64,000 nt of DNA from Streptomyces venezuelae. GTDB taxonomy: Bacteria; Actinomycetota; Actinomycetes; Streptomycetales; Streptomycetaceae. This document shows positions 1 to 64,000 of this stretch, piece after piece; position 1 is the stretch's first letter; every line of letters begins with the position of its first letter. The stretch spans positions 1,550,001-1,614,000 of the forward strand of contig NZ_CP029192.1 in the NCBI RefSeq assembly GCF_008642315.1, given 5' to 3'. Under the pieces are notes generated by a model, which had not been told where the DNA came from, searched no databases, and was given only the letters and a program-made list of their open reading frames with translations. The translations under genes were made by a program, and so were the position numbers.

Positions 1-15
1 CCTGGAGGTCCCCGC

Positions 16-990
16 ATGACTGCGCCCACCGCGCCCATCAACCGCCTTCGTCCGCGCCGCTCCTGTCTCGCGGTGCCGGGGTCGAACCCCCGCTTCCTGG
101 AGAAGGCCCAGGGCCTCCCCGCCGACCAGGTCTTCCTCGACCTGGAGGACGCCTGCGCGCCGCTCGCCAAGCCCGAGGCGCGGCACACCATCGTCAAGTT
201 CCTCAACGAGGGCGACTGGACGGGCAAGACGCGGGTCGTGCGCGTCAACGACTGGACGACCGAGTGGACGTACCGCGACGTCGTGACCGTCGTCGAGGGC
301 GCGGGCCAGAACCTCGACTGCATCATGCTGCCGAAGGTGCAGACGGCCGAGCAGGTCGTCGCCCTCGACCTGCTCCTCACCCAGATCGAGAAGACGATGG
401 GCTTCGAGGTCGGCAAGATCGGCATCGAGGCGCAGATCGAGAACGCGCAGGGCCTCAACAACGTCAACGCGATCGCCGAGGCCTCCCAGCGCGTGGAGAC
501 CATCATCTTCGGCCCGGCCGACTTCATGGCGTCCATCAACATGAAGTCCCTGGTCGTCGGCGAGCAGCCGCCCGGCTACCCGGCGGACGCCTACCACTTC
601 ATCCTGATGAAGATCCTGATGGCCGCCCGCGCCAACAACCTCCAGGCGATCGACGGCCCCTACCTCCAGATCAAGAACGTCGACGGCTACCGCGAGGTCG
701 CGAACCGCGCCGCGGCGCTCGGCTTCGACGGCAAGTGGGTCCTGCACCCCGGCCAGGTGGAGGCCGCCAACGAGGTGTTCTCGCCCTCGCAGGAGGACTT
801 CGACCACGCCGAGCTGATCCTGGACGCGTACGAGTACTACACGTCCGAGGCGGGCGGCAAGAAGGGCTCGGCGATGCTCGGCGACGAGATGATCGACGAG
901 GCCAGCCGGAAGATGGCGCTGGTCATCTCCGGGAAGGGCCGTGCGGCAGGGATGACCCGCACGTCCAAGTTCGAGGCCCCGGAGGCGTAG
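16..990 (+). CDS. HpcH/HpaI-family CoA lyase (malyl-CoA / beta-methylmalyl-CoA lyase type)
   Basis: This 324-residue protein has the CitE/HpcH fold signature: an N-terminal RSCLAVPGSNPRFLEKA segment and FLDLEDACAP, which holds the acidic residues that position Mg2+ near the CoA ester. IGIEAQIENAQGL supplies further metal/substrate residues, and GFDGKWVLHPGQV is typical of the C-terminal part. The family cleaves (3S)-malyl-CoA or beta-methylmalyl-CoA into acetyl- or propionyl-CoA plus glyoxylate, in the cytoplasm. The next two genes are a MaoC hydratase and an acyl-CoA dehydrogenase, which matches the ethylmalonyl-CoA pathway order seen in Streptomyces downstream of ccr and meaA; those upstream genes lie outside the window. 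A GGAGG sequence sits about 7 bases before the ATG. The family is clear. The substrate is inferred from context. Confidence 0.88.
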   Translation: MTAPTAPINRLRPRRSCLAVPGSNPRFLEKAQGLPADQVFLDLEDACAPLAKPEARHTIVKFLNEGDWTGKTRVVRVNDWTTEWTYRDVVTVVEGAGQNLDCIMLPKVQTAEQVVALDLLLTQIEKTMGFEVGKIGIEAQIENAQGLNNVNAIAEASQRVETIIFGPADFMASINMKSLVVGEQPPGYPADAYHFILMKILMAARANNLQAIDGPYLQIKNVDGYREVANRAAALGFDGKWVLHPGQVEAANEVFSPSQEDFDHAELILDAYEYYTSEAGGKKGSAMLGDEMIDEASRKMALVISGKGRAAGMTRTSKFEAPEA

Positions 991-995
991 GACAC

Positions 996-1520
996 ATGCA
1001 GTTCGGCCGCACCTACGAAGAGTTCGAAGTCGGCGCCGTGTACAAGCACTGGCCCGGAAAGACGGTCACCGAGTACGACGACCACCTCTTCTGCCTGCTC
1101 ACCATGAACCACCACCCCCTCCACATGGACACGAACTATGCGGAGAAGACGACCGACTTCGGGAAGAACGTCGTCGTGGGCAACTACATCTACTCGCTGC
1201 TCCTCGGCATGTCCGTCCCCGACGTCTCCGGCAAGGCCATCGCCAACCTGGAGATCGAGTCGCTGAAGCACGTGGCGCCGACCTTCCACGGCGACACGAT
1301 CTACGGCGAGACGACGGTCCTCGACAAGACGCCGTCCCGGTCCAAGTCGGACCGCGGCATCGTGTACGTGGAGACCAAGGGCTACAAGCAGGACGGCACG
1401 CTGGTCTGCGTGTTCCGCCGCAAGGTGATGGTTCCCACAGAGACGTACATCAAGGAGCGCGGCGGCGAACAGCCCGGCCGCCCGGAGCTGAACGCCCCTT
1501 CGAAGAGCACGGAGAAGTAG
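996..1520 (+). CDS. MaoC-like dehydratase (mesaconyl-CoA hydratase type)
   Basis: This 174-residue protein starts at ATG 996, five bases after the lyase stop. A longer in-frame reading extends upstream but overlaps the lyase and is not needed. It carries a single hot-dog fold with MaoC features: FCLLTMNHHPLHMDTNYAE, where the Asn-His-His stretch matches the catalytic Asp/His region of R-hydratases, followed by VVVGNYIYSLLLGMSV. In the ethylmalonyl-CoA pathway this enzyme hydrates mesaconyl-CoA to beta-methylmalyl-CoA, the substrate of the upstream lyase. The tail of about 20 residues is charged and probably disordered. Spacing of 5 and 2 bases to its neighbours indicates one operon. The fold call is firm; the specific reaction is contextual. 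Confidence 0.86.
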   Translation: MQFGRTYEEFEVGAVYKHWPGKTVTEYDDHLFCLLTMNHHPLHMDTNYAEKTTDFGKNVVVGNYIYSLLLGMSVPDVSGKAIANLEIESLKHVAPTFHGDTIYGETTVLDKTPSRSKSDRGIVYVETKGYKQDGTLVCVFRRKVMVPTETYIKERGGEQPGRPELNAPSKSTEK

Positions 1521-1522
1521 CC

Positions 1523-2728
1523 ATGAGCCGACTCGCGCAGACCGCCGGTCTCACCGACATCCAGCAGGAGATCCTGGCCACCGTCCGGGACTTCGTCGAC
1601 AAGGAGATCATCCCTGTCGCGACCGACCTGGAGCACCGTGACGAGTACCCGCAGCAGATCGTCGACGGCCTCAAGGAGTTGGGCCTCTTCGGGCTCATGA
1701 TCCCGGAGGAGTACGGCGGTCTGGGCGAGTCGTTGCTCACGTACGCGCTGTGCGTCGAGGAGATCGCGCGTGGCTGGATGTCGGTCTCCGGCATCATCAA
1801 CACCCACTTCATCGTTGCTTACATGCTCAAGCAGCACGGCACGCAGGAGCAGAAGGAGACCTTCCTGCCGCGGATGGCGGCCGGCGAGGTGCGGGGCGCG
1901 TTCTCGATGTCGGAGCCGGGGCTCGGCTCCGATGTGTCGGCCATCACGTCCAAGGGCGTCAAGGACGGCGACGAGTACGTTCTCAACGGTCAGAAGATGT
2001 GGCTCACCAACGGTGGAACGTCGACTCTGGTGGCCGTTCTGTGCCGGAGTGACGAAGGACACCCGGAGGGCACGGCGCCCCACAAGTCGATGACGACCTT
2101 CCTCGTGGAGAAGGAGCCCGGCTTCGGAGAGGTCCGGCCGGGACTCACCATCCCCGGGAAGATCGACAAGATGGGTTACAAGGGCGTCGACACGACCGAA
2201 CTCATCATGGACGGACTGCGAATTCCGGCCAATCGTGTGCTCGGCGGGGTCACCGGCCGAGGGTTTTACCAAATGATGGACGGCGTCGAGGTCGGACGCG
2301 TCAATGTCGCAGCTCGTGGCTGTGGCGTCGCTCAGCGTGCCTTCGAACTGGGTGTCTCGTATGCCCAGCAACGTCACACTTTCGGCAAGGCCATCGCACA
2401 GCACCAGGCCATTCAGTTCAAGCTGGCCGAGATGGCTACCAAGGTCGAGGCCGCCCATGCGATGATGGTGAACGCAGCACGCAAAAAGGACTCCGGGGAG
2501 CGAAACGACCTCGAAGCAGGCATGGCGAAGTACCTCGCCTCCGAGTACTGCAAGGAAGTCGTGGAGGATGCGTTCCGGATCCATGGTGGATACGGCTTCT
2601 CGAAGGAGTATGAGATCGAGCGCCTCTACAGGGAGGCACCCATGCTGCTGATCGGTGAAGGTACCGCCGAGATCCAGAAAATGATCATTGGCCGACGGCT
2701 ACTCGAAGAGTATCGATTCCAGGGCTAG
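1523..2728 (+). CDS. acyl-CoA dehydrogenase (methylsuccinyl-CoA dehydrogenase type)
   Basis: This 401-residue FAD-dependent acyl-CoA dehydrogenase starts two bases after the MaoC gene. It shows the family signatures AFSMSEPGLGSDVSAI (FAD/substrate loop), QKMWLTNGG, a QRHTFGKAIAQHQAIQFKLAEM helix region and the C-terminal FRIHGGYGFSKEYEIERLYREAPMLLIGEGTAEIQ, which contains the FAD-contacting arginine region. In this operon the expected role is oxidation of methylsuccinyl-CoA to mesaconyl-CoA, passing electrons to ETF. Oddly, from about base 2200 to the stop third codon positions become much richer in A and T than in the first half or in neighbouring genes, although the reading frame and motifs stay intact. 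Possible explanations are gene conversion or local selection. Confidence 0.88.
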   Translation: MSRLAQTAGLTDIQQEILATVRDFVDKEIIPVATDLEHRDEYPQQIVDGLKELGLFGLMIPEEYGGLGESLLTYALCVEEIARGWMSVSGIINTHFIVAYMLKQHGTQEQKETFLPRMAAGEVRGAFSMSEPGLGSDVSAITSKGVKDGDEYVLNGQKMWLTNGGTSTLVAVLCRSDEGHPEGTAPHKSMTTFLVEKEPGFGEVRPGLTIPGKIDKMGYKGVDTTELIMDGLRIPANRVLGGVTGRGFYQMMDGVEVGRVNVAARGCGVAQRAFELGVSYAQQRHTFGKAIAQHQAIQFKLAEMATKVEAAHAMMVNAARKKDSGERNDLEAGMAKYLASEYCKEVVEDAFRIHGGYGFSKEYEIERLYREAPMLLIGEGTAEIQKMIIGRRLLEEYRFQG

Positions 2729-2808
2729 ATGCCCGGTTTGGGCCACTTTCGCCGAGAAGAAGATCACACCCTGTCAACACTCTTCAGCCGCGGACTCGGC
2801 TTCCTGGC

Positions 2809-2837
2809 TTGCCCAGTTGTGGCTCGCAACCGATAAC
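2809..2837 (+). promoter_or_regulatory. candidate promoter for psd-pssA
   Basis: TTGCCC at 2809-2814 and GATAAC at 2832-2837 are separated by 17 bases, which fits a housekeeping sigma promoter. It lies about 60 bases upstream of the phosphatidylserine decarboxylase start, within a 169-base gap that holds no other gene. The match is imperfect, so this is only a candidate. Confidence 0.4.
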
Positions 2838-2897
2838 ATCCGGAAAAGCCGCCGTCCCCCATTCCCTGCGCGGCCTCATCCGCTACGAAGGTCATCC

Positions 2898-3554
2898 ATG
2901 CCCCACAGCCAAACCTCTGCACCACGCGACGGCATTCTCCAGGGACGCCTTGCCCGCGGAGCATCGCCGTGGCTCCTGCCCACCGTCGCCACCGCGGCAC
3001 TCAGCCTCGCCCGCGCACGCCGTTCCAAGGGCGCCGCGGCCGTAGCCGTCCCTGCCACCGCCCTCGCGGCCGGCATGCTGTGGTTCTTCCGCGACCCCGA
3101 GCGCGAGATCGCCCAGGGCCGTGTCATCTCTCCGGCCGACGGTGTGGTGCAGAGCATCATGCCGTGGAAGGACGGGCGCACCCGCGTCGCGATCTTCATG
3201 AGCCCGCTGAACGTCCACGTCAACCGCGCGCCCCTGGCGGGCACCGTGACGTCCGTGGAGCACATCCCCGGCGGGTTCGTCCCGGCGTTCAACAAGGAGA
3301 GCGAGAACAACGAGCGCGTTGTCTGGCACTTCGACACCGAGCTCGGCGACATCGAGATGATCCAGATCGCGGGCGCGGTCGCGCGGCGCATCGTTCCGTA
3401 CGTGCCGCAGGGCACGAAGGTGGAGCAGGGTGAGCGGATCGGCCTGATCCGTTTCGGCTCGCGCGTCGACATCTACCTCCCCGAGGGTATCGAGGTGGAC
3501 GTCGAGGTCGGTCAGAAGACCGTGGCTGGGGTGACTCGCATTGACCGTGGTTGA
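2898..3554 (+). CDS. psd: phosphatidylserine decarboxylase proenzyme
   Basis: This 218-residue protein matches the short (type II) actinobacterial Psd. The start at ATG 2898 has GAAGG seven bases upstream; an in-frame extension to 2688 would overlap the dehydrogenase and is rejected. Two hydrophobic stretches (about residues 20-35 and 47-60) serve as a membrane anchor, then WFFRDPEREI, the conserved VISPADGVV, IFMSPLNVHVNRAP and the C-terminal RFGSRVDIYLP. The Gly-Ser there is the self-cleavage site that makes the pyruvoyl prosthetic group. The enzyme decarboxylates phosphatidylserine to phosphatidylethanolamine at the membrane. It overlaps the start of the phosphatidylserine synthase gene, so the two consecutive steps are translationally coupled. 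Confidence 0.93.
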   Translation: MPHSQTSAPRDGILQGRLARGASPWLLPTVATAALSLARARRSKGAAAVAVPATALAAGMLWFFRDPEREIAQGRVISPADGVVQSIMPWKDGRTRVAIFMSPLNVHVNRAPLAGTVTSVEHIPGGFVPAFNKESENNERVVWHFDTELGDIEMIQIAGAVARRIVPYVPQGTKVEQGERIGLIRFGSRVDIYLPEGIEVDVEVGQKTVAGVTRIDRG

Positions 3555-4395
3555 TCCAGAGACACAGGCGGGCTGGGTGCCCGAGGCGGTGGAGGACGAG
3601 GCCGACGAGGAGATGCCTCTCTCACTGCGCCTCTCGATAGCGGACACCCTCACGCTCGGCAACGCCACGTGCGGGTTCATGGCGGTGTACTTCACCACCA
3701 CGGGCATCCTCATCCCGCACCTCCAGGGCAGCAACGAGAGCGGCATGGCGCGGCACTCCGCCGCGACCGCCGTGATCCTGATGCTCTGCGCGGCCGTCTT
3801 CGACCTCTTCGACGGTCTGGTGGCCCGCAAGCTGCGGTCGTCGCCGATGGGCGCGGAGCTGGACAACCTGTCGGACCTGATCAGCTTCGGTCTGGCCCCG
3901 GCGTACTTCGTCCTGGTCTACGGCATGGTCGCCGACGACGCGCACCAGCGGGTGGCGGCGGTCGGCGCGATCGTCGTGCTGTTGGCGGTGGTGCTGCGGC
4001 TTGCGCGGTTCTCGTGCGTGACCGTGAAGGACGGCACCTTCCAGGGCATGCCGTCTCCCTTCGGGGCGCTGACGGTCGTCTCGATCGTGCTCCTGGAGCT
4101 GCCCTTCGTGGCGACGCTCCTCGCGATCATCGGCACGGCGTGGCTCATGGTCAGCCGCGTCGAGTACCCGAAGCCGCGCGGTCCCCTCGCGGTGGCCATG
4201 CTCTCCTGGATCGTCGCGGCGATGGGGCTGCTCGCGGCGTGGGCGTTCGAGGCTCCCGGCGGCCAGCTGCTGCTGCAGACCGGCTGCGCGCTGCAGCTCG
4301 TCCTGGGTGCGGTGATTCCCCTCTTCGCCACGGCTCGGAGGGTGAACAACTTTCGGGGGAACCGGCGTGAGGCTCGGGCAGCGCAGTTGCCTTAG
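3541..4395 (+). CDS. pssA: CDP-diacylglycerol--serine O-phosphatidyltransferase
   Basis: This integral membrane protein of 282-284 residues is a CDP-alcohol phosphatidyltransferase. The signature DGLVAR...GAELDNLSD supplies the Asp residues that bind Mg2+ and CDP-DAG. Seven residues separate AR from the Gly, one fewer than the usual eight. Hydrophobic segments follow through about residue 265. The enzyme transfers phosphatidyl from CDP-diacylglycerol to serine and feeds Psd directly upstream. Two starts are possible: TTG 3541 or GTG 3547. Either overlaps the psd stop (3552-3554). A perfect 16-bp hairpin just downstream ends the operon. Confidence 0.92.
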   Translation: MTVVDPETQAGWVPEAVEDEADEEMPLSLRLSIADTLTLGNATCGFMAVYFTTTGILIPHLQGSNESGMARHSAATAVILMLCAAVFDLFDGLVARKLRSSPMGAELDNLSDLISFGLAPAYFVLVYGMVADDAHQRVAAVGAIVVLLAVVLRLARFSCVTVKDGTFQGMPSPFGALTVVSIVLLELPFVATLLAIIGTAWLMVSRVEYPKPRGPLAVAMLSWIVAAMGLLAAWAFEAPGGQLLLQTGCALQLVLGAVIPLFATARRVNNFRGNRREARAAQLP

Positions 4396-4413
4396 CGGCA
4401 CTTGAGCGGTGTG

Positions 4414-4449
4414 AAGGGGGGCCTGAACCTTTTGGTTCAGGCCCCCCTT
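4414..4449. terminator. bidirectional intrinsic terminator hairpin
   Basis: AAGGGGGGCCTGAACC at 4414-4429 pairs perfectly with GGTTCAGGCCCCCCTT at 4434-4449 around a TTTT loop, giving a 16-bp stem. It lies between the convergent ends of pssA and the ABC substrate-binding gene, so it can serve both. Confidence 0.9.
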
Positions 4450-4505
4450 CGCGTGCCGTCTGTCGCCCTTCGGGCTCGTCCTCAATCGCCGGACGGGCTC
4501 AAAAA

Positions 4506-5768
4506 TCAGCCCCCGGCGGTGTAGCCCGTCGCTGCCTCCGCAGTACTGGGCTGACGTACCACCTTCATGCCGCCCGTCGCCTTCTTGTCCGGCTGGAGGA
4601 TGACGCTCTCCTTCGACGAGGGGGCCTTCGGGTCGCTGAAGTTCTGGGTGACGCCGAAGCCCGCGTCGAAGTCGTCGATCGTGAGGAGCGCCTTGCCCAC
4701 GCCCTCGCGCGTGAGGTCCTTCCTGTCGCACGCCGCCTTCAGTGCCTCGCCGAAGACGGACGCGGCCGTCCAGCCCGCCACGACGCCGTTGTCGAGGGAG
4801 TCCTTCGGGTGGGCCTTCTGGTAGTCGGCGACGAGCTTCTTCGCCTCCGGCGTGTCCGCGCCGATGGGCAGCGTGGGCGAGGCCACGTAGTAGTTCTTCA
4901 TCAGGGCAGGGCCCGACTGCGTGGCGAGGAGCTGCGGGGCGAACGCCGAGTTGTTGCCGATGACCGGGACGTCGAAGCGCCCCGCCGCCGCGACGCCGAC
5001 CAGTGAGGCGGCCTGGCGCGGGCCCGCGCTGATCACGACGGCCTTGACACCCGCCTTCTTCAGAGCGGAGACCTGGGCCGTCATGTCGTTGTCCGTCGGC
5101 TTGATCTTCTGCTCGACGACCGTGAGGCCCGCCTCGTCGGCCATGTGCTGCGAGCCCTTGAGGGCGTTCTCTCCGTAGTCGCCCTCGAAGTAGACGTGGC
5201 CGAGCTTGTCGCCCTTCTTGAGGCCCTTCTCCTTCATCAGGAAGTCGATCGCGTTGATCGTCTCCAGGTCGTACGTGGAGCCGACCACGCGCACGTACGG
5301 GCTGCCCAGCAGGTTCGCCGACCAGGCCTGCGGCAGGACGAGGCCCTTGTTGGCGTCGACGCGCTGCTCGACGGCGGCGACGAACGGGGAGCCGATGAAC
5401 TGGGCGAAGCCGAGGACCTTCGGCTCCAGCTCGGTGTAGGCGGCGACGGCCTTCTGCGGGTCGTAGCCGTGGTCGCGGACGGTCAGCTTCAGCTTGCGGC
5501 CGCAGATGCCGCCGTCCGCGTTGGTCTGGTCGACGTAGAGCTGCTGGGCCTGGGTGACGCTCTTGCCGAGGGTGGCGTAGACGCCGGTCATGTCGGTGAG
5601 CACGCCGAGGTCGATCGTCTCGCTGGTGACGCCGTCGCCGGTCTTCACCCCGCCCGCGCCCTTGTCGCCGTCGGCCCCGTCGTCCTTGGCCTTCGAGCTG
5701 CACGCCGACAGCGCAAGCAGCGCGGCGAGCGCCGTGGCGGCCGCGGTGGCCCTGGTCAGTGCTTTCAT
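4506..5768 (-). CDS. ABC transporter substrate-binding lipoprotein (branched-chain amino acid type)
   Basis: This 420-residue protein begins with a lipoprotein signal: MKALTRATAAATALAALLALSAC, with LSAC as lipobox and Cys23 as the lipidated residue. A charged linker follows (KAKDDGADGDKG), then a periplasmic-binding type I (Leu/Ile/Val-binding like) domain with IDLGVLTDMTGVYATLGKS and AGVKAVVISAGPRQAAS. It would capture the substrate outside the membrane for the LivHMGF-type importer encoded upstream in the same operon. It is the last gene of the operon, overlapping the LivM-type gene by four bases. The ligand is not certain, because this family also binds amides, urea and aromatic compounds. 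Confidence 0.9.
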   Translation of the reverse strand: MKALTRATAAATALAALLALSACSSKAKDDGADGDKGAGGVKTGDGVTSETIDLGVLTDMTGVYATLGKSVTQAQQLYVDQTNADGGICGRKLKLTVRDHGYDPQKAVAAYTELEPKVLGFAQFIGSPFVAAVEQRVDANKGLVLPQAWSANLLGSPYVRVVGSTYDLETINAIDFLMKEKGLKKGDKLGHVYFEGDYGENALKGSQHMADEAGLTVVEQKIKPTDNDMTAQVSALKKAGVKAVVISAGPRQAASLVGVAAAGRFDVPVIGNNSAFAPQLLATQSGPALMKNYYVASPTLPIGADTPEAKKLVADYQKAHPKDSLDNGVVAGWTAASVFGEALKAACDRKDLTREGVGKALLTIDDFDAGFGVTQNFSDPKAPSSKESVILQPDKKATGGMKVVRQPSTAEAATGYTAGG

Positions 5769-6913
5769 GCTTCCTCCCCTGGAGTGCCTGGTCTTTGTCT
5801 GCCGCGCCGGGCGGCGATGCTCACCAGGCCGCCGGGCAGGAAGAGCACCACCGCCACGACGGCGGCGCCGTACAGATACCGGGACGCCTCGCCCGGTGAG
5901 ATCCCGCCGGTGCCGGGGGCCGAGACCAGGGGCAGCGCGTCGCTGTACCGGGTCAGCAGCTGGGGCAGCAGGGAGACGAGGGCGGCGCCCGCGACGGCTC
6001 CCGCGACCGAGCCGAGGCCGCCGATCACGATCATGGCGAGGTATTCAAGCGAGAGCGTCATGCCGAAGTAGTCGGGGACGGTGCGCTGGAAGACCAGGGC
6101 GAGGAGCACCCCGGCGAGGCCCGCGTACATGGACGACAGGACGAAGACCCCGGCGCGGTAGCGGGCCACCGGGACGCCCAGCACGCCCGCGGCGACGCGG
6201 TGGTCGCGGATCGCGTTCATGGCCCGCCCCGGGCGGCCGCGCAGCACGCCGCGGGCGAAGAGCCCGCAGCCGAGGAGCAGCACGAGTCCCGCGTACCACA
6301 GCTTCTCGACGGCACCGAACGGGACGGCGGCGACCACGACCTCGCTCTCGTCGAAGGCGATGCCGAAGACGTTCAGGGGCGGCACGTCGCGTCCGTTGGA
6401 GCCGCCGGTGAGGTCGTGGGCGTTGAAGAGCACGTGCTGCCCGATGAAGATCAGCGCGAGGGTCGCGATGCCGAGGTAGGCGCCGCTCAGGCGGCCCGCG
6501 ATGGGGCTGAAGAGGCCGCCCGCGAGCCCGGCGAGCACCACGGCGAGGGTCGCGGCGAGCCAGGTCGGCAGGCCGAGCCCGGTCAGGCCGTCTCCCCCGT
6601 CGCCTGCCAGGACGCAGTAGCCGTACGCCCCGATGGCGAGGAAGAACGCGTGTCCCATGGAGAGCTGGCCGGTGGCGCCGGTGAGGAGGTTGATGCCGAT
6701 CGCGCCGATGGCGGCGGCCATCGCGAAGAGGCCCGCCTGGAGCCAGAAACGGTCCAGGTAGAACGGCAGCGCGAGGAGGAGTGCCGCGCAGGCGGCCCAC
6801 AGGTAGGTGCGGGGACGGCTGAGCGGCGTACGGCGGACGGGGCGTGCGGCGGGGGCGGTGACGGCGTCGGCGGGCTCGGAGGCGGGGGCCTTGGAGACGG
6901 GGGCCTCAGACAC
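5765..6913 (-). CDS. ABC transporter permease, LivM family
   Basis: This 382-residue membrane protein has about ten hydrophobic segments from residue 30 on. It matches the LivM family through GINLLTGATGQLSMGHAFFLAIGAYGYC and the cytoplasmic loop RGRPGRAMNAIRDHRVAAGVLGV, the EAA-like contact for the ATPase subunits. It has a Pro/Ala-rich N-terminal extension of about 30 residues. It pairs with the LivH-type permease next to it to form the channel. It overlaps the next gene by four bases and the preceding one by eight, so the operon is tightly coupled. Confidence 0.9.
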   Translation of the reverse strand: MSEAPVSKAPASEPADAVTAPAARPVRRTPLSRPRTYLWAACAALLLALPFYLDRFWLQAGLFAMAAAIGAIGINLLTGATGQLSMGHAFFLAIGAYGYCVLAGDGGDGLTGLGLPTWLAATLAVVLAGLAGGLFSPIAGRLSGAYLGIATLALIFIGQHVLFNAHDLTGGSNGRDVPPLNVFGIAFDESEVVVAAVPFGAVEKLWYAGLVLLLGCGLFARGVLRGRPGRAMNAIRDHRVAAGVLGVPVARYRAGVFVLSSMYAGLAGVLLALVFQRTVPDYFGMTLSLEYLAMIVIGGLGSVAGAVAGAALVSLLPQLLTRYSDALPLVSAPGTGGISPGEASRYLYGAAVVAVVLFLPGGLVSIAARRGRQRPGTPGEEA

Positions 6914-7796
6914 GGGCGAGCTCCTTCGTGCCGAACAGCCCGGCGGGTCGCATCAGCAGGATGACGGTCATGACGAGGTAGGGCGCGAGGTCGCCGAGCC
7001 CGCGGCCGAGGAAGCTGAGCTCGCTCTGGTAGCCGGTGGCGAGGGACTCGGTGACGCCCACCACCAGGCCGCCGACGAGCGCGCCCGTGGTGGAGTCGAG
7101 GCCGCCGAGGATCGCCGCGGGGAACGCCTTCAGGGCGGCGAGCGAGGTGGCGCGCTCAAGGCCTGGCGTCGGGAAGACGGTGAGGAACAGCGCGGCCACG
7201 GCCGCGAGCGCCCCCGCGACCGCCCATGCGCCGAGCGACACCCTGCCCAGCCGTACGCCCATCAGCGCGGCGGTCTCCGGGCTCTCGGCGGCGGCCCGCA
7301 TCGCCACGCCCCACGACGTGTAGCGGAAGGCGAGGAGGAAGGCGGTGATGAGCAGGGCGGCGGCGACGAACGCGGCGATGCGGGTGTGCGCGAGGGAGAT
7401 CGGCCCGATGGTCAGCACGTCGTCGCCCCACGGGTCGCCGAGCGGCAGGACGTCGGTGCCGAGGCGGCGGGTGAGTTCGGTGGTGAGCAGGATGTCGACG
7501 CCGATGGTGACGATGGCGAGCACGCTGTGGTCGGAGCCCCGGTAGCGGCGCATGACGAGGAACTCGACGGCCGCGCCGACCACCGCGGCGCCCGCGATGC
7601 CGACGAGCAGGGCCGGCCAGAAGCCGAGGTCGTCGTGGAGGGACGCGGTGATGTAGCCGCCCGCGAGGAGCAGTGAGGCGTGGGCGAAGTTGACCACCTC
7701 GGTGGCTCGGAAGATGACGACGAAGCCGAGGGCGATGAGGGCGTAGACCGATCCCATGGAGATGCCGTTGAGGAGGAGCTCGGTGAAGGTGGTCAC
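6906..7796 (-). CDS. ABC transporter permease, LivH family
   Basis: This 296-residue hydrophobic protein matches LivH: LLNGISMGSVYALIALGFVVIFRATEVVNFAHASLLLAGGY at the N terminus and SWGVAMRAAAESPETAALMGVRLGRV in the ATPase-contact loop. AILGGLDSTTGALVGGLVVG is the typical late membrane segment. It forms the permease heterodimer with the LivM-type protein. It overlaps both neighbours by a few bases, in the order LivF, LivG, LivH, LivM, binding protein. Confidence 0.91.
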   Translation of the reverse strand: MTTFTELLLNGISMGSVYALIALGFVVIFRATEVVNFAHASLLLAGGYITASLHDDLGFWPALLVGIAGAAVVGAAVEFLVMRRYRGSDHSVLAIVTIGVDILLTTELTRRLGTDVLPLGDPWGDDVLTIGPISLAHTRIAAFVAAALLITAFLLAFRYTSWGVAMRAAAESPETAALMGVRLGRVSLGAWAVAGALAAVAALFLTVFPTPGLERATSLAALKAFPAAILGGLDSTTGALVGGLVVGVTESLATGYQSELSFLGRGLGDLAPYLVMTVILLMRPAGLFGTKELARV

Positions 7797-8611
7797 GGTC
7801 GTCGTCCCTCTCCGTCCCCGGTCCGGTCGGTCCGGTCGCCCTCGCCCAGGTAGGCGCGTACGACCGCAGGATCGTTCTGTACGTCGGCGGGGGCGCCGTC
7901 GGCGATCCGGCGCCCGAAGTCGAGTACGGTCACCGCGTCCGCGAGCCGCATCACCACCCCCATGTCGTGTTCCACCAGGACGATCGAGATGCCGAGGCTG
8001 TCGCGGACGCCCGCGATGACGGCCGCGGTGCGGCGCCGTTCGTCGGCGGTCATGCCGGCGACGGGTTCGTCGAGGAGCAGCAGGCGCGGCTCCATGCAGA
8101 GGGCGCGGGCGAGCTCGGCGAGTTTCTGCTGGCCGTAGGGCAGGGCGCCCGCGGGCTGGTCGAGCCGGTCCTCCAGGCCGACGAAGGCCGCTATCTCGCG
8201 GACGCGTTCGCGGTGGCGGTGTTCCTCGCGGGCGGCCGAGGGGAGCCGGAGTCCGGCGGCCATGAAGCCGGCGCGGGTCAGCCGGTGGCGGCCGAGGAGG
8301 AGGCTGTCGGCGACGGTGGCGCGGGGCGGCAGGGCGAGGTTCTGGAAGATGCGGGCGACGCCGAGCTCCGCGATGCGGTGCGGGCGCAGTCCGGTGAGCT
8401 CGTGGTCGCCGAAGCGGACGCTGCCGGAGGTGGCGCGGTAGACGCCGGACAGGACGTTGAAGCAGGTGGACTTGCCCGCGCCGTTCGGTCCGATGACGGC
8501 GTGCACGGTGCCGGGGCGGACGGTGAAGCTGACGGCGTCGAGGGCGGTGAGCCCCGAGAACCGGACGGTCAGGTCACGGACGTCGAGGGCGGGTACGGCT
8601 TCTTGCGTCAT
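7793..8611 (-). CDS. ABC transporter ATP-binding protein, LivG family
   Basis: This 272-residue ATPase subunit has Walker A GPNGAGKST near residue 39, the LivG-type signature LPYGQQKLAELARAL, Walker B LLLLDEPVAGM and the switch histidine in IVLVEHDMGVV. The start at ATG 8611 is chosen because ALDVRDLTVRFSGL follows directly and the four-base overlap with the upstream LivF stop keeps the operon pattern; the open frame runs much further upstream through livF in another frame. It energises import by the LivHM channel. Confidence 0.92.
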   Translation of the reverse strand: MTQEAVPALDVRDLTVRFSGLTALDAVSFTVRPGTVHAVIGPNGAGKSTCFNVLSGVYRATSGSVRFGDHELTGLRPHRIAELGVARIFQNLALPPRATVADSLLLGRHRLTRAGFMAAGLRLPSAAREEHRHRERVREIAAFVGLEDRLDQPAGALPYGQQKLAELARALCMEPRLLLLDEPVAGMTADERRRTAAVIAGVRDSLGISIVLVEHDMGVVMRLADAVTVLDFGRRIADGAPADVQNDPAVVRAYLGEGDRTDRTGDGEGRRP

Positions 8612-9471
8612 CGTCCGGCCTCCCAGCGCCGCAGCGTCGGCAGTACGCCGATCCCGCGGGTCGCGTCGGCCGCCGCGTCCTCGTCGACCACGCCCAGGTA
8701 GCGGCGGCGCACCTCGTCGGAGGCGGCGAGTTCGTCGGCGGGCCCTGACAGGGCGACCTCGCCGACGTCGAGGACGTACGCGGTGGTGGCGAGCCGCAGT
8801 GCGAGGGCGGCGTTCTGCTCGACGAGGAGCACGGAGGTGCCCTGCGCGTTGATCTCGCGGATGGTGTCGGCGATGCGCGCGGCCATGAGCGGGGCGAGTC
8901 CCAGGGAGGGTTCGTCGAGGAGGAGCACGCGCGGCGAGGCCATGAGCGCCCTGCCGACCGCGAGCATCTGCTGCTCGCCGCCGGAGAGCAGTCCGGCGCG
9001 TTGGGCGCCGCGTTCGGCGAGCACGGGGAAGAGGGCGTGGACGCGTCGCAGGGCGTCCGCCCTGGCGGCGCGCGATCCGGTGGCGCCGAGCGATCCCGCC
9101 CGCAGGTTGTCGGTGACGGTCATCCGCGCGAACACCTGCCGCCCCTCGGGCACGTGGGAGATCCCGGCGGCGACGACCCGGTCCGCCGAGAGGCCGTCGA
9201 TGCGGCGCCCGTCGAAGTGGACGGACCCCGAGGTGAGCGCCCCGCCCTGGAAGGAGAGGGTGCGCGAAACGGCCCGCAGCAGCGTCGACTTGCCCGCGCC
9301 GTTGCCGCCGAGCACGGCGACGACGGTGCCGTGCGGCAGTTCGAGCGAGACGCGTCGCAACGCCCGCACGGGCCCGTACCCCACGGAGACATCCCGCACG
9401 ACAAGTCCCCCACCGTGCCCGGGCTGATTCCCCCGGCCCCCTCCCCTGTCCTCCGCATCCGAGCCGCCCAC
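8608..9471 (-). CDS. ABC transporter ATP-binding protein, LivF family
   Basis: This 287-residue ATPase is the first gene of the importer operon. It has Walker A GGNGAGKST, LSGGEQQMLAVGRAL signature, Walker B VLLLDEPSLGLAP and the switch histidine replaced in LLVEQNAALAL by Gln, normal for LivF proteins. GTG 9471 is chosen as start because AGGGAGG lies about seven bases upstream; the open frame continues to 9918 but runs into the divergent regulator. The C terminus has a short Ala/Asp-rich tail. Expression probably depends on the intergenic palindrome at 9597-9614. Confidence 0.88.
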   Translation of the reverse strand: MGGSDAEDRGGGRGNQPGHGGGLVVRDVSVGYGPVRALRRVSLELPHGTVVAVLGGNGAGKSTLLRAVSRTLSFQGGALTSGSVHFDGRRIDGLSADRVVAAGISHVPEGRQVFARMTVTDNLRAGSLGATGSRAARADALRRVHALFPVLAERGAQRAGLLSGGEQQMLAVGRALMASPRVLLLDEPSLGLAPLMAARIADTIREINAQGTSVLLVEQNAALALRLATTAYVLDVGEVALSGPADELAASDEVRRRYLGVVDEDAAADATRGIGVLPTLRRWEAGR

Positions 9472-9596
9472 GTACCGCCTCCCTCGTCCCGTACGGCACG
9501 TCCGCCGTCGTGTGGCGCTCACCCCAGCACCGCGAGGGCCGCCCGTCCACGGGCTGTGGGGGAAACGCTGCGGGAGACCACCGGTGGCGGCCCGCC

Positions 9597-9614
9597 GTTG
9601 TGCACGGGCACAAC
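9597..9614. promoter_or_regulatory. perfect palindrome, candidate operator of the PucR-type regulator
   Basis: GTTGTGC at 9597-9603 and GCACAAC at 9608-9614 form a perfect 7-bp inverted repeat with a 4-base spacer. It sits in the 241-base gap between the divergent importer operon and the PucR-type regulator, so it may control both. The rest of the gap shows no gene. Confidence 0.55.
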
Positions 9615-9712
9615 ACCCCGTGTCAGGGGCCTGCCGGAGGGGGCGGAGCAATGGCATCCTCCCCAGCAGCGCCGTGCCGACGGCGCCCTGGCGCGCGGCG
9701 ACGGGGGGAACG

Positions 9713-10936
9713 ATGAGCGGGCTCGCGAACGGACGCAGGCCTCGGACCGGACACGACTGGAAGCTCCTCAAGGAGGCGTGCACCGCGCTCCTGCCCCGGC
9801 TGCCCGAGCTGGTCGACCAGCATCTGCGGCAGCTCGGCGAGCACTCGTCGGTGTACGGGAGCGTCCTGCCGTACGACGTGCAGTGGCGGGAGGCCGAGGA
9901 GGCCATGCGGATCGGCATCGAGGCGATCTCGGCCCCGCGGGCCTCGCCGCGCCGCGACCTGGAGTACGCGGAGGAGGCGGGCCGGCGCCGTGCTCAACAG
10001 GGGCTTCCCCTGGACCTGTTGGTGCACTCGTACCGCAACGCGGGCTACCTCGTGTGGGACTCCCTCCTGGAGGGCACCGCGGGCAAGGACCCGGAGAAGC
10101 TCGCGGTCCTGATGCGTTCGGCCACGATGGTGTGGTCGGCGGTGGACGCGCAGGCGGCCGTGGCGTCGGACGCGTACCGCGCGACGGAGCTGGAGTTGCG
10201 GCGGCGCACCGACGAACAGTTGCAGGCGCTGCTCGACGCGCTCCTGGAGGGCAGGTCGGCGCCGGGGCTCGCCGCGCGGGCCGCCGCGGGCCTCGATCTG
10301 CCCGAGCACGGCCCGTACGCGGTGATCGTGCTCCGCGCGGAGCGGCGCGACGGACGTGAGGCGTTCCACCGGCAGATCCAGCGGGCCGGGTTCCGGTTCG
10401 TCTGGCGGATGCGGACGGACTGCGAGGTCGGCGTGGTCGCGCTCGGCGCGGACGAGGGTCTCGACGGTCTGGCCCGGCTGCTCGACGGGCGGTGCCCGGG
10501 GCCGGGCGGCATCAGCCCCGTCGTGGCCGGGCTCGCGGAGCTCGGCCACGCGCGACGGCTCGCGGAGCTGGCGCTGCGCACGTGTCCGCCGGACGCGACC
10601 GGCATCGTCCGGCTGGACCAGCGGATGCCGACGGCGCTGGTGGTGAGCCAGCCGGAGCTGGCGGGGCGGCTCGTGTCGGAGGTCCTCGGTGAGGTCCTCG
10701 CCCTCGAACCGGCCGACCGGGCCGTGCTGTTGGAGACGCTCGACGCCTGGCTGGCGTGCGAGGGCTCGGCGGGGCGGGCGGCCGGCCGCCTGTACTGCCA
10801 CCGCAACACCGTCTTCAACCGCCTGCGCCGCCTGGAACAGCTGACCGCGCGCTCACTGGCCCGCCCGCGGGACCTGGTGGAGGTGTCGCTCGCGGTGGAG
10901 GCGCACCGGCTCACGCAGCGGCAGGTCACGCACTGA
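9713..10936 (+). CDS. PucR-family transcriptional regulator
   Basis: This 407-residue protein has the PucR/CdaR layout: an N-terminal sensory region (residues about 1-160, containing DLEYAEEAGRRRAQQGLPLDLLVHSYR, typical of the actinobacterial version), a GGDEF-like middle domain, and a C-terminal helix-turn-helix with the diagnostic AGRLYCHRNTVFNRLRRLEQL. ATG 9713 has GGGGGAA just upstream and is preferred to an in-frame start at 9512, which would cover the palindrome. PucR proteins usually control nearby catabolic or transport genes in response to a nitrogen or carbon source. The divergent importer is the obvious target. The last 11 bases overlap the convergent DUF4239 gene. Confidence 0.88.
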   Translation: MSGLANGRRPRTGHDWKLLKEACTALLPRLPELVDQHLRQLGEHSSVYGSVLPYDVQWREAEEAMRIGIEAISAPRASPRRDLEYAEEAGRRRAQQGLPLDLLVHSYRNAGYLVWDSLLEGTAGKDPEKLAVLMRSATMVWSAVDAQAAVASDAYRATELELRRRTDEQLQALLDALLEGRSAPGLAARAAAGLDLPEHGPYAVIVLRAERRDGREAFHRQIQRAGFRFVWRMRTDCEVGVVALGADEGLDGLARLLDGRCPGPGGISPVVAGLAELGHARRLAELALRTCPPDATGIVRLDQRMPTALVVSQPELAGRLVSEVLGEVLALEPADRAVLLETLDAWLACEGSAGRAAGRLYCHRNTVFNRLRRLEQLTARSLARPRDLVEVSLAVEAHRLTQRQVTH

Positions 10937-11681
10937 TCAGGTCCTGGAAGGCCGTCGTCGTCTCCGACGCGGTCCTGCCGAACGGCGCGTCGAAGTTCCA
11001 CACCAGGAAGAGGAGGAAGGCGATCAGGGCGCTGAAGGTCCCGGCCAGCAGCAGCTCCCTGGACGAGCGTCTGATCTGCAGCGTGAAGATCAGTCCGACC
11101 GTGACGAATGCCCCGGCGACGAGGCCGAACCAGACCACGCCGGGCAGGGTCTCCTCCGCGTTGTCGGCCCGCGCCCTGCGCGCCTCGTCGGCGGCGGCCA
11201 CCTGGTCGAGGAGCGGCTGGTAGGTCTGCGCCTCCAGTTCGCTCGCGGGCGGGCGGCGGGCGATGTCCCGGCGCAGCGTGTCGAGGAGTTCGCCGCCCCG
11301 GTCCGTGAGCCGGTGCTCCTCGATCATGTGCGGCCACTCGACGGTGGTCACGTGCTCGCTGTAGCGCCGTACGTCGCGCTCGACGCGTTCCCGCGCGTCC
11401 GCCGGGTAGACCTGCACACGCCTGCTGATCTCGTGCAGGGCCTGTGCCTCGTCGCGGGTGCCGTCCTGGGCGGCGCCGCGGGCCTCCCAGACACCGGCGA
11501 TGGCGAGGCCGAGGACGATCGCGTACACGACGCCGACCATCATCACCATGTACTCCAGGACGTCCGGCGTCTCGCTGGTGTCGTCGTCCTCGGGCACCCT
11601 GCGGTGTCTGATCACGGTCACGGCCAGCACGATCGCGCAGGCCAGCACCATGGCCAGACCGAGTACGAACCATTCCGTCAC
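10926..11681 (-). CDS. DUF4239 (bestrophin-like) membrane protein
   Basis: This 251-residue protein has four predicted membrane segments, two N-terminal (residues about 5-24 and 45-66) and two C-terminal (about 185-207 and 212-232), around a soluble helical segment rich in Arg/Glu. That is the DUF4239 arrangement. The function of the family is unknown; a distant likeness to bestrophin-type channels has been noted for it. GTG 11681 overlaps the TGA of the upstream gene in a GTGA, with GGAGG six bases before, so both genes are coupled. The 3' end overlaps the convergent regulator gene by 11 bases. Confidence 0.82.
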   Translation of the reverse strand: MTEWFVLGLAMVLACAIVLAVTVIRHRRVPEDDDTSETPDVLEYMVMMVGVVYAIVLGLAIAGVWEARGAAQDGTRDEAQALHEISRRVQVYPADARERVERDVRRYSEHVTTVEWPHMIEEHRLTDRGGELLDTLRRDIARRPPASELEAQTYQPLLDQVAAADEARRARADNAEETLPGVVWFGLVAGAFVTVGLIFTLQIRRSSRELLLAGTFSALIAFLLFLVWNFDAPFGRTASETTTAFQDLISA

Positions 11682-12319
11682 GAGGGGCCTCCGGAGGGCG
11701 GGGTGGGGCGGGAAGCGGCGCCGGACGTGCCGGACGCGGCGGAGCGGGAGCGCGGACGCAGCAGCGCGGCGGCGAGGACCGCGGGGGTGGTGACGACCAT
11801 CGTGGTGGTGACCATGGACCGCCCGCCCTCGCGCTCGGGCTTCTCGGCGGGGCGGTAGCCGGGCGCCGAGAGGGCGGGGCGGGGCGGTGGGCCGGGTGCG
11901 GGGCGCGCGGGGCGGGATTCCAGGCGTACGGGGACGTGGAGTTCCCGCACGCGGGGCGCGGCGCGGGGCGGGCGGTCGGCGGGGGGCGCGGGGGCGGGTG
12001 GTCCGGCCGCGCGGGGGGCCGCTTTCGCGGGCGGGGCGGGCGGGGCGCCGGGGCCCGGCGGGGCATGCCGCTCGGGCACGACATCGGGTACGACATCGGT
12101 CTTCACGGCTACGGCTACGTCGGCGTGGGCGTCTGCGTCGCCGCGGACGCCCGGGCGGTCCTCGCGGCAGATCTCGAGCCGCTCCGAGAGGACCACGCCG
12201 AGCGCGCCCGCGTACGTGTCCACGTGCGCGCCGACCTGCGCGTCAACAGTCAGACCCGGCACCGGGCACAGGCTCACGACGATGCCGAGACCGCCGCCGA
12301 GCCGCGCCCACCCGGTCAA
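11678..12319 (-). CDS. proline-rich protein of unknown function, coupled to DUF4239 gene
   Basis: A 213-residue protein is read from TTG 12319, which has AAGGAG six bases upstream; a GTG at 12355 is the alternative. The N terminus (ARLGGGLGIVVSLCPVPGLTVDA) looks like a weak signal or membrane segment. The middle, about residues 85-150, is a Pro/Ala/Arg-rich low-complexity stretch, and a short hydrophobic segment (TTTMVVTTPAVLAAALL) lies near the C terminus. No family is recognised. Evidence that it is real: the GTGA overlap and good ribosome site of the next gene depend on this frame. It could be a secreted or membrane-associated partner of the DUF4239 protein, but that is inference. Confidence 0.5.
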   Translation of the reverse strand: MTGWARLGGGLGIVVSLCPVPGLTVDAQVGAHVDTYAGALGVVLSERLEICREDRPGVRGDADAHADVAVAVKTDVVPDVVPERHAPPGPGAPPAPPAKAAPRAAGPPAPAPPADRPPRAAPRVRELHVPVRLESRPARPAPGPPPRPALSAPGYRPAEKPEREGGRSMVTTTMVVTTPAVLAAALLRPRSRSAASGTSGAASRPTPPSGGPS

Positions 12320-12413
12320 GATCGACTCCTTCTCACGTAGAGAAGAAACGATCACGTTCCCGGTTCGACACGGGTGGGACTTTCAGGGCCGGGGCTCGCA
12401 GGGCCCGGGGCCC

Positions 12414-13598
12414 TCAGACCAGGAAGTCGCGGGCGATCCCCTCCGCCACCGTCTCCAGGATCGGGCCCGCCTCGGCGATGCACCGCGCCACGTCCGGCTC
12501 GACGTCGGTCAGGGCGTATGCGCGGCGGATGCCCGCCTTGCCGAGGACCTCCGGGGCGAGCGCGAGACGGCCGCAGACCGCGACGACCTCGATCCCGGCG
12601 GCCCGCGCGGCCGCGGCCACGCCCGCCGGTGCCTTGCCGTGCAGGGTCTGCTCGTCGAGCGAGCCCTCACCGGTGATGACGAGCGTCGCCCGCTCCAGGG
12701 CGGGCGCGAAGCCGAGCACGTCGAGCATGACCTCGATGCCGGGCCGGAAGCCCGCGCCGAGACCGACCAGCGCGCCGTACCCGATGCCGCCCGCTGCTCC
12801 GGCGCCCGGCGACTGCGCGTACTCCGCGGCCTTGGGGCCGATCGCCTTCTCCAGGACCGTGGCGTAGTGGGCGAGGGCGGCGTCCAGCGCGGCGACGTCC
12901 GCCGGGTCGGCGCCCTTCTGCGGGCCGTAGACCGCGGGGGCGCCCTTCGGCCCGGTCAGCGGGTTGTCGACGTCGCTGGCGAGCACGATCTCGACGTCCT
13001 TCAGGCGCGGGTCGAGGCCCGACAGGTCGGCGGTCGCCAGGTCCTTCAGCGGGCCGCCGCCGGGCGCGACGGGCTCGCCGTCGGCGTCCAGGAAGCGCGC
13101 GCCGAGCGCCGCCAGCATGCCGGCGCCGCCGTCGGTCGTGGCGCTGCCGCCGACGCCGAAGACGATGGTGCGGGCGCCCGCTTCGAGCGCCGCGCGGATC
13201 AGCTCTCCGGAGCCGTACGTCGTGGACGTGAGCGGCGCGAAGACGCCCTCGGGGAGCAGCTGGAGACCCGAGGCCTCGGCCATCTCCACGACGGCTGTGC
13301 CGTCCTTCAGCGCGTACGCCGCCGTCACCTCGTTGCCGAGCGGGCCCGTGACACGCACCTCGCGGCGCTCGAAGCCACCCGCGACGGCCGCGGCGACCGT
13401 GCCGTCACCGCCGTCGGCGACGGGCAGCGCCTCGACCGTGACGCCGGGGGCGACCCGGTGCAGCCCGGCCGTCACCCGCTCCGCGACCTGCACGGCCGTG
13501 AGCGAGCCCTTGAACTTGTCCGCGGCGATGAGCACGCGCTGCACACGCTCGTCGTGAGCCTGCTGCTCGTGTCCCGCCGTCCCTGCAGCGTCCGCCAC
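12414..13598 (-). CDS. glxK: glycerate kinase
   Basis: This 394-residue enzyme belongs to the GarK/GlxK glycerate kinase family, which phosphorylates D-glycerate to phosphoglycerate and so links glyoxylate metabolism to glycolysis. Seen motifs: VLIAADKFKGSLTA at the N terminus, PVADGGDGTV, FGVGGSATTDGGAGML, LASDVDNPLTGPKGA, FGPQ-like VYGPQKGA and LVITGEGSLDEQTLHGK. The start at GTG 13598 has AGGGGA about seven bases upstream; the frame stays open to 13946 but lacks a better site. It is transcribed alone, divergent from the BCCT gene, with a long inverted repeat between them. Confidence 0.9.
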   Translation of the reverse strand: MADAAGTAGHEQQAHDERVQRVLIAADKFKGSLTAVQVAERVTAGLHRVAPGVTVEALPVADGGDGTVAAAVAGGFERREVRVTGPLGNEVTAAYALKDGTAVVEMAEASGLQLLPEGVFAPLTSTTYGSGELIRAALEAGARTIVFGVGGSATTDGGAGMLAALGARFLDADGEPVAPGGGPLKDLATADLSGLDPRLKDVEIVLASDVDNPLTGPKGAPAVYGPQKGADPADVAALDAALAHYATVLEKAIGPKAAEYAQSPGAGAAGGIGYGALVGLGAGFRPGIEVMLDVLGFAPALERATLVITGEGSLDEQTLHGKAPAGVAAAARAAGIEVVAVCGRLALAPEVLGKAGIRRAYALTDVEPDVARCIAEAGPILETVAEGIARDFLV

Positions 13599-13687
13599 CT
13601 TGGTTTCCCCTTGCTTTCGGGCCTTGCTCGCGTCAAGGCAGTCGCGCCGCTGCGACCATAACCGCAGACGGGGGCCGCTGCCCATGG

Positions 13688-13719
13688 CCGCCGGGACGTG
13701 AGACGGCGCGTCCCGGCGG
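13688..13719. promoter_or_regulatory. 11-bp inverted repeat between glxK and the BCCT gene
   Basis: CCGCCGGGACG at 13688-13698 is perfectly repeated in inverse at 13709-13719 with a 10-base spacer. It ends 34 bases before the BCCT start codon, so it is either an operator or a hairpin in the leader RNA. Confidence 0.45.
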
Positions 13720-13753
13720 AAAATCCCCGGATATCGCCCCATAGTGGTGCGCC

Positions 13754-15478
13754 ATGAGTACGGAAATGATCGATCAGCCCCGTCCCGGTGACGGTCCGCC
13801 GGGCCCTCCCCCGGGCGACCGCGACCCTGCGGAGGGATCACCTCCGGACGGCACCCCCGACTACCTGGTCGTCGGCGTCGGCGTCGCCGCGGTGCTCGGG
13901 GTGGTCGCCTGGGCCGCGCTCGGCAAACGGTCCTTCGACCGAGCATCCGACAGCGCCCTCGGCTGGGTCCTCGACAACTTCGCCTGGCTCTTCGTGATCG
14001 CCGCGGACGTCTTCCTCGTCCTGTGCGTGGTGCTCGCGCTGAGCCGCTTCGGCCGGATCCGTCTCGGCACGGACGACGCGCGGCCCGAGTTCACGAACCT
14101 CGCGTGGATCGCGATGATGTTCAGTGCGGGCATGGGCATCGGTCTGATGTTCTACGGCGTCGGCGAGCCGCTGACCCACTACCTGGAGCCCCTGCCGTCC
14201 TCGGCCGCCGCGCCCCGCTCCGGCGCCGCGGCCCGCACCGCCCTTGAGTACTCCTTCTTCCACTGGACGCTGACACCCTGGGCGATCTACGGCATCGTGG
14301 GCCTCGCCCTCGCCTACGCGGGCTTCCGCAAGGGCCGCGGCAACCGGCTCAGCTCCGTCTTCGTACCGATCCTCGGCGCCCGGCGGGCGGCGGGCAGGCC
14401 CGGCCGGATCATCGACCTGCTCGCGGTCTTCGCCACCGTCTTCGGCACGGCGACCAGCCTCGGCGTCGGCGCGCTCCAGGTCGCCACGGGACTCAACCTC
14501 ACGACGGGCGTGGAGAATTCGACCACCCTCCAGCTCGTCATCATCGTCTCGCTCGGCGCCGCCTTCGTGCTCTCGGCCTTCTCCGGGGTGCACAAGGGCG
14601 TGAAGTGGCTCAGCACCCTCAACATCATGCTGGCCGCCTGCCTGATGCTGTTCGTCTTCGTCCTCGGACCGACCGTCTACATCCTGGACGCGATCCCCGC
14701 GAGCGTCGGCGGCTACCTCCACCAGCTCCTCCCGATGGCCTCGCGCACCGGCGCCTTCACCGACAGCGACTGGCTCGGCGCCTGGACGGTCTTCTACTGG
14801 GCGTGGTGGCTGTCCTGGGCCCCCTTCGTCGGCACGTTCATCGCCCGCATCTCCCACGGCAGGACCATCCGCGAGTTCCTGATCGGCGTCCTCCTCGTGC
14901 CGAGCGGCGCCACCGTCGTCTGGTTCTGCGTGATGGGCGGCACCGGCATCCGGCTCGACGCGACCGGCAAGGTCGACATGGCGGGGAAGATCGAGGAGGG
15001 GGCGGAGGCCTCGCTCTTCGCGATGCTGGACGCGCTGCCGCTCGGCACGGTCACGTCGTGGGTCGCGATGATCCTGGTGATGACGTACTTCGTCACGAGC
15101 GCGGATTCCGCGTCGCTGGTGATGGGCTCGCTCAGCAGCCGCGGCTCCCTGCACCCGCCGACCTGGCTGGTCGTCACCTGGGGTGTCCTCATGGCGGCGG
15201 TGGCCGCGGTGCTCCTGGTCGCGGGCGGCCTGGACTCGCTGCAGAGCGCGACGATCCTGGTGGCGCTGCCGTTCGTCGTGGTGATGCTGGCGCTGTGCTG
15301 GGCGCTCCTGAAGGAGCTGCGCAAGGACCCGGGCGCCGGCCCGGCACGCGGCCAGGCGCTGCACGGGCTGCGGGACGCGGTGCGCACGATGGTCGGCGAG
15401 GCGATGACCGAACAGACACCGGACCGCCACCACCGTCTCCGCCGGATCGCCAGGTCCCGCAGCCAGGACGGGGACTGA
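13754..15478 (+). CDS. BCCT-family transporter (betaine/carnitine/choline type)
   Basis: This 574-residue protein has about twelve membrane segments between residues 36 and 525. It carries BCCT hallmarks: FSAGMGIGLMFYGVGEPLTHY, HWTLTPWAIYGIVGLALAYAGFRKGRGNRLSS and WAWWLSWAPFVGTFIARISHGRTIREF, which hold the aromatic residues that bind quaternary ammonium substrates. It would take up glycine betaine, choline or a related compatible solute by ion symport. A Pro/Gly-rich N-terminal stretch of about 35 residues and a charged C-terminal tail may be the osmosensing parts, as known for BetP, though no sequence proof exists here. Confidence 0.92.
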   Translation: MSTEMIDQPRPGDGPPGPPPGDRDPAEGSPPDGTPDYLVVGVGVAAVLGVVAWAALGKRSFDRASDSALGWVLDNFAWLFVIAADVFLVLCVVLALSRFGRIRLGTDDARPEFTNLAWIAMMFSAGMGIGLMFYGVGEPLTHYLEPLPSSAAAPRSGAAARTALEYSFFHWTLTPWAIYGIVGLALAYAGFRKGRGNRLSSVFVPILGARRAAGRPGRIIDLLAVFATVFGTATSLGVGALQVATGLNLTTGVENSTTLQLVIIVSLGAAFVLSAFSGVHKGVKWLSTLNIMLAACLMLFVFVLGPTVYILDAIPASVGGYLHQLLPMASRTGAFTDSDWLGAWTVFYWAWWLSWAPFVGTFIARISHGRTIREFLIGVLLVPSGATVVWFCVMGGTGIRLDATGKVDMAGKIEEGAEASLFAMLDALPLGTVTSWVAMILVMTYFVTSADSASLVMGSLSSRGSLHPPTWLVVTWGVLMAAVAAVLLVAGGLDSLQSATILVALPFVVVMLALCWALLKELRKDPGAGPARGQALHGLRDAVRTMVGEAMTEQTPDRHHRLRRIARSRSQDGD

Positions 15479-15547
15479 ACCGGCGATGAGGGTGCGGGAT
15501 GCGTGAACCGGCGTCATGTGCGGCCGCGTTGGCCGCACAATGATCCC

Positions 15548-15949
15548 ATGCCTGAGTACCTGGAACTCGACCTGGCCGGGGCCGCGCTGCGCGTCGAGCT
15601 CGCCGACGTGGGGCAGGCCCCCGAATCCGGCGACCTGCCGCCGGAGTTCGGCGTGCCGGGGGCCGTCTCCGCCGGCGGGCGGGTCACGGCCCTCGCCGCC
15701 GACGCGCTGCGGGCCACGCTGCGGCCGCTGGGCCCGCTCCTCGACGAGGTGCACGCGTCGGTGTCCCGGGCCGAGCACCCGCCCGCGGAGTTCACGGTCG
15801 ACTTCGGCATCGAGGTCGGCAAGGACCTCAAACTCGGCATCGCGGGGGTGAAGGGGTCGGCCACCATGACCGTGTCGGCGACGTGGCGGCGTACGGAAGG
15901 GTCCGGTGCGGGAGCCGACGGGACGCCCGGCGGCACCACCGGGTCGTAG
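15548..15949 (+). CDS. trypco1-like protein (trypsin-co-occurring domain), CU044_2847 family
   Basis: This small 133-residue protein begins MPEYLELDLAGAALRVEL and shows the pattern of the trypsin-co-occurring domain: a beta-rich start, a helix (ADALRATLRPLGPLLDEVHASV), then AEFTVDFGIEVGKDLKLGIAGVKGSATMTVSATW. It ends in a Gly/Thr-rich tail. The next gene is a trypsin-like protease whose GTG lies two bases after this stop, so the two are translated together. Small proteins of this kind next to proteases and MoxR ATPases have been described in multidomain conflict systems; it may be a substrate or regulator of the protease. The family call is from memory of sequence features and moderately firm. 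Confidence 0.72.
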   Translation: MPEYLELDLAGAALRVELADVGQAPESGDLPPEFGVPGAVSAGGRVTALAADALRATLRPLGPLLDEVHASVSRAEHPPAEFTVDFGIEVGKDLKLGIAGVKGSATMTVSATWRRTEGSGAGADGTPGGTTGS

Positions 15950-15951
15950 CC

Positions 15952-18144
15952 GTGGGGTGGTTCAGGGGGACCCGGGTCCCGCAGGTCGTCGCGGTGCTCG
16001 GGCCGCACGGCGACACGGCCGTGGGAGCGGCCGCGCTCCTCTCCCCCGGGCGGGTGCTGACCTGCGCGCACGTGGTCAACGAGGCACTCGGCCGGCCTCC
16101 GTTGAGCGGAACGCGCCCCGCGCACGAGGTGCTCCAGGTCGGGTTCGCCCGGCGTACGGTACGGATCAAGGCGCAGATAGAGGTGTGGGTGCCGCCCCGG
16201 CACTCCTCCGCGGCCTGGCAGGGCGACCTGTGCGTGCTGCTCCTGGCCGAGCCGGCGCCCGCGAGCTCCGCCCCCGTCGTCTGGACGGAGATGGCGGAAG
16301 GCCAGTCGCTGCGGGCCTGGCACGGCTGCGGGGACCCGATCACCTTCGCGGACACGTCCCTCAAGCTGCTCGACGGCCACGTCGGCTACCTGGACGGGCC
16401 GCTGTCGGGTGCCGCGATCGGCCCCGGGTTCAGCGGTGGACCGCTGTGGACCGACGCGGGGGACAGCGCGACCGGGATCGTCGTCGGACAGCTCGGGCAG
16501 CCGACCGCCCCCGCCCACCCCGGCCAGACGCTGCGGCGCACCTGGGCCCTGTCCTGGCAGGCGGTGCGGGAACAGCTGTACGCGGCCGGGGCGGACGAGG
16601 TCGTGGCGGACTGCCGCACCGTGCGGCCCGCGCCGCAGAACGATCCGGTGGCCGTCGAACTGAGCGACCTGCTGCGGTCGTTGCTGCCCGAACCGACGGC
16701 GCGCGCCGAGCACGCGCGGCGGCTCGCCGACGAGCTGGGCCTCGCCGGGCCGGGGGACGGTTCGGCGCCCACCGTCGAGGAACTGACCGACGTCCTGCTG
16801 ACCCGGCGCCGTGCCCTGCCCACGCTCAGCGAGTCCCTGCTCACCGCCGGGCCCTACGGCGCACGCCCCGACCGGCTCACCGCGCTCCTCGGCACCGGCC
16901 GGGCCGTCGACGCGGCGGGCCTGCTCTCCCGTGGTGAACACGCCTCGCTGGTACGCCAGCTGGAGCTCGTCGTCCTCTCCGACCCGACGCTGCCCGCCCG
17001 CGCGGCCCAGGAGGCGCTGCGCTACACCACGCTCCCCGCGGCCCTGTGCGCCGCACGGCTGCCGCCCGAGGCACTGGAGCAGGTCATCGCGGACCTCGAG
17101 GAGTACCAGGACGGCGGCAGCGTGCCGGCGGGGACGCCCCGCGTGCCCGTACTCGTCCACCTGGTGGAGTTCATCGCCGCGGCCGCGGACGGCCCGCTCG
17201 GCGAAGGACTCGGCCGCTGGAGCGAGCGGGTCTGCACCCGGCTCGGTGTGCACCCCGCGGCGCGCGACCAGCGCAGGGCCGACGCCGCGCACTGGGCGGG
17301 CGCGCGACAGGCGCCGGTCACCCGGCTGCTCGCCCGGCTCACCAGGAGCGAGCCGGAAGGTGACGGCGCGGAGGCCACCGCGCGGTACCGGTGCAGGCTC
17401 TGGCAGCAGCACACGGACGGCTCGGTGCGCCGCCTGGAGACCGCCGCGGGGGACGCGCCCCTGTCGCCGGAGCAGGTCGGCGCGCTGATCCGCGAGGGCG
17501 CCGAGCGGTCCGGCGACGGGCGGCCCGCCGTGGAGATCGAGGTCGACCGCGAAGGGCTCCATCTGCCCGTCGACGAATGGGACGCGGGCAGATCGATCGA
17601 GTACGTGCCGAGCCTCCCCCTCGGGGCATCCTTCCAACTCACGCTGCGCTGCCCCGAGATGAGCCGCCGCGTGCCCCGCCGGGAGGTGGAGCACCGCCGC
17701 CGGTGGGGCGACGGGCACGGCAGAGTGCTGGTCATCGACCCCAGCTGTGCGGACAGCCGGCAGGTCGCCGCGCTGCTCAACTCCAGCCACCGGGACGTCA
17801 ACCACGTCGTCCTGCACGGCCCGCCCGCCCTCCGCGCCCAGCTGCTCGACCTCTGCCTGGCCCTCGGCGTCCCCGTGGTGCTGTGGGACCGCGAGGCGGA
17901 GGACCACGACCACGCCCACCGCCTCGACCCAATCGCCCCCACCGGACGGCTGCAGGAACTCCCCCACAGGCTGCTCATGTTCAGGGGTTCGGCGCTGCCG
18001 GACTCAGCGGGACCATCGGCGCGCCCCTCCCTGGTGTGGGAGGACCTCGCGTGGCAGGACCGCACGGGCGGGCAGCACGAGCCGAGGCTGACGGACCCCG
18101 ATGCGACGCGCCCGCTTTCCGACGAAGGAGCACGCAGTTCATGA
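15952..18144 (+). CDS. trypsin-like serine protease with C-terminal VMAP-C-like domain
   Basis: This 730-residue protein starts at GTG 15952, two bases after the trypco1 stop. Residues about 9-200 form a trypsin/HtrA-like protease with a complete triad: His40 in VLTCAHVV, Asp92 in WQGDLCVLLL and Ser161 in GPGFSGGPLW. There is no signal peptide, so it acts in the cytoplasm. The helical middle (about 215-470) resembles effector-associated spacer regions. Residues about 490-710 resemble the VMAP-C domain: LHLPVDEWDAG, LGASFQLTLRCPEMSRR, RRRWGDGHGRVLVID and the Trp-rich end VWEDLAWQDRTG. VMAP-C proteins work with MoxR and vWA partners in ternary conflict systems, which fits the following two genes. 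The ATGA overlap with the AAA gene supports coupling. Confidence 0.8.
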   Translation: MGWFRGTRVPQVVAVLGPHGDTAVGAAALLSPGRVLTCAHVVNEALGRPPLSGTRPAHEVLQVGFARRTVRIKAQIEVWVPPRHSSAAWQGDLCVLLLAEPAPASSAPVVWTEMAEGQSLRAWHGCGDPITFADTSLKLLDGHVGYLDGPLSGAAIGPGFSGGPLWTDAGDSATGIVVGQLGQPTAPAHPGQTLRRTWALSWQAVREQLYAAGADEVVADCRTVRPAPQNDPVAVELSDLLRSLLPEPTARAEHARRLADELGLAGPGDGSAPTVEELTDVLLTRRRALPTLSESLLTAGPYGARPDRLTALLGTGRAVDAAGLLSRGEHASLVRQLELVVLSDPTLPARAAQEALRYTTLPAALCAARLPPEALEQVIADLEEYQDGGSVPAGTPRVPVLVHLVEFIAAAADGPLGEGLGRWSERVCTRLGVHPAARDQRRADAAHWAGARQAPVTRLLARLTRSEPEGDGAEATARYRCRLWQQHTDGSVRRLETAAGDAPLSPEQVGALIREGAERSGDGRPAVEIEVDREGLHLPVDEWDAGRSIEYVPSLPLGASFQLTLRCPEMSRRVPRREVEHRRRWGDGHGRVLVIDPSCADSRQVAALLNSSHRDVNHVVLHGPPALRAQLLDLCLALGVPVVLWDREAEDHDHAHRLDPIAPTGRLQELPHRLLMFRGSALPDSAGPSARPSLVWEDLAWQDRTGGQHEPRLTDPDATRPLSDEGARSS

Positions 18145-19124
18145 CGGCATCCCAGGCATTCCCCACGTCCGGGCAGGGCGACTGGCGGCTGTTCCGGGGA
18201 GACGGCGACGCCCGGCACGTCGACTTTCCCGAGCCCCCGCCGTGGCGCCGCTTCACCCCCGCGGACGGCGCGCCACGACCCCGCCCCTATCTCATCGGGC
18301 CCGACGAATCCGAGGTGGTCAACGCCGCGCTGCTGCTGCGCCGCCCGCTCCTGGTCACCGGCCACCCCGGCACCGGCAAGTCCTCCCTGGCCCACGCCGT
18401 GGCGCACGAACTGACGCTGGGACGCGTGCTGACGTGGCCGGTCAACAGCCGCTCGACGCTGCGCGACGCCCTCTACGGCTACGACGCGATCGGCCGGCTG
18501 CGCGAATCCAATCTGCGCCGCGAGAGCGCCGGTGGCGACGTTGCCGGTGAGGACCCCGACATCGGGTCGTACGTCCGGCTCGGCCCGCTCGGCACCGCGC
18601 TGGTCCCGAGCGGACGGCCGCGCGTCCTTCTCGTCGACGAGCTCGACAAAGGGGACGTCGATCTGCCCAACGACCTCCTGACCGTCTTCGAGGAGGGCGA
18701 GTTCGAGATCCCGGAACTGGCCAGGCTGCCCGACGACCGGGCGCGGGTCGACGTCCTGACCGCGGACCCGCAGGTGCGGGCGCCGGTGACGCGCGGCAGG
18801 GTGCGCTGTTCCGAGTTCCCTGTGGTGGTCATCACCAGCAACGGAGAGCGCGAGTTCCCGCCCGCGTTCCTGCGCCGCTGTGTCCGCCTGGACCTGGCCG
18901 AGCCCGATGAGCAGCGGCTGCGCGACATCGTCGCGGCGCACCTCGGCGACGCGGCCCTCGACGGCGTCGACGACCTCCTGCACGCCTTCCTGGGCCGCCG
19001 CGCGCCCGGCGAGCTGGCCACCGACCAGCTCCTGAACGCCGTCTTCCTGCGCAAGGGCGGCCTCGACCTGCCGCCCGGCGCCCTGCTCGACGCGGTGCTC
19101 CACCGGCTGGGCGGGGTGGTGTAG
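18141..19124 (+). CDS. MoxR-type AAA+ ATPase
   Basis: This 327-residue AAA+ protein has Walker A GHPGTGKS at residues 74-81, Walker B VLLVDE at 162-167 followed by LDKGDVDLPNDLL, sensor 1 in VVVITSNGEREFPPAFLRRC and an arginine finger in FLRR. ATG 18141 overlaps the protease stop (ATGA) and has GAAGGAG about ten bases upstream; the frame stays open to 17391 but that part is a shadow. MoxR ATPases remodel partner proteins, often together with vWA-domain proteins. Here the partner is probably the SAV_2336-type protein that starts two bases downstream, whose middle holds a degenerate vWA-like segment. Confidence 0.88.
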   Translation: MTASQAFPTSGQGDWRLFRGDGDARHVDFPEPPPWRRFTPADGAPRPRPYLIGPDESEVVNAALLLRRPLLVTGHPGTGKSSLAHAVAHELTLGRVLTWPVNSRSTLRDALYGYDAIGRLRESNLRRESAGGDVAGEDPDIGSYVRLGPLGTALVPSGRPRVLLVDELDKGDVDLPNDLLTVFEEGEFEIPELARLPDDRARVDVLTADPQVRAPVTRGRVRCSEFPVVVITSNGEREFPPAFLRRCVRLDLAEPDEQRLRDIVAAHLGDAALDGVDDLLHAFLGRRAPGELATDQLLNAVFLRKGGLDLPPGALLDAVLHRLGGVV

Positions 19125-19126
19125 GC

Positions 19127-22100
19127 GTGCGGGGCGAGGACCCCGCCGAGCGGCTGCGCCGGGCGCTCGCGGTGTTCGCGGAGGGCGGTGTCGGCCTCGC
19201 GCGGGAGGAGCTCCTCGACGCGCTGTGGCTGGCGGCACGGCTGCCCCCGGGCGCGTCGAGCGGCCTGGCACGGGTGGCGGGGGCGGTCGCGCCCGGCCAA
19301 GGGGCCGACGACGGAGCCGGGTGGCTGCCGCCTGCCGAGGAGCGGCCCGGGGAGCGGGCGGCCGACAGGACGGCTCCGCGTCCGCGCGACCCGATGGAGG
19401 ACACGCCCGCGGCGCACCACCCCGACACCGGCAGACCACTCACGGACCAGGACGAACGTACCGCGCCCGACAGATCCGCCGGTGCGGTGGCCCGCCGCAC
19501 GGCGGCCCCGGCCCGCTCCCCGCTGTTCGGCAGCGCGGCCCCCGGCCCGCGGCACGGTGCCGGCGACGGCGCCGTGAACGGACTGCCCGTACGCGCACCC
19601 GGCACCCGCGCCACCGGCTCCCGGCAGCTGCAACTCGCTCGGGCGCTGCGCCCGTTGAAACAGACCGTGGCCGACCACGGGCGGTGGGAGCTCGACGAGA
19701 CGGCCACCGCCGAATCGACGGCCCACACCGGTCTCACCGACGCCGTGCTGCGCCCCGCCCGGGCCCGCTGGCTGAATCTGACGCTGCTCGTCGACGACGG
19801 CGCCTCCATGCTCCTGTGGCAGCAACTCGCCCTGGAGACAAGGCTTCTCCTGGAACGCAGCGGCGCCTTCCGTGACGTACGGGTGCACGGCCTGGACACC
19901 CGCGGTCCCGGCGCCCCGCTGCTCGGCCGGCGCCCCTTCACACCCGGCACCGCCGTCCTGCCGCCCGCCACGGTGACCGACCCCGGCGGCAACACACTGA
20001 TCCTCGTGCTCAGCGACGGCATCGGCGCCGCCTGGCACGACGGACGCATGCGTGCGCTCCTCGACCAGTGGGGGCGGTGCGGCCCGACCGCGGTGCTGCA
20101 CGCGCTGCCCCCGCACCTCTGGGACGGCTCCGGCATCCGGGCCGAGCCCTGGCGGATCACCAGCAGGCGGCGCGGCGCGCCCAACCTCGCCTGGGACGTG
20201 GCGGATCCGGTACTGCCGCCCGGTATCGCCGCGTTCGACGATGTGGCGGTCCCCGTGCTCACGCCGGAGCCGGGGGCGGTCGGTGCCTGGGCGGACCTCC
20301 TCGCGTCCCCCGGGACGAGCGCCGTGCTGCCGCTGCTGCGCCCGCCCTTCACCGCGGCCCCGGAGCCGCCTCCCGAACCGGACACGCAGCGGCGGGTCCT
20401 GCGGTTCAGGGAGACGGCCTCCCCGGAGGCGTACCGGCTCGCCGCCCACCTCGCCGCCGTCGGACCGGTCTCCGTGCCGGTGATGCGCCTGGTGCGGGAC
20501 GCACTCGGCCCGGACGTGACGACCGGGCACCTGGCCGAGGTCTTCCTCAGCGGTCTGCTGCGGCGCTGCGACGACGACACCGCTCTCGCGCCGCAGCACC
20601 GTAGCTACGACGTCACGACCGGCATCCGCGACATCCTCCTGGGCACCGCCCCGGTCCGCGAACTGCTGCGCACCAGCCGGGCGGTGACGGAGCGTCTCGG
20701 TGAACTGGCCGGTCGGTCGGCCGACTTCCCCGCCTGGCTCGCCCACCCGAACGGGCCGGAACGGGCCGGGCACGACGGACGGCCGTTCGGCTGGGTCGAC
20801 ACGCGGCTGCTGCGGAGGCTGGGGGTCGGCACGACGGGGACGGGACCCGCGCCGGACGACGATCCCCCGCTTCCCGCCTACGTCGACGCGCCGGGCTCGC
20901 CGTGGCGGTCCCTGCTGCCGCAGAACCCCCGGCAGGCGGGCCCCTGGCGGCTGTTCGCCCGGCACGTCGACGCGCGGACGACCGGCGGGATGTTCCTCGG
21001 GCGGCGCGGGGAGGGAGAGGTCGCCGCGCTCAGGCTCATCCGGTCCGGTTCCGCGCGCCGGGCCTCCCTGCCCCGGCAGGCCGAGGCGCTGCGCATGCTG
21101 CGTGGCGTACGGGCGCCCCGGCTCATCGACGTCGACGCGGGCCCGGAACCGTCCTGGATGGCGTGCGAACTGCATCTGACGGACGGGCTGCCCACCCCTT
21201 GTCTCACGAGTACCGGCCCGGACGCCCGCCGGTTCACCGATCCCCTGGAGTTCGCGCTGCTCGGCCGGGGCGTCGCGACGGTGCTCGCGGACGCCCATGT
21301 GCGGGGGTTCCTGCACGGCGACCTGACTCCGAACCGGGTGCTGCGGACCGCGGACGACGTGTGCGTGACCGGCTGGTGCGTGCAGGAGCACGCCGACGGC
21401 GTCGCGCACGACATCTCCGGACTGGGCCTCACCTTGCTGAGCGCGGCGGGCGGTGCCGTCCCCGACCCCTTCGCCCCGCTGCTGCGACGCTGTTCCTCGC
21501 CCCTGCTCGGCGAGCGGCCCGCCGCGGACGAGGTCGCCGCCTTCTTCGACGCGTACATCACCGCACACACCCCGGGCCCCGCGCCGCGCGGTCCGGACGA
21601 CGAGGCGCCCCTCGCCGTGCCCATCGGCCTGGACCCCCACGGCACGGAGGTCCTCCTGGACTTCCGTGCCATGGGCCCGCACGGCGTCGTCCAGGGCACG
21701 ACCGCCGACCGCTCCACGCTCCTGGAGGCGATCGTCGGCGGGCTCGCCGCACGGCACTCGCCGGGCGCCCTCCACTTCCATCTGCTCGACTCGACCGACC
21801 GGTTCCTGCGCTCGGCCAGCACGGGCACGCTGCCGCACATCGTGACCGGCTCCGCACAGGAACAGGCGTCCGCCCTCGAAGCCGAGCGCGCCCGCCGCCG
21901 CGAGCTCATCGCCGCCGCGCGGGCGGCACGAGCTCCGCGCCCGGCCCTGACCAGCCTGATCGTGGTCCTCGAAGCGCCAAGTCTCGGAGGGGACTTCGGC
22001 TGGCTCGAAGACCTCGACATCCACCTCCTGCTCGTCGAGGGGCCCGGGCGGGGGCCGGTCGACCTCGACTTCCGCGTCGACCTCGCCGCGGCCGACGGTC

Positions 22101-22861
22101 CGGCCCTCTTCCACTCGCGCGCGCCCCGCAACGGCACCCCCTTCCGCCTGCCGCTCCCGCGCCGACTGCCCCAGGAGGCCGGCTGCGCGGAGGAGTTCCG
22201 CCGGGTCATGTCCCTCGCGGGGCCGGGGAACAAGCACAACACCCTCGACAACCTGAAACGGATCAGGGCCCGCGAGCTGGATCACCTCGGCCGGGACCAT
22301 CCGCAGGCGCTGGCGACCCGCTGCGAGATCGGCCGCGTCGAACTCGCCCTCGACCGCCTCGACGAGGCCCTGGAGTCCTTCTCGGACTGCGCGACGGGCC
22401 GCGACACGGTACTCGGCAGGGGGCACGCCGACACCCTGACCGCGCACCAGCTCCGTGCCTACGTGCTCCACCGGCTGGGGCGCTACGAAGAGGCGTACAC
22501 GATCTGCCGCACCGTGCTGCGACTGTGGGTGAACCTACGGAACGAGCAGCACCCCGATGTCCTTCTGTGCCGGCACAACCTGGTCGTCGCGCTGGGCGCT
22601 CTGGGCCGGCACGAGGAAGCCGTGCCCGAGGCACGCGCCACGTACGAGGGGCGTCGGTCCGCTCTCGGCGACGACCACCCGGACACCCTCGCGAGCGGTC
22701 ACGAACTGGCGGTCGCGCTCGACGGCGCCCGGCGCCGGGCAGAGGCCCACGAGGTCGCGTCGGCCGTTCACGAGGCACGCGCGCGGGTCCTGGGCCCCGA
22801 GGACCTCGCCACTCTCACCACGCTGCGTGTCGTGAGGGAGTCCCGGCCCTCCGAATCCTGA
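19127..22861 (+). CDS. SAV_2336-type protein with pseudokinase, degenerate FtsK/EccC-like domain and TPRs
   Basis: This very large 1244-residue protein starts at GTG 19127, two bases after the AAA stop. In order: an SAV_2336 N-terminal helical segment (about 1-50); a disordered linker; a degenerate vWA-like domain (about 160-420) with VDDGAS at 222-227 in place of the metal-binding DxSx[21 protein letters not shown] (about 427) and a winged-helix-like stretch; a kinase-like domain (about 622-814) with HGDLTPN at 730-736 but TGW (748-750) instead of DFG and no clear VAIK lysine; an FtsK/EccC-like domain (about 830-1030) in which the Walker A lysine is replaced (GTTADRST, 857-864); and kinesin-light-chain-like TPRs (about 1038-1230, with repeated HPDxL). 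It looks like a catalytically dead scaffold or sensor. Confidence 0.78.
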
Positions 22862-22886
22862 CCGCCGCCCCGGTTACCCTTCCCCC

Positions 22887-23387
22887 GTGACCATCCAGGA
22901 CTACGACACGTACATCGCGGGACTCCCCCGCGTCCTCGTCGGAGCCGCCGCGCTCTTCCGCGACGCGGAGGGCCGGGTCCTCCTCGTCGAGCCCAACTAC
23001 CGCGAGGGGTGGGCGCTGCCGGGCGGGACCGTCGAATCGGACACCGGAGAGACGCCGCGGCAGGGTGCGCGCAGGGAGACGTTGGAGGAGATCGGGCTCG
23101 ACGTGGAGCTCGGGAGGCTGCTCGCGGTGGACTGGGTGCCGCCGGGTCCCTCGCGTCCGCGCCCGCCGCTGGTGGCGTACCTGTACGACGGCGGGGTGCT
23201 CGGTGCCGAGCGGCTGGAGTCGATCACGCTGCAGGAGGAGGAGCTTCTGTCGTGGCGGCTGGTGGCTCCCCAGCACCTCGCGGCGTATCTGCCGGAGGAG
23301 CTGGGGCACCGGGTCGCCGCCGCGCTCGACGTGCTGGCGCACGGCCATGGCCCCGCGGAACTGGAGAACGGCCACCGGGCCGGCTGA
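22887..23387 (+). CDS. Nudix hydrolase
   Basis: This 166-residue protein has the Nudix fold with the REtLEEiGL core of the Nudix box ([15 protein letters not shown]). The segment before it, [17 protein letters not shown], is two residues longer than the canonical G-x5-E spacing. The catalytic Glu pair is present, so hydrolysis of a nucleoside-diphosphate-linked compound is likely, but the substrate cannot be named. GTG 22887 is preceded by a weak ribosome site. It ends one base before the convergent ogt stop and 26 bases after the large module, and may or may not be cotranscribed with it. Confidence 0.85.
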
Positions 23388-23388
23388 C

Positions 23389-23892
23389 TCAGAACAGGGC
23401 GTCCTCGGCCGCCCGGCCCGCCCCTCCCTCGAAGGCCAAAAGCCGCTGCTTGCGGTCGAGGCCGCCGCCGTACCCGGTCAGGCTGCCGTTGGCGCCGATG
23501 ACGCGGTGGCAGGGCACGATGACGCCGATGGGGTTCTTGCCGTTGGCGAGACCGACCGCGCGGGAGGCGTTCGGTTTGCCGAGGGCTTCGGCGAGTTCGC
23601 CGTACGTGCGGGTCTCGCCGTAGGGGATGCGCCGCAGCTCGTCCCAGACGGTGCGCTGGAACGGGGTGCCTTCGAGCCGCAGCGGCACGTCGAATTCCGT
23701 CAACTCCCCCTCGAAGTACGCCTCCAGCTGGCTGATCGCCGCGCCGAAGGGTGCCGGGTCGCGGTCACCGAAGGTCTCCTCGGGCGGGCGGTGCCGCTGC
23801 TCGGTCATGTAGAGGCCGCTGAGGACGCCGTCGGTGGCGACGAGGGTGAGGGGGCCGTAGGGGCTGTCGATGAGGGTGTGCAGGCGTTCCAT
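23389..23892 (-). CDS. ogt: methylated-DNA--protein-cysteine S-methyltransferase
   Basis: This 167-residue protein contains the active-site IVPCHRVIG, where the Cys accepts the alkyl group, followed by GSLTGYGGGLDRKQRLL. The RTVWDELRRIPYGETRTYGELA part is the DNA-binding helix-turn-helix-like region with its arginine finger in NASRAVG. It removes methyl groups from O6-methylguanine in DNA by a suicide reaction. ATG 23892 has AAGGA seven bases upstream. It lies 47 bases downstream of the Ada-AlkA gene, forming an alkylation-repair pair. Confidence 0.94.
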   Translation of the reverse strand: MERLHTLIDSPYGPLTLVATDGVLSGLYMTEQRHRPPEETFGDRDPAPFGAAISQLEAYFEGELTEFDVPLRLEGTPFQRTVWDELRRIPYGETRTYGELAEALGKPNASRAVGLANGKNPIGVIVPCHRVIGANGSLTGYGGGLDRKQRLLAFEGGAGRAAEDALF

Positions 23893-23939
23893 GAGTACGT
23901 CCTTGGGCGGGGCGGAGGCGGGCACGGCGGGCGAGGCCG

Positions 23940-25436
23940 TCAGGCGGGGATGGTGTTGATCGGGTGGGCGTCGGTGGCCCACAAGTACTGCACCGCGTAC
24001 GCCCTCCACGGCCGCCAGGCGGCGGCGCGCGCGGTGAGCGCGGCAGGGGTGTGCGGCAGCCCCAACTCCTGTGCGGCACGCCGGATGCCGAGGTCGGAGG
24101 GGAGGAACGCGTCCGGGTCGCCGAGCGCGCGCATCGCGATGACCTCGACCGTCCAGGGGCCGAAGCCGGGGAGCTCGGTGAGGCGGGCGCGCGCCTCGTC
24201 CCAGTCGCTCTCCGGGCCGAGGCGGAGGGCGCCGTCGGCGAGGTGCCGGACCAGCGTCGTGAGGGTGGTACGGCGGCTGCGGGGCAGGGCGAGGGTCTCG
24301 GGGTCGATGGCGGCGAGCTCCTCCGGCGTGGGGAAGAGGTGCGTGAGCCCGCCCTCGGGGTCCTCGACGGGCCGCCCGTGCGCGGTGACGAGGCGGGCGG
24401 CGTGGGTGCGGGCGGCGGCGGTGGAGACCTGCTGGCCGAGGACGGCCCTGACGGCGAACTCGGCCTCGTCGACGGTCCGCGGCACGCGCCGCCCCGGAGC
24501 CTTGTCGACGAGCGGCGCGAGCAGCGGGTCGTCCCTCAACTGTCCGTCGACGGCGGTGGGATCGGCGTCCAGGTCGAGCATCCGGCGGCACCGGCTGATG
24601 GCGATGGTGAGATCGCGCAGATCGGTGAGGGTGAGCCGGCAGGCGATGTGATCGGGCCGCGGACCGAGCGCGACGATGCCGTGCCCGTAGGGGAGGTCGA
24701 GCGTCCTGCGGTACGCCCCGTCCCGCCACTCCTCGACTCCGGGCACGGCGGTGGCGATCAGGTGCCCGAAGAGGTTGTCGGGGTTGAAGGGCGCCCGGAA
24801 CGGGAGACGCAGGGTGAGGGTGCCGCCGGTGGGGCCGGGTGAGCTGTCCTCGGGCGCGCCGGTGCCGGGGCGCTTCGGGGCGCGGGATCGCAGCTCGCCC
24901 GGGGAGAGGGCGAAGACCTCGCGGACCGTGTCGTTGAACGTGCGGATCGAGGCGAAGCCCGCGGCGAAGGCGATGTCCGACATCGGCAGGGTGGTCGTCT
25001 CGATGAGGAGGCGGGCCGTCTGGGCGCGTTGGGCCCGGGCCAGGGCCAGTGGGCCCGCGCCGAGTTCGGCGCGGAGTTGGCGTTCGACCTGGCGGGTGCT
25101 GTAGCCGAGGAGGCCGGCGAGGCCGGGGACGCCGTCGCGGTCGACGACGCCGTCACCGATCAGGCGCATCGCGCGGGCGACGAGGTCGGCCCGCTGGTTC
25201 CACTCGGGAGAGCCCGGGCCGCTGTCCGGCCTGCACCGCTTGCAGGCCCGGAACCCGGCCTGCTGGCAGGCGGCGGCGCTCGGGTAGAACGTCATGTTCT
25301 CGGCCTTGGGCGGCACGACGGGGCAGCTGGGACGGCAGTAGATTCGCGTGGTCACGACGGCCGTGAAGAACCAGCCGTCGAAGCGGGCGTCCTTCGACTG
25401 AACGGCGCGTACACAGCGCTCTGTGTCGATGTGCAT
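23940..25436 (-). CDS. Ada-AlkA type bifunctional regulator / DNA-3-methyladenine glycosylase II
   Basis: This 498-residue fusion begins with an Ada zinc-binding domain: MHIDTERCVRAV, YCRPSCP and ACKRC give the four Cys ligands, one of which (in the first motif) takes up methyl groups from phosphotriesters. An AraC-type helix-turn-helix follows (LAGLLGYSTRQVERQLRAEL; IAFAAGFASIRTFNDTVREVF), then an AlkA glycosylase with AVLGQQVSTAAARTHAARL and the helix-hairpin-helix LPGFGPWTVEVIAMRALGDPDAFLPSDLGIRRA, in which the Asp is catalytic. It senses alkylation and excises 3-methyladenine. The Ada methyltransferase domain is absent, but ogt follows. ATG 25436 is chosen; an ATG at 25487 with AGGG is the alternative. 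Confidence 0.9.
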   Translation of the reverse strand: MHIDTERCVRAVQSKDARFDGWFFTAVVTTRIYCRPSCPVVPPKAENMTFYPSAAACQQAGFRACKRCRPDSGPGSPEWNQRADLVARAMRLIGDGVVDRDGVPGLAGLLGYSTRQVERQLRAELGAGPLALARAQRAQTARLLIETTTLPMSDIAFAAGFASIRTFNDTVREVFALSPGELRSRAPKRPGTGAPEDSSPGPTGGTLTLRLPFRAPFNPDNLFGHLIATAVPGVEEWRDGAYRRTLDLPYGHGIVALGPRPDHIACRLTLTDLRDLTIAISRCRRMLDLDADPTAVDGQLRDDPLLAPLVDKAPGRRVPRTVDEAEFAVRAVLGQQVSTAAARTHAARLVTAHGRPVEDPEGGLTHLFPTPEELAAIDPETLALPRSRRTTLTTLVRHLADGALRLGPESDWDEARARLTELPGFGPWTVEVIAMRALGDPDAFLPSDLGIRRAAQELGLPHTPAALTARAAAWRPWRAYAVQYLWATDAHPINTIPA

Positions 25437-25511
25437 GCCCTCAGCTTCGCCGATTCCGTACGCCCGAGGCTGGCGGAAATCCGACATCGACGTCGCCCTG
25501 CCCGCGGGGCG

Positions 25512-26033
25512 CTACCGCTCCGCGGCCGCCGCGAACGCGTCGTACGCGTCCTGGCCGAAGAGGACGAACCGCACCTCGTCGAAGCGCTCGGGGTCCGCCG
25601 CCTCCCGTACCGTCGCGACGGCGATGCGCGCCGCGTCCGCCAGGGGCCAGCGGTAGACGCCCGTGGAGATCGCGGGGAACGCGACCGTGCGCGCGCCCAG
25701 CTCCGCGGCGACCCGGAGCGACTCCCGGTGGCAGGAGGCGAGGAGCTCGGAGCGGTCCTCCGTGGCGGACCAGACGGGGCCGACGGTGTGGATCACGTGC
25801 CGGGCGTCGAGCCGGCCCGCGGTGGTCGCGACGGCGCGGCCGGTGGGCAGACCCTTGCCGTAGTGGGACGCGCGCAGGCGCCGGCAGTCGGCGAGGATCT
25901 CGGGCCCGCCGCGCCGGTGGATGGCGCCGTCGACCCCGCCACCGCCCAGCAGCGAGGAGTTCGCGGCGTTGACGATGGCGTCGGCGTGCTGTGCGGTGAT
26001 GTCGCCCTGGACCAGGGTGATGGGCACGGTCAC
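25512..26033 (-). CDS. macrodomain protein (O-acetyl-ADP-ribose deacetylase type)
   Basis: This 173-residue macrodomain has [39 protein letters not shown], the ADP-ribose-binding and catalytic loop of MacroD-type enzymes, and [13 protein letters not shown], the second loop. It would hydrolyse O-acetyl-ADP-ribose or remove mono-ADP-ribose from proteins. GTG 26033 overlaps the TGA of the upstream oxidoreductase gene in a GTGA and has AGGAG six bases before; this is preferred to an ATG at 26057. It shares the strand with, and lies just upstream of, the Ada-AlkA gene. Confidence 0.9.
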
Positions 26034-27451
26034 GGGTTGCTCCTGAGCATGCGCCACACGGCCTTCGCGGCGTTGTGCCCGGACATGCCGTGCACACCCG
26101 GGCCGGGGGGTGTCGCGGACGAACAGATGAAGACGGCGGGGTGCGGTGTGGAGTACGGGAAGAGGGTGAGCTTGGGCCGCAGCATCAGCTGCAGTCCGCT
26201 CGCGGCGCCGCAGGCGATGTCACCGCCCACGTAGTTCGCGTTGTGCGCGGCGAGCTCGGGCGGGCCCGCCGTGGCGCGGGCGATGACGCGGTCGCGGAAG
26301 CCCGGGGCGAAGCGCTCCAACTGCCGCTCGATGGCGTCGGTCAGGTCGCCCTGCCAGCCGTTGGGCACGTGCCCGTACGCCCAGAAGACGTGCTTGCCCC
26401 GCGGGGCGCGGGAGGGGTCGACGACGCTGGGCTGCACGGTGATCAGGAACGGCGCGTCCGGTGCCCGCCCCTCGCGCGAGGCGGCGCGCAGCGCGGTGCC
26501 GATCTCCTTGCTGCTGGGGCCGATGTGCACCGTCCCCGCGGTCCGCGGCTCCTCGGCGGTCCAGGGGACGGGGCCGTCGAGCGCGTAGTCGATCTTGAAG
26601 GCGCTCGCGCCGTACCGGTACCCCTCGTACGCGCGGCCGAGCCCCGCGATCCGGGCGAGGGCGGTCGGCGAGGTGTCGAAGACGTAGGCGCGGGCGGGCG
26701 GCAGGTCGTCGAGGCGCTTCACCTCGTAGTCGGTGTGGACGGAGCCGCCGAGGTCCTTCAGGTAGGCGGCGAGCGCGTCGGAGATCGACTGCGAGCCGCC
26801 GCGCGGGAGGGGCCAGCCGCGGGCGTGCGCGGCCAGCGCGAAGACCATGCCGACGCCGCCCGTGACGATGCCGCCGAGCGGCGCGATGACGTGGGCCACG
26901 AGCCCCGCGAACAGCGCGCGGGCCCGGTCGTCGCGGAAGCGCCGCATCAGCCACGTCGACGGCGGCAGCCCGGCGAGTCCGAAGCGGGCGAGGGTGACGG
27001 GGTCGCGCGGCAGCGAGCTCATCGGCAGGGACATGAAGTCCCGCACCAGCGTGTCCCACTTGGGCAGGAAGGGTTCGATCAGCCTGCGGTACGCCCCCGC
27101 GTCGCGCGGCCCGAAGGAGGCGGCGGTCTCGGCGACGGAGCGGGACAGGACGGCGGCGGTGCCGTCGGGGAAGGGATGGGCCATGGGCAGCGAGGGCTGG
27201 AGCCACTCCAGTCCGTACCGCTCCAGGGGCATGCCGCGGAACGCCGGGGAGTTGATGCCCAGCGGATGGGCGGCGGAGCAGGGGTCGTGCCGGAATCCGG
27301 GGAGCGTCAGCTCCTCGGTGCGCGCCCCGCCCCCGACCGTGCCCTTGGCCTCGAAGACGGCCACGGAGAAGCCCCGGCGGGCCAGCTCCACGGCAGCGGT
27401 CAGCCCGTTCGGTCCCGCCCCCACGACGACGGCGTCAAGCATCGACGGCAC
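26030..27451 (-). CDS. FAD-dependent phytoene-desaturase-like oxidoreductase
   Basis: This 473-residue flavoprotein starts with a Rossmann dinucleotide motif ([21 protein letters not shown], then VAVFEA) and has the CrtI/PYROXD2-type [14 protein letters not shown]. The C terminus [26 protein letters not shown] is the second FAD-binding motif of this family. The specific reaction is unknown; the sequence is closer to PYROXD2-like proteins than to known carotenoid desaturases, and there are no carotenoid genes beside it. GTG 27451 has AGGAG five bases upstream. It is coupled to the macrodomain gene downstream by the GTGA overlap. Confidence 0.82.
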
Positions 27452-27527
27452 CCGGACTCCTTTGTCAGCCGACGGCCTCTGCCGCCCAGGATAGGACGGA
27501 CCACCTGTGGCCCTGGTCGAGCCCCTC

Positions 27528-28364
27528 TCAGCCGCCGGCCGCGAGGAGCCCCGCGATCCGGCGGGCCGTGGCGGCGTCGCGGGCCGCGGTGAACGGCAGG
27601 GCGTTGCCCCCGCCTATCCGGAACGGCTCCCCCGTGAGCGTCAGGTCGGCGCCGCCGGCCTCCGCCACGAGCAGCAGGCCCGCGGCGTGGTCCCAGGCGA
27701 GCTCCCACGAGAAGGCGATGGCGTCCAGCTCGCCCCGGGCGATGGCGAGGTACTCGAGGCCCGCGGATCCGCAGGGCCGCGGGCGCACGCCGTCGGTCAC
27801 GAGACCCAGCAGCGCCTGCTTCTGCTCCTCCGTGGTGAAGTCCGGGTGCGAGGTCGCCACCTCCACGTCCGCGCCGGGCGCGGGCGCACCGGCCACCAGC
27901 CGCCGCCCGTTCAGCCACGCGCCCTGACCGCGGACCGCGACAGCCATCTCGTCCAGCATCGGTGCGTACGTCCACGAGGCCTGGACCTCGCCGCCCACCG
28001 CGAGGGCGACCAGCATGCAGAACCCCGGGTTCCCGTTCACGAACTGCCGGGTTCCGTCCACGGGGTCGACGATCCAGACGGGCGCCTCTCCGCGTATCGC
28101 CTCGTACTTCGACGGGTCGGCGTGCACCGCTTCCTCGCCCACGACGACCGAGCCGGGGAGCAGGGCGGCGAGGTCGGCGGTCAGCTGCTCCTCCGCCCGG
28201 CGGTCGGCGACGGTCACCATGTCGTGCGGGCCGCTCTTCTCCACGACGTCGCCCTCGGCGAGCTGCCGGAAGCGGGGGGTGACCTCCGCGGCGGCGGCCT
28301 TCCGGAGGGCCTCCTCGACGTCGCGTACCCCGTGCGTCAAAAACTCTTCGATCATGCCTCCCAT
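27528..28364 (-). CDS. inositol monophosphatase family phosphatase
   Basis: This protein of about 278 residues has the lithium-sensitive phosphatase signatures: VVGEEAVH, the metal site [19 protein letters not shown] and the C-terminal [15 protein letters not shown]. Members dephosphorylate inositol phosphate, histidinol phosphate or 3'-phosphoadenosine compounds; which one is not decidable here. An ATG at 28364 or 28355 is the likely start (neither has a strong ribosome site); further upstream frame is without support. It sits alone, transcribed toward the oxidoreductase gene. Confidence 0.87.
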
Positions 28365-28495
28365 GAGAGCACGCCCCACTGACATCCCGTACGCCCGAGC
28401 CGAACGTGGGGTTAACCCCAGGGGAACCCCTGGGGCGCCCCCCTGAGGGCCCCGCACAGAGCCCTCACCGCATCGGGCCTCATCGGGCCCTCACC

Positions 28496-30334
28496 TCATC
28501 GCCCCACCGCGTACCCCTGCATCCCTCGCGCATTCGCCCCCGCCGACAGCACTCCGGACCCCGGCTCCCGCGCCACCGCGCACAACCGGCCCTCCGACCA
28601 CGCGCCCCCGACCGTCACCACGTGCCCCCTGCGGCGCAGCTCCTCGACCACCTCAGGGGGCGTGCGGGACTCGACGGTGAGGCTGCCCGCCCGCATCTCG
28701 CGGGGGTGGAAGGAGCCGGGGAACGCCTCCGTGTGCCAATTGGGGGCGTCGATCGCGCCCTGGAGGTCGAGTCCGCCGCGCACCGCGTCCCGCATGACCA
28801 CTCCCAGGAAGAAGTGGACCTGCCACTGGTCCTGCTGGTCTCCCCCGGGCGTACCGAAGGCGAGCACCGGCACCCCGTCCTTGAGCGCGAGCGACGGCGA
28901 CAGCGTGGTGCGCGGGCGCCTGCCGGGGGTGAGGGAGTTCGGGAGGCCCTCCTCCAGCCACGTCATCTGGAGCCGCGTGCCCAGCGGGAAGCCCAGTTCG
29001 GGCACGACGGGGTTGGACTGCAGCCAGCCGCCGCTGGGTGTGGCGGACAGCATGTTCCCCCAGCGGTCGACGATGTCGATGTGACAGGTGTCGCCGCGGG
29101 TTCCGCCGTCGCCGGCCACGGTCGGCTCCCCGGCCCCCGCCATCGCCGTACCGCCCCACGCGTCCGCCCCCGGCGTGTCCCCGGCCGCCACCGCGAGCGC
29201 GTGCGCGGAGAGCCGCGGCTCGCGCCCGCCGGGCGCTCCGGGCCGCAGGTCGCGCGACGCCTTCTCCCCGACGAGTCGCCGCCGCTCCGCGTTGTACTCG
29301 GCGGACAGCAGCTCGCGCGCGGCCACGCCGTCCGCCGCCGCGTCGCCGTACCAGGCCTCCCGGTCCGCCATCGCCAGCTTGCAGCCCTCGACCAGGAGGT
29401 GGACGTACTCGGCGGACCCGTACTCCGGGAGCTCCGCGACGCTCGTCGGCAACAGCGCGAACTGCTGCAGGAACGCGGGACCCTGGCTCCACAGACCCGC
29501 CTTGCACAGGGTCCACCCACCCCAGTCATACGTGACGGGAGCCTCGTACGACGCCTCCCAGCCGCGCAGGTCGTCCGCGGCAAGCGTGCCCACGTGCCGC
29601 TCGCCGCTGGTGTCCATGGTCGGCCGTCCGGCCTGCCGCACGAGCGCCTCGGCGATGAATCCGCGGCGCCACACCTCGCGCGCGGCCTCGATCTCCGCCA
29701 CGCGCGACGCACCGCCACCCACACCACCGGCCGCCGCTGCCTCCGCTATCAGCCGCCGCCACGTCGCGGCGAGCGCGGGATTCCGGAAGAGTTCGCCGGG
29801 CCGCGGGGGCGTGCCACCCGGCAGGTAGACCTCGGCCGAGGACGGCCACTCCCGCTCGAAGAGCTCCCGCACCGTCTCCACGGTCTCGCAGACCCGCTCC
29901 ACGGGGGCGTGCCCGTCCTCCGCGTACCCGATCGCGTACTTCAGGACGTCCGCGAGGGATTTCGTGCCGTGGTCCCGCAGGAGCAGCATCCACGCGTCGA
30001 AGGCTCCGGGCACCGCGGCGGCGAGGGGCCCGGTGCCGGGCACCAGGTCGAGGCCGAGCGAGCGGTAGTGGTCCACGGTCGCGCCCGCGGGTGCGACGCC
30101 CTGGCCACAGAGGACGCGCACCTCTCCGCCCGCGGGCGCGAGGACGACGGGGACCTCGCCCGCGGGTCCGTTCAGATGCGGCTCGACCACGTGCAGGACG
30201 AACCCGGCGGCGACGGCGGCGTCGAACGCGTTCCCCCCGTCCTCCAGAACGGCCATCGCGGACTGCGAGGCGAGCCAGTGGGTGGACGACACCATGCCGA
30301 AGGTGCCCTGGAGGGTGGGTCGAGTCGTGAACAT
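28496..30334 (-). CDS. gamma-glutamyltransferase family protein
   Basis: This 612-residue Ntn-hydrolase of the gamma-glutamyltranspeptidase family has DGGNAFDAAVAAGF near the N terminus and the processing site RGDTCHIDIVDRWGNMLSATPSGG, where Thr becomes the catalytic nucleophile after self-cleavage. TLSPSLALKDG and AFGTPGGDQQDQW follow, which complete the active site. The substitution TCH for the usual TTH is seen. No signal peptide is visible before MFTTRPTL, so it is probably cytoplasmic, unlike secreted GGTs. The start at ATG 30334 is chosen over the longer open frame to 31039, which is the antisense shadow of the adjacent regulator region. Confidence 0.88.
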   Translation of the reverse strand: MFTTRPTLQGTFGMVSSTHWLASQSAMAVLEDGGNAFDAAVAAGFVLHVVEPHLNGPAGEVPVVLAPAGGEVRVLCGQGVAPAGATVDHYRSLGLDLVPGTGPLAAAVPGAFDAWMLLLRDHGTKSLADVLKYAIGYAEDGHAPVERVCETVETVRELFEREWPSSAEVYLPGGTPPRPGELFRNPALAATWRRLIAEAAAAGGVGGGASRVAEIEAAREVWRRGFIAEALVRQAGRPTMDTSGERHVGTLAADDLRGWEASYEAPVTYDWGGWTLCKAGLWSQGPAFLQQFALLPTSVAELPEYGSAEYVHLLVEGCKLAMADREAWYGDAAADGVAARELLSAEYNAERRRLVGEKASRDLRPGAPGGREPRLSAHALAVAAGDTPGADAWGGTAMAGAGEPTVAGDGGTRGDTCHIDIVDRWGNMLSATPSGGWLQSNPVVPELGFPLGTRLQMTWLEEGLPNSLTPGRRPRTTLSPSLALKDGVPVLAFGTPGGDQQDQWQVHFFLGVVMRDAVRGGLDLQGAIDAPNWHTEAFPGSFHPREMRAGSLTVESRTPPEVVEELRRRGHVVTVGGAWSEGRLCAVAREPGSGVLSAGANARGMQGYAVGR

Positions 30335-30396
30335 GATCGGCAGGCTAACTTCCGCCGCCGCGCCGGTCGACCGGTCACACCGCGCACGACCACCCA

Positions 30397-31338
30397 TCAC
30401 GCCGCGAAGAGCGACTCGATCCGGTTCGCCGCCGTGCGCAGGCCGGTGAGGCGTTCCACCCCCGGGCCGTACGTTCCCGCGCCCGGTGACCAGCCGGGTC
30501 CCGCGACCAGTACGGCGGGGTGGGTCCGGGCGCCCCGCATGCCCCACTCCGTCTCCGTGATGAGGCGTACCAGCGCGCGGTCCGCGGTGTTCCGTGAGTG
30601 TGCCCAGAGCACCACCGCCGAGGGGCCGGTGCGCCGGACCGCCTCGTACAGGGCCTCGGCGGGCAGGGCCGCGCCGAACATCCGCGTGGGGACGTGTCGT
30701 TCGCCGAGGACGGCGACGAGGGCCTCCAGCGGGAGGGTGTGCTGCTCCCCCGGCACGCAGGTGAGCAGCACCGGGCCGGCCGGTGTCGGCGCCGCGGGGT
30801 CCTTGGGTGCCGCTCCCGGCGCGCGGCGCAACGCGGAGGAGACGTGCCAGGAGAGGAGGTGCTCCACTTCCACGTACCGCTCGCCGGATGACGCCCACTT
30901 CCGTCCGATCGCGTGCAGGGCCGGCGCCATGACCTCCTCCCACCCGGTGGTGTAGCCGTACTCCCCCACGGTGGTGGCCAGTTGGGTCTCGACGGCGGGT
31001 GCGTCGAGCCGCACCGCGGCCCGGGCGAGGCCGCGGCACTCCTGGCGTACGTTGCCGAGCGACAGCGCGCCGGAGTCGCCGCCGCGCCGCGGGCGCGGGA
31101 TCTCGGCCTTCGCCTCATGGAGCGCGGCACGCGCGGCCTCGGCGGGCGGCACGCCCAGCGCGGTCAGCCGGCACATCTCCTCCACGCGCCCCACGTCGGT
31201 GGGGCTCCAGCGGCGGTGGCGGCCCTGCTCGCGGTCGGCGGGGCCGATGCCGTACCGCCGTTCCCAGGAGCGGAGCGTGGTAGGGGCGACGCCCAGTCTT
31301 CGGGCGACGGTTCCTGTGGTCAGCGCGGTGCCCGCCAT
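30397..31338 (-). CDS. MerR-family regulator with B12-binding domain (CarH/LitR type)
   Basis: This 313-residue protein has an N-terminal MerR helix-turn-helix (TTGTVARRLGVAPTTLRSWERRYG, with RHRRWSPTDVGRV) and a C-terminal cobalamin module. The four-helix part has W148 and the Glu159-His160 pair; the Rossmann part has LTCVPGEQHTLPL with His200 where CarH has its axial ligand region. CarH/LitR proteins use adenosylcobalamin to repress genes in the dark and release DNA in light. In Thermus CarH the residue after the conserved Trp is His, a light-state ligand; here it is Ala149. ATG 31338 has GAGGGGG five bases upstream and is preferred to 31377. It is divergent from an ECF sigma gene. Confidence 0.85.
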   Translation of the reverse strand: MAGTALTTGTVARRLGVAPTTLRSWERRYGIGPADREQGRHRRWSPTDVGRVEEMCRLTALGVPPAEAARAALHEAKAEIPRPRRGGDSGALSLGNVRQECRGLARAAVRLDAPAVETQLATTVGEYGYTTGWEEVMAPALHAIGRKWASSGERYVEVEHLLSWHVSSALRRAPGAAPKDPAAPTPAGPVLLTCVPGEQHTLPLEALVAVLGERHVPTRMFGAALPAEALYEAVRRTGPSAVVLWAHSRNTADRALVRLITETEWGMRGARTHPAVLVAGPGWSPGAGTYGPGVERLTGLRTAANRIESLFAA

Positions 31339-31395
31339 CCGTACCCCCTCGAACTCGCTCTGCCGTGCGGCTGCCATGCCGCGACGATACGACGC

Positions 31396-31413
31396 ACAAT
31401 CGCTGCGAGTTGT
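31396..31413. promoter_or_regulatory. weak inverted repeat in the divergent regulator/sigma promoter
   Basis: ACAA at 31396-31399 and TTGT at 31410-31413 are symmetric with a 10-base spacer in the 138-base gap between the MerR-type gene and the ECF sigma gene. It is a candidate operator only; the arms are short. Confidence 0.3.
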
Positions 31414-31476
31414 CGCCTCTCACGTTCTGTCACCAATCTGGGGTGAACTCCGGTCCCCGCACGAGGAGTACGTGCC

Positions 31477-32112
31477 ATGGTGGTGGTTGACTCTGCCTTC
31501 TCCGATGACTCCCGGGCCTCCGACGAGTCCGCGGCCCCCGGCCATCCGCTCGGCGATGATCAGCTCGCCGCGGCCTATCTCCGCTGGGGGCGCCTCGTCC
31601 ACCAGCTCGCCCGGCGCGCCCTGGGCGACGGTCCTGACGCGGAGGACGTGACGCAGCAGGTGTTCCTCGCCGCCTGGCGCGGCCGGCACGGGTACCGGCC
31701 GGGCGCGGGCGGAGTGGCGGGGTGGCTGGTCGGCATCACGCGGCACAAGGTCGCCGACGCGCTCGCGGCGAGGGCGCGGCGCGCCGCCCTCCTGGCCGCC
31801 GTGGGCGCTTGGCAGGAGACGCCGCCCGTCGGCGGGCCCGGCGCGGAACAGGTGCTGGACCGGGTCCTGGTGCAGAGGGAGCTGGCCCTCCTGCCTTCCC
31901 CGCAGCAACTGGTGCTGCGTCTCGCGTTCTACGGAGACCTGACGCAGTCCCAGATCTCGGAGCGGACGGGGCTGCCGCTCGGCACGGTCAAGAGCCATAC
32001 GCGGCGCGGATTGCGCGCGCTGCGCGAGGGGTTGGCGTCGGCCGGGCCGCCACGAGCCGACGTTCCCGAGACAGTGCGCGGGGAGCGCATCCGATCCGCA
32101 CGGTCGGCGTGA
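31477..32112 (+). CDS. ECF-family RNA polymerase sigma factor
   Basis: This 211-residue sigma factor has region 2 (LVHQLARRALGDGPDAEDVTQQVFLAAWRGRHGYRPG), in which the DAEDVTQQ segment binds the -10 element, and region 4 (LPSPQQLVLRLAFYGDLTQSQISERTGLPLGTVKSHTRRGLRALRE), a helix-turn-helix for -35. GAGGAG lies eight bases before ATG 31477. No anti-sigma gene follows, so control is probably transcriptional through the divergent MerR/B12 regulator, as with the LitR/LitS pair known from light-induced carotenoid clusters of Streptomyces. A short Ser/Asp-rich N-terminal stretch precedes region 2. Confidence 0.9.
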   Translation: MVVVDSAFSDDSRASDESAAPGHPLGDDQLAAAYLRWGRLVHQLARRALGDGPDAEDVTQQVFLAAWRGRHGYRPGAGGVAGWLVGITRHKVADALAARARRAALLAAVGAWQETPPVGGPGAEQVLDRVLVQRELALLPSPQQLVLRLAFYGDLTQSQISERTGLPLGTVKSHTRRGLRALREGLASAGPPRADVPETVRGERIRSARSA

Positions 32113-32157
32113 AGTACCGGGCATCCCCTCAACCCTTCGCCCTCTGGAGGAAGACGA

Positions 32158-32889
32158 ATGGAAATCTCGGGTGCCCGCGTCCTCGTGGTCGGAGCCACCG
32201 GCGTGCTGGGCGGCCTCATCGCGTGCGCGCTGGCGGAGCGCGGCGCGCGGCCGGCGCTCGCCGGACGCAACCCCGTGCGTCTCGCCGCGCTGGCACGCGA
32301 CCTCGGGGGCCCGCCCGCCCGGTGCTTCGAGGCGTGCGACCTGGACCAGTGCTCCACGCTCGGGCCGTGGGCGGAGCGGGCGCTGTCGGGCCTGGACGGG
32401 GTGCTCGTGACGGTCGGGGCGGCGGCCTTCGGCGCGGTGGAGGACGTGTCGAACGCGCTGGCGGGGCATCTCCTGACGGTCAACGCGCTGTGTCCCATGG
32501 CGGTGTTGCGGGGCGCTGCACCGTTGGTCGCGGACAAGGGGTTCGTGCTGGCGATGACGGGAGGAGTGCCCGAGCGGGCTCGTACGGACGCCACCGTCGA
32601 CGTACCGGTGCCCGTGGAACACCCCGGCCGGCCGCATGGGCCGGCGCAGACCGACCACATCGCGGGCACCGCCGACTACACCGCGTCCAAGGAGGCGTTG
32701 AGCGGCTGGCTGGGTGTGCTGTCCGAGGAGCTCGCGCCGCGATCCGTGAAGGTCCTCGACATCCGCTCGCCGCATCTGGACACCGGTTTCACCGAACGGC
32801 CCCTGGCTGGGCAGGCGCTCGCCCTGCCGCCGGGCGCCGACGCGCTGAAGGCGGTGCACTGCCTGATGGACAGCATCGCCGCGGCCTGA
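32158..32889 (+). CDS. short-chain dehydrogenase/reductase (SDR)
   Basis: This 243-residue SDR has the cofactor-binding VLVVGATGVLGGLIA, an Asn/Gly segment before the active site and the catalytic YTASK (Tyr-x3-Lys). The Arg in LAGRNP suggests NADP preference. The substrate is unknown. It starts 46 bases after the sigma gene, preceded by GGAGGAAG, and is probably in its operon. It ends 17 bases from the convergent photolyase gene. Confidence 0.86.
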   Translation: MEISGARVLVVGATGVLGGLIACALAERGARPALAGRNPVRLAALARDLGGPPARCFEACDLDQCSTLGPWAERALSGLDGVLVTVGAAAFGAVEDVSNALAGHLLTVNALCPMAVLRGAAPLVADKGFVLAMTGGVPERARTDATVDVPVPVEHPGRPHGPAQTDHIAGTADYTASKEALSGWLGVLSEELAPRSVKVLDIRSPHLDTGFTERPLAGQALALPPGADALKAVHCLMDSIAAA

Positions 32890-32905
32890 CCACGCGGGCC
32901 GGGCC

Positions 32906-34279
32906 TCACTCGAAGCCGCGGGCCCGCCTGAACCGCTGGAGTCCGTCGGAGAGGTCGACGATCGGCTCGGGGTAGTCGTACTCCGCGCGTGTCTCCTTCG
33001 GGAGCTTCCACGGTTCGTGGACAGCCGCGCCGCGCAGGTCGGCCAGTTCGGGCACCCAGCGGCGCACGTACGTGCCGTCGGGGTCGTAACGCTTGGCCTG
33101 CGTCACGGGGTTGAGCACCCGGTTGGGTCGGCTGTCCGTGCCGGTGCCCGCCACCCACTGCCAGTTGAGCTGGTTGTTGGCGAGGTCGCCGTCGACCAGG
33201 AGACGCTGGAAGTGGCGTGCGCCGACCCGCCAGTCGACGTAGAGGGTCTTGGTGAGGAAGCTCGCGGTCAGGAGCCTGCCGCGGTTGTGCATCCAGCCCT
33301 CGTGCCGCAGCTGACGCATGGCGGCGTCCACGACCGGGTAGCCCGTGACCCCGTCCTGCCAGGCGCGGATGTCGGCGTCCGCCGACTTCCCCGAGCGCCA
33401 GCGGTCGCCGCGCGTGCGGTAGTCGGCGGCGGCCGCGCGCGGCCGGGCGGCGAGCACCTGGTGGTGGAAGTCGCGCCAGCACAGCTGCCGGACGAAGTCC
33501 TCGGCGCCTTGGGACGACCTCTTGCGGGCGCCGTGGACGAGTTCGGCGCAGGACAGCGTGCCGAAGTGCAGATGCGGCGACAGCTTCGACGTGGCGTCGC
33601 CCGCCAGGTCGTCGTGGGTGTCGGTGTACTGGTCGATGCCGTTGCGCAGCCACGCCTTCCACAGGGCCCGGCCCGCGCTCTCGCCGCCCTCGGCGAGCCC
33701 CGTCGAGAGGCCGTCCATGTCCTCGCGGGAGGGGTACGGCTGGGAGCGCACGTGGTCCGGGACGCGCACGGTGCGCGGGGCGGCGAGCACGGCCCGTACG
33801 CCCTCCGCGGTCCAGCGGCGGAAGTAGGGGGTGAAGACGGCGTAGTGGTCGGAGCCCGTGGGGGTCACGGCGCCGGGGGCGACGGCGGTGACCACGGCGT
33901 CGTGGACGTACAGGCGGCGGCCGTCCCGCTCCAGGGCCTCGCGCAGCCGCCGTTCGCGGGCGTGCGCGTAGCTGCTGACCCCGGCCGCCATGTGCACCTC
34001 GTCGGCGTCCGCCGCCTCGACGACCGACCGCACCTGTTCGACGAGGTCCCCGGCGCGCACCACGAGCCGCCCGCCGCGCTCCCGCAGCTGCCGGTCGAGG
34101 TCGGCCAGGCAGTCGGCGAGGAACGCCTCCCGGTTGGGGCCCGCGTCGCTCAGGTCGGCGATGGCCCGGTCGCGGACGAAGAGCGGGACCACGGCGTCCG
34201 CTCCGGAGACGGCGGCACGCAACGGCGGATGGTCGTGCACCCGCAGGTCGGAGGTGAACAAGACGACCGAGATGTGCAT
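32906..34279 (-). CDS. phr: deoxyribodipyrimidine photo-lyase
   Basis: This 457-residue flavoprotein repairs cyclobutane pyrimidine dimers in light. The N-terminal Rossmann antenna domain starts VVLFTSDLRVHDHPPL. The FAD-binding C-terminal domain has KLSPHLHFGTLS, FVRQLCWRDFHHQVL, the GWMHNRGRLLTASFLTK signature, DWRVGARHFQRLLVDGDLANNQLNWQWVAGTGTD (photolyase fingerprint with the electron-transfer Trp) and VLNPVTQAKRYDPDGTYVRRWVPEL. ATG 34279 matches the usual N terminus; the longer frame to 34714 is not needed. It lies beside a light-type MerR/B12 regulator and ECF sigma gene, as expected for light-induced repair. Confidence 0.94.
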   Translation of the reverse strand: MHISVVLFTSDLRVHDHPPLRAAVSGADAVVPLFVRDRAIADLSDAGPNREAFLADCLADLDRQLRERGGRLVVRAGDLVEQVRSVVEAADADEVHMAAGVSSYAHARERRLREALERDGRRLYVHDAVVTAVAPGAVTPTGSDHYAVFTPYFRRWTAEGVRAVLAAPRTVRVPDHVRSQPYPSREDMDGLSTGLAEGGESAGRALWKAWLRNGIDQYTDTHDDLAGDATSKLSPHLHFGTLSCAELVHGARKRSSQGAEDFVRQLCWRDFHHQVLAARPRAAAADYRTRGDRWRSGKSADADIRAWQDGVTGYPVVDAAMRQLRHEGWMHNRGRLLTASFLTKTLYVDWRVGARHFQRLLVDGDLANNQLNWQWVAGTGTDSRPNRVLNPVTQAKRYDPDGTYVRRWVPELADLRGAAVHEPWKLPKETRAEYDYPEPIVDLSDGLQRFRRARGFE

Positions 34280-34469
34280 GGGGCGGACTCCAGGGGGGCG
34301 GGCCGGTGCTTCCACTGTTCTTCGGACGGTCGGCGGCCGACGGATGCGCCGTCCGGGGCACGGTCCCCCGCACGGAGCACATGTTCCCCGTACGGACCGC
34401 ACAAGAGGGACATTCCCTTCCTCGGCTAGCGTTGGGGGATGATTCGGAACGTGGCATGGAGGCGGTACG

Positions 34470-35534
34470 GTGCACGGTGAGTACAAGGTTCCCGGCGGCA
34501 AGCTCGTCGTCGTGGACCTGGACGTCGAGGGCGGCGAGCTGCGGAACACCCGTGTGGCCGGTGACTTCTTCCTGGAACCCGACGAGGCGCTCGACGCGAT
34601 CAACGGGGCGCTGAACGGCGCGCCGACCGACACGGACGCCCCGGGCCTCGCCGCCCGTGTCGAGGCCGCGCTCCCCGAGGGCACCGTCATGTACGGCCTG
34701 ACGTCGGAGGGCATCGGGGTCGCCGTCCGCCGCGCGCTCGCGCACGCGACGGACTGGACCGACTACGACTGGCAGCTGATCCACGAGGGCCCGCAGCCGC
34801 CCGCGCTGCACATGGCCCTCGACGAGGTGCTGACCCAGGAGGTCGCGGCGGGCCGTCGGCCGCCGACGCTGCGCGTGTGGGAGTGGGCGTCCCCCTCGGT
34901 GATCATCGGCAGTTTCCAGTCGCTCGCCAACGAGGTGGACGCTCAGGGCGCGGCCCGGCACGGCATCGACGTCGTGCGCCGCATCTCGGGCGGCGGCGCG
35001 ATGTTCGTGGAGCCGGGCAACACCATCACGTACTCGCTCTCCGTCCCCGACGCCCTCGTGCAGGGCCTCTCCTTCCAGGACAGCTACGCGTACCTGGACG
35101 ACTGGGTGCTCGGCGCCCTCGCCGACATGGGCATCAAGGCGTGGTACCAGCCGCTCAACGACATCGCGACGGACGCCGGGAAGATCGCGGGCGCCGCGCA
35201 GAAGCGGACGGTGGCGCCGGGCGGCGCGCCGGGCGCGGTGCTGCACCACGTGACGATGTCGTACGACATCGACGCGGACAAGATGCTGGAGGTGCTGCGC
35301 ATCGGCAAGGAGAAGCTCTCCGACAAGGGCACGCGGAGCGCCAAGAAGCGCGTCGATCCCCTGCGCCGCCAGACCGGGCTGCCCCGCGAGGCGGTCATCG
35401 AGCGGATGATCGACTCGTTCCGCGGCCGGTACGGCCTCGCCGAGGGGAAGGTCACCGACGAGGAGATGGCGCGCGCCCAGGAGCTCGTGCGGACCAAGTT
35501 CACGACCGCGGAGTGGACGGCCCGCGTGCCCTGA
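34470..35534 (+). CDS. lipoate--protein ligase family protein with LplB-like N-terminal domain
   Basis: This 354-residue protein is a fusion. Residues about 1-95 (EYKVPGGKLVVVDLDV, AGDFFLEPDEALDAINGALNG) resemble the accessory C-terminal/LplB domain of lipoate ligase. Residues about 105-330 are the catalytic LplA/BirA-like domain with MALDEVLTQEVAAGRRPPTLRVWEW, VVRRISGGGAMFVEPGNTITYSL (the RRxSGGG lipoyl/adenylate loop) and DAGKIAGAAQ (the K-x-x-G-x-A lysine). The order is opposite to E. coli LplA, where the accessory part is C-terminal. It should attach lipoate to E2 or H proteins. GTG 34470 has GGAGG about ten bases upstream. Confidence 0.85.
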   Translation: MHGEYKVPGGKLVVVDLDVEGGELRNTRVAGDFFLEPDEALDAINGALNGAPTDTDAPGLAARVEAALPEGTVMYGLTSEGIGVAVRRALAHATDWTDYDWQLIHEGPQPPALHMALDEVLTQEVAAGRRPPTLRVWEWASPSVIIGSFQSLANEVDAQGAARHGIDVVRRISGGGAMFVEPGNTITYSLSVPDALVQGLSFQDSYAYLDDWVLGALADMGIKAWYQPLNDIATDAGKIAGAAQKRTVAPGGAPGAVLHHVTMSYDIDADKMLEVLRIGKEKLSDKGTRSAKKRVDPLRRQTGLPREAVIERMIDSFRGRYGLAEGKVTDEEMARAQELVRTKFTTAEWTARVP

Positions 35535-35547
35535 TCCGGCACAGTCC

Positions 35548-36546
35548 CTAGGAGAACTCCGGGACGATCGAGGAGCCGTACGCGTCGATGACGTCCTCGC
35601 GCGCGTCGTGCATCGCGTACACGGCGAACTGGTCGACGCCCAACTCCCGTAGCTCACGCAGCCGTTCGAGGTGCGCTTCGACGGGCCCGAGCAGACAGAA
35701 CCGGTCGACGATCTCGTCGGGCACGAAGGCGGTGTCGGGGTTCCCGGTGCGGCCGTGGTGGCTGTAGTCGTAGCCCTCGCGCGCCTTGATGTACGCGGTG
35801 AGGGCCTCGGGCACCATCGACGAGTGCTCGCCGTACTTGGCGACCAGGTCGGCGACGTGGTTGCCGACCATGCCGCCGAACCACCGGCACTGTTCGCGGG
35901 CGTGCGCGAGGTCGTCGCCGACGTAGGCGGGCGCGGCCACGCAGATCTTGACGTCCGCGGGGTCGCGTCCGGCGTCGGCGGCCGCGTCCCGCACGGCCTT
36001 GATCATCCACTGGGTCAGATACGGGTCGGCGAGCTGGAGGATGAATCCGTCGGCCTTCTGCCCGGCGAGGGCGAGCGCCTTCGGGCCGTACGCCGCCATC
36101 CACACCGGCAGCCTGCCGTCCCTGACCCACGGCAGCCGCAGCGTCTGGCCGCCGATGTCGGCCTCGCGTCCCTCGGCGAGGTCGCGGATGACGTCGATGG
36201 CCTCGCCGAGCCTGGCCAGCGTGTTGGGCTTGCGCCCCGCGACGCGCATCGCGGAGTCGCCGCGTCCGATGCCGCAGACGGTCCGGTTGCCGTACATGTC
36301 GTTGAGGGTCGCGAAGGTCGACGCGGTGACTTCCCAGGTGCGGGTGCCGGGGTTGGTGACCATGGGGCCGACGGTCAGCCGTGTGGTGTGTTCGAGGATG
36401 CGGCTGTAGATGACGAACGGCTCCTGCCACAGCACGGACGAGTCGAAGGTCCAGCCGTGGCGGAAGCCGTTGCGCTCCGCTCGCCTCATGAGCCCGACGA
36501 CCTCCGATGCGGGCGGGTCGGTCTGCAGTACGAGTCCAAAATCCAT
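35548..36546 (-). CDS. F420-dependent LLM-class oxidoreductase
   Basis: This 332-residue TIM-barrel protein of the bacterial luciferase-like family starts MDFGLVLQTDPP and has ILEHTTRLTVGPMVTNPGTR, TVCGIGRGDSAMRVAGRKP and PVWMAAYGPKALALAGQKADGFIL, all typical of actinobacterial F420-dependent reductases of the LLM class. Its substrate is unknown. It ends 14 bases before the convergent lipoate ligase gene. The 170-base gap before it, after the cydC stop, holds no gene; the cyd operon is transcribed in the same direction, so readthrough is possible. Confidence 0.86.
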   Translation of the reverse strand: MDFGLVLQTDPPASEVVGLMRRAERNGFRHGWTFDSSVLWQEPFVIYSRILEHTTRLTVGPMVTNPGTRTWEVTASTFATLNDMYGNRTVCGIGRGDSAMRVAGRKPNTLARLGEAIDVIRDLAEGREADIGGQTLRLPWVRDGRLPVWMAAYGPKALALAGQKADGFILQLADPYLTQWMIKAVRDAAADAGRDPADVKICVAAPAYVGDDLAHAREQCRWFGGMVGNHVADLVAKYGEHSSMVPEALTAYIKAREGYDYSHHGRTGNPDTAFVPDEIVDRFCLLGPVEAHLERLRELRELGVDQFAVYAMHDAREDVIDAYGSSIVPEFS

Positions 36547-36716
36547 GGCCTTCGCTCCTCACTCCGATCGCGCACCCTCGGGTCGCGCGCCCACGGTTCG
36601 AGCACCCACAGGTCGAGCACCTCGAAGGTCGTCCGAGGAGGGACAATCCTGGACGTGTCGCCGGGCCTTGGCAAGAGGGACTCGGCGGGCCATCCGGCTG
36701 CGGTTCCGAGCGTGTG

Positions 36717-38456
36717 TCAGAGCGCCGCGGCGGCCAGGCCGTCCGTCGCGGATTCGAGGTCCTCCGGGGTGGCGGGACGGATGCGGCCCCGGTCCACGGT
36801 GACGATCTCGTCGGCGTCCGCGAGGCCCGCGCGCTCGTGCGTGACCAGGAGCGTGGTGCGGCCGCGGGTGGCGTCGAGGATGTCGGCGAGCACCTCGGCC
36901 GCGGTGTCCGGGTCCAGGCCCTCGGTGGGTTCGTCGAGGACGAGGACGGGCGGGTCGGCGAGGAGCGCGCGGGCCAGCAGCAGACGGCGGCGCTGCCCCC
37001 CCGACACGGTGGCGCCGTCGCCGCCGAGCACGGTCTCCCAGCCCTGTGGCAGCGATTCGATCCAGTCCAGGATCCTGGCTCTGCGGGCCGCTTCGCGCAG
37101 TTCGGCGTCGGTGGCGTCGGGGGCGGCGAGGACGAGGTTGGCGCGGATCGTGGCGTGGAAGAGGTGCGCGTCCTGCGTCATGCCGGTGATGGCCCGGCGG
37201 GCGTCGGCTCCCGTGCAGTCGCTGAGTTCCCGCCCGCCGACGCGGATGCTCCCCGCCTCGTACGGCACGAACCGCATGAGTGCCGCGATCAGGGTGGATT
37301 TGCCGGAGCCGCTGGCCCCGACGAGCACCACCCGGCGGCCGGCAGGCAGGCTCAGGCTCGCGCCGTCCAGTGCCGGGGGGCCGTCCTGGACGTGGCGGAC
37401 CCGCAGGTCGGTGATGGTCACGTCGAGCGGTACGTCGGTGGGCAGCGGGTCCGGGGTCCGTGGGTCGGCGACGGGCGCCGGGGTGTCGAAGAGGTCGGCG
37501 AGGCGCTGTGCGGAGGCCCGAACCTCGACGAAGCGACGGGCGGCGGCGGGCAGCGGCGCGAGCGCGTCGAAGGAGACGAGCGCGAGGACGGCGAGGACGG
37601 CGAGTTGCACAGCGGGCAGGTCGCCCGCCGCGTGGGCGCGCAGCGCGAGCCAGGTGACGCCGACCGTCGCCACGCCCTGCAGCACGAGCACGAGCGCCTG
37701 GGCCAGGGATGTCGTGAGCGCCTTGTGGCGTTCCAGCGCGGCGATCCGTGCGGTGACGGCGCGGGCCCGGTCGTGGGTGCGGCCGCGGGCGCCGTACGCG
37801 GCGAGGTCGGCGGCGCCCCGGGTCAGATCGACGGTGACGGCGGCGAGTTCGGCGCGCGCCGCCTTCTCCGCGCGGCCCGCGCGGCGGGACAGGACCAGAA
37901 CCCCGGCGGGCACGAGGATGCCCGCCACGGCCAGCAGCAGACCGAGCAGCACGCCCGCTCCGGGCAGCAGTACGGCGACCGTGCCGGTGGCGGCCGCGGC
38001 GACCACGAACGCAGCCGTGGCCGGGATCATGACGCGCAGCAGCAGATCCTGTGCGGCGTCGACGTCGTCGACGAGGCGGGTCAGCAGGTCACCGCTGCGG
38101 AAGGCGGGGGTGCCCGCGGGGGCGAGCGGCACGAGCGCCTCGAACACCCGGGCGCGGAAGCCCGCGACGGCGCGCAGCACGCCGTCGTGGCCGAGGAGCC
38201 GGTCGACGTAGCGGAGCGCGCCGCGGCTGAGGGCGAGGGCCCGTACGGCGACGATCGCGACGCTCACCGCGGCGAGGGGCGGCTGTTCGGCGGCGCGGGT
38301 GATGAGCCAGGCGGCGGTGGCCATGAGCCCGACGGCGGCGAGCTCGCTGCCGGCCGCGGCGAGGGCGGCGGGCAGCAGCCTGCGCCAGTACGGCAGGAGG
38401 TGGCGCAGCAGACGGACGGTGGGCCGCCCCTGTCGCCCACTGTCGTACGAGGTCAT
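36717..38456 (-). CDS. cydC: thiol reductant ABC exporter subunit CydC
   Basis: This 579-residue ABC exporter half-transporter has six N-terminal membrane segments (to about residue 300) and a C-terminal ATPase with Walker A GASGSGKST, the signature VSGGQRRRLLLARALLADP, Walker B VLVLDEPTEGLD and the switch His in LVTHERAGL. CydDC exports cysteine and glutathione-like thiols and is needed to assemble cytochrome bd. ATG 38456 overlaps the CydD stop in ATGA. It is the last gene of the operon. Confidence 0.9.
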   Translation of the reverse strand: MTSYDSGRQGRPTVRLLRHLLPYWRRLLPAALAAAGSELAAVGLMATAAWLITRAAEQPPLAAVSVAIVAVRALALSRGALRYVDRLLGHDGVLRAVAGFRARVFEALVPLAPAGTPAFRSGDLLTRLVDDVDAAQDLLLRVMIPATAAFVVAAAATGTVAVLLPGAGVLLGLLLAVAGILVPAGVLVLSRRAGRAEKAARAELAAVTVDLTRGAADLAAYGARGRTHDRARAVTARIAALERHKALTTSLAQALVLVLQGVATVGVTWLALRAHAAGDLPAVQLAVLAVLALVSFDALAPLPAAARRFVEVRASAQRLADLFDTPAPVADPRTPDPLPTDVPLDVTITDLRVRHVQDGPPALDGASLSLPAGRRVVLVGASGSGKSTLIAALMRFVPYEAGSIRVGGRELSDCTGADARRAITGMTQDAHLFHATIRANLVLAAPDATDAELREAARRARILDWIESLPQGWETVLGGDGATVSGGQRRRLLLARALLADPPVLVLDEPTEGLDPDTAAEVLADILDATRGRTTLLVTHERAGLADADEIVTVDRGRIRPATPEDLESATDGLAAAAL

Positions 38457-40255
38457 CGGACCACCATTCTTTCCGCGGGGGCGCACTCGGGGCCGGGATC
38501 GGGATCACGGGTGCTGCCGGGTTCACGGGTGCCATCGGGTTCGCGTGCGGGATCGGGGTCACCGGCGGGGTCGGGTTCACCAGCAGGATCGGGGTCACCG
38601 GCGGGGTCGTTGATCGTGCCTGCCCGCACCGTGATGACGCGGTCCGCGTGCGGCAGCAGGCTCGTGCGGTGGGCGACCACGATCGCCGTGCGGCCGCGCA
38701 TGAGGGCGACCGTGGCGCCCGTCACGGCGGCCTCGCTCTCGGGGTCGAGGTGTGCGGTCGGTTCGTCGAGCAGCAGCACGGGCGCGTCCTTGAGGAACGC
38801 ACGGGCCAGCGCGATCCGTTGGCGCTGTCCCGCGGAGAGCCCCGCGCCCTGTTCGCCGAGCAGCGTGTGGTACGCGTGGGGCAGCCCCTCCACGAAGAGG
38901 TCGGCGGAGGCGGCGCGGGCCGCGTCCCGCACCTCGGCGTCGCTCGCGTCGGGGCGGCCGAGGCGGATGTTGTCCGCGACGGTCCCCGCGACGAGGTGCG
39001 GGCGCTGCGGCACCCACGCCACCTGGGTGCACCAGTCGTCGGGGGCGAGGCCGGCGAGGTCCGTGCCGTCGGCCTCGATCCGGCCCGAGAGGGGGGTGAC
39101 GAAGCCGAGGAGCAGGGACAGGATCGTGGACTTGCCCGCGCCGCTCGGGCCGACCAGGGCGATGTGCTCGCCGGGGCGGATGGTCAGGGAGACGTCGCGC
39201 AGAGCGGGTTCGGCGCGGCCCGGGTAGTGGACGGTCACGCCGTGGAGGGCGAGCGACGCCGTGCGGGCGTCGGGCACCGGGGTGCGGCCCGCGTCGGCCG
39301 GGGCCGCGTCCGCGTCGTCGAGGGCGGCGAAGACCCGTTCGGCGACCGCGATGCCCTCGGAGCTGTCGTGGAAGGCGGCGCCCATGGCCCGGAGCGGCAG
39401 ATAGGCCTCGGGGGCGAGGAAGAGGACGACGAGCGCCGTCTGGAGGCCGACGTCGCCGTCCAGCAGCCGCAGTCCGACCGGGACGGCGACCAGGGCGACG
39501 GAGAGGGTGGCGACGGTCTCCAGGACGAGGGAGGAGAGGAAGGCGAGGCGCAGGGTCCGCATGGTGGCACGCCGGTGCGCGTCCGCCATGTCGCGTACCA
39601 CGGTGGTCTGGTGGTGCTCGCGGCCGAAGGCGCGCAGCGTCGGCAGCCCGGACACGACGTCGAGGAAGTGCCCGCCGAGCCGGGAGAGCAGCCGCCATTG
39701 GCGGGCGGTGCGTCGGGCGGTGTGCATGCCGACCAGTGCGCCGAGGACGGGGATGAGCGGCAGGGTGATGGCGATGATCAGCGCCGAGCTCCAGTCGGTC
39801 CAGCCCACCCAGGCGACGACGGTGAGGGGGACGACCGCGGCGCCCGCCATGGTGGGCAGGTAGCCGACGACGTAGGGGTCCAGCGCGTCGAGGCCGCGGG
39901 TGAGCAGGGTGGCCGTCTCCCCGTGGCGGCGGTCCGCGAGCCGCAGGGGTCCGGTCCGGTGCAGCTGTCCGGTGATCCGGTCGCGCAGGGTGGCCTTGGC
40001 ATCGGCCGCGGCGCGCTGCGCGAGCGTGCCGCGGGCCCAGGTGAGCAGGGCCCGCAGCGCCATGACGGTGCCCAGTGCGGCCAGTGTGCCGGTGCGGATC
40101 CCGTGTCCGGCGAAGCCGTCCGCGAGCGCCGTCGCCAGCAGGACCGCCTGGGCGACGATGAGCCCGGCGCCCGTCAGGGCCAGTACCGAGGAGTACGTCA
40201 CGTGGCGCCGCAGTGCGGGGACTTCCCGCATCAGGCGGCGTTCGACGGGCTTCAT
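38453..40255 (-). CDS. cydD: thiol reductant ABC exporter subunit CydD
   Basis: This 600-residue half-transporter has six membrane segments in the first 300 residues and an ATPase with Walker A GPSGAGKST, the signature LSAGQRQRIALARAFLKDAP, Walker B VLLLDEPTAHLD and VVAHRTSLL. It pairs with CydC. Unusually, the last 50 or so residues form a Pro/Asp/Gly/Glu-rich tail with repeated GDPDPA-like units (DPAGDPDPAGEPDPAG), coded by a repetitive stretch at 38501-38612. ATG 40255 has no strong ribosome site. Confidence 0.9.
   Translation of the reverse strand: MKPVERRLMREVPALRRHVTYSSVLALTGAGLIVAQAVLLATALADGFAGHGIRTGTLAALGTVMALRALLTWARGTLAQRAAADAKATLRDRITGQLHRTGPLRLADRRHGETATLLTRGLDALDPYVVGYLPTMAGAAVVPLTVVAWVGWTDWSSALIIAITLPLIPVLGALVGMHTARRTARQWRLLSRLGGHFLDVVSGLPTLRAFGREHHQTTVVRDMADAHRRATMRTLRLAFLSSLVLETVATLSVALVAVPVGLRLLDGDVGLQTALVVLFLAPEAYLPLRAMGAAFHDSSEGIAVAERVFAALDDADAAPADAGRTPVPDARTASLALHGVTVHYPGRAEPALRDVSLTIRPGEHIALVGPSGAGKSTILSLLLGFVTPLSGRIEADGTDLAGLAPDDWCTQVAWVPQRPHLVAGTVADNIRLGRPDASDAEVRDAARAASADLFVEGLPHAYHTLLGEQGAGLSAGQRQRIALARAFLKDAPVLLLDEPTAHLDPESEAAVTGATVALMRGRTAIVVAHRTSLLPHADRVITVRAGTINDPAGDPDPAGEPDPAGDPDPAREPDGTREPGSTRDPDPGPECAPAERMVVR
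38501..38612 (-). repeat. short direct repeats coding the acidic CydD tail
   Basis: The plus strand shows repeated GGGGTC/GGGATC and GGTTCACC units about 18 bases apart (for example CGGCGGGGTCGGGTTCACC then GCAGGATCGGGGTCACC). They encode the D-P-A-G-x-P pattern at the C terminus of CydD on the minus strand. Slippage-prone repeats of this kind may vary in number between strains. Confidence 0.7.
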
Positions 40256-40307
40256 CGTGGGGTGCCTCTCGTCGCTGTCCGGGCTCAGAAGTGACTGCTG
40301 TCCGGGC

Positions 40308-41330
40308 TCAGAAGTAGCTGGGGTGGCGTTGGCCCGTCCGCCCCCGGAAGGCCCACCAGCTCCAGAACTGGTAGGCGAGGATCGTCGGGACCACCAGGAC
40401 CCCGAAGCCGCTGAGGATCTTCAGGGTGGCGTCGTCGGTGACGGCGTGCTCGATGTCCAGGCCCGCGCCCGCGTGCGTGATCAGGAGGTACGGGTACTGG
40501 CCGGCCCCCAGGAGAAGTACGGGCAGCGCGGTCGCGGTGCAGGTCGCGGCGAACGCGAGGACGCCGTGTCCGCGGTGGAGGTGCCACCAGGCGGCGGCGA
40601 CGGACGCCGCGAACAGGGCGGTGACCGCCACGGAGGCCGTCCGGTTGGTCATCGAGGCGCCCGACCCGAAGGACGTGAGGAGCAGGGCGAGGGCACCCGC
40701 CGCGGCGGCGCCGATGAGCAGCTGCGCTCCCAACCGGCTTGCTCGCGCGGCTAGTTCGGGGCCGGAGCGAAGGGCCACGAAGGCCGCTCCGTGCGCGGCG
40801 AAGAGCAGCATGGCGGTGGCACCGCAGGCCAGCACGAACGGTGTGAACACCTCGTCGGCCCCGACGTGGAAACTGTCGTCCGCGCGGCGCGGCACGCCGT
40901 TCAGCAGCAGCCCCACGACGAGCCCCCAGGACACGGCGGGAACGGCACCGCCGAAGACGATCAGGGCGTCCCACGTCCGGCGGCCGCCGGCGCTGTGGGC
41001 GCGACGGCGCAGCTGGACCGCGGCGTTCCCGACGACCAGGCCGGCGAGGATCGCCACGATCAGCGGATACATGGCAGTCAGGAGGGTGCCTTCGAGGTGC
41101 GGGAAGGCTCCGAACAGGACTCCGGCGAAGCCGACCAGCCAGACCTCGTTCCCGAGGAAGAACGGCGCGATGGCGTCGAGGGCGGCGTTGCCGCTGGTGC
41201 GCTTCTCCTCCTGACCGTCGCGGCCGAGGAAGGGGTGCAGCATCTGCGCGCCGTAGTCGTAGCCGCCGAGTACGAAGTACCCGGTGAGCAGCAGGCCCAG
41301 CAGGGCCAGCCAGACAGTCTCCAGACTCAT
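40308..41330 (-). CDS. cydB: cytochrome d ubiquinol oxidase subunit II
   Basis: This 340-residue integral membrane protein has about eight hydrophobic segments and matches CydB: LLTGYFVLGGYDYGAQMLHPFL near the N terminus, IAPFFLGNEVWLVGFAGVLFGAFP and the C-terminal ILAYQFWSWWAFRG. It is the second subunit of the cytochrome bd menaquinol oxidase. ATG 41330 is preferred to an upstream TTG at 41339. It sits 63 bases downstream of cydA in the same operon. Confidence 0.92.
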   Translation of the reverse strand: MSLETVWLALLGLLLTGYFVLGGYDYGAQMLHPFLGRDGQEEKRTSGNAALDAIAPFFLGNEVWLVGFAGVLFGAFPHLEGTLLTAMYPLIVAILAGLVVGNAAVQLRRRAHSAGGRRTWDALIVFGGAVPAVSWGLVVGLLLNGVPRRADDSFHVGADEVFTPFVLACGATAMLLFAAHGAAFVALRSGPELAARASRLGAQLLIGAAAAGALALLLTSFGSGASMTNRTASVAVTALFAASVAAAWWHLHRGHGVLAFAATCTATALPVLLLGAGQYPYLLITHAGAGLDIEHAVTDDATLKILSGFGVLVVPTILAYQFWSWWAFRGRTGQRHPSYF

Positions 41331-41393
41331 CTCGCTCAACTTTCCGTTACATCAGGGGTGTTCGTCGCGGGGTGGGGGACGGTTCCGTCGGGC

Positions 41394-42692
41394 TCAGAGC
41401 ACGGGCACCGGCTGCTTCTCGCCGGTGCCGCCCGGCCCCGCGGGCAGGTCGTCGGGCAGTGGCTCGTCGGCGCCGAGCTGGGTGGCGTCGGGGCCGCGGA
41501 GCGCGAACCGGGTGATCAGGGTCCAGTTCGTCACGGCCAGTGCGACGAAGATGGTGATGAACAGGGTGCAGGAGACGAGCAGCGAACTCTTCCCGACGTG
41601 GGAGAGGGCGCTGTTGACGGTCAACTCGCCGTAGATGACCCAGGGTTGACGCCCCACTTCGCGGACCACCCAGCCGCCCACGGAGGCGATGAACGGGAGC
41701 GGGACGGTGGCGACCAGGATCCAGGAGGCCCAGCGCCAGCGCATCAGCCGGTCCTTCCAGAGAAGGACGAGCGCGAGGAAGGTGATCGTGGACACCGTGT
41801 TGCCGATGAGCGTCATGGCGTCCATCGAGATCCGCATGGTGTCCTGCCAGGGCACGTAGTTGCCGGGGCCGTGGTCCCGTACGAGCTGGGCCTGCACTTC
41901 GGCGACTCCGCTGTTCTCCAGGACCGCGTCCTTCATGGGCTGGGTCCGCTCGATGATCGGTCGCTGCATCTCGCCGACGACCACGACGAAGAAGGACGCG
42001 ACCGTCGACACCCACAGGCCCAGCTTCATGGAGGTGCGGAAGAGTTCGGTCTCCTTCGTGTGTCGCAGGAAGTGGTACGCGCTGATCCCGGCGATGAAGA
42101 CGCCGCCCGTCGTCAGGGCGCCCAACGAGAGGTGCAGAAGCGCCACCAGGGAGCTGGAGTTGGTGAGCAACGCGCCGAAGTCGGTCAAGTAGGCCACTCC
42201 GTCGCGGACTTCGTAGCCGACCGGGTGCTGCATGAAGCCGTTGGCTATCAGGATCCAGTACCCGGAGGCATACGCGGTCAGGGCGACCAGCCAGATCAGC
42301 GTGACGTGCACGCCTCTGCGCAGGCGGCCCCAGCCGAATATCCACATGCCGAGGAAGGTGGACTCGGCGAAGAAGGCGATGAGGGTTTCGAGAGCCAGCG
42401 GTGCGCCGAAGACGTTGCCCGCGAACTTGCTGACGCCGCTCCAGCTGAGCCCGAACTGGAACTCCATGACGAGGCCGGTGACGATGCCGACCGCGTAGTT
42501 GATGACGTAGAGCTGGCCCCAGAAGCGCGTCATGCGCTCCCGGACCGCTCTCTTGGCGGGCTCATGGGTGAACGCGGCCCGGGTGTGCATGATCGCGACG
42601 ATGGGGACGAGCCCCATGGTCAGGATCACGAACAGCCAGTGGATGCCGGTCGTGGCCGCGAACTGGAGTCGGGCCAGATCCGCAGCGCTCAT
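41394..42692 (-). CDS. cydA: cytochrome d ubiquinol oxidase subunit I
   Basis: This 432-residue CydA carries FAATTGIHWLFVILTMGLVPIVAIMHTRAA, EFQFGLSWSGVSKFAGNVFGAPLALETLIAFFAESTFLGMWIFGW (heme ligand region) and the quinol-site GRQPWVIYGELTVN. It is shorter than E. coli CydA (about 520), consistent with the short Q-loop of actinobacterial enzymes. It reduces O2 to water without proton pumping, and works at low oxygen. GGAAGG lies seven bases before ATG 42692. It heads the operon cydABDC; no Rex-type (TTGTGA-n-TCACAA) site was seen upstream. Confidence 0.93.
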   Translation of the reverse strand: MSAADLARLQFAATTGIHWLFVILTMGLVPIVAIMHTRAAFTHEPAKRAVRERMTRFWGQLYVINYAVGIVTGLVMEFQFGLSWSGVSKFAGNVFGAPLALETLIAFFAESTFLGMWIFGWGRLRRGVHVTLIWLVALTAYASGYWILIANGFMQHPVGYEVRDGVAYLTDFGALLTNSSSLVALLHLSLGALTTGGVFIAGISAYHFLRHTKETELFRTSMKLGLWVSTVASFFVVVVGEMQRPIIERTQPMKDAVLENSGVAEVQAQLVRDHGPGNYVPWQDTMRISMDAMTLIGNTVSTITFLALVLLWKDRLMRWRWASWILVATVPLPFIASVGGWVVREVGRQPWVIYGELTVNSALSHVGKSSLLVSCTLFITIFVALAVTNWTLITRFALRGPDATQLGADEPLPDDLPAGPGGTGEKQPVPVL

Positions 42693-42721
42693 GGTGCGAC
42701 CTTCCTGGAGGAACAGTGGCC

Positions 42722-42796
42722 GGTGGGACGGCAGGGGGATGTGGTGGGACGGCAGAGGTAGGAGATGCAGGCGTGGGAGAAGCAGGCGTGGGAGAA
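42722..42796. repeat. short direct repeats upstream of cydA
   Basis: GGTGGGACGGCAG occurs at 42722-42734 and 42743-42755, and a perfect 15-base tandem pair, GCAGGCGTGGGAGAA, at 42767-42781 and 42782-42796. They lie in the leader region just before the cydA start on the minus strand and may be a regulatory or slippage-prone element. Confidence 0.6.
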
Positions 42797-42899
42797 GCCG
42801 ACGGTTGGGAAAGCGGGCCCCCGCTTCGCGTGTGCAGGTGTCCGGCGCCGTTGCCGTTCACCCGTGCGGTGGCCTCGACGAGAACCGTAGGGAGAATTC

Positions 42900-42953
42900 C
42901 TTATGCATTCCAAGACCGGTTCTGCCATGTGAGGATGACCCGGAAGGCATAAG
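42900..42953. promoter_or_regulatory. inverted half-sites, candidate LysR-family operator
   Basis: CTTATGCATTCC at 42900-42911 and GGAAGGCATAAG at 42942-42953 are inverted copies that match at 11 of 12 positions. The second ends 12 bases before the LysR-type start, in the gap that also holds the upstream region of cydA. Auto-regulation, and perhaps cyd control, is the likely role. Confidence 0.55.
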
Positions 42954-42965
42954 TGAAGGTGGACC

Positions 42966-43892
42966 ATGGATCTTCTGCAGTTGCGCTACTTCCAAGCCGT
43001 CGCCCGTTTTGAGCACATGAGCCGAGCCGCCGAGGAGTTGCGCGTCGCCCAGCCCTCCCTCAGCCGCACGATCGCGCGCCTCGAGGACGACCTCGGCACG
43101 CCCCTGTTCGACCGGCAGGGCCGCCGTATCCGGCTCAACCAGTACGGCGTGGTGTTCCTGGCCCACGTGGACCGTGCGCTGAGCGAACTCGACGACGCCC
43201 GGCGGGCGTTGCAGGACGCCCGTGACACGGCGTTCGGCCGGGTGAGCGTCGCTTCCGAGACCCTCCTGACGATCACCCATCTGCTCGGCAGCTTCCGGGC
43301 CGCCTATCCCCGCGCCAACGTCCGGCTCTACCAGTCGAACGCCGAGGAGATGGACCGCCAACTCCGCGCCGGTGAGGTCGACTTCTGCGTGGCGTCACAG
43401 ACGCTGTCCGGCACGAACCTCGACTCGGTCGAGCTCGCCGCCGAGGAGGTGCTCCTCGCCGTTCCGCGCGGCCATTGGCTCGACGGCCAGGACAGCGTCA
43501 CGATCCGCGAGATCGCCACCGAGCCCTTCGTCACCACCCGCCCCGGCCAGTGGCAACGCGCTCTGCTCGACCGCCTGTTCGCGGCCGAAGGGCTCAAACC
43601 CATCCTGTCCTGCGAGGGCAACGAACCGGGCGCGAGCCAGAACATGATCAGCGCGGGCCTCGGCATCGGCCTGATCCCGGCGATGTCCCGGCAGGCGGGC
43701 ACGGAGTCCCAGGTGCCGGTGGCCTGGGTGCACGTGAACGCCCCCGACTGCCACCGGGTGCTCACCCTGGCGTGGAACCGCGACGCCTATCTCTCCGACG
43801 CGGCCCTGAAGTTCAGGGAGTTCACCACCAGCAGGCCCTTCATGACGCACCGGCTGCCCGACCCGCGCCGCGCACTCAAGCGTCGCGCCTGA
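42966..43892 (+). CDS. LysR-family transcriptional regulator
   Basis: This 308-residue regulator has the N-terminal winged helix-turn-helix (MDLLQLRYFQAVARFEHMSRAAEELRVAQPSLSRTIARLEDDLGTPLFDRQGRRIRLN) and a periplasmic-binding-like effector domain (about residues 90-295). The effector is unknown. It stands between the divergent cyd operon and the downstream ferredoxin/reductase pair, either of which it could control. An AAGTGAAGGTGG ribosome site precedes ATG 42966. The C terminus is Arg-rich. Confidence 0.92.
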   Translation: MDLLQLRYFQAVARFEHMSRAAEELRVAQPSLSRTIARLEDDLGTPLFDRQGRRIRLNQYGVVFLAHVDRALSELDDARRALQDARDTAFGRVSVASETLLTITHLLGSFRAAYPRANVRLYQSNAEEMDRQLRAGEVDFCVASQTLSGTNLDSVELAAEEVLLAVPRGHWLDGQDSVTIREIATEPFVTTRPGQWQRALLDRLFAAEGLKPILSCEGNEPGASQNMISAGLGIGLIPAMSRQAGTESQVPVAWVHVNAPDCHRVLTLAWNRDAYLSDAALKFREFTTSRPFMTHRLPDPRRALKRRA

Positions 43893-44131
43893 GAGTCGCG
43901 GCGGACCCTGGCCCGGCCGGAATCGGTTTGGTACGCTCCCCCCGCTGCCACAGCCCTGGCCCAGGACGTCGCGTGTCCCGACGGCCGGCATGTGGAGGCG
44001 GATCGGCAGGGGTGTCGCGTTCCCCCACCGACTGCCGCTCCGCCCTCTTCGCCCTTTCGTCTTCCACCCGCAAGGCATTCCGCATCACTGCCCGCCTCGG
44101 GCGCGCCCGGATGCCGACAAGGAGTTCCGTC

Positions 44132-44455
44132 ATGCCCAAGATCACGTATGTCAACGTCGACGGCGACCAGACCTCGGTCGACGTCCCGGCCGGCACCAGC
44201 GTCATGCGCGGCGCCGTCTTCAACGACATCGACGGAATCGTCGCCCAGTGCGGCGGCAACATGCAGTGCGCCACCTGCCACGTCTACGTGGACGAGTCCA
44301 CGCTCGACAAGCTGGACCCGCCGCAGGAGCAGGAGGACGAGATGCTCGGTTTCACCGCGTGCCCGCGCCGGCCCAACAGCCGGCTGAGCTGCCAGCTCAA
44401 GTCGAGCGACGCCCTCGACGGCCTCATCGTCCACACCCCCGAACGGCAGAACTGA
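44132..44455 (+). CDS. 2Fe-2S ferredoxin, adrenodoxin/putidaredoxin type
   Basis: This 107-residue ferredoxin has the four cluster cysteines Cys40, Cys46, Cys49 and Cys87 in the pattern CGGNMQCATCH ... RLSCQL. ATG 44132 has AAGGAG nine bases upstream. Vertebrate-type ferredoxins of this class deliver electrons to cytochrome P450 monooxygenases or ring hydroxylases. The reductase gene overlaps its stop by one base (TGATG), so the two form a redox pair. No P450 or oxygenase gene is present in this window, so the acceptor lies elsewhere. The 239-base gap before it, after the LysR gene, shows no gene. Confidence 0.93.
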   Translation: MPKITYVNVDGDQTSVDVPAGTSVMRGAVFNDIDGIVAQCGGNMQCATCHVYVDESTLDKLDPPQEQEDEMLGFTACPRRPNSRLSCQLKSSDALDGLIVHTPERQN

Positions 44456-45675
44456 TGGCGGGCGGCGCACCCCCCGAGTCGGTCGTCGTGGTGGGGGCCG
44501 GGCAGGGCGGCTACCAGACCGCGGCCTCCCTGCGCGAGCACGGCTACCGGGGAGGCATCACCCTCATCAGCGCCGAGGACGCCCTCCCCTACGAACGTCC
44601 GCCGCTGACCAAGGCCTACCTCAAGGGCGAGGCGGACGAGGCCATGCTGTGGCTGCGCCCCGCGACGTACTACGTACGCCAGTCGATCGACCTGGTCTCC
44701 GGCACCGTCACGGAGATCGACCCGGCCGCACGCTCGGTACGGCTGTCCGACGGCTCCACGTACGACTACGGGCACCTCGTCCTCGCCACCGGCGCCACGC
44801 CCCGGACGCTCGACGTGCCGGGCGCGGAGCTGCGCGGCGTCCACACCCTGCGCACCGCGCAGGACGCCGCCGCGCTGCAGTCGTCGCTGGCCGGGGCGCG
44901 GCGCGTCGTGGTGGTGGGGGCGGGCTTCATCGGTCTGGAGTTCGCCGCCGTGGCACGGGAGGCGGGTGTCCGGGTGACGGTGGTCGAGACGCTCGACCGC
45001 CCGCTCGCCCGGGCCGTCTCGGCGTACACCGCCGCGCACTTCACCCGGCTGCACCGGCGGCACGGCACGGAGTTGCTGTTCGGGCAGAGCGTCAAGTCCT
45101 TGCAGGGCGACAGCCGTTCCCATGTCAAGGCGGTGGAGCTCGCCGACGGCAGCAGGCTCCCCGCGGACCTCGTCCTGATCGGTGTCGGTGTCACCCCGCG
45201 CACGGAGCTGGCCGCCGCGGCCGGGCTTCCGGTGCACGGCGGGATCGCCGTCGACTCCCGGCTGCGGACCGCCGATCCGCACATCTCCGCCATCGGTGAC
45301 TGTGCGGCGTTCCCGCAGGTGCGGTCCGGCAGCAGGCTGCGGCTCGAATGCGTCCAGAACGCCGTCGGGCACGGCAGGTCGGTCGCCGAACGGCTCGCGG
45401 GGACGTCCCGTGCGTACGACGAACTGCCCTGGTTCTGGAGCGATCAGTTCTCCACGACCGTGCAGATCGCCGGTTTCGACGAGGGGCACGACAGCGAAGT
45501 GGTGCTCGGCACCGACCCGGACGCCTTCTCCGTACTCCTCTTCCGCGGGGACGATCTGCAGGCGGTCGAGTCCGTCAACCGGCCCGGGGACCATGCCGCG
45601 GCCCGCCGTCTCCTGACGCAGGGCACGGCCCCGACGCCCGAGGAGGCCTCGGCACCGGGATTCGGCCTCAAGTAG
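44455..45675 (+). CDS. FAD-dependent ferredoxin reductase (putidaredoxin reductase type)
   Basis: This 406-residue enzyme has the FAD motif VVVVGAGQGGYQTAASLREHGY, RPPLTKAYLKGE, LVLATGATPRTLDVPG, the NAD(P) motif VVVVGAGFIGLEFAAVAREAG, and IGDCAAFPQV near the C terminus with WFWSDQFSTTVQIAGF of the C-terminal domain. It reduces the preceding ferredoxin with NADH or NADPH. It matches the putidaredoxin reductase/BphA4 type. Start and stop are coupled to the ferredoxin by TGATG. Confidence 0.92.
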   Translation: MAGGAPPESVVVVGAGQGGYQTAASLREHGYRGGITLISAEDALPYERPPLTKAYLKGEADEAMLWLRPATYYVRQSIDLVSGTVTEIDPAARSVRLSDGSTYDYGHLVLATGATPRTLDVPGAELRGVHTLRTAQDAAALQSSLAGARRVVVVGAGFIGLEFAAVAREAGVRVTVVETLDRPLARAVSAYTAAHFTRLHRRHGTELLFGQSVKSLQGDSRSHVKAVELADGSRLPADLVLIGVGVTPRTELAAAAGLPVHGGIAVDSRLRTADPHISAIGDCAAFPQVRSGSRLRLECVQNAVGHGRSVAERLAGTSRAYDELPWFWSDQFSTTVQIAGFDEGHDSEVVLGTDPDAFSVLLFRGDDLQAVESVNRPGDHAAARRLLTQGTAPTPEEASAPGFGLK

Positions 45676-45880
45676 GGCCTGTGGCGGAAGTCCCGCCCTG
45701 CCCCGCCGCGCAACCCCCGAAGCGCCGTCGCACCCCACGCCCGGCGTCATTCCAGCGGGATTCAGTCCCGATCTGAGACCGATCGCGCATCGTAGGCATC
45801 GTTCCGCACCGCATCCCGTGAACCGCCGGGCCGGCGTCCTCCCCCGAGCGCCGGCCCGGCACCTCGACAGTGGAGAACTG

Positions 45881-46717
45881 ATGCACAACTACGTAGTGGT
45901 CGACGCCTTCGCCCGAGAACCTCTCACCGGCAACCCCGTCGCGGTGTTCTTCGACGCCGACGACCTCAGCGCCGAGCAGATGCAGCGCATCGCGCGGGAG
46001 ATGAACCTCTCGGAGACCACGTTCGTCCTCGGACCCGAGCAGGGCGGCGACGTACACGTGCGGATCTTCACGCCGGTCAACGAACTCCCGTTCGCCGGGC
46101 ACCCGTTGCTGGGCACCGCCATCGCGCTGGGGAGGCGCACCGACGCGGACCAGCTGCGGATCGAGACCGCCATGGGGGTGATCCCCTTCGAGCTGCGGCG
46201 CGTGGGCGGGAAGGTCGTCTCGACGAGCATGCGCCAGCCGGTGCCCGTGTGGGAGCCCTTCGACCGTGCCGACGAGCTCCTCGAGGCTTTGGGCGTCCGC
46301 GAGTCGACGCTGCCGGTGGAGATCTACCGCAACGGACCGCGGCACGTCCTGGTCGGCTTCGAGAGCTTCGAGGCCCTGTCGAAGGTGGACCCCGACCACC
46401 GCGCGCTCGCGAGCTTCCCCGACATGGCGACGAACTGCATCGCCGGTTCCGGGACCGTCTGGCGCAACCGCATGTTCTCGCCCGCGTACGGAGTCGTGGA
46501 GGACGCCGCCACCGGTTCTGTCGCGGGACCCATCGCCATCCACATCGCCCGGCACGGCCTCGCCTCGTACGGGCAGCTCATCGAGATCACCCAGGGCATC
46601 GAGATCGGCCGCCCCTCCCCCATGAGCGCGCTGGTCCAGGGCGACGGCGAGCGCGTCGATTCCGTCGACGTGTCGGGCCACGGCGTCGTCACGCTCGAAG
46701 GCATGATCCATGTCTGA
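45881..46717 (+). CDS. PhzF-family isomerase
   Basis: This 278-residue protein has the PhzF two-lobe fold: NYVVVDAFAREPLTGNPVAVFFDADDLSAEQMQRIAREMNLSETTFVL, in which Glu45 is the catalytic residue of PhzF, NELPFAGHPLLGTAIAL, and the second-lobe EDAATGSVAGPIAIHIARHG. PhzF isomerises trans-2,3-dihydro-3-hydroxyanthranilate in phenazine biosynthesis, but most family members act on unrelated substrates. No other phz gene is seen here. TGGAGA lies six bases before ATG 45881. The 205-base gap before it shows no gene. Confidence 0.88.
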   Translation: MHNYVVVDAFAREPLTGNPVAVFFDADDLSAEQMQRIAREMNLSETTFVLGPEQGGDVHVRIFTPVNELPFAGHPLLGTAIALGRRTDADQLRIETAMGVIPFELRRVGGKVVSTSMRQPVPVWEPFDRADELLEALGVRESTLPVEIYRNGPRHVLVGFESFEALSKVDPDHRALASFPDMATNCIAGSGTVWRNRMFSPAYGVVEDAATGSVAGPIAIHIARHGLASYGQLIEITQGIEIGRPSPMSALVQGDGERVDSVDVSGHGVVTLEGMIHV

Positions 46718-46959
46718 TGTCCGGCACGGCGCGCTCCGCTCCTGAACCGGACCTCGAAGCTGCCGCCCTCCCCCGGCGCGCACCGCGCCCCGGGGCCCCA
46801 CACCGGCACCGCCGGGCGCGCTCTGTCCAACTGCCCAAGGAATCCACCGCCCTGGTGCGCACTCCGGCAGGCTGAAGCTCCGTCGGGCCGAGACCCGGCC
46901 GCCACGGTCCGCGCCGTCCGGCGACGGACCTCCCCTCACGTCGCGTCCGAGGAGTCTGC

Positions 46960-48126
46960 ATGCCCCAACAGCAGTCGGATCAACCACGCACGGAAACCGT
47001 CACCGGGCCCCTCATCCACGGCGTGCACACGTCGGTGGCCGCTTTCCTCGGGGACGCCCCGGGTCTGCCGGGCAAGCCGGCCTTCGTCCGGCATCCGCTG
47101 GAGTTCCTCGAGGCGTTCTCCCTGCGTCCAGACGTCGGGAACGCGGGAACCGCCGGGGACGCGCCGTCCTTCGTGCACGACGCCGTGCTCGGCCACTTCC
47201 GCAACGGGGGTGGCGGCGCGTGGGTCCTGGGAACGGGGCCCGACGCGACGGGCGTCGGCGGGGAGCGGGACCGAGTCGCCGCCTACCGCACCGCTCTCGC
47301 CAGGCTGGAGCGCCTGCCCGAGATCAGCCTCGTGGTGGCGCCCGATCTGTGGCGGGTGGCAAAGGACGCGGAGCTCGTCGCGCGGGAGATCGCCGCGCAC
47401 TGCGGCCGCACCGGGCACCGGGTCGCCCTGCTCCACACCCGGCAGGGGCTCGCCCCCGCCGACGTGCGCGCCAGGCCGTTCGGGCTCGCCGAGCCGGACG
47501 CCCGGTACGTCGCCGTCCACTATCCGTGGGTCACGGTGACCGAGGTCGGCGGGCACGAACGGGTGGTGCCGCCGTCGGGACACGTCTCGGGGATGTACTG
47601 CCGCACCGACGCGGAGCACGGGGTCCGGACGCCGCCGACGGGCACGCTGGTGGGAGTGGTGCGGCAGGAGCGTGAACTGACCGAGGACGAGGAGGAGTCG
47701 GTCAGCCGTCTCGGGGTGAACTGCCTGCGGCTCGTCAAGGGGCGGGGTGTCCGGGCACTGAGCGCGCACACGCTGTCCGCTGATGCCGCGTGGGCGGACG
47801 TCGGGGTGTGCCGCCTGGTGAACTTCACCCGGGCCTCGCTCGAACGGGGCGCCCCCTGGGCGGCGTTCGAGTCGAACACCGCCCGGCTGCGGGCGTTGAT
47901 ACAGCAGGCCGCCACGACCTTCCTCAAGGGGCTGTGGCGCCAGGGGGTGCTGCCCGGCGGCTCCGCCGACGAGGCGTTCGAGGTCGTCTGCGACGACACC
48001 AACAACACCCCCGAGGACGTGGCGCGGGGCCGCGTGAATCTCGACGTCGCGCTCGCCGCCCTGCGTCCTGCCGCGTTCGTGACGTTCCGCGTCCGGCGCG
48101 ACATCGGCCACAGTGCCGCCATCTGA
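46960..48126 (+). CDS. phage tail sheath-like protein, stand-alone
   Basis: This 388-residue protein matches contractile tail sheath proteins. The N-terminal GVHTSVAAFLGDAPGLPGKPAFV resembles the first sheath strand motif, then NGGGGAWVLGTG and a middle part with VPPSGHVSGMYCRTDAEHGVRTPPTGT. The C-terminal domain has VNCLRLVKGRGVRALSAHTLS, NFTRASLERGAPWAAFESNTARLRALIQQAATTFLKGLWRQGVLPG and CDDTNNTPEDVARGRVNLDVALAALRPAAFVTFRV, the attachment strand. It is on the short side for the family. No tube, baseplate, ATPase or capsid gene is near, so it is not a whole injection system. GAGGAG lies about eight bases before ATG 46960. The 242-base gap before it shows no gene. Confidence 0.78.
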   Translation: MPQQQSDQPRTETVTGPLIHGVHTSVAAFLGDAPGLPGKPAFVRHPLEFLEAFSLRPDVGNAGTAGDAPSFVHDAVLGHFRNGGGGAWVLGTGPDATGVGGERDRVAAYRTALARLERLPEISLVVAPDLWRVAKDAELVAREIAAHCGRTGHRVALLHTRQGLAPADVRARPFGLAEPDARYVAVHYPWVTVTEVGGHERVVPPSGHVSGMYCRTDAEHGVRTPPTGTLVGVVRQERELTEDEEESVSRLGVNCLRLVKGRGVRALSAHTLSADAAWADVGVCRLVNFTRASLERGAPWAAFESNTARLRALIQQAATTFLKGLWRQGVLPGGSADEAFEVVCDDTNNTPEDVARGRVNLDVALAALRPAAFVTFRVRRDIGHSAAI

Positions 48127-48173
48127 CCGGGACGGCCCGCCGGGCCGTCCAGTGACAACAAGGAGACACATCC

Positions 48174-48803
48174 ATGGAGATTCACTCATGCTCGGGACAC
48201 CACGGAGCAGAGATACCTGATGCCACCGGCTCACTGCTCTGCGACGCCTGCGTGGGAAGGCTGGAGCGGGATCTGCGCGCGCTCCCCGGCCTCCATCAGG
48301 AAGGCCTGCACCACGTGATGGCCACGTCCCGGCGGCGCAACCCGACCAGGGTGTCGGGGAGCCGGAGGCGGGACCACCTGAACGTCTCCGCGCTCGACGC
48401 CCGGAGCAACATCGTCGCCATTCTGGAATCGTGGGCGAGTTACGTGGCGGATGAACTCGGGACCACGGTCCCGAGCCGTTCCGTACCGCACCTGACGTGC
48501 TTCCTCCTGCTCCACCTGGAGTGGCTGACGGCCCAGCCGCCGGCCGAGGACTTCGCGGCGGAGATCCAGGGGCTGCAGACCGAACTGCTCCGCGTCATCG
48601 ACTCCGACCAGACGGAGCGGACGCCGCTCACCAGCCAGTGCGTGGTGGACAGGTGCCCGGGCACGATCGACGCGTCGCCGCGGAGTTCCGGTGCCGCGGA
48701 CCGGGACAGCAGCATCAGCTGCTCGTCGGGGCATTCGTGGGAGGTGCGGGAGTGGCTCGTCCTGCGGCACCTCATCGACCGGCAGCGCAAGGAAGCCGCG
48801 TGA
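48174..48803 (+). CDS. zinc-ribbon hypothetical protein, possibly OvmZ-like
   Basis: This 209-residue protein has cysteine pairs that could bind zinc: CSG...LLCDACV near the N terminus, and CVVDRCPG...CSSGHSW near the C terminus, separated by a helical middle. It follows the sheath-like gene by 47 bases with an AAGGAG-type site. It has some likeness to actinobacterial proteins named OvmZ, found near an aromatic polyketide cluster, but this is a low-confidence recollection. No function is claimed. A strong hairpin follows it. Confidence 0.6.
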   Translation: MEIHSCSGHHGAEIPDATGSLLCDACVGRLERDLRALPGLHQEGLHHVMATSRRRNPTRVSGSRRRDHLNVSALDARSNIVAILESWASYVADELGTTVPSRSVPHLTCFLLLHLEWLTAQPPAEDFAAEIQGLQTELLRVIDSDQTERTPLTSQCVVDRCPGTIDASPRSSGAADRDSSISCSSGHSWEVREWLVLRHLIDRQRKEAA

Positions 48804-48901
48804 CCGGCGCCGTCCCGCGCGGATAGCGGCGGGGAAGGCTTCGCGGGACGCTCGGCCTGCTCAGCGGGAGAGAGCAGGGTGGGGCGCGACGGAGCCGACG
48901 G

Positions 48902-48945
48902 CGGAGGCGGCCGTGGCACGCGGGTGCGTGTCACGGCCGCCTCCG
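48902..48945. terminator. bidirectional terminator hairpin
   Basis: CGGAGGCGGCCGTGGCAC at 48902-48919 pairs with GTGTCACGGCCGCCTCCG at 48928-48945, 18 pairs with one G-U wobble and an 8-base loop. It lies between the convergent zinc-ribbon and HMG-CoA synthase genes. Confidence 0.8.
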
Positions 48946-48978
48946 TCCGCCGCGGCGGCGCGGGCGACGGTCACGTGG

Positions 48979-50154
48979 CTACCGTCGTTCGTAGATCCGC
49001 TTGTGGCCGCGGAGTCCGGCGAGACGGAACTGCCCGCCGCTCTGCACGGGCGTCGGGTGGTCCCCGCCGTCGGTCGGGAACGACCGCTCGTGCAGCTCCC
49101 GGTAGCCCGCGTAGTCGAGGACCGTGCGGCGCGCGATGGCCTCCCGGTGCTCGGCGGTGCGCAGCCTGTCGCGGTAGCCGGCGACGACCTGGCCCGCGAA
49201 GAACTCCGCGACGCTGCCCGAGCCGTAGCTCAGGAAGCCGATGGAGCGGCCCGTGAGGTCGTCGGCCTGGTCCAGGAGCGCGGCGAGGCCGAGGTACACG
49301 GACGCCGTGTAGCTGTTGCCGATGACCCGGTTGTACGCCGTCGTCTGCCCGAGCGCCTGCTCGATGGCGTCCTTGTCGGTGTCGTGGCCGCAGTAGTTGA
49401 GCAGGTGGCGGTGGGCCTTGTACGCCATCTTGGTGAAGGGCTGGTGGTAGCAGAACGCGGCGAACTCGTCGAGCGCGTGCCCGCCCTGCTCCGAGTAGTC
49501 CTTCCAGCAGCCCTCGACGGCCTGGAGGTAGGCGGAGATCGACTCCTGCCCGTCGACGAGCGCGGCGTCCCGGTAGTTGGGCCGCCAGAAGTCCATCACG
49601 TCCGCGGTGAAGAGACCGGACGGGCCGTCGAACCTGATGAGCTGCGGGTCCGCGCCGACGAGCATCGCGACGGCGGCCGCACCCTGCGTGGCCTCGCCAG
49701 GGCTGTCCAGCTCGTACTTGGACACGTCGCTGGCGATCACGAGGACCTGCTGCGAGGGGTCGCGCGCCACCAGGCCCAGCGCGAACTGGAGCCCGGCGGT
49801 CGCCCCGTAGCAGGCCTGCTTCAGCTCCACCACGCGGGCCTGGGAGGGCAGCCCGAGCAGCGAATGGACGTACACGCCGCCCGACTTGGCCTGGTCGATG
49901 GACGACTCCGTGGCGAAGACGACCGTGCGGATCCGGTCGCCGCCGTGCCGCTCCACGATCGGGGCGGCCGCGGCGGCGCCCAGCGTGACGATGTCCTCGT
50001 CGGCCGCCGGCACGCTCATCGACTCCTGGCCGATGCCGATGTGGTACTTGCCGATCTCCGTGCCGTTGTGCTCGGCGAGCGCCGTGTGCGGCAGCACGAA
50101 CTCGGACGTCGCGAACGACAGGTCGTGAATCCCTATGCCTGAGTCACTGGTCAT
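48979..50154 (-). CDS. hydroxymethylglutaryl-CoA synthase
   Basis: This 391-residue thiolase-fold enzyme joins acetyl-CoA and acetoacetyl-CoA to give HMG-CoA. Cys in ELKQACYGATAGLQFA is the acyl-binding nucleophile; GIGQESMSVPAADEDIVTL, HQPFTKMAYKAH (catalytic His) and GFLSYGSGSVAEFF are family segments. It is the last gene of the mevalonate operon and starts four bases after the HMG-CoA reductase stop. No acetoacetyl-CoA synthase (NphT7-like) gene is seen here. Confidence 0.93.
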   Translation of the reverse strand: MTSDSGIGIHDLSFATSEFVLPHTALAEHNGTEIGKYHIGIGQESMSVPAADEDIVTLGAAAAAPIVERHGGDRIRTVVFATESSIDQAKSGGVYVHSLLGLPSQARVVELKQACYGATAGLQFALGLVARDPSQQVLVIASDVSKYELDSPGEATQGAAAVAMLVGADPQLIRFDGPSGLFTADVMDFWRPNYRDAALVDGQESISAYLQAVEGCWKDYSEQGGHALDEFAAFCYHQPFTKMAYKAHRHLLNYCGHDTDKDAIEQALGQTTAYNRVIGNSYTASVYLGLAALLDQADDLTGRSIGFLSYGSGSVAEFFAGQVVAGYRDRLRTAEHREAIARRTVLDYAGYRELHERSFPTDGGDHPTPVQSGGQFRLAGLRGHKRIYERR

Positions 50155-50157
50155 GCC

Positions 50158-51219
50158 TCACACACCCACCTTTTCCGACTTGTCGCCGCGCTCCAACTGG
50201 ACGTGCGCACGCATCAGTTCACCGGGGTTCGTCTGGGCGGCGAGGAGCGAGAGCTCGCCGCACAGGACCGTCGCCGCCCCGATCACCGCGAGGCGGCGGG
50301 CGTTCTCGCCGGGCTCGCGGTCGACCCGGCAGCCGAGCCGGGCGAGGTTGGTCTCCACGAACTCGATGCCCTTGCCGTTGCCGACCGTGCCGACGATCAG
50401 GTTCGGCAGGGTGCAGGCGAAGTAGAGGTCGCCGTCGCGGTCCTCGGCCATGGTGACGCCCTGCGAGCCCTCGACGATGTTGGCCGCGTCCTGGCCGGTG
50501 GCGAGGTAGAAGCCGAGCAGCATGTTGGCGTAGTGCGCGTTCGCCGAGCGGATGCCGCCGGCGAGCAGGGTGCCGAGCATGTTCTTGCGGATGTTCAGCT
50601 GGACGACCTTCGCGGCCGTCGTGTGCAGGACGTCGGTGACGACGTCGCGCGGGATCAGGAGCTCCGTGACCACGTTCTTGCCGCGGCCGAGGATGCCGTT
50701 GATCGCGGTGGCCTTCTTGTCCGTGCAGTAGTTGCCGGAGATGGAGCCGTAGGAGATGCCCGGGATGGTGTCGAGCAGGTGCTTCAGGAGCGCGTCGGAC
50801 GCGAGCGTCGCCATGTTGTGCCCGGACGCGTCACCGGTGGTGAACTCGAACCGGATGAACAGCAGGTTGGCGTTGATCTCGTGTCGGATGTCGATCAGGT
50901 GCGCGAACCGGCTGCAGCCGCGCACCACTTCGCGCAGCTCGTCGATCCGTGCCTCGATGGCCCGTGCGGCGACGTACGCGGTCTGCGCGTCGGTCGCCTC
51001 CACGAGCACCGAGCGGGTCATCCGCTCGTCGACGAGGGTGGCGACGATGCCGTCCTCGGCGAGCATGGAGACCTTCGCGCCGCGGCCCACGGAGGGCCAC
51101 AACGGCGTCTCGTAGGTGGCGAGCGGAACCTGGGTCTCGACGTTGGCGACGTTCCCGGTGATGCGCAGGGGGCCCACCCACCGCATCGGAACGCCGGCAA
51201 TCGCGTGTGTCTCGGTCAT
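50158..51219 (-). CDS. hydroxymethylglutaryl-CoA reductase
   Basis: This 353-residue NAD(P)H-dependent enzyme reduces HMG-CoA to mevalonate. Seen: VPLATYETPLWPSVGRGAKVS (ENVIG-type region), FTTGDASGHNMATLASDAL, YCTDKKATAINGILGRGKNVV with the catalytic Lys, and HYANMLLGFYLATGQDAANIVEGSQGVTM. It overlaps the type 2 IDI gene by four bases. It is the second enzyme of the mevalonate route in this operon. Confidence 0.93.
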   Translation of the reverse strand: MTETHAIAGVPMRWVGPLRITGNVANVETQVPLATYETPLWPSVGRGAKVSMLAEDGIVATLVDERMTRSVLVEATDAQTAYVAARAIEARIDELREVVRGCSRFAHLIDIRHEINANLLFIRFEFTTGDASGHNMATLASDALLKHLLDTIPGISYGSISGNYCTDKKATAINGILGRGKNVVTELLIPRDVVTDVLHTTAAKVVQLNIRKNMLGTLLAGGIRSANAHYANMLLGFYLATGQDAANIVEGSQGVTMAEDRDGDLYFACTLPNLIVGTVGNGKGIEFVETNLARLGCRVDREPGENARRLAVIGAATVLCGELSLLAAQTNPGELMRAHVQLERGDKSEKVGV

Positions 51220-52307
51220 CGGGTGCTTCCCGTCAGTTGGTGGGCGGCTTCGGCGGAGCGGGAACGCTGCGCGAACGGCCCGGTCTCGATGCCTCGGTCG
51301 GCGCAGAAGGAACGGAGTTCGCCGTGGATCAGCAGGTCACAGCGTGTGAGGTCGGCGGGGGTGCGCGCGCCGAGCATGGTCTGGAGGGCGGCGAGCTGGT
51401 CGAGCCACGTCGAGATCTGCGCGATCAGCGCGGCGACGCCCTCGTCCTTGAGGGTGCGCAGGAATCCGCCGGAGGCGCCGACGGCGGACGCGCCGAGTGC
51501 CAGCGCACGGGCGACGTCGAGCGCGTGGCGCACACCGCCGGAGGCGAGCACGGGGATGCCGACGTCCTGCGTGTCGAGGAGGCAGGCCGCGGTGGACTGC
51601 CCCCAGCCGTGCAGGAACGCGTACTCGCCGAGTGCGCGCCGGCCGTTCTCGATGCGGGCGAAGTCCGTGCCGCCGCGGCCGCCGAGGTCGGCGACCTGGA
51701 CGCCGAGGCTCTCGATGAGCAGGACGGTCTCCCGGCTGAGGCCGTTGCCGACCTCCTTGACGATCACGGGCACCTCGACGGCCGCCGCGATCTTCTCGAT
51801 CTGCGGGACCCAGGAGGAGAACGACCGGTCGCCCTCGGGCATCGGTGTTTCCTGCGCGGTGTTGATGTGGATCTGCAGGGCGTCGGCCTCCACGAGGTCG
51901 ATGGCGCGCTGCACCCGGTCGACCGAGGCCGTCGCGTTGACGTTGGCCAGCACGAACCCGTCGGGGTTCTCCTTGCGCAGCACGCTGAACGTGTCGGCGC
52001 AGGACGGGTCCTTGAAGTACGCGCTCATGGACCCGGAGGCGACGGCGACGCCGGTCTCGCGGGCGGCGATGGCCAGGTCGCGGTTGATGACGCCGGTGCC
52101 GGCGCTGCCGCCGGTCATCGCGTTGATGTAGAGGGGTACGGGCCAGGAGATGCCGGCGAAGGTCGTGGCCAGGGACACGTCCGGCCGGTCGATGCCGGCC
52201 AGGGCGTGGTGGACGAACGACACCTCGTCGAACTGGTTGTGTCCGCTGAGCTGACGCTGGTGCTCGACAGCGAGCCGGACGTGGTCGTCCTTGCGTTGAG
52301 AGATCAT
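51216..52307 (-). CDS. fni: isopentenyl-diphosphate delta-isomerase, type 2 (FMN)
   Basis: This 363-residue FMN enzyme (TIM barrel) interconverts IPP and DMAPP. It begins MISQRKDDHVRLAVEHQ and has INAMTGGSAGTGVIN, ASGSMSAYF, the substrate loop QIHINTAQETPMPEGDRSF, VKEVGNGLS and DLGGRGGTDFARIENGR, with GIPVLASGGVRHALDVARALALGASAVGASGGFL as the FMN phosphate site. It makes DMAPP needed by the upstream prenyltransferase. It overlaps the PMK stop by four bases. Confidence 0.94.
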   Translation of the reverse strand: MISQRKDDHVRLAVEHQRQLSGHNQFDEVSFVHHALAGIDRPDVSLATTFAGISWPVPLYINAMTGGSAGTGVINRDLAIAARETGVAVASGSMSAYFKDPSCADTFSVLRKENPDGFVLANVNATASVDRVQRAIDLVEADALQIHINTAQETPMPEGDRSFSSWVPQIEKIAAAVEVPVIVKEVGNGLSRETVLLIESLGVQVADLGGRGGTDFARIENGRRALGEYAFLHGWGQSTAACLLDTQDVGIPVLASGGVRHALDVARALALGASAVGASGGFLRTLKDEGVAALIAQISTWLDQLAALQTMLGARTPADLTRCDLLIHGELRSFCADRGIETGPFAQRSRSAEAAHQLTGSTR

Positions 52308-53437
52308 TCTGCGTTCCCTTCCATGGCGGGACGGATCGGCAAGGGCCGCACGCCCGCCGTGGTCCACCGTTTCCGTACGTGGGCGATGTCCTGGGCCGCC
52401 TCGGCGTCGAGCAGCGCTATGCCGCAGTCGCCGCCGCCCGCTCCCGAGGGTTTCGCGGCGCCGCCGACGGCTTCGGCGGCCTCGCACAGTGCGGTCAGCC
52501 GTGGCGTGAAGATGCCGAGCCCGACCTCCTCGTCGATGCGGGCCAGCTCGTGCCGGGCGCGCCGGATCTGCCGCAGCAGGCCTTCGCCGTCGCCGCCCTC
52601 CAGCGCGTCGACCGCTGCCCGTACGAAGTCGTTGCTGGTCTCGACGAACGTCCGGTGCGAGGTGCTGCCCCGCCAGGTCCGCCGGTCGAGGCCGGAGACG
52701 AGGGACGAGGTGGAGGCGGGTGTCCCCGTCCAGCCGACTTCGAGGGCGAGGCCCGCGGGCCGGGGCAGTGCGCGCACGTCGTGGCCGGGCCAGGGCACGC
52801 GCAGGGCCTCCTCGATGCCCGCTCCGCGGGCCAGGTCGAGGACGGCGGCCCGGTCGGGTGCCCGGTAGGCGATCCAGCCGCCCCAGGTGCCGGCGGCGAG
52901 GTCGCCGCCGGAGGCCTTGGGTTCGAGGCCCGCCGTGGCGATCATCGCCAGCCGGAAGCGGGCGTCGCGCGTCAGGTGGAGGCCGCAGTGGGCCGCCACG
53001 GCGGCGACGGTCGCCACGACGACCGCGCCGCTGGACCCGAACCCGAACTTGGTTCCGTTGTCGTGCAGTTCGCTGCTGACGGACACGTCGAGCGCGGGTG
53101 CGGGCAGGCCTCGTTCGGCGAGCAGCAGGCCGACGGTCTCGACGGCCGCCGCCACGTGGGCGAAACCCTCGTGGAGCAGCTGCTCGTCGCGCGGTCGGGC
53201 CCCGCCGAGCCGCCCGTCGCGCCATCGGCAGTGCGCCGTGTGCGGGGTGAGATCGGAGGAGAGTACGACGACGACGCCTGCGGAGCCGGCGGGGTCTTCG
53301 GGGTCGGACACGGTGACGGTGACGTACCGGTCGACGGCGATCAGGATCGCCGGGTTGCCCGGCTCCACGACCGCGTACTCGCCGGCGACGAACAGTTTGC
53401 CCGGCGCGCGCCGGACGACCGTGGGCCGTCGGGTCAC
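52304..53437 (-). CDS. phosphomevalonate kinase
   Basis: This 377-residue GHMP kinase starts at GTG 53437, overlapping the MVD stop in GTGA. The N-terminal VRRAPGKLFVAGEYAVVEPGNPAI is the PMK signature, KFGFGSSGAVVVATVAAV the ATP-binding GHMP motif 2, and AKPSGAGGGDCGIALLD motif 3. It phosphorylates phosphomevalonate to diphosphomevalonate. No separate mevalonate kinase is seen in the operon. Confidence 0.92.
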   Translation of the reverse strand: MTRRPTVVRRAPGKLFVAGEYAVVEPGNPAILIAVDRYVTVTVSDPEDPAGSAGVVVVLSSDLTPHTAHCRWRDGRLGGARPRDEQLLHEGFAHVAAAVETVGLLLAERGLPAPALDVSVSSELHDNGTKFGFGSSGAVVVATVAAVAAHCGLHLTRDARFRLAMIATAGLEPKASGGDLAAGTWGGWIAYRAPDRAAVLDLARGAGIEEALRVPWPGHDVRALPRPAGLALEVGWTGTPASTSSLVSGLDRRTWRGSTSHRTFVETSNDFVRAAVDALEGGDGEGLLRQIRRARHELARIDEEVGLGIFTPRLTALCEAAEAVGGAAKPSGAGGGDCGIALLDAEAAQDIAHVRKRWTTAGVRPLPIRPAMEGNAE

Positions 53438-54489
53438 CGCCCTTCCCCGGTCAGCAGCCGGGCTCCGGGGCCGGGTCGGGCGATGTGGATGGCGCCGCCC
53501 TGCGCGGCGCCGCGCACGACTCCGGCCACCCGGTCGGCGTCCGCGTTGCGGCAGAGCACCTTCACGTTGGGCCCGGCGTCCATGGTGGCGTAGGCGAGGA
53601 CACCGTCCTTCCTGAGCCGCAGCACGCTGTCGAGGACGGTGAGCGAGGCGGGCGACATGTAGCGCACGGCGGGGCGGGCGGCGAGCATCGTGGCGTGCAT
53701 GCCGAGGGCGTTGCGTTCCGCGATCTCGCCGACCTCCTCGAGGTCGCCGCGGCCGAGGGCCCGGCGCATGTCCACGAGGTCGTCCTTGCTGGAGACGGCC
53801 CACGGCTCGAAGAGCGGCGAGGTGTCGACGGTCCTGCGCATGGCCGCTCTGCTGGACACGTCCTTGGGTCCGGCGTTGACGACGGCGACGACCAGGGCGG
53901 GGTCGAGGGGCCCGGCGGGGACCGGCTCGGCGTACGAGCTGAGGTCCGCCTCCTCCTCGGAGCCCTCGTGGTGTCCGGCGTGCCAGACCACGAAGTCGCC
54001 GAAGAGGGAACGGGACGCCGACCCCGATCCGCGCCGGGCCAGCCGGGACAGGGCGGTGGCGTCGAGGTCGAGGCCGTACGCGGCGGCCGCGGCGACGGCG
54101 AGGGCGGCGAAGCCGCTCGCGGAGGACGCGAGGCCCGCCCCGGTGGGGACGGTGTTCTCGGTGTCGACGACGGCGCGGTCGGCGACTCCGGCGCGCTCGC
54201 GCACCAGGTCGAGGAAGGCGACGATGCGCCGCCGCGCCTCCCCTTCCGCGGGTGCGCCGCCGAGCGTCACTTCGTCGTGGTCCGCCTCGGGCGCACGGCG
54301 GACGTCGGTGGTGGTCGGGAAGATGTCCAGGGTCATCGAGAGGCTGTCGGTGCGCGGCAGGATGAGCCGCTCGTCGCGCTTGCCCCAGTACTTGATGAGC
54401 GCGATGTTCGGGTGCGCCACCGCGGTCGCGGTGCCCCCCGTCGCTCGCGGTGCGGTACGTACCGCGGTGATCTGCTGTTCAGTGCTCAC
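53434..54489 (-). CDS. diphosphomevalonate decarboxylase
   Basis: This 351-residue GHMP family enzyme has AVAHPNIALIKYWGKRDERLILPRTDSLSMTL (the MVD signature with the phosphate-binding residues), VPTGAGLASSASGFAAL (motif 2), RRGSGSASRSLFGDFVVW and the catalytic Asp region TMDAGPNVKVLC. It decarboxylates mevalonate diphosphate to isopentenyl diphosphate. It is the first of the five mevalonate genes, only 45 bases downstream of the strong hairpin that ends the prenyltransferase gene. Confidence 0.93.
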   Translation of the reverse strand: MSTEQQITAVRTAPRATGGTATAVAHPNIALIKYWGKRDERLILPRTDSLSMTLDIFPTTTDVRRAPEADHDEVTLGGAPAEGEARRRIVAFLDLVRERAGVADRAVVDTENTVPTGAGLASSASGFAALAVAAAAAYGLDLDATALSRLARRGSGSASRSLFGDFVVWHAGHHEGSEEEADLSSYAEPVPAGPLDPALVVAVVNAGPKDVSSRAAMRRTVDTSPLFEPWAVSSKDDLVDMRRALGRGDLEEVGEIAERNALGMHATMLAARPAVRYMSPASLTVLDSVLRLRKDGVLAYATMDAGPNVKVLCRNADADRVAGVVRGAAQGGAIHIARPGPGARLLTGEGR

Positions 54490-54534
54490 GTCCGGCGCTC
54501 CCCCTCAGCGGTACGACTCCGTGCAAATGGAAAA

Positions 54535-54572
54535 GGCTTGTGGAGAAGCAGGTCTCTGCTTCTCCACAAGCC
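54535..54572. terminator. strong hairpin between prenyltransferase and mevalonate genes
   Basis: GGCTTGTGGAGAAGCAG at 54535-54551 pairs perfectly with 54556-54572 around a GTCT loop, a 17-bp stem. It lies between the prenyltransferase stop and the MVD start, leaving only 45 bases to MVD. A long T run is absent. It can act as a terminator or attenuator with partial readthrough, or protect the 3' end of the upstream message. Confidence 0.75.
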
Positions 54573-54608
54573 GTTGATCTCGGTATTGCCGCCCTGGCGG
54601 GCGGCGTG

Positions 54609-55517
54609 TCAGGACTCGGAATGGAGCAGTCCCTCGACGGTCGACTGCCACTGGTAATACGACGCGACCTTGTGGTATTCGCCTTTGGGTGTCGACGCGA
54701 TGCCGTACACGAAATTGTGCCCCTCCGTGCTGTACGGGGCGTTCTCGAGGAGCCGGTCGAATACCGGCGTCATCTCGACCGCGAGGCCGCGCGGCTCGGG
54801 CGTCATGGCGGCATAACTGACCCGCTGGATCTTCGGTGAATCCCAACTCATGGTGGTGTAGATGGAGAACGACCGCTCGCAGAGCTTCAGCAATTCCTCG
54901 CTCGGCTCCGGCAGTCCGAGTTCGGCCAGGATCGCCCGGACGCCCTGCGCCTCGAAGCAGCCGGCCGGCACCTCTCGGCCGCCGCCCGCGCCGAAGTACA
55001 GGTTGGTGGTGCGGTTCCCGTAGTCGATCCCGACCGTGGCCACGATGTCGTCGAGGCCGTACTTCCTGAAGAAGTCGCGGTTGGCGGCCACGGCGGCCGG
55101 AATCGAGGGAAGTTCGATGAGCTGGTCGATCGTCAGCAGGTGGGACGCGCTGGGAAAGGACCAGGTCTTCGCGAAACCACCGACGACACCGAAGTCGACG
55201 CCGCAACTCTCGATGGGGAGGTTCTGGTGGACCTCCTTCAGGAGGCTGCCGGCCGGGTGGTCCGTCTTCGGGGTGAGGCCGTGCTCCAGGGCTCGGGCAT
55301 ACGGGTCGAGGCCCTTCGGCAGCATGGTGAAACGACAGTCCAGTTCGTCCGTGCTTCTTCCCGTCGCCGCCCGGAAGGAGATGACGGCCTGACCGAAAAC
55401 GTCCTGGAATGCATTCAGGATGGGCCAGACCTTGTCGTGCGAAGCGGTAACATCCACCACCTGAGCCGTTTTCTCGATGATCGAGTACAGCTCTGCCAAG
55501 TCGGTGGTTCCTGACAT
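54609..55517 (-). CDS. ABBA-type aromatic prenyltransferase (NphB/CloQ-like)
   Basis: This 302-residue soluble prenyltransferase matches the NphB/CloQ family: [35 protein letters not shown] near the N terminus, [96 protein letters not shown] and the C-terminal [25 protein letters not shown]. The family has no DDxxD motif and transfers DMAPP, geranyl or longer groups to aromatic rings. ATG 55517 has GGAGGAA a few bases upstream. The acceptor is unknown. It heads the mevalonate operon that would supply DMAPP. Confidence 0.9.
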
Positions 55518-55763
55518 TATTCCTCCACTTGTCGATCTGGGCGTCCGTCGATCGCCGGGGCCGCATCGCGACATGAGGTCGCCGGTCCCACGCGGTCCGC
55601 GAAAGGCGCGGCAAAGGGAGGGGACCGTCATGGGCAACGGGATGTGAAAGGGAGTCGGTACTGCGCCGAGTGCGGACTCGGCCTCGCCTGGACGAACCGG
55701 CGGCTACGACACTCGACTCGCGGCCTCAGAACAGATTTTGGGCAGAGTCGGCGCGCTGAAATA

Positions 55764-55816
55764 GTGACACGGGTGGCGCCTTCGAGCCAAGGGCCCCCCG
55801 AAGTGACCCGGGTCAC
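55764..55816. promoter_or_regulatory. palindrome and related half site upstream of the prenyltransferase
   Basis: GTGACCCGGGTCAC at 55803-55816 is a perfect 14-base palindrome. A related sequence, GTGACACGGGTGGC, lies at 55764-55777, 39 bases away, about four helical turns. Both lie about 250-300 bases upstream of the prenyltransferase start. The rest of this 360-base gap holds no gene I can support. Confidence 0.45.
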
Positions 55817-55877
55817 ACGCTCGTGAAGTGGCGCCGGGCCCAAGACAGTTGGCGGGACCCGGCGCCTTCGGCACGGC

Positions 55878-57269
55878 TCACACGTACTGGCAGATCCCCC
55901 GCCGCAGGAACGACCCGTGCCCCGAACGCCCCGCGTACGTACGGTTGTCGATCACGGGGACGCCCCGCGACAGCACGGTCTCCACGCGTCCAGTCACCCG
56001 CTTGCCCTCGTACGCCGAGTAGTCCACGTTCATGTGGTGGGTCCGCGCCGACATGACCTGTTCGGCGTGCGGGTCGTAGATGACGATGTCGGCGTCGGCG
56101 CCCGGCGCGATCGTGCCCTTCTTCGGGTACAGGCCGAACATCCTGGCCGGGGTCGCGCAGGCCACCTCGATCCAGCGGCGCCGGCTGATGTGCCCGTCGA
56201 CGACGGCCTGGTGCAGCAGGTCCATGCGGTTCTCGACGCCCGGCATACCGTTCGGGATCTTCGAGAAGTCCTCGCGGCCCATCTCCTTCTGCCCCTTGAA
56301 GCAGAACGGGCAGTGGTCCGTGGAGACCACCTGGAGGTCGTTCGTGCGCAGCCCGCGCCAGAGGACCGCCTGGTGCTCCTTGGGGCGCAGCGGGGTCGAG
56401 CAGACGTACTTCGCGCCCTCGAAGTCCGGCTCCGCGAGGTTGTCGGTCGACAGGAAGAGGTACTGCGGGCACGTCTCGCCGAAGACGGGCAGTCCGTCGT
56501 CGCGTGCCCGGGTCAGCTCGGCGACGGCCTCCTGCGCCGACACGTGCACCACGTACAGCGGGGCGCCCGCCACCTGGCTGAGCCGGATGACCCGGTGCGT
56601 GGCCTCGGCCTCCAGGAGCGCCTTGCGGACCTCTCCGTGGTAGCGAGGGTCCCGTTCGCCGCGCGCCAGCGCCTGCTCCACCAGGACGTCGATGGCCAGG
56701 CCGTTCTCCGCGTGCGCCATCACGAGGCCGCCGTTCGCGCCGGCGCGCTGCATCGCCCGGAGGATCTGTCCGTCGTCGGAGAAGAAGACGCCGGGGTATG
56801 CGGTGAACAGCTTGAACGAGGTCACCCCGGAGGAGACGAGGGTGTCCATCTCCTTGAGCGAGGACTCGTTCACGTCGGACATGATCATGTGGAAGCCGTA
56901 GTCGATCGCGCACCGCCCGGCCGCCTTCTCGTGCCACGCGTCGAGGCCCTCCGCGAGCGTGCCGCCCTTGGGCTGGATCGCGAAGTCGACGATGGTGGTC
57001 GTGCCGCCCCAGGCCGCGGCGCGGGTGCCGGTCTCGAAGGTGTCGGCGGCGAGGGTGCCGCCGAACGGCATCTCCATGTGCGTGTGCGCGTCGACGCCGC
57101 CCGGGATGACGTACTTCCCGGACGCGTCGATCACGTGGTCGGCCGTCCAGCCGTGGCTGTCGCGGGTGGCGAGCGCGGCGACGCGGCCGTCCTCCACCAG
57201 GACGTCGACGGGCAGTTCGTCGGAGGCCGTGATGACCAGGCCGCCGGTGATCAGAGTGCGGGTACTCAT
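55878..57269 (-). CDS. hydA: dihydropyrimidinase / hydantoinase
   Basis: This 463-residue metal-dependent amidohydrolase has VIPGGVDAHTHMEMPFGGT (first metal site), FKLFTAYPGVFF (carbamylated Lys), HAENG, VVHVSAQEAV (metal His), STDHCPFCF and a C-terminal APGADADIVIYDP. It opens dihydropyrimidines or hydantoins to N-carbamoyl-beta-alanine type products. It is last in the operon after the amidohydrolase and aminotransferase genes, 65 bases from the latter, and matches stage two of reductive pyrimidine breakdown. Confidence 0.93.
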   Translation of the reverse strand: MSTRTLITGGLVITASDELPVDVLVEDGRVAALATRDSHGWTADHVIDASGKYVIPGGVDAHTHMEMPFGGTLAADTFETGTRAAAWGGTTTIVDFAIQPKGGTLAEGLDAWHEKAAGRCAIDYGFHMIMSDVNESSLKEMDTLVSSGVTSFKLFTAYPGVFFSDDGQILRAMQRAGANGGLVMAHAENGLAIDVLVEQALARGERDPRYHGEVRKALLEAEATHRVIRLSQVAGAPLYVVHVSAQEAVAELTRARDDGLPVFGETCPQYLFLSTDNLAEPDFEGAKYVCSTPLRPKEHQAVLWRGLRTNDLQVVSTDHCPFCFKGQKEMGREDFSKIPNGMPGVENRMDLLHQAVVDGHISRRRWIEVACATPARMFGLYPKKGTIAPGADADIVIYDPHAEQVMSARTHHMNVDYSAYEGKRVTGRVETVLSRGVPVIDNRTYAGRSGHGSFLRRGICQYV

Positions 57270-57333
57270 GTGGTGCGCTCCCTTTCCTGCGGTCCTGTAC
57301 GGGACCGGACCGGCCGTCCCTCTCGTGCGTGAA

Positions 57334-58617
57334 CTAGGCGCTGCGCAGGGCCCGTTCGAGGATGGCCGCGCCCTCCTCCGCCTCCGCCACGGTCAGCGAC
57401 AGCGGCGGGGCCACGCGCAGCACGCTGGTGTCGTGCCCGCCGCCCTTGCCGATGAGCAGTCCGCCCTCGCGGGCCGCTTCGAGGACGGCCGCGGCCGCCT
57501 GCGGGTTCGGCCCGCCCGTGTCGGGCTCGACCAGCTCGACGCCGATCATCAGGCCGCGGCCGCGCACCTCGCGCACGACGGGCAGTTGGGCGCAGATCGC
57601 GCGCAGCCGCTCGATGAGGAGCCCGCCGACGCGCCGCGCGTTGCCCTGGAGGTCGTGCTCCAGGAGGTACGCGAGGTTGGCGAGGCCGGCCGCCATGGTG
57701 ACCGGGGAGCCGCCGAACGTCGAGATGGAGTTGGCGTCGAGGGAGTTCATGACGTCGGCGCGGGCCACGACGCCGCCGACCGACATCCCGTTGCCGATGC
57801 CCTTGGCGAACGTGAGGATGTCCGGCGGCCCGTTCTCGGCGTGGGCCTGCCAGCCCCAGAAGTGGTCGCCGGTGCGGCCCCAGCCGGTCTGCACCTCGTC
57901 GGCGATCCACAGGATGCCGTGCTCGTCCAGGACTTCCTTGAACGCGGCGTACAGACCGTCGGGCGGCGAGGTGAAGCCGCCGACGCCCTGGACGGGCTCG
58001 GCGATGAGCGCGGCCACTCCCCCGCGGCCCTGCCCGAGCATGTCCCGCAGGTCGGCGACGCAGGCCGCGGTGAACTCGGCGTCGCTCAGCGCGGCGTACG
58101 GACCGCGGGTGCGGACGCCCCCGTGGACGTACAGCGTCTGGAGCGGCGAGAGGCTGGTCGGCGACCAGGACTGGTTGCCGGTGATGCCGACGGTCGTGAA
58201 GGACCGGCCGTGGTAGCTGTTGCGCATCGCCAGGATCTGGTTGGAGCGGCGGTGCGCGGTGGCGAGCAGGAGAGCCGCGTCGTTGGCCTCGGTGCCGGAG
58301 GTGGTGAAGAAGACGCGGGCGTCGGGGATGCCGGACAACGCCGCGATGCGCTCGGCGAGTTCGACCATCGGGCGGTTGAGGTAGAGCGTCGAGGAGTGGA
58401 TGATCCGCCCGGCCTGCTCGCTCACCGCCTTGGTGACCTCGGGCAGGGCGTGGGCCGTCATGGTGGTGAGGATGCCGCCGAAGAAGTCGAGGTACTTCCT
58501 GCCGTCGGCGCCCCAGACGTGGCGTCCCTCGCCGTGGGTGAGCTCCATGGGCCGTTCGTAGTAGAGCGCGAGCCAGTCGGGCAGCACGGCCCGGTGGCGG
58601 TCGTACAGATCGGTCAC
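57334..58617 (-). CDS. class III aminotransferase (beta-alanine/AGXT2 type)
   Basis: This 427-residue PLP enzyme has HSSTLYLNRPMVELAERIAAL, FFTTSGTEANDAALLLAT, NSYHGRSFTTVGITGN, the PLP-binding DEVQTGWGRTGDHFWGW (Asp contacts the ring) and LTFAKGIGNGMSVGGVV with the Schiff-base Lys. It probably transfers the amino group from beta-alanine, the end product of pyrimidine breakdown, to pyruvate or glyoxylate. GTG 58617 overlaps the hydrolase stop in GTGA. Confidence 0.9.
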   Translation of the reverse strand: MTDLYDRHRAVLPDWLALYYERPMELTHGEGRHVWGADGRKYLDFFGGILTTMTAHALPEVTKAVSEQAGRIIHSSTLYLNRPMVELAERIAALSGIPDARVFFTTSGTEANDAALLLATAHRRSNQILAMRNSYHGRSFTTVGITGNQSWSPTSLSPLQTLYVHGGVRTRGPYAALSDAEFTAACVADLRDMLGQGRGGVAALIAEPVQGVGGFTSPPDGLYAAFKEVLDEHGILWIADEVQTGWGRTGDHFWGWQAHAENGPPDILTFAKGIGNGMSVGGVVARADVMNSLDANSISTFGGSPVTMAAGLANLAYLLEHDLQGNARRVGGLLIERLRAICAQLPVVREVRGRGLMIGVELVEPDTGGPNPQAAAAVLEAAREGGLLIGKGGGHDTSVLRVAPPLSLTVAEAEEGAAILERALRSA

Positions 58618-59456
58618 GGCTGCACCAGCCCTTCGTAGGCGTCGGGACGGCGGTCGCGGTAGAACGCCCACTGCTGGCGTACTTCCTCGATGAGGCCGAA
58701 GTCGAGGTCCCTGACGACGAGTTCCTCGGATTTGTCGCTCGCGGGCTCGCCCACGAACTGGCCGCGCGGGTCGACGAAGTACGAGGTTCCGTAGAAGTCG
58801 TTGTCGCCGTACTCCTCCTGGCCGACGCGGTTGATCGCGGCGATGAAGTACTCGTTGGCGACGGCGGCCGCGGGCTGTTCGAGCTGCCAGAGGTAGGCGG
58901 AGAGGCCGCGGGAGGTGGCGGAGGGGTTGTAGACGATCTGGGCGCCGTTCAGGCCCAACTGGCGCCAGCCCTCGGGGAAGTGGCGGTCGTAGCAGATGTA
59001 GACGCCGACCTTGCCGACCGCGGTGTCGAAGACGGGCCAGCCCAGGTTCCCCGGCTTGAAGTAGTACTTCTCCCAGAACCCCTTGACCTGGGGGATGTGG
59101 TGCTTGCGGTACTTGCCCAGATAGCTGCCGTCGGCGTCGATGACGGCTGCGGTGTTGAAGTAGAAGCCGGACTGCTCGACCTCGAAGACGGGGACGACGA
59201 TCACCATGCCGGTCTCGCGCGCGAGTTCCTTCATACGCGTGACGGTGGGGCCGTCGGGCACGGGCTCGGCCCAGCGGTAGTGCTCGGCCTCCTGCACCTG
59301 GCAGAAGTAGGGGGCGTTGAAGACTTCCTGGAAGCCGATCACCTTCGCGCCCTGCCGGGCCGCCTCGCGGGCGTGTTCCTCGTGCTTGGCGATCATGGAT
59401 TCGGTGTCGCCTGTCCAGGTCGCCTGGACCAGTGCGGCGCGTACGACGTTGGCCAT
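58614..59456 (-). CDS. carbon-nitrogen hydrolase (beta-ureidopropionase type)
   Basis: This 280-residue nitrilase-superfamily enzyme has the Glu-Lys-Cys triad: Glu in VIGFQEVFNAPYFC, Lys in LGKYRKHHIPQ and Cys in VGVYICYDRHFPEGWRQLG. NPSATSRGLSAYLWQLEQPAAAVANEYFIAAINRVG fits N-carbamoyl-beta-alanine amidohydrolases. It would release beta-alanine, CO2 and ammonia from the dihydropyrimidinase product. ATG 59456 has AAGGAG six bases upstream; the longer frame to 59507 is rejected. It is the first gene of the operon. Confidence 0.92.
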   Translation of the reverse strand: MANVVRAALVQATWTGDTESMIAKHEEHAREAARQGAKVIGFQEVFNAPYFCQVQEAEHYRWAEPVPDGPTVTRMKELARETGMVIVVPVFEVEQSGFYFNTAAVIDADGSYLGKYRKHHIPQVKGFWEKYYFKPGNLGWPVFDTAVGKVGVYICYDRHFPEGWRQLGLNGAQIVYNPSATSRGLSAYLWQLEQPAAAVANEYFIAAINRVGQEEYGDNDFYGTSYFVDPRGQFVGEPASDKSEELVVRDLDFGLIEEVRQQWAFYRDRRPDAYEGLVQP

Positions 59457-59628
59457 GAGCTGCTCCTTCACATGCCCTTGAGAGGACGTCAGAGAGCCTC
59501 TACGCACGTAGATCTGCTGCGTGGATCAGAGAAACGTAAGCCTCCGCCGAGGGGCTGAGCAAGACCATCGCCGTCAACCGACACGGACGATCATGTTTCG
59601 CACCCGAGCGGGCGACGCCCGCTCCCGG

Positions 59629-60870
59629 TCAGGCGCTGAATCCGGCCACGCGCAGGGCGTGCACCAGATCCCAGTGGTGCTCCTCGGAGACTCCCCGTGC
59701 CGCCTCCAGGAGCAGGGGTATGAGCCGGTGCGGGTTGGTGTGCGCGCAGCGGGCCACGTCCTCGGGGGTCCGCACGCGAAGGTAGGAGTCGAGGAGGGCG
59801 CGGGCCTCGCGCTCCCGGTCCGCGTCGAGCAGCGCGACGATCGCCTCGGCGATCTCCGGTGCGGGGCGCGCGACCCCCTGCCGCAGCAGCTTCCTGCAGT
59901 CGTCGGCGCGGCCGGTCCCCGCCAGCGCGTCCGCCAGGGCGACGAGCCGGTCCGGCGGCAGCGACGCGGCCTCCCACAGCAGCGTCGCCCAGTCGGCGGC
60001 GAGGCCCGCGCGGTGCAGCTCGGCGGCGAACGCGGGCAGCCGGTCCGCGGGCCAGCCCGCGGCCTCCACGAGCACGCCGTGCGCCTCGCCGCTGCGGCCC
60101 TCGCCACGCAGCTTGATGAGCTCCCGCACGGCGTCGGACACCGGTTCGGGTTCGATCCCGGGCTCCGCGCCGTAGAGGGTCTCCGCGGCGGGCGCGGGGT
60201 CCTGGCGGGGTACGTGGGGTCCGTCGCCCGGGAACGGGCCGAGGTCCGGGTCAGGGTGCGGATGCAGGCCGGCGCCCGGCCCCCGTCTCGCGGACGCGTC
60301 CGGGAACACCCCGAACCCGTCGCCCGACGGCGCCGTACCCAGATCGACCCACGACGGACGTTCCGCGTCGGCGAGGCGGTCCATCCGCTCCCGGATCTCG
60401 GCGCAGCGGGCCGTCGCGCGGTCGTGGTCGTCGCGGACCCAGGCGAGGTCCAGGTTGATGCGGTCGATGTCGTCCTGGTCGACCGCCGTGCCCAGCTGTC
60501 GCGTCAGGTCGGCCTGCCGTTCCAGGGCGATCCGCTGCTCCGTGAGCATCATGTCGAGCCGGTCGCCGAGGAGCTCACGGCCGCCGGGCCGGGCGTCGTA
60601 TGCGGCGACGGACGCCCGGTGCAGCATGCGTGCCGTGTCGGTCTCGCGCTCGGCCTCCGGGATGCCACGGTCGGCCGCGAGGTCGTGGAGCAGCGCCTGC
60701 ACCACGTCCCAGGGCGGCACCTCCGCGCCCTCCAGACAGGCCCGCATGCCGTCCGGGTCGCGCTGCCAGAACACGCCGCACCAGCCCGCCGACTGGTCGA
60801 GCCGTCCGAGCAGCTCACTCAGGTATCTCGCGAACTCCCTGACCTGAACCGGGAGTTGTCCCACTGCCAT
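59629..60870 (-). CDS. coiled-coil hypothetical protein with helical repeat C-terminal part
   Basis: This 413-residue protein starts MAVGQLPVQVREFARYLSELLGRLDQSAGWCGVFWQRDPDG, followed by a predicted coiled coil (about residues 95-170, MMLTEQRIALERQADLTRQ...). A Pro/Gly-rich linker (about 175-240) leads to helical repeats rich in Leu/Ala (HRAGLAADWATLLWEAASLPPDRLVALADALAGTGRADDC). It resembles actinobacterial proteins of unknown role annotated UL36-like. Two palindromes lie just upstream. No function is assigned. Confidence 0.7.
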   Translation of the reverse strand: MAVGQLPVQVREFARYLSELLGRLDQSAGWCGVFWQRDPDGMRACLEGAEVPPWDVVQALLHDLAADRGIPEAERETDTARMLHRASVAAYDARPGGRELLGDRLDMMLTEQRIALERQADLTRQLGTAVDQDDIDRINLDLAWVRDDHDRATARCAEIRERMDRLADAERPSWVDLGTAPSGDGFGVFPDASARRGPGAGLHPHPDPDLGPFPGDGPHVPRQDPAPAAETLYGAEPGIEPEPVSDAVRELIKLRGEGRSGEAHGVLVEAAGWPADRLPAFAAELHRAGLAADWATLLWEAASLPPDRLVALADALAGTGRADDCRKLLRQGVARPAPEIAEAIVALLDADREREARALLDSYLRVRTPEDVARCAHTNPHRLIPLLLEAARGVSEEHHWDLVHALRVAGFSA

Positions 60871-60900
60871 CTGACCAGCACCGTCCCGTGAAGCCTGGAG

Positions 60901-60934
60901 TCTTCCGGTCCGGAAGATAACACCAGACGTGTTA
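60901..60934. promoter_or_regulatory. two adjacent palindromes upstream of the coiled-coil gene
   Basis: TCTTCCGGTCCGGAAGA at 60901-60917 is an odd palindrome (arms of 8). It directly adjoins TAACACCAGACGTGTTA at 60918-60934 (6-bp arms, 5-base spacer). Both lie 30-65 bases upstream of ATG 60870, suitable for operators. Confidence 0.5.
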
Positions 60935-60991
60935 CGGGACGACTACATGCAGTTTTCGGCAGGCACTACTCAGCCCGTCACATGCCGGCAC

Positions 60992-61243
60992 TCAGGCCAC
61001 GACCAGCTCGCACCGGATCACCAGCTCGTCCAGCGAGAGCCCGAGCACGGACGCCAGCGCCGCCACGGTGAACAGCGCGGGGGTCGGCGCGCGCCCCGTC
61101 TCGATCTTCCGCAGCGTCTCCGCCGAGAGACCCGCCTCCGCGGCGACCGAAACCATGCTCCGCTCCGCGCGGGCCTCGCGGAGGAGCACTCCGAGGCGCT
61201 CGCCGCGCTCGCGCTCCTCCGGGGTCAAAGGTGTCCGAACCAT
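60992..61243 (-). CDS. small XRE-family helix-turn-helix regulator
   Basis: This 83-residue protein has one Cro/C1-type HTH: LGVLLREARAERSMVSVAAEAGLSAETLRKIETGRAPTPALFTVAALASVLGLSLDEL. The pattern (Ala-x-x-Ala-Gly-Leu-Ser then Leu-x-x-Ile-Glu-x-Gly) is typical. It is read divergently from the methionine aminopeptidase gene, with a 63-base gap that carries a strong inverted repeat. It probably represses itself and/or the aminopeptidase gene. Confidence 0.88.
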   Translation of the reverse strand: MVRTPLTPEERERGERLGVLLREARAERSMVSVAAEAGLSAETLRKIETGRAPTPALFTVAALASVLGLSLDELVIRCELVVA

Positions 61244-61271
61244 GCCGCCATCCTACCCCGGCGCCGATTTG

Positions 61272-61297
61272 TATACCGGCATTCAAATACCGGTATA
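61272..61297. promoter_or_regulatory. AT-rich inverted repeat, candidate operator/promoter of the HTH-MAP pair
   Basis: TATACCGG at 61272-61279 and CCGGTATA at 61290-61297 form a perfect inverted repeat with a 10-base spacer. A TATAGT at 61294-61299 overlaps the right arm and could be the -10 box for the MAP gene. It lies between the divergent XRE gene (start 61243) and the MAP gene (start 61307) and is unusually AT-rich for this genome. Confidence 0.6.
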
Positions 61298-61306
61298 GTT
61301 ATTGGC

Positions 61307-62074
61307 ATGGTTGAACTCAAGACAGCAGAATCGATCGACGCGATGCGCGAAGCGGGCCGCATCGTGGCACAGGCCCTCACCGCCGCCCGCGAGGCCGCGG
61401 CCGTGGGCGTCTCCCTGCTCGACCTGGACGCGGTGGCCCACGACGTCCTCCGCGAGGCCGGCGCCTCCTCCCCCTTCCTCGGCTACCGCCCGCACTTCGC
61501 CCCGACCCCCTTCCCCGCCGTCCTGTGCGCCTCGGTCAACGACGCGATCGTCCACGGCATCCCGACCTCCTACCGGCTGCGCGACGGCGACCTCGTCTCC
61601 CTCGACTGCGGCGCCGAGCTCGCGGGCTGGGCCGGCGACTCGGCGATCAGCTTCATCGTCGGCACCCCGCGCCCCGAGGACGAGCGGCTGATCAAGGCGG
61701 CCGAGCGCGCGCTGGAGGCGGGCATCGCGGCGGCGGTCGTCGGCAACCGCATCGGCGACATCGCGCACGCCATCGGCACCGTCTGCCGCGAGGAGGGGTA
61801 CGGCATCCCGGAGGGCTTCGGCGGCCACGGCATCGGCCGCCGGATGCACGAGGACCCCGGCGTCCCGAACGAGGGCCGCCCCGGCCGCGGCATGCCCCTG
61901 CGCCCCGGCATGGCCCTCGCCATCGAGCCGATGGTGATCGGGGGCGGCGGCGACGAGTACCACGCCGCCCCGGACGGCTGGACGCTCCGCACGAACGACG
62001 GCAGCCGCGCGGCGCACGCCGAGCACTCCGTCGCGATCACCGAGGACGGTCCCAGGATCCTCACGGCACTGTGA
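61307..62074 (+). CDS. map: methionine aminopeptidase, type I
   Basis: This 255-residue metallopeptidase removes N-terminal methionine from new proteins. Metal ligands are seen in SLDCGAELAGWAGDSAISF (two Asp), FGGHGIGRRMHEDPGVPN (His), LAIEPMVIGGG (Glu) and AEHSVAIT (Glu). No ribosome binding site is visible before ATG 61307, and a -10-like TATAGT lies only eight bases upstream, so the mRNA could be leaderless. It may be an extra MAP copy, since Streptomyces often has more than one. Confidence 0.92.
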   Translation: MVELKTAESIDAMREAGRIVAQALTAAREAAAVGVSLLDLDAVAHDVLREAGASSPFLGYRPHFAPTPFPAVLCASVNDAIVHGIPTSYRLRDGDLVSLDCGAELAGWAGDSAISFIVGTPRPEDERLIKAAERALEAGIAAAVVGNRIGDIAHAIGTVCREEGYGIPEGFGGHGIGRRMHEDPGVPNEGRPGRGMPLRPGMALAIEPMVIGGGGDEYHAAPDGWTLRTNDGSRAAHAEHSVAITEDGPRILTAL

Positions 62075-62120
62075 CGGTGCGGGGACAGTTCCCGACGTAG
62101 ATCATCCGTACGATTCTGCG

Positions 62121-63995
62121 GTGACCCGAGAGATCATTGACTACGGACAGTTCGCGGAACGGCTGCGGGAGCGGCAACAAGGCCGCCCCCGCTGGGAGTT
62201 GCTCCACGCCGTGCAGGAGGAGTGGGGGTACGAGGACCCGGGCGGCGAGCCCGGGCACTCCCGGTGGGGCGGGGAGAACCGCACGGACGGCATCGACTGG
62301 GAGCTGCCCGTCCCGCAGGCCCTGAACGAGTGGTGGGACTCCCCGCTCAACTCGTTCGCCTTCAACCCGCGCCTGTACTGGGTCCACACGCAGTGGCCGC
62401 CGACGATGTCCGACCTCGAACTGCCCCCGGACAGCCCGCTCGTGGCGCGGGGCGGCGACCGCCGGGTCTGCGTCTTCATGTCGGAGTACCACTACAGCCA
62501 GGCGTGGGGATACCTCGCCGCCGAGGCCGAACTGCCCGACCCCCGGGTCGTCGTGAGCCTCGGCGGCGAGTGGGTCGTGCAGAGCAGGTCGCTCTCCGAG
62601 TTCCTGACGCAGCTGGCCTTCGAGCGGCTGCCCGCGCACTACGGCTGGACGCTGCGGGTGCGCAGGAGTGTCGTCGACGCGGATCCGGAGATCGTCCGGC
62701 GCCTGACGGCCTCGTACCGCGAACTCGGGCTGCTGCCCTGGCAGGAGATGGGGACGGACGCGCTGTCGTACGGCGCCCCGGACGCCGTCGTGCGGCACGG
62801 GCGCGGTCCGGGCGCCGACTTCGCGATCGTCATCAACGCCCGTACGCGCGAGGCGCTCGTCGCGGTCGCCGAGACCCTCGGCGTCGACTGGTCGGGCGAG
62901 AAGGCCATCAGCCCGCCCTCACAGGTGCCCGAGCCACTGGAGGACCTCGGCCCGGTCTCGCTGGCGCAGGGCGACGCCGACCCCCGCGGCCGCTGGACCG
63001 TCCTGACGCGCGGCCACAGCGCCCCGCCCGCGGTGCCCGGCGCCGCGGCCGCGCTCGTCCCCGCACCGGGCGCCCTGCGGTCGGTGGCCTCCGACCGGAA
63101 CGGGACGACCCTCGTGGCGGGCGACACGGACGGCTGCGTGCACGTCCTGGAGACCGACGACGAGTCCCCCGAGACCATCAGCCTGACCCTGCACCGCGCC
63201 CCGGTCACCGCCCTCGCCTGCCTCGAGCTGGGCAACGGCACGCGGCTCGTCCTCAGCGGCGACGAGCACGGCGTGATCCGCTACTGGAGCACCCGCCGCA
63301 AGCCGATGCGTATCCCCTTCGCGCGCCGCGCCACACCCGTGAGGGCGCTCGCCCTCGCCCCGCTGGAGACCGGGCCCGCGCTCGCCGCGGCCTGGGCGGA
63401 CGGCCTGGTCCGCCTCTGGGACCTGGAGTCCGACGCGACGGCGGGGCTGCGCCTGGGCACCGGCATCCGCTTCCTCGGCCTCGACGCGGACGGGACCCTG
63501 CGCGTCACCGACGACCACGGCACCTCCGCGCTCCGCCTGGACACCGCGAGGCTGTGGCCGCACCGCGACCTCCAACTGCGCCTGGACGGCGTCGACTGGG
63601 GTTCCCTGTGGACCGCCCGCGGACCCGGTCACATGGTCCCGGAGCTGATCGGCAAGGTCGCGTCGGACGACAAGAAGACGGCCATGGACGCGGTCCACGA
63701 CCTGTACCGGCTCCTGGTCTCCAAGGACGCCGCGTCGACGGCCGCGGTCCCCGCGATCCCGTTCCTGGTCGAGCTGATGACGGACCCCGACAACAAGTCC
63801 CGCAGCACCCTGCTGCTGCTCATCGCCGACCTCGCCGACGTGCGCCGGGCGCGCGGCGGCCGCGGCGACGCGCAACTGGCCGCGGTCCGCGAGGCGCTGC
63901 CCGCCCTGCGGTATCTGCACGACGACCCGGAGTCGCCGATCCGCTGGGCCGCGAACGAGCTGGAGCAGAACTGCGCGGCGGCACCCGCCCCGTAG
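62121..63995 (+). CDS. SUKH (SMI1/KNR4)-like protein with WD40 repeats and HEAT-like C terminus
   Basis: This 624-residue protein starts at GTG 62121. The N-terminal part (about 1-260) resembles SUKH/SMI1-KNR4 domains: WELPVPQALNEWWDSPLNSFAF, DRRVCVFMSEYHYSQAWGY and VVVSLGGEWVVQSRSLSEFLTQLAFERLP. The middle (about 320-520) has WD40-like blades (LVAGDTDGCVHVLETDD, LVLSGDEHGVIRYWST, AAWADGLVRLWDLES). The last part (about 535-620) is helical and HEAT-like. SUKH proteins often serve as immunity proteins in polymorphic toxin systems, and WD40 domains bind proteins. No toxin gene is seen. The stop is five bases from the window end. Confidence 0.7.
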   Translation: MTREIIDYGQFAERLRERQQGRPRWELLHAVQEEWGYEDPGGEPGHSRWGGENRTDGIDWELPVPQALNEWWDSPLNSFAFNPRLYWVHTQWPPTMSDLELPPDSPLVARGGDRRVCVFMSEYHYSQAWGYLAAEAELPDPRVVVSLGGEWVVQSRSLSEFLTQLAFERLPAHYGWTLRVRRSVVDADPEIVRRLTASYRELGLLPWQEMGTDALSYGAPDAVVRHGRGPGADFAIVINARTREALVAVAETLGVDWSGEKAISPPSQVPEPLEDLGPVSLAQGDADPRGRWTVLTRGHSAPPAVPGAAAALVPAPGALRSVASDRNGTTLVAGDTDGCVHVLETDDESPETISLTLHRAPVTALACLELGNGTRLVLSGDEHGVIRYWSTRRKPMRIPFARRATPVRALALAPLETGPALAAAWADGLVRLWDLESDATAGLRLGTGIRFLGLDADGTLRVTDDHGTSALRLDTARLWPHRDLQLRLDGVDWGSLWTARGPGHMVPELIGKVASDDKKTAMDAVHDLYRLLVSKDAASTAAVPAIPFLVELMTDPDNKSRSTLLLLIADLADVRRARGGRGDAQLAAVREALPALRYLHDDPESPIRWAANELEQNCAAAPAP

Positions 63996-64000
63996 GCGGG

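Follow-up and report, generated by a model that had tools for sequence, protein, structure and literature searches.

A predicted VMAP ternary conflict system in Streptomyces venezuelae pairing an intact protease triad with a vWA protein that carries a degenerate arm

Gene layout and genomic setting

Four co-directional genes encoding a Trypco1 protein, a trypsin–VMAP-C protein, a MoxR-type ATPase and a SAV_2336 protein were delineated by ORF analysis at positions 15548-22861 of the window, the whole 64,000-nucleotide stretch of Streptomyces venezuelae DNA analysed here (Table 1). The spacings along the operon (2 bases, an ATGA overlap and 2 bases) bear out the strict coupling described in the first-pass annotation. 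A promoter and terminator scan of the locus yielded no promoter-like site and one terminator-like site against 0.6 expected. Across the whole genome there are two VMAP-C and two SAV_2336-N domains, each VMAP-C being paired side by side with a SAV_2336-N. An S. venezuelae database record carries an orthologue whose vWA protein is 86% and whose VMAP is 90% identical. The locus is accessory and lies at what looks like a hotspot. In all 12 assessable relatives the system is absent from between these flanks, though one of them (G014) carries a related system just past the NUDIX gene.

Table 1 Genes, domains and motifs of the four-gene locus, in window positions
Feature	Positions	Strand	Details
Trypco1 gene (trypsin-co-occurring domain 1), predicted protease partner/regulator	15548-15949	+	133 aa; PF19493, NF041216
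Trypsin-VMAP-C gene (trypsin-like protease, middle region, VMAP-C)	15952-18144	+	730 aa; GTG start; PF20028, PF13365
Trypsin-fold domain	15973-16566	+	Catalytic triad H40, D92, S161
H40 codon	16069-16071	+	
D92 codon	16225-16227	+	
S161 codon	16432-16434	+	
VMAP-C domain	17383-18045	+	PF20028, residues 478-698
MoxR gene (MoxR-type AAA+ ATPase with VMAP-system N-terminal motifs)	18141-19124	+	327 aa; AAA_5 E 2.8e-8
MoxR motif WRLFRG	18183-18200	+	Home-made regex
MoxR motif PPWRRF	18237-18254	+	Home-made regex
SAV_2336 protein gene (vWA component with multidomain arm)	19127-22861	+	1244 aa; GTG start; NF041121 E 1.1e-117
N-terminal helix motif, candidate MoxR-docking element	19205-19234	+	10 residues
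vWA domain	19619-20296	+	MIDAS-type residues D223, S227, D297
D223 codon	19793-19795	+	
D297 codon	20015-20017	+	
Pseudokinase domain	20924-21556	+	R636 at beta-3 Lys site; G749-W750 at DF of DFG
Degenerate FtsK/EccC-like ATPase domain, no Walker A	21584-22246	+	PF01580 E 2.3e-5
Kinesin-light-chain-like TPR repeats	22394-22831	+	

Protease, Trypco1 and ATPase

The domain assignments of the first-pass annotation (TRYPCO1, VMAP-C, MoxR, SAV_2336-N) held up in profile searches, with Trypco1, VMAP-C, AAA_5 and SAV_2336_NTERM all matching above their cut-offs. VMAP-C scored 109.5 bits (cut-off 27, E 3.1e-31), while Trypsin_2 passed only barely (27.9 versus 27.6 bits, E 4.6e-6) and the middle region of the window protein gave no Pfam VMAP-M match. 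An AlphaFold2 model of the VMAP protein reached a mean pLDDT of 79.5; the trypsin domain filled the match lists of whole-model fold searches with it, and a search of solved structures returned no relatives of VMAP at E up to 0.01.

Ser161, named earlier as the active-site serine, sits in GFSGGPL and is invariant together with H40 and D92 in a 40-sequence alignment. The H-D-S triad is intact in 98/98 trypsin-VMAPs of a first alignment of 100 VMAPs, from which L030 and L074 were left out of the count for want of a trypsin domain. Among 29 further trypsin loci, 22 align as H-D-S (including the doubtful L047, whose GxSG motif is absent by regex) and the other seven, not placed by the alignment, each carry a GxSG motif. 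In database VMAPs the triad is present in 116 of 120, the other four being models cut short at the N-terminus in which the serine is retained; a suspected triad loss in members without a Pfam trypsin match (several of P0176-P0189) was rejected, as the triad was found there. The conservation of His in the named loci is biased because the pattern used to fetch them contains the catalytic His.

The Trypco1 match is clear (PF19493, 57.3 bits against a cut-off of 24.6, E 2.5e-15; NF041216, E 1.4e-10). A sample of 73 loci was drawn up by eye: the window, L010 and, among the matches listed, 71 loci whose genomes have no more than 10 contigs. In this sample Trypco1 accompanies 42/47 trypsin loci versus 4/26 loci without a detected trypsin. 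Of a separate set of 80 named loci, 66 have Trypco1 and the remaining 14 have Trypco2; the idea that Trypco1 is lost along with protease activity was discarded, the Trypco1-less named loci carrying Trypco2 and another trypsin subtype. Trypco1 divergence tracks the trypsin domain best (partial r 0.46, 0/500 permutations; next VMAP-M, 0.40). Trypco1 may be a dedicated regulator of the protease, whether by restraint or by activation. The only relative returned by a search of solved structures was a carbon monoxide dehydrogenase (E 0.0025 or worse, no stretch passing), which was taken as a chance match.

The MoxR protein of the window matches AAA_5 at 34.3 bits (cut-off 22). The N-terminal MoxR motifs of VMAP systems are given as WxhapG and PsWRxa by Kaur et al. 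2020 (PMC7159879), and regexes placed WRLFRG-type and PPWRRF-type motifs in 139/151 and 141/151 loci, respectively. As judged from sequence, the protease and its ATPase partner are the only two of the four proteins that keep intact catalytic motifs.

The SAV_2336 protein

The last gene had been described as a pseudokinase-FtsK-TPR scaffold. These three parts were all recovered by profile search of solved structures, and an AlphaFold2 model likewise recovers the kinase and TPR parts; what the description lacked is a vWA domain within the N-terminal third. The protein matches SAV_2336_NTERM (NF041121) at 393.9 bits against a cut-off of 200. Kaur et al. describe for the vWA domain of VMAP systems an aspartate at the end of strand 1 and another at the end of strand 4 (PMC7159879), and both MIDAS-type aspartates are found in 146/147 aligned loci, L116 having a gap (six of 153 loci, L011, L034, L088, L112, L134 and L151, are absent from the alignment owing to no match, a weak match or a contig end). 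Pfam VWA_CoxE matches 14 of 31 aligned SAV_2336-N fragments, the window's own not among them (best E 2.6e-5). The integrin I-domain match reached only E 0.44, and the whole-model fold search barely probed the vWA and FtsK-like parts. The motif and profile matches identify the N-terminal domain of SAV_2336 proteins as the vWA co-chaperone and give the common database label 'SAV_2336 N-terminal domain-related protein' a defined role.

Upstream of the vWA domain, E28, D31 and W34 of the N-terminal helix motif are invariant in 40 homologues, and a regex for the motif hits 130/149 MoxR-containing loci versus 0/2 MoxR-less loci. A helical extension with [D/E]xxx[D/E]xxx-aromatic is reported for the vWA proteins of VMAP systems (PMC7159879); the window helix has the same acidic spacing, with the aromatic residue one position early.

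The C-terminal arm appears enzymatically degenerate. The window pseudokinase keeps the HRD-site Asp (D732) and is missing both the beta-3 lysine and the DFG aspartate. K, D and D occur together in none of 120 kinase domains of vWA arms, and a live kinase effector was rejected on these motif counts; the DFG Asp is absent in 115/120, with Trp at the next site in 119/120. The pseudokinase was probably already dead in the common ancestor, so these 120 domains are not independent. The FtsK-like domain passes the FtsK_SpoIIIE cut-off barely (24.4 versus 24 bits), matches 4nh0 by profile (E 3e-19) and has a Walker A in 0/105 homologues, and TPR_12 scores 64.3 bits (cut-off 30.1). Among 46 arms of the sampled trypsin systems, 10 match Pfam Pkinase and none holds a complete HRD-N-DFG motif. 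Live-looking modules do occur in the arms of relatives, with Walker A in 10/46, NB-ARC in 8/46 and TIR in several database homologues.

Family membership and direction of signalling

VMAP ternary conflict systems were predicted by Kaur et al. 2020 as Trypco1, trypsin-VMAP, MoxR and a vWA protein with a multidomain arm in strict order, widespread in multicellular bacteria (PMC7159879). In that account the trypsin-VMAP is often joined by Trypco1 or Trypco2, and the vWA C-terminal arm is variable and often made of inactive enzymes; the arm domains listed include kinases, most of them inactive, as well as inactive FtsK and TPRs (PMC7159879). The kinship to NTP-dependent trypsin/MoxR/VMAP conflict systems suggested in the first-pass annotation is supported by domains and gene order, and the suggestion that the exact set is not among the described ones is not supported, content and order being equal to those of the published system. 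Because the SAV_2336-N domain is recognised as the vWA component, the four genes almost certainly form a complete member of the family. They share with the Trypco1/trypsin subtype its parts, strict order, MoxR motifs and two vWA aspartates, as well as inactive arm domains and the presence of two systems with different arms in one genome; the sole core difference found against the available text is the vWA N-helix motif, off by one position (PMC7159879).

The neighbourhood is strongly conserved: orthologues were not found apart, a SAV_2336-N ORF lying directly downstream of VMAP-C in 73/73 sampled loci, with MoxR in 71/73. The 80 named loci have MoxR in 80/80 and SAV_2336-N in 78/80, both misses being at contig ends, and the VMAP, MoxR, vWA order and spacing on one strand holds in 95/98 loci under home-made distance limits. 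The distance matrices of the parts all correlate with one another (r 0.58-0.88 across 65 loci). All these counts are to be read with home-made HMM and regex classes and with close relatives that are not independent.

Other candidate identities were rejected. The beta-propeller (bpMoxR) ternary system fails at PF20030 (20.1 versus 27 bits), and none of the four proteins matches a beta-propeller family; the FxSxx-COOH system TPR protein fails at NF040586 (83.1 bits, cut-off 300). The FtsK-like domain has a partial likeness to type VII secretion EccC (NCBIfam EccCa, 7.1e-10; 4nh0), and EccC identity is discarded at 38.3 of 509 bits, far under the NCBIfam cut-off, and for the missing Walker A. In PADLOC-DB 2.0.0, genes 1 and 2 have no match, and genes 3 and 4 match weakly (best E 2.9e-5, confined to a short stretch of the ATPase).

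At a probability of roughly 0.55, we read the locus as a VMAP ternary system whose vWA arm is the sensor and whose protease is the effector; on sequence evidence, the weapon is likely the protease, and the large vWA protein likely serves as the sensor. The proteins would form a complex in which MoxR docks onto the N-terminal helix of the vWA protein. The vWA protein would sense a trigger, possibly phage, through its arm, whose enzyme domains are predicted to be dead; the TPRs may do this by binding a peptide. MoxR is predicted to remodel the complex and so pass the signal on. The trypsin-fold protease, which has an intact triad, would then be set loose in the cytosol, and either the cell would kill itself or proteins of the invader would be degraded. 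This polarity was proposed in PNAS 2024 (PMC10907252), and an intact triad together with an arm whose kinase and FtsK-like parts are missing key catalytic residues favors it for this clade. The first-pass annotation had likewise let the ATPase and scaffold sense and the protease act; the motif counts favor that view but do not prove it. In the DGR-diversified VMAP system of Thiohalocapsa, trypsin-VMAP and MoxR likewise accompany a vWA target protein proposed as the sensor, there a hypermutated C-type lectin, where the window has a TPR/pseudoenzyme arm (PMC10907252).

Kaur et al. gave the same proteins opposite roles, a proposal restated in PMC10907252: the invader is sensed by the middle region of VMAP, and the protease cleaves the vWA protein, possibly at the flexible linker, freeing the arm (pseudokinase, dead FtsK/EccC-like domain and TPRs) as a decoy or scaffold effector (PMC7159879). 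A conserved triad suits this account too, as does the stretch linking the N-helix to the vWA domain, which is poorly conserved (23% median identity; aligned fraction 0.58). It is nonetheless somewhat unlikely here, since the arm lacks any intact enzyme motif and the middle region, at 37% median identity, is not more variable than the arm domains, the least alike of the structured parts at 20-29% (trypsin 45%, MoxR 74%; 1998 pairs), arm figures that are depressed by the alignment of unlike arms. In 408 closer pairs, pseudokinase and VMAP-M are equal at 56% each. Sensor and effector are not told apart by variability, the middle region of VMAP varying as well; dead arm domains also fit a reading as decoy or dominant-negative effectors (PMC7159879), and the live-looking modules in the arms of relatives weigh against the sensor-arm reading. 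With a protease that has its triad set against an arm without live kinase or FtsK chemistry in this clade, the dispute between the two papers reduces to a two-mutant experiment. Among the papers listed in literature searches, none reported an experiment on a VMAP ternary system or showed such a system to protect multicellular bacteria from invaders.

In a more specific and quite doubtful form of the sensor-arm reading, the system is a guard with built-in decoys: the kinase and the EccC/FtsK-like domain, both dead, would be baits mimicking host proteins that invaders attack. An invader protein caught by bait and TPRs would lead MoxR to pull the complex apart and so free a cytosolic protease restrained by Trypco1. 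If true, a single operon would combine sensing by host mimicry, an ATPase ratchet and suicide by proteolysis.

Housekeeping or developmental protein quality control, with a MoxR-vWA chaperone pair and a protease assembling or degrading a host complex and no conflict role, is improbable. Known MoxR-vWA pairs, given as CoxD-CoxE and RavA-ViaA type pairs, are assembly chaperones (PMC7159879), and VMAP-C is found in 101/121 genomes of the genus. Against this stand the accessory location, a VMAP-C copy number of 0 to 5 matches per genome, and very diverse arms (the 46 arms match 55 Pfam families at E up to 0.001, although a few of these may stem from mis-chosen ORFs). The CoxD-CoxE and RavA-ViaA pairs share the MoxR AAA+ ATPase and the vWA domain, the VWA_CoxE matches among SAV_2336-N fragments being a further likeness. 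To our knowledge, they come without a VMAP or protease component.

That the locus is a new, undescribed four-gene system is scarcely credible and is contradicted by the discovery of the vWA domain, every core part and the order matching the published system, even if the exact arm (pseudokinase, EccC/FtsK-like and KLC-type TPR), which sets the window apart from the systems of Kaur et al., is not named as such in the available text of PMC7159879 and PMC10907252. The system type itself was already predicted; new here are the triad counts, the arm motif counts and the vWA identity of SAV_2336-N.

Assignment of the four-gene set to VMAP ternary systems

The ORF positions that the first-pass annotation gave for the four genes were borne out: the first and second genes are 2 bases apart, the second and third overlap by ATGA, and another 2-base gap precedes the fourth. 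Pfam and NCBIfam recovered Trypco1, trypsin with VMAP-C, an AAA+ ATPase and, in the last gene, FtsK-like and TPR parts behind a SAV_2336 N-terminal domain (SAV_2336-N). In PADLOC, the first two genes match no model and the other two gave only weak matches. The suggestion that this exact set lies outside described systems did not hold, as it fits the definition of VMAP ternary systems in Kaur et al. 2020 (PMC7159879): genes for VMAP, MoxR and vWA in that order, a MoxR with motifs WxhapG and PsWRxa, a vWA protein mostly retaining two aspartates, with a variable and often inactive multidomain arm, and trypsin-VMAPs frequently accompanied by Trypco1 or Trypco2. The window MoxR carries WRLFRG and PPWRRF, with equivalents in 139/151 and 141/151 loci by our own regexes. 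Once SAV_2336-N is recognised as the vWA component, by position above all, the sequence evidence places the four genes among the VMAP ternary systems.

A VMAP-C match was found in 101 of 121 genus genomes. The first sample comprised 71 loci among the matches listed, restricted to assemblies with no more than 10 contigs, plus the window and its genome's second locus (L010). All 73 loci, sampled via VMAP-C, have a SAV_2336-N ORF downstream of that domain (lowest score 93 bits), in agreement with the earlier claim of coupled genes, and 71 of them have MoxR; the window's whole genome holds two VMAP-C and two SAV_2336-N domains, paired. A second sample of 80 named loci (the best 80 of 217) was found from an alignment of 40 VMAPs and is biased by one of its two search patterns, which includes the catalytic His. 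It shows MoxR in 80/80 and SAV_2336-N in 78/80, the other two (L088 and L151) stopping at a contig end. Order and spacing are kept in 95 of 98 loci, the remaining three lying beyond our own distance limits.

The libraries used give no vWA label to the window's SAV_2336-N, and the relationship was examined by aligning 31 fragments chosen across diverse loci and by a residue count over 147 loci. Asp occupies positions 223 and 297 in 146/147 (L116 has a gap), position 227 is Ser in 121 loci and Thr in 17, and some members present the canonical DxSxS. Fourteen of the 31 fragments match Pfam VWA_CoxE (best E 2.6e-5), the window's own not among them, and a profile of all 31 reached an integrin I domain at E 0.44 only, ranked behind an unrelated dipeptidase (0.26). 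Genomic position next to VMAP-C is the strongest argument for SAV_2336-N as the vWA component. Among the open-licence PMC papers listed, the extent of our search, no experiment on any VMAP system was found; a CRISPR survey places VMAP systems near type III CRISPR loci (PMC10910872).

Coordinates and loci of features discussed in the text
Feature	Position	Strand	Remark
BCCT transporter	window 12414-15478		upstream of module
Perfect inverted repeat TGCGGCC-N5-GGCCGCA	window 15519-15537		ends 10 bases before Trypco1 start; possible operator
NUDIX and DNA-alkylation repair genes	window 22887-25487		downstream of module
Second ternary system of the genome	L010:7348-14590	-	trypsin-VMAP, MoxR, vWA arm
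VMAP-vWA pair	L011:4179-10315		MoxR undetected
VMAP-vWA pair	L012:4029-9778		MoxR undetected
Related system in genome G014	C89:4364 (VMAP-C)		beyond NUDIX gene; matches of the flank comparison at C89:5112-7770
Trypco2 with other protease subtype			L109, L110, L120, L121, L129, L135, L137, L138, L143, L147, L149, L156, L157, L158

The protease and its small partner

Among 100 aligned VMAPs, 98 (80 named and 18 sampled loci) carry H-D-S and two lack the trypsin domain. Twenty-nine further sampled trypsin loci include 22 that align as H-D-S, L047 doubtfully; in the other seven the alignment is unsettled at Asp or Ser and each has a GxSG motif. The triad is present in 116 of 120 database VMAPs, the other four being short models with the serine kept. 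At L047 and L055, two separate ORFs match the protease and VMAP-C parts. Our regex finds no GxSG serine motif at L047, whose protease may be disrupted or read in a different frame.

Trypco1 occurs in 66 of the 80 named loci (best 80 of 217), one of which also matches the Trypco2 HMM. The remaining 14 have a Trypco2 ORF by our own HMM, four confirmed by Pfam, and their trypsin domains all show another set of motifs (LTA-x-H, DVALL, SG-[AST]-A). As judged from these motifs, the identity of the small partner goes with the subtype of protease. Within the first sample, 42/47 trypsin loci have Trypco1, versus 4/26 loci without detected trypsin. Its distances track all parts, the trypsin domain best (partial r given MoxR 0.46, against 0.40 for VMAP-M, 0.38 for TPR and 0.34 for vWA; 65 loci; permutation, run for the trypsin correlation only, 0/500), which modestly supports a role linked to the protease, as inhibitor or activator.

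State of the arm and divergence of the parts

Two published proposals assign opposite roles: in Kaur et al., VMAP is the sensor and the vWA arm an effector released by proteolysis (PMC7159879), whereas a PNAS 2024 paper makes the vWA protein the sensor and the protease the effector (PMC10907252). Across 120 vWA proteins, the kinase domain has K at the beta-3 site in 1, D at the HRD site in 41 and D at the DFG site in 5. Because all three never occur together (0/120) while Trp next to the DFG-Asp site is retained in 119/120, this part looks like an old, conserved pseudokinase. The window protein retains the HRD-site Asp (HGD), with R at the lysine and catalytic-Asn sites and G at the DFG-Asp site. 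No Walker A was found in the FtsK-like part of 105/105 vWA proteins. HRD-N-DFG is intact in none of 46 arms of sampled trypsin systems, 10 of which match Pkinase; Walker A occurs in 10 of the 46 and an NB-ARC match in 8, and some database homologues carry TIR domains. The window arm thus looks inert, but with Walker A, NB-ARC and TIR among relatives, some of their arms do not.

Pairwise identities were binned by MoxR identity. At 65-80% (1998 pairs of 70 loci), median identities are MoxR 74%, vWA 58%, vWA-L 54%, trypsin 45%, VMAP-M 37%, VMAP-C 33%, pseudokinase 29%, TPR 24%, linker 23% and FtsK-like 20%; at 80-97% (408 pairs) they are trypsin 59%, VMAP-M 56%, pseudokinase 56%, FtsK-like 48% and TPR 41%.

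MoxR docking and the genomic site

An N-terminal helix motif is present in 130 of 149 loci holding both MoxR and a vWA gene (own regex) and is missing from the L011 and L012 vWA proteins. This helix may be the MoxR dock, a lead only, as the MoxR-less cases are two and 19 MoxR loci also lack the motif. At L011 and L012, VMAP carries EAD2 and M0 and the vWA protein its own NB-ARC ATPase and FxSxx-type TPRs; this STAND ATPase may take MoxR's place there. The arm at L010 has kinase-like, BTAD/SARP-like and HAD-like parts, and our own HMM finds no Trypco1 at that locus.

Among the matches listed for 24 same-genus relatives, 12 have the upstream flank and NUDIX gene on one contig, 0.1-3.1 kb apart, too short for the 7.3-kb module, which is therefore missing between the flanks in 12/12. 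One of these (G014) has a related system beyond its NUDIX gene. The NUDIX gene is also present in 11 of the 80 named loci (best 80 of 217). It lies directly 3' of the vWA gene at L082, L083, L084, L111 and L113 and ahead of Trypco1 at L100, L103 and L106. With the module or a related system on either side of this gene in other genomes, the site is an apparent insertion hotspot.
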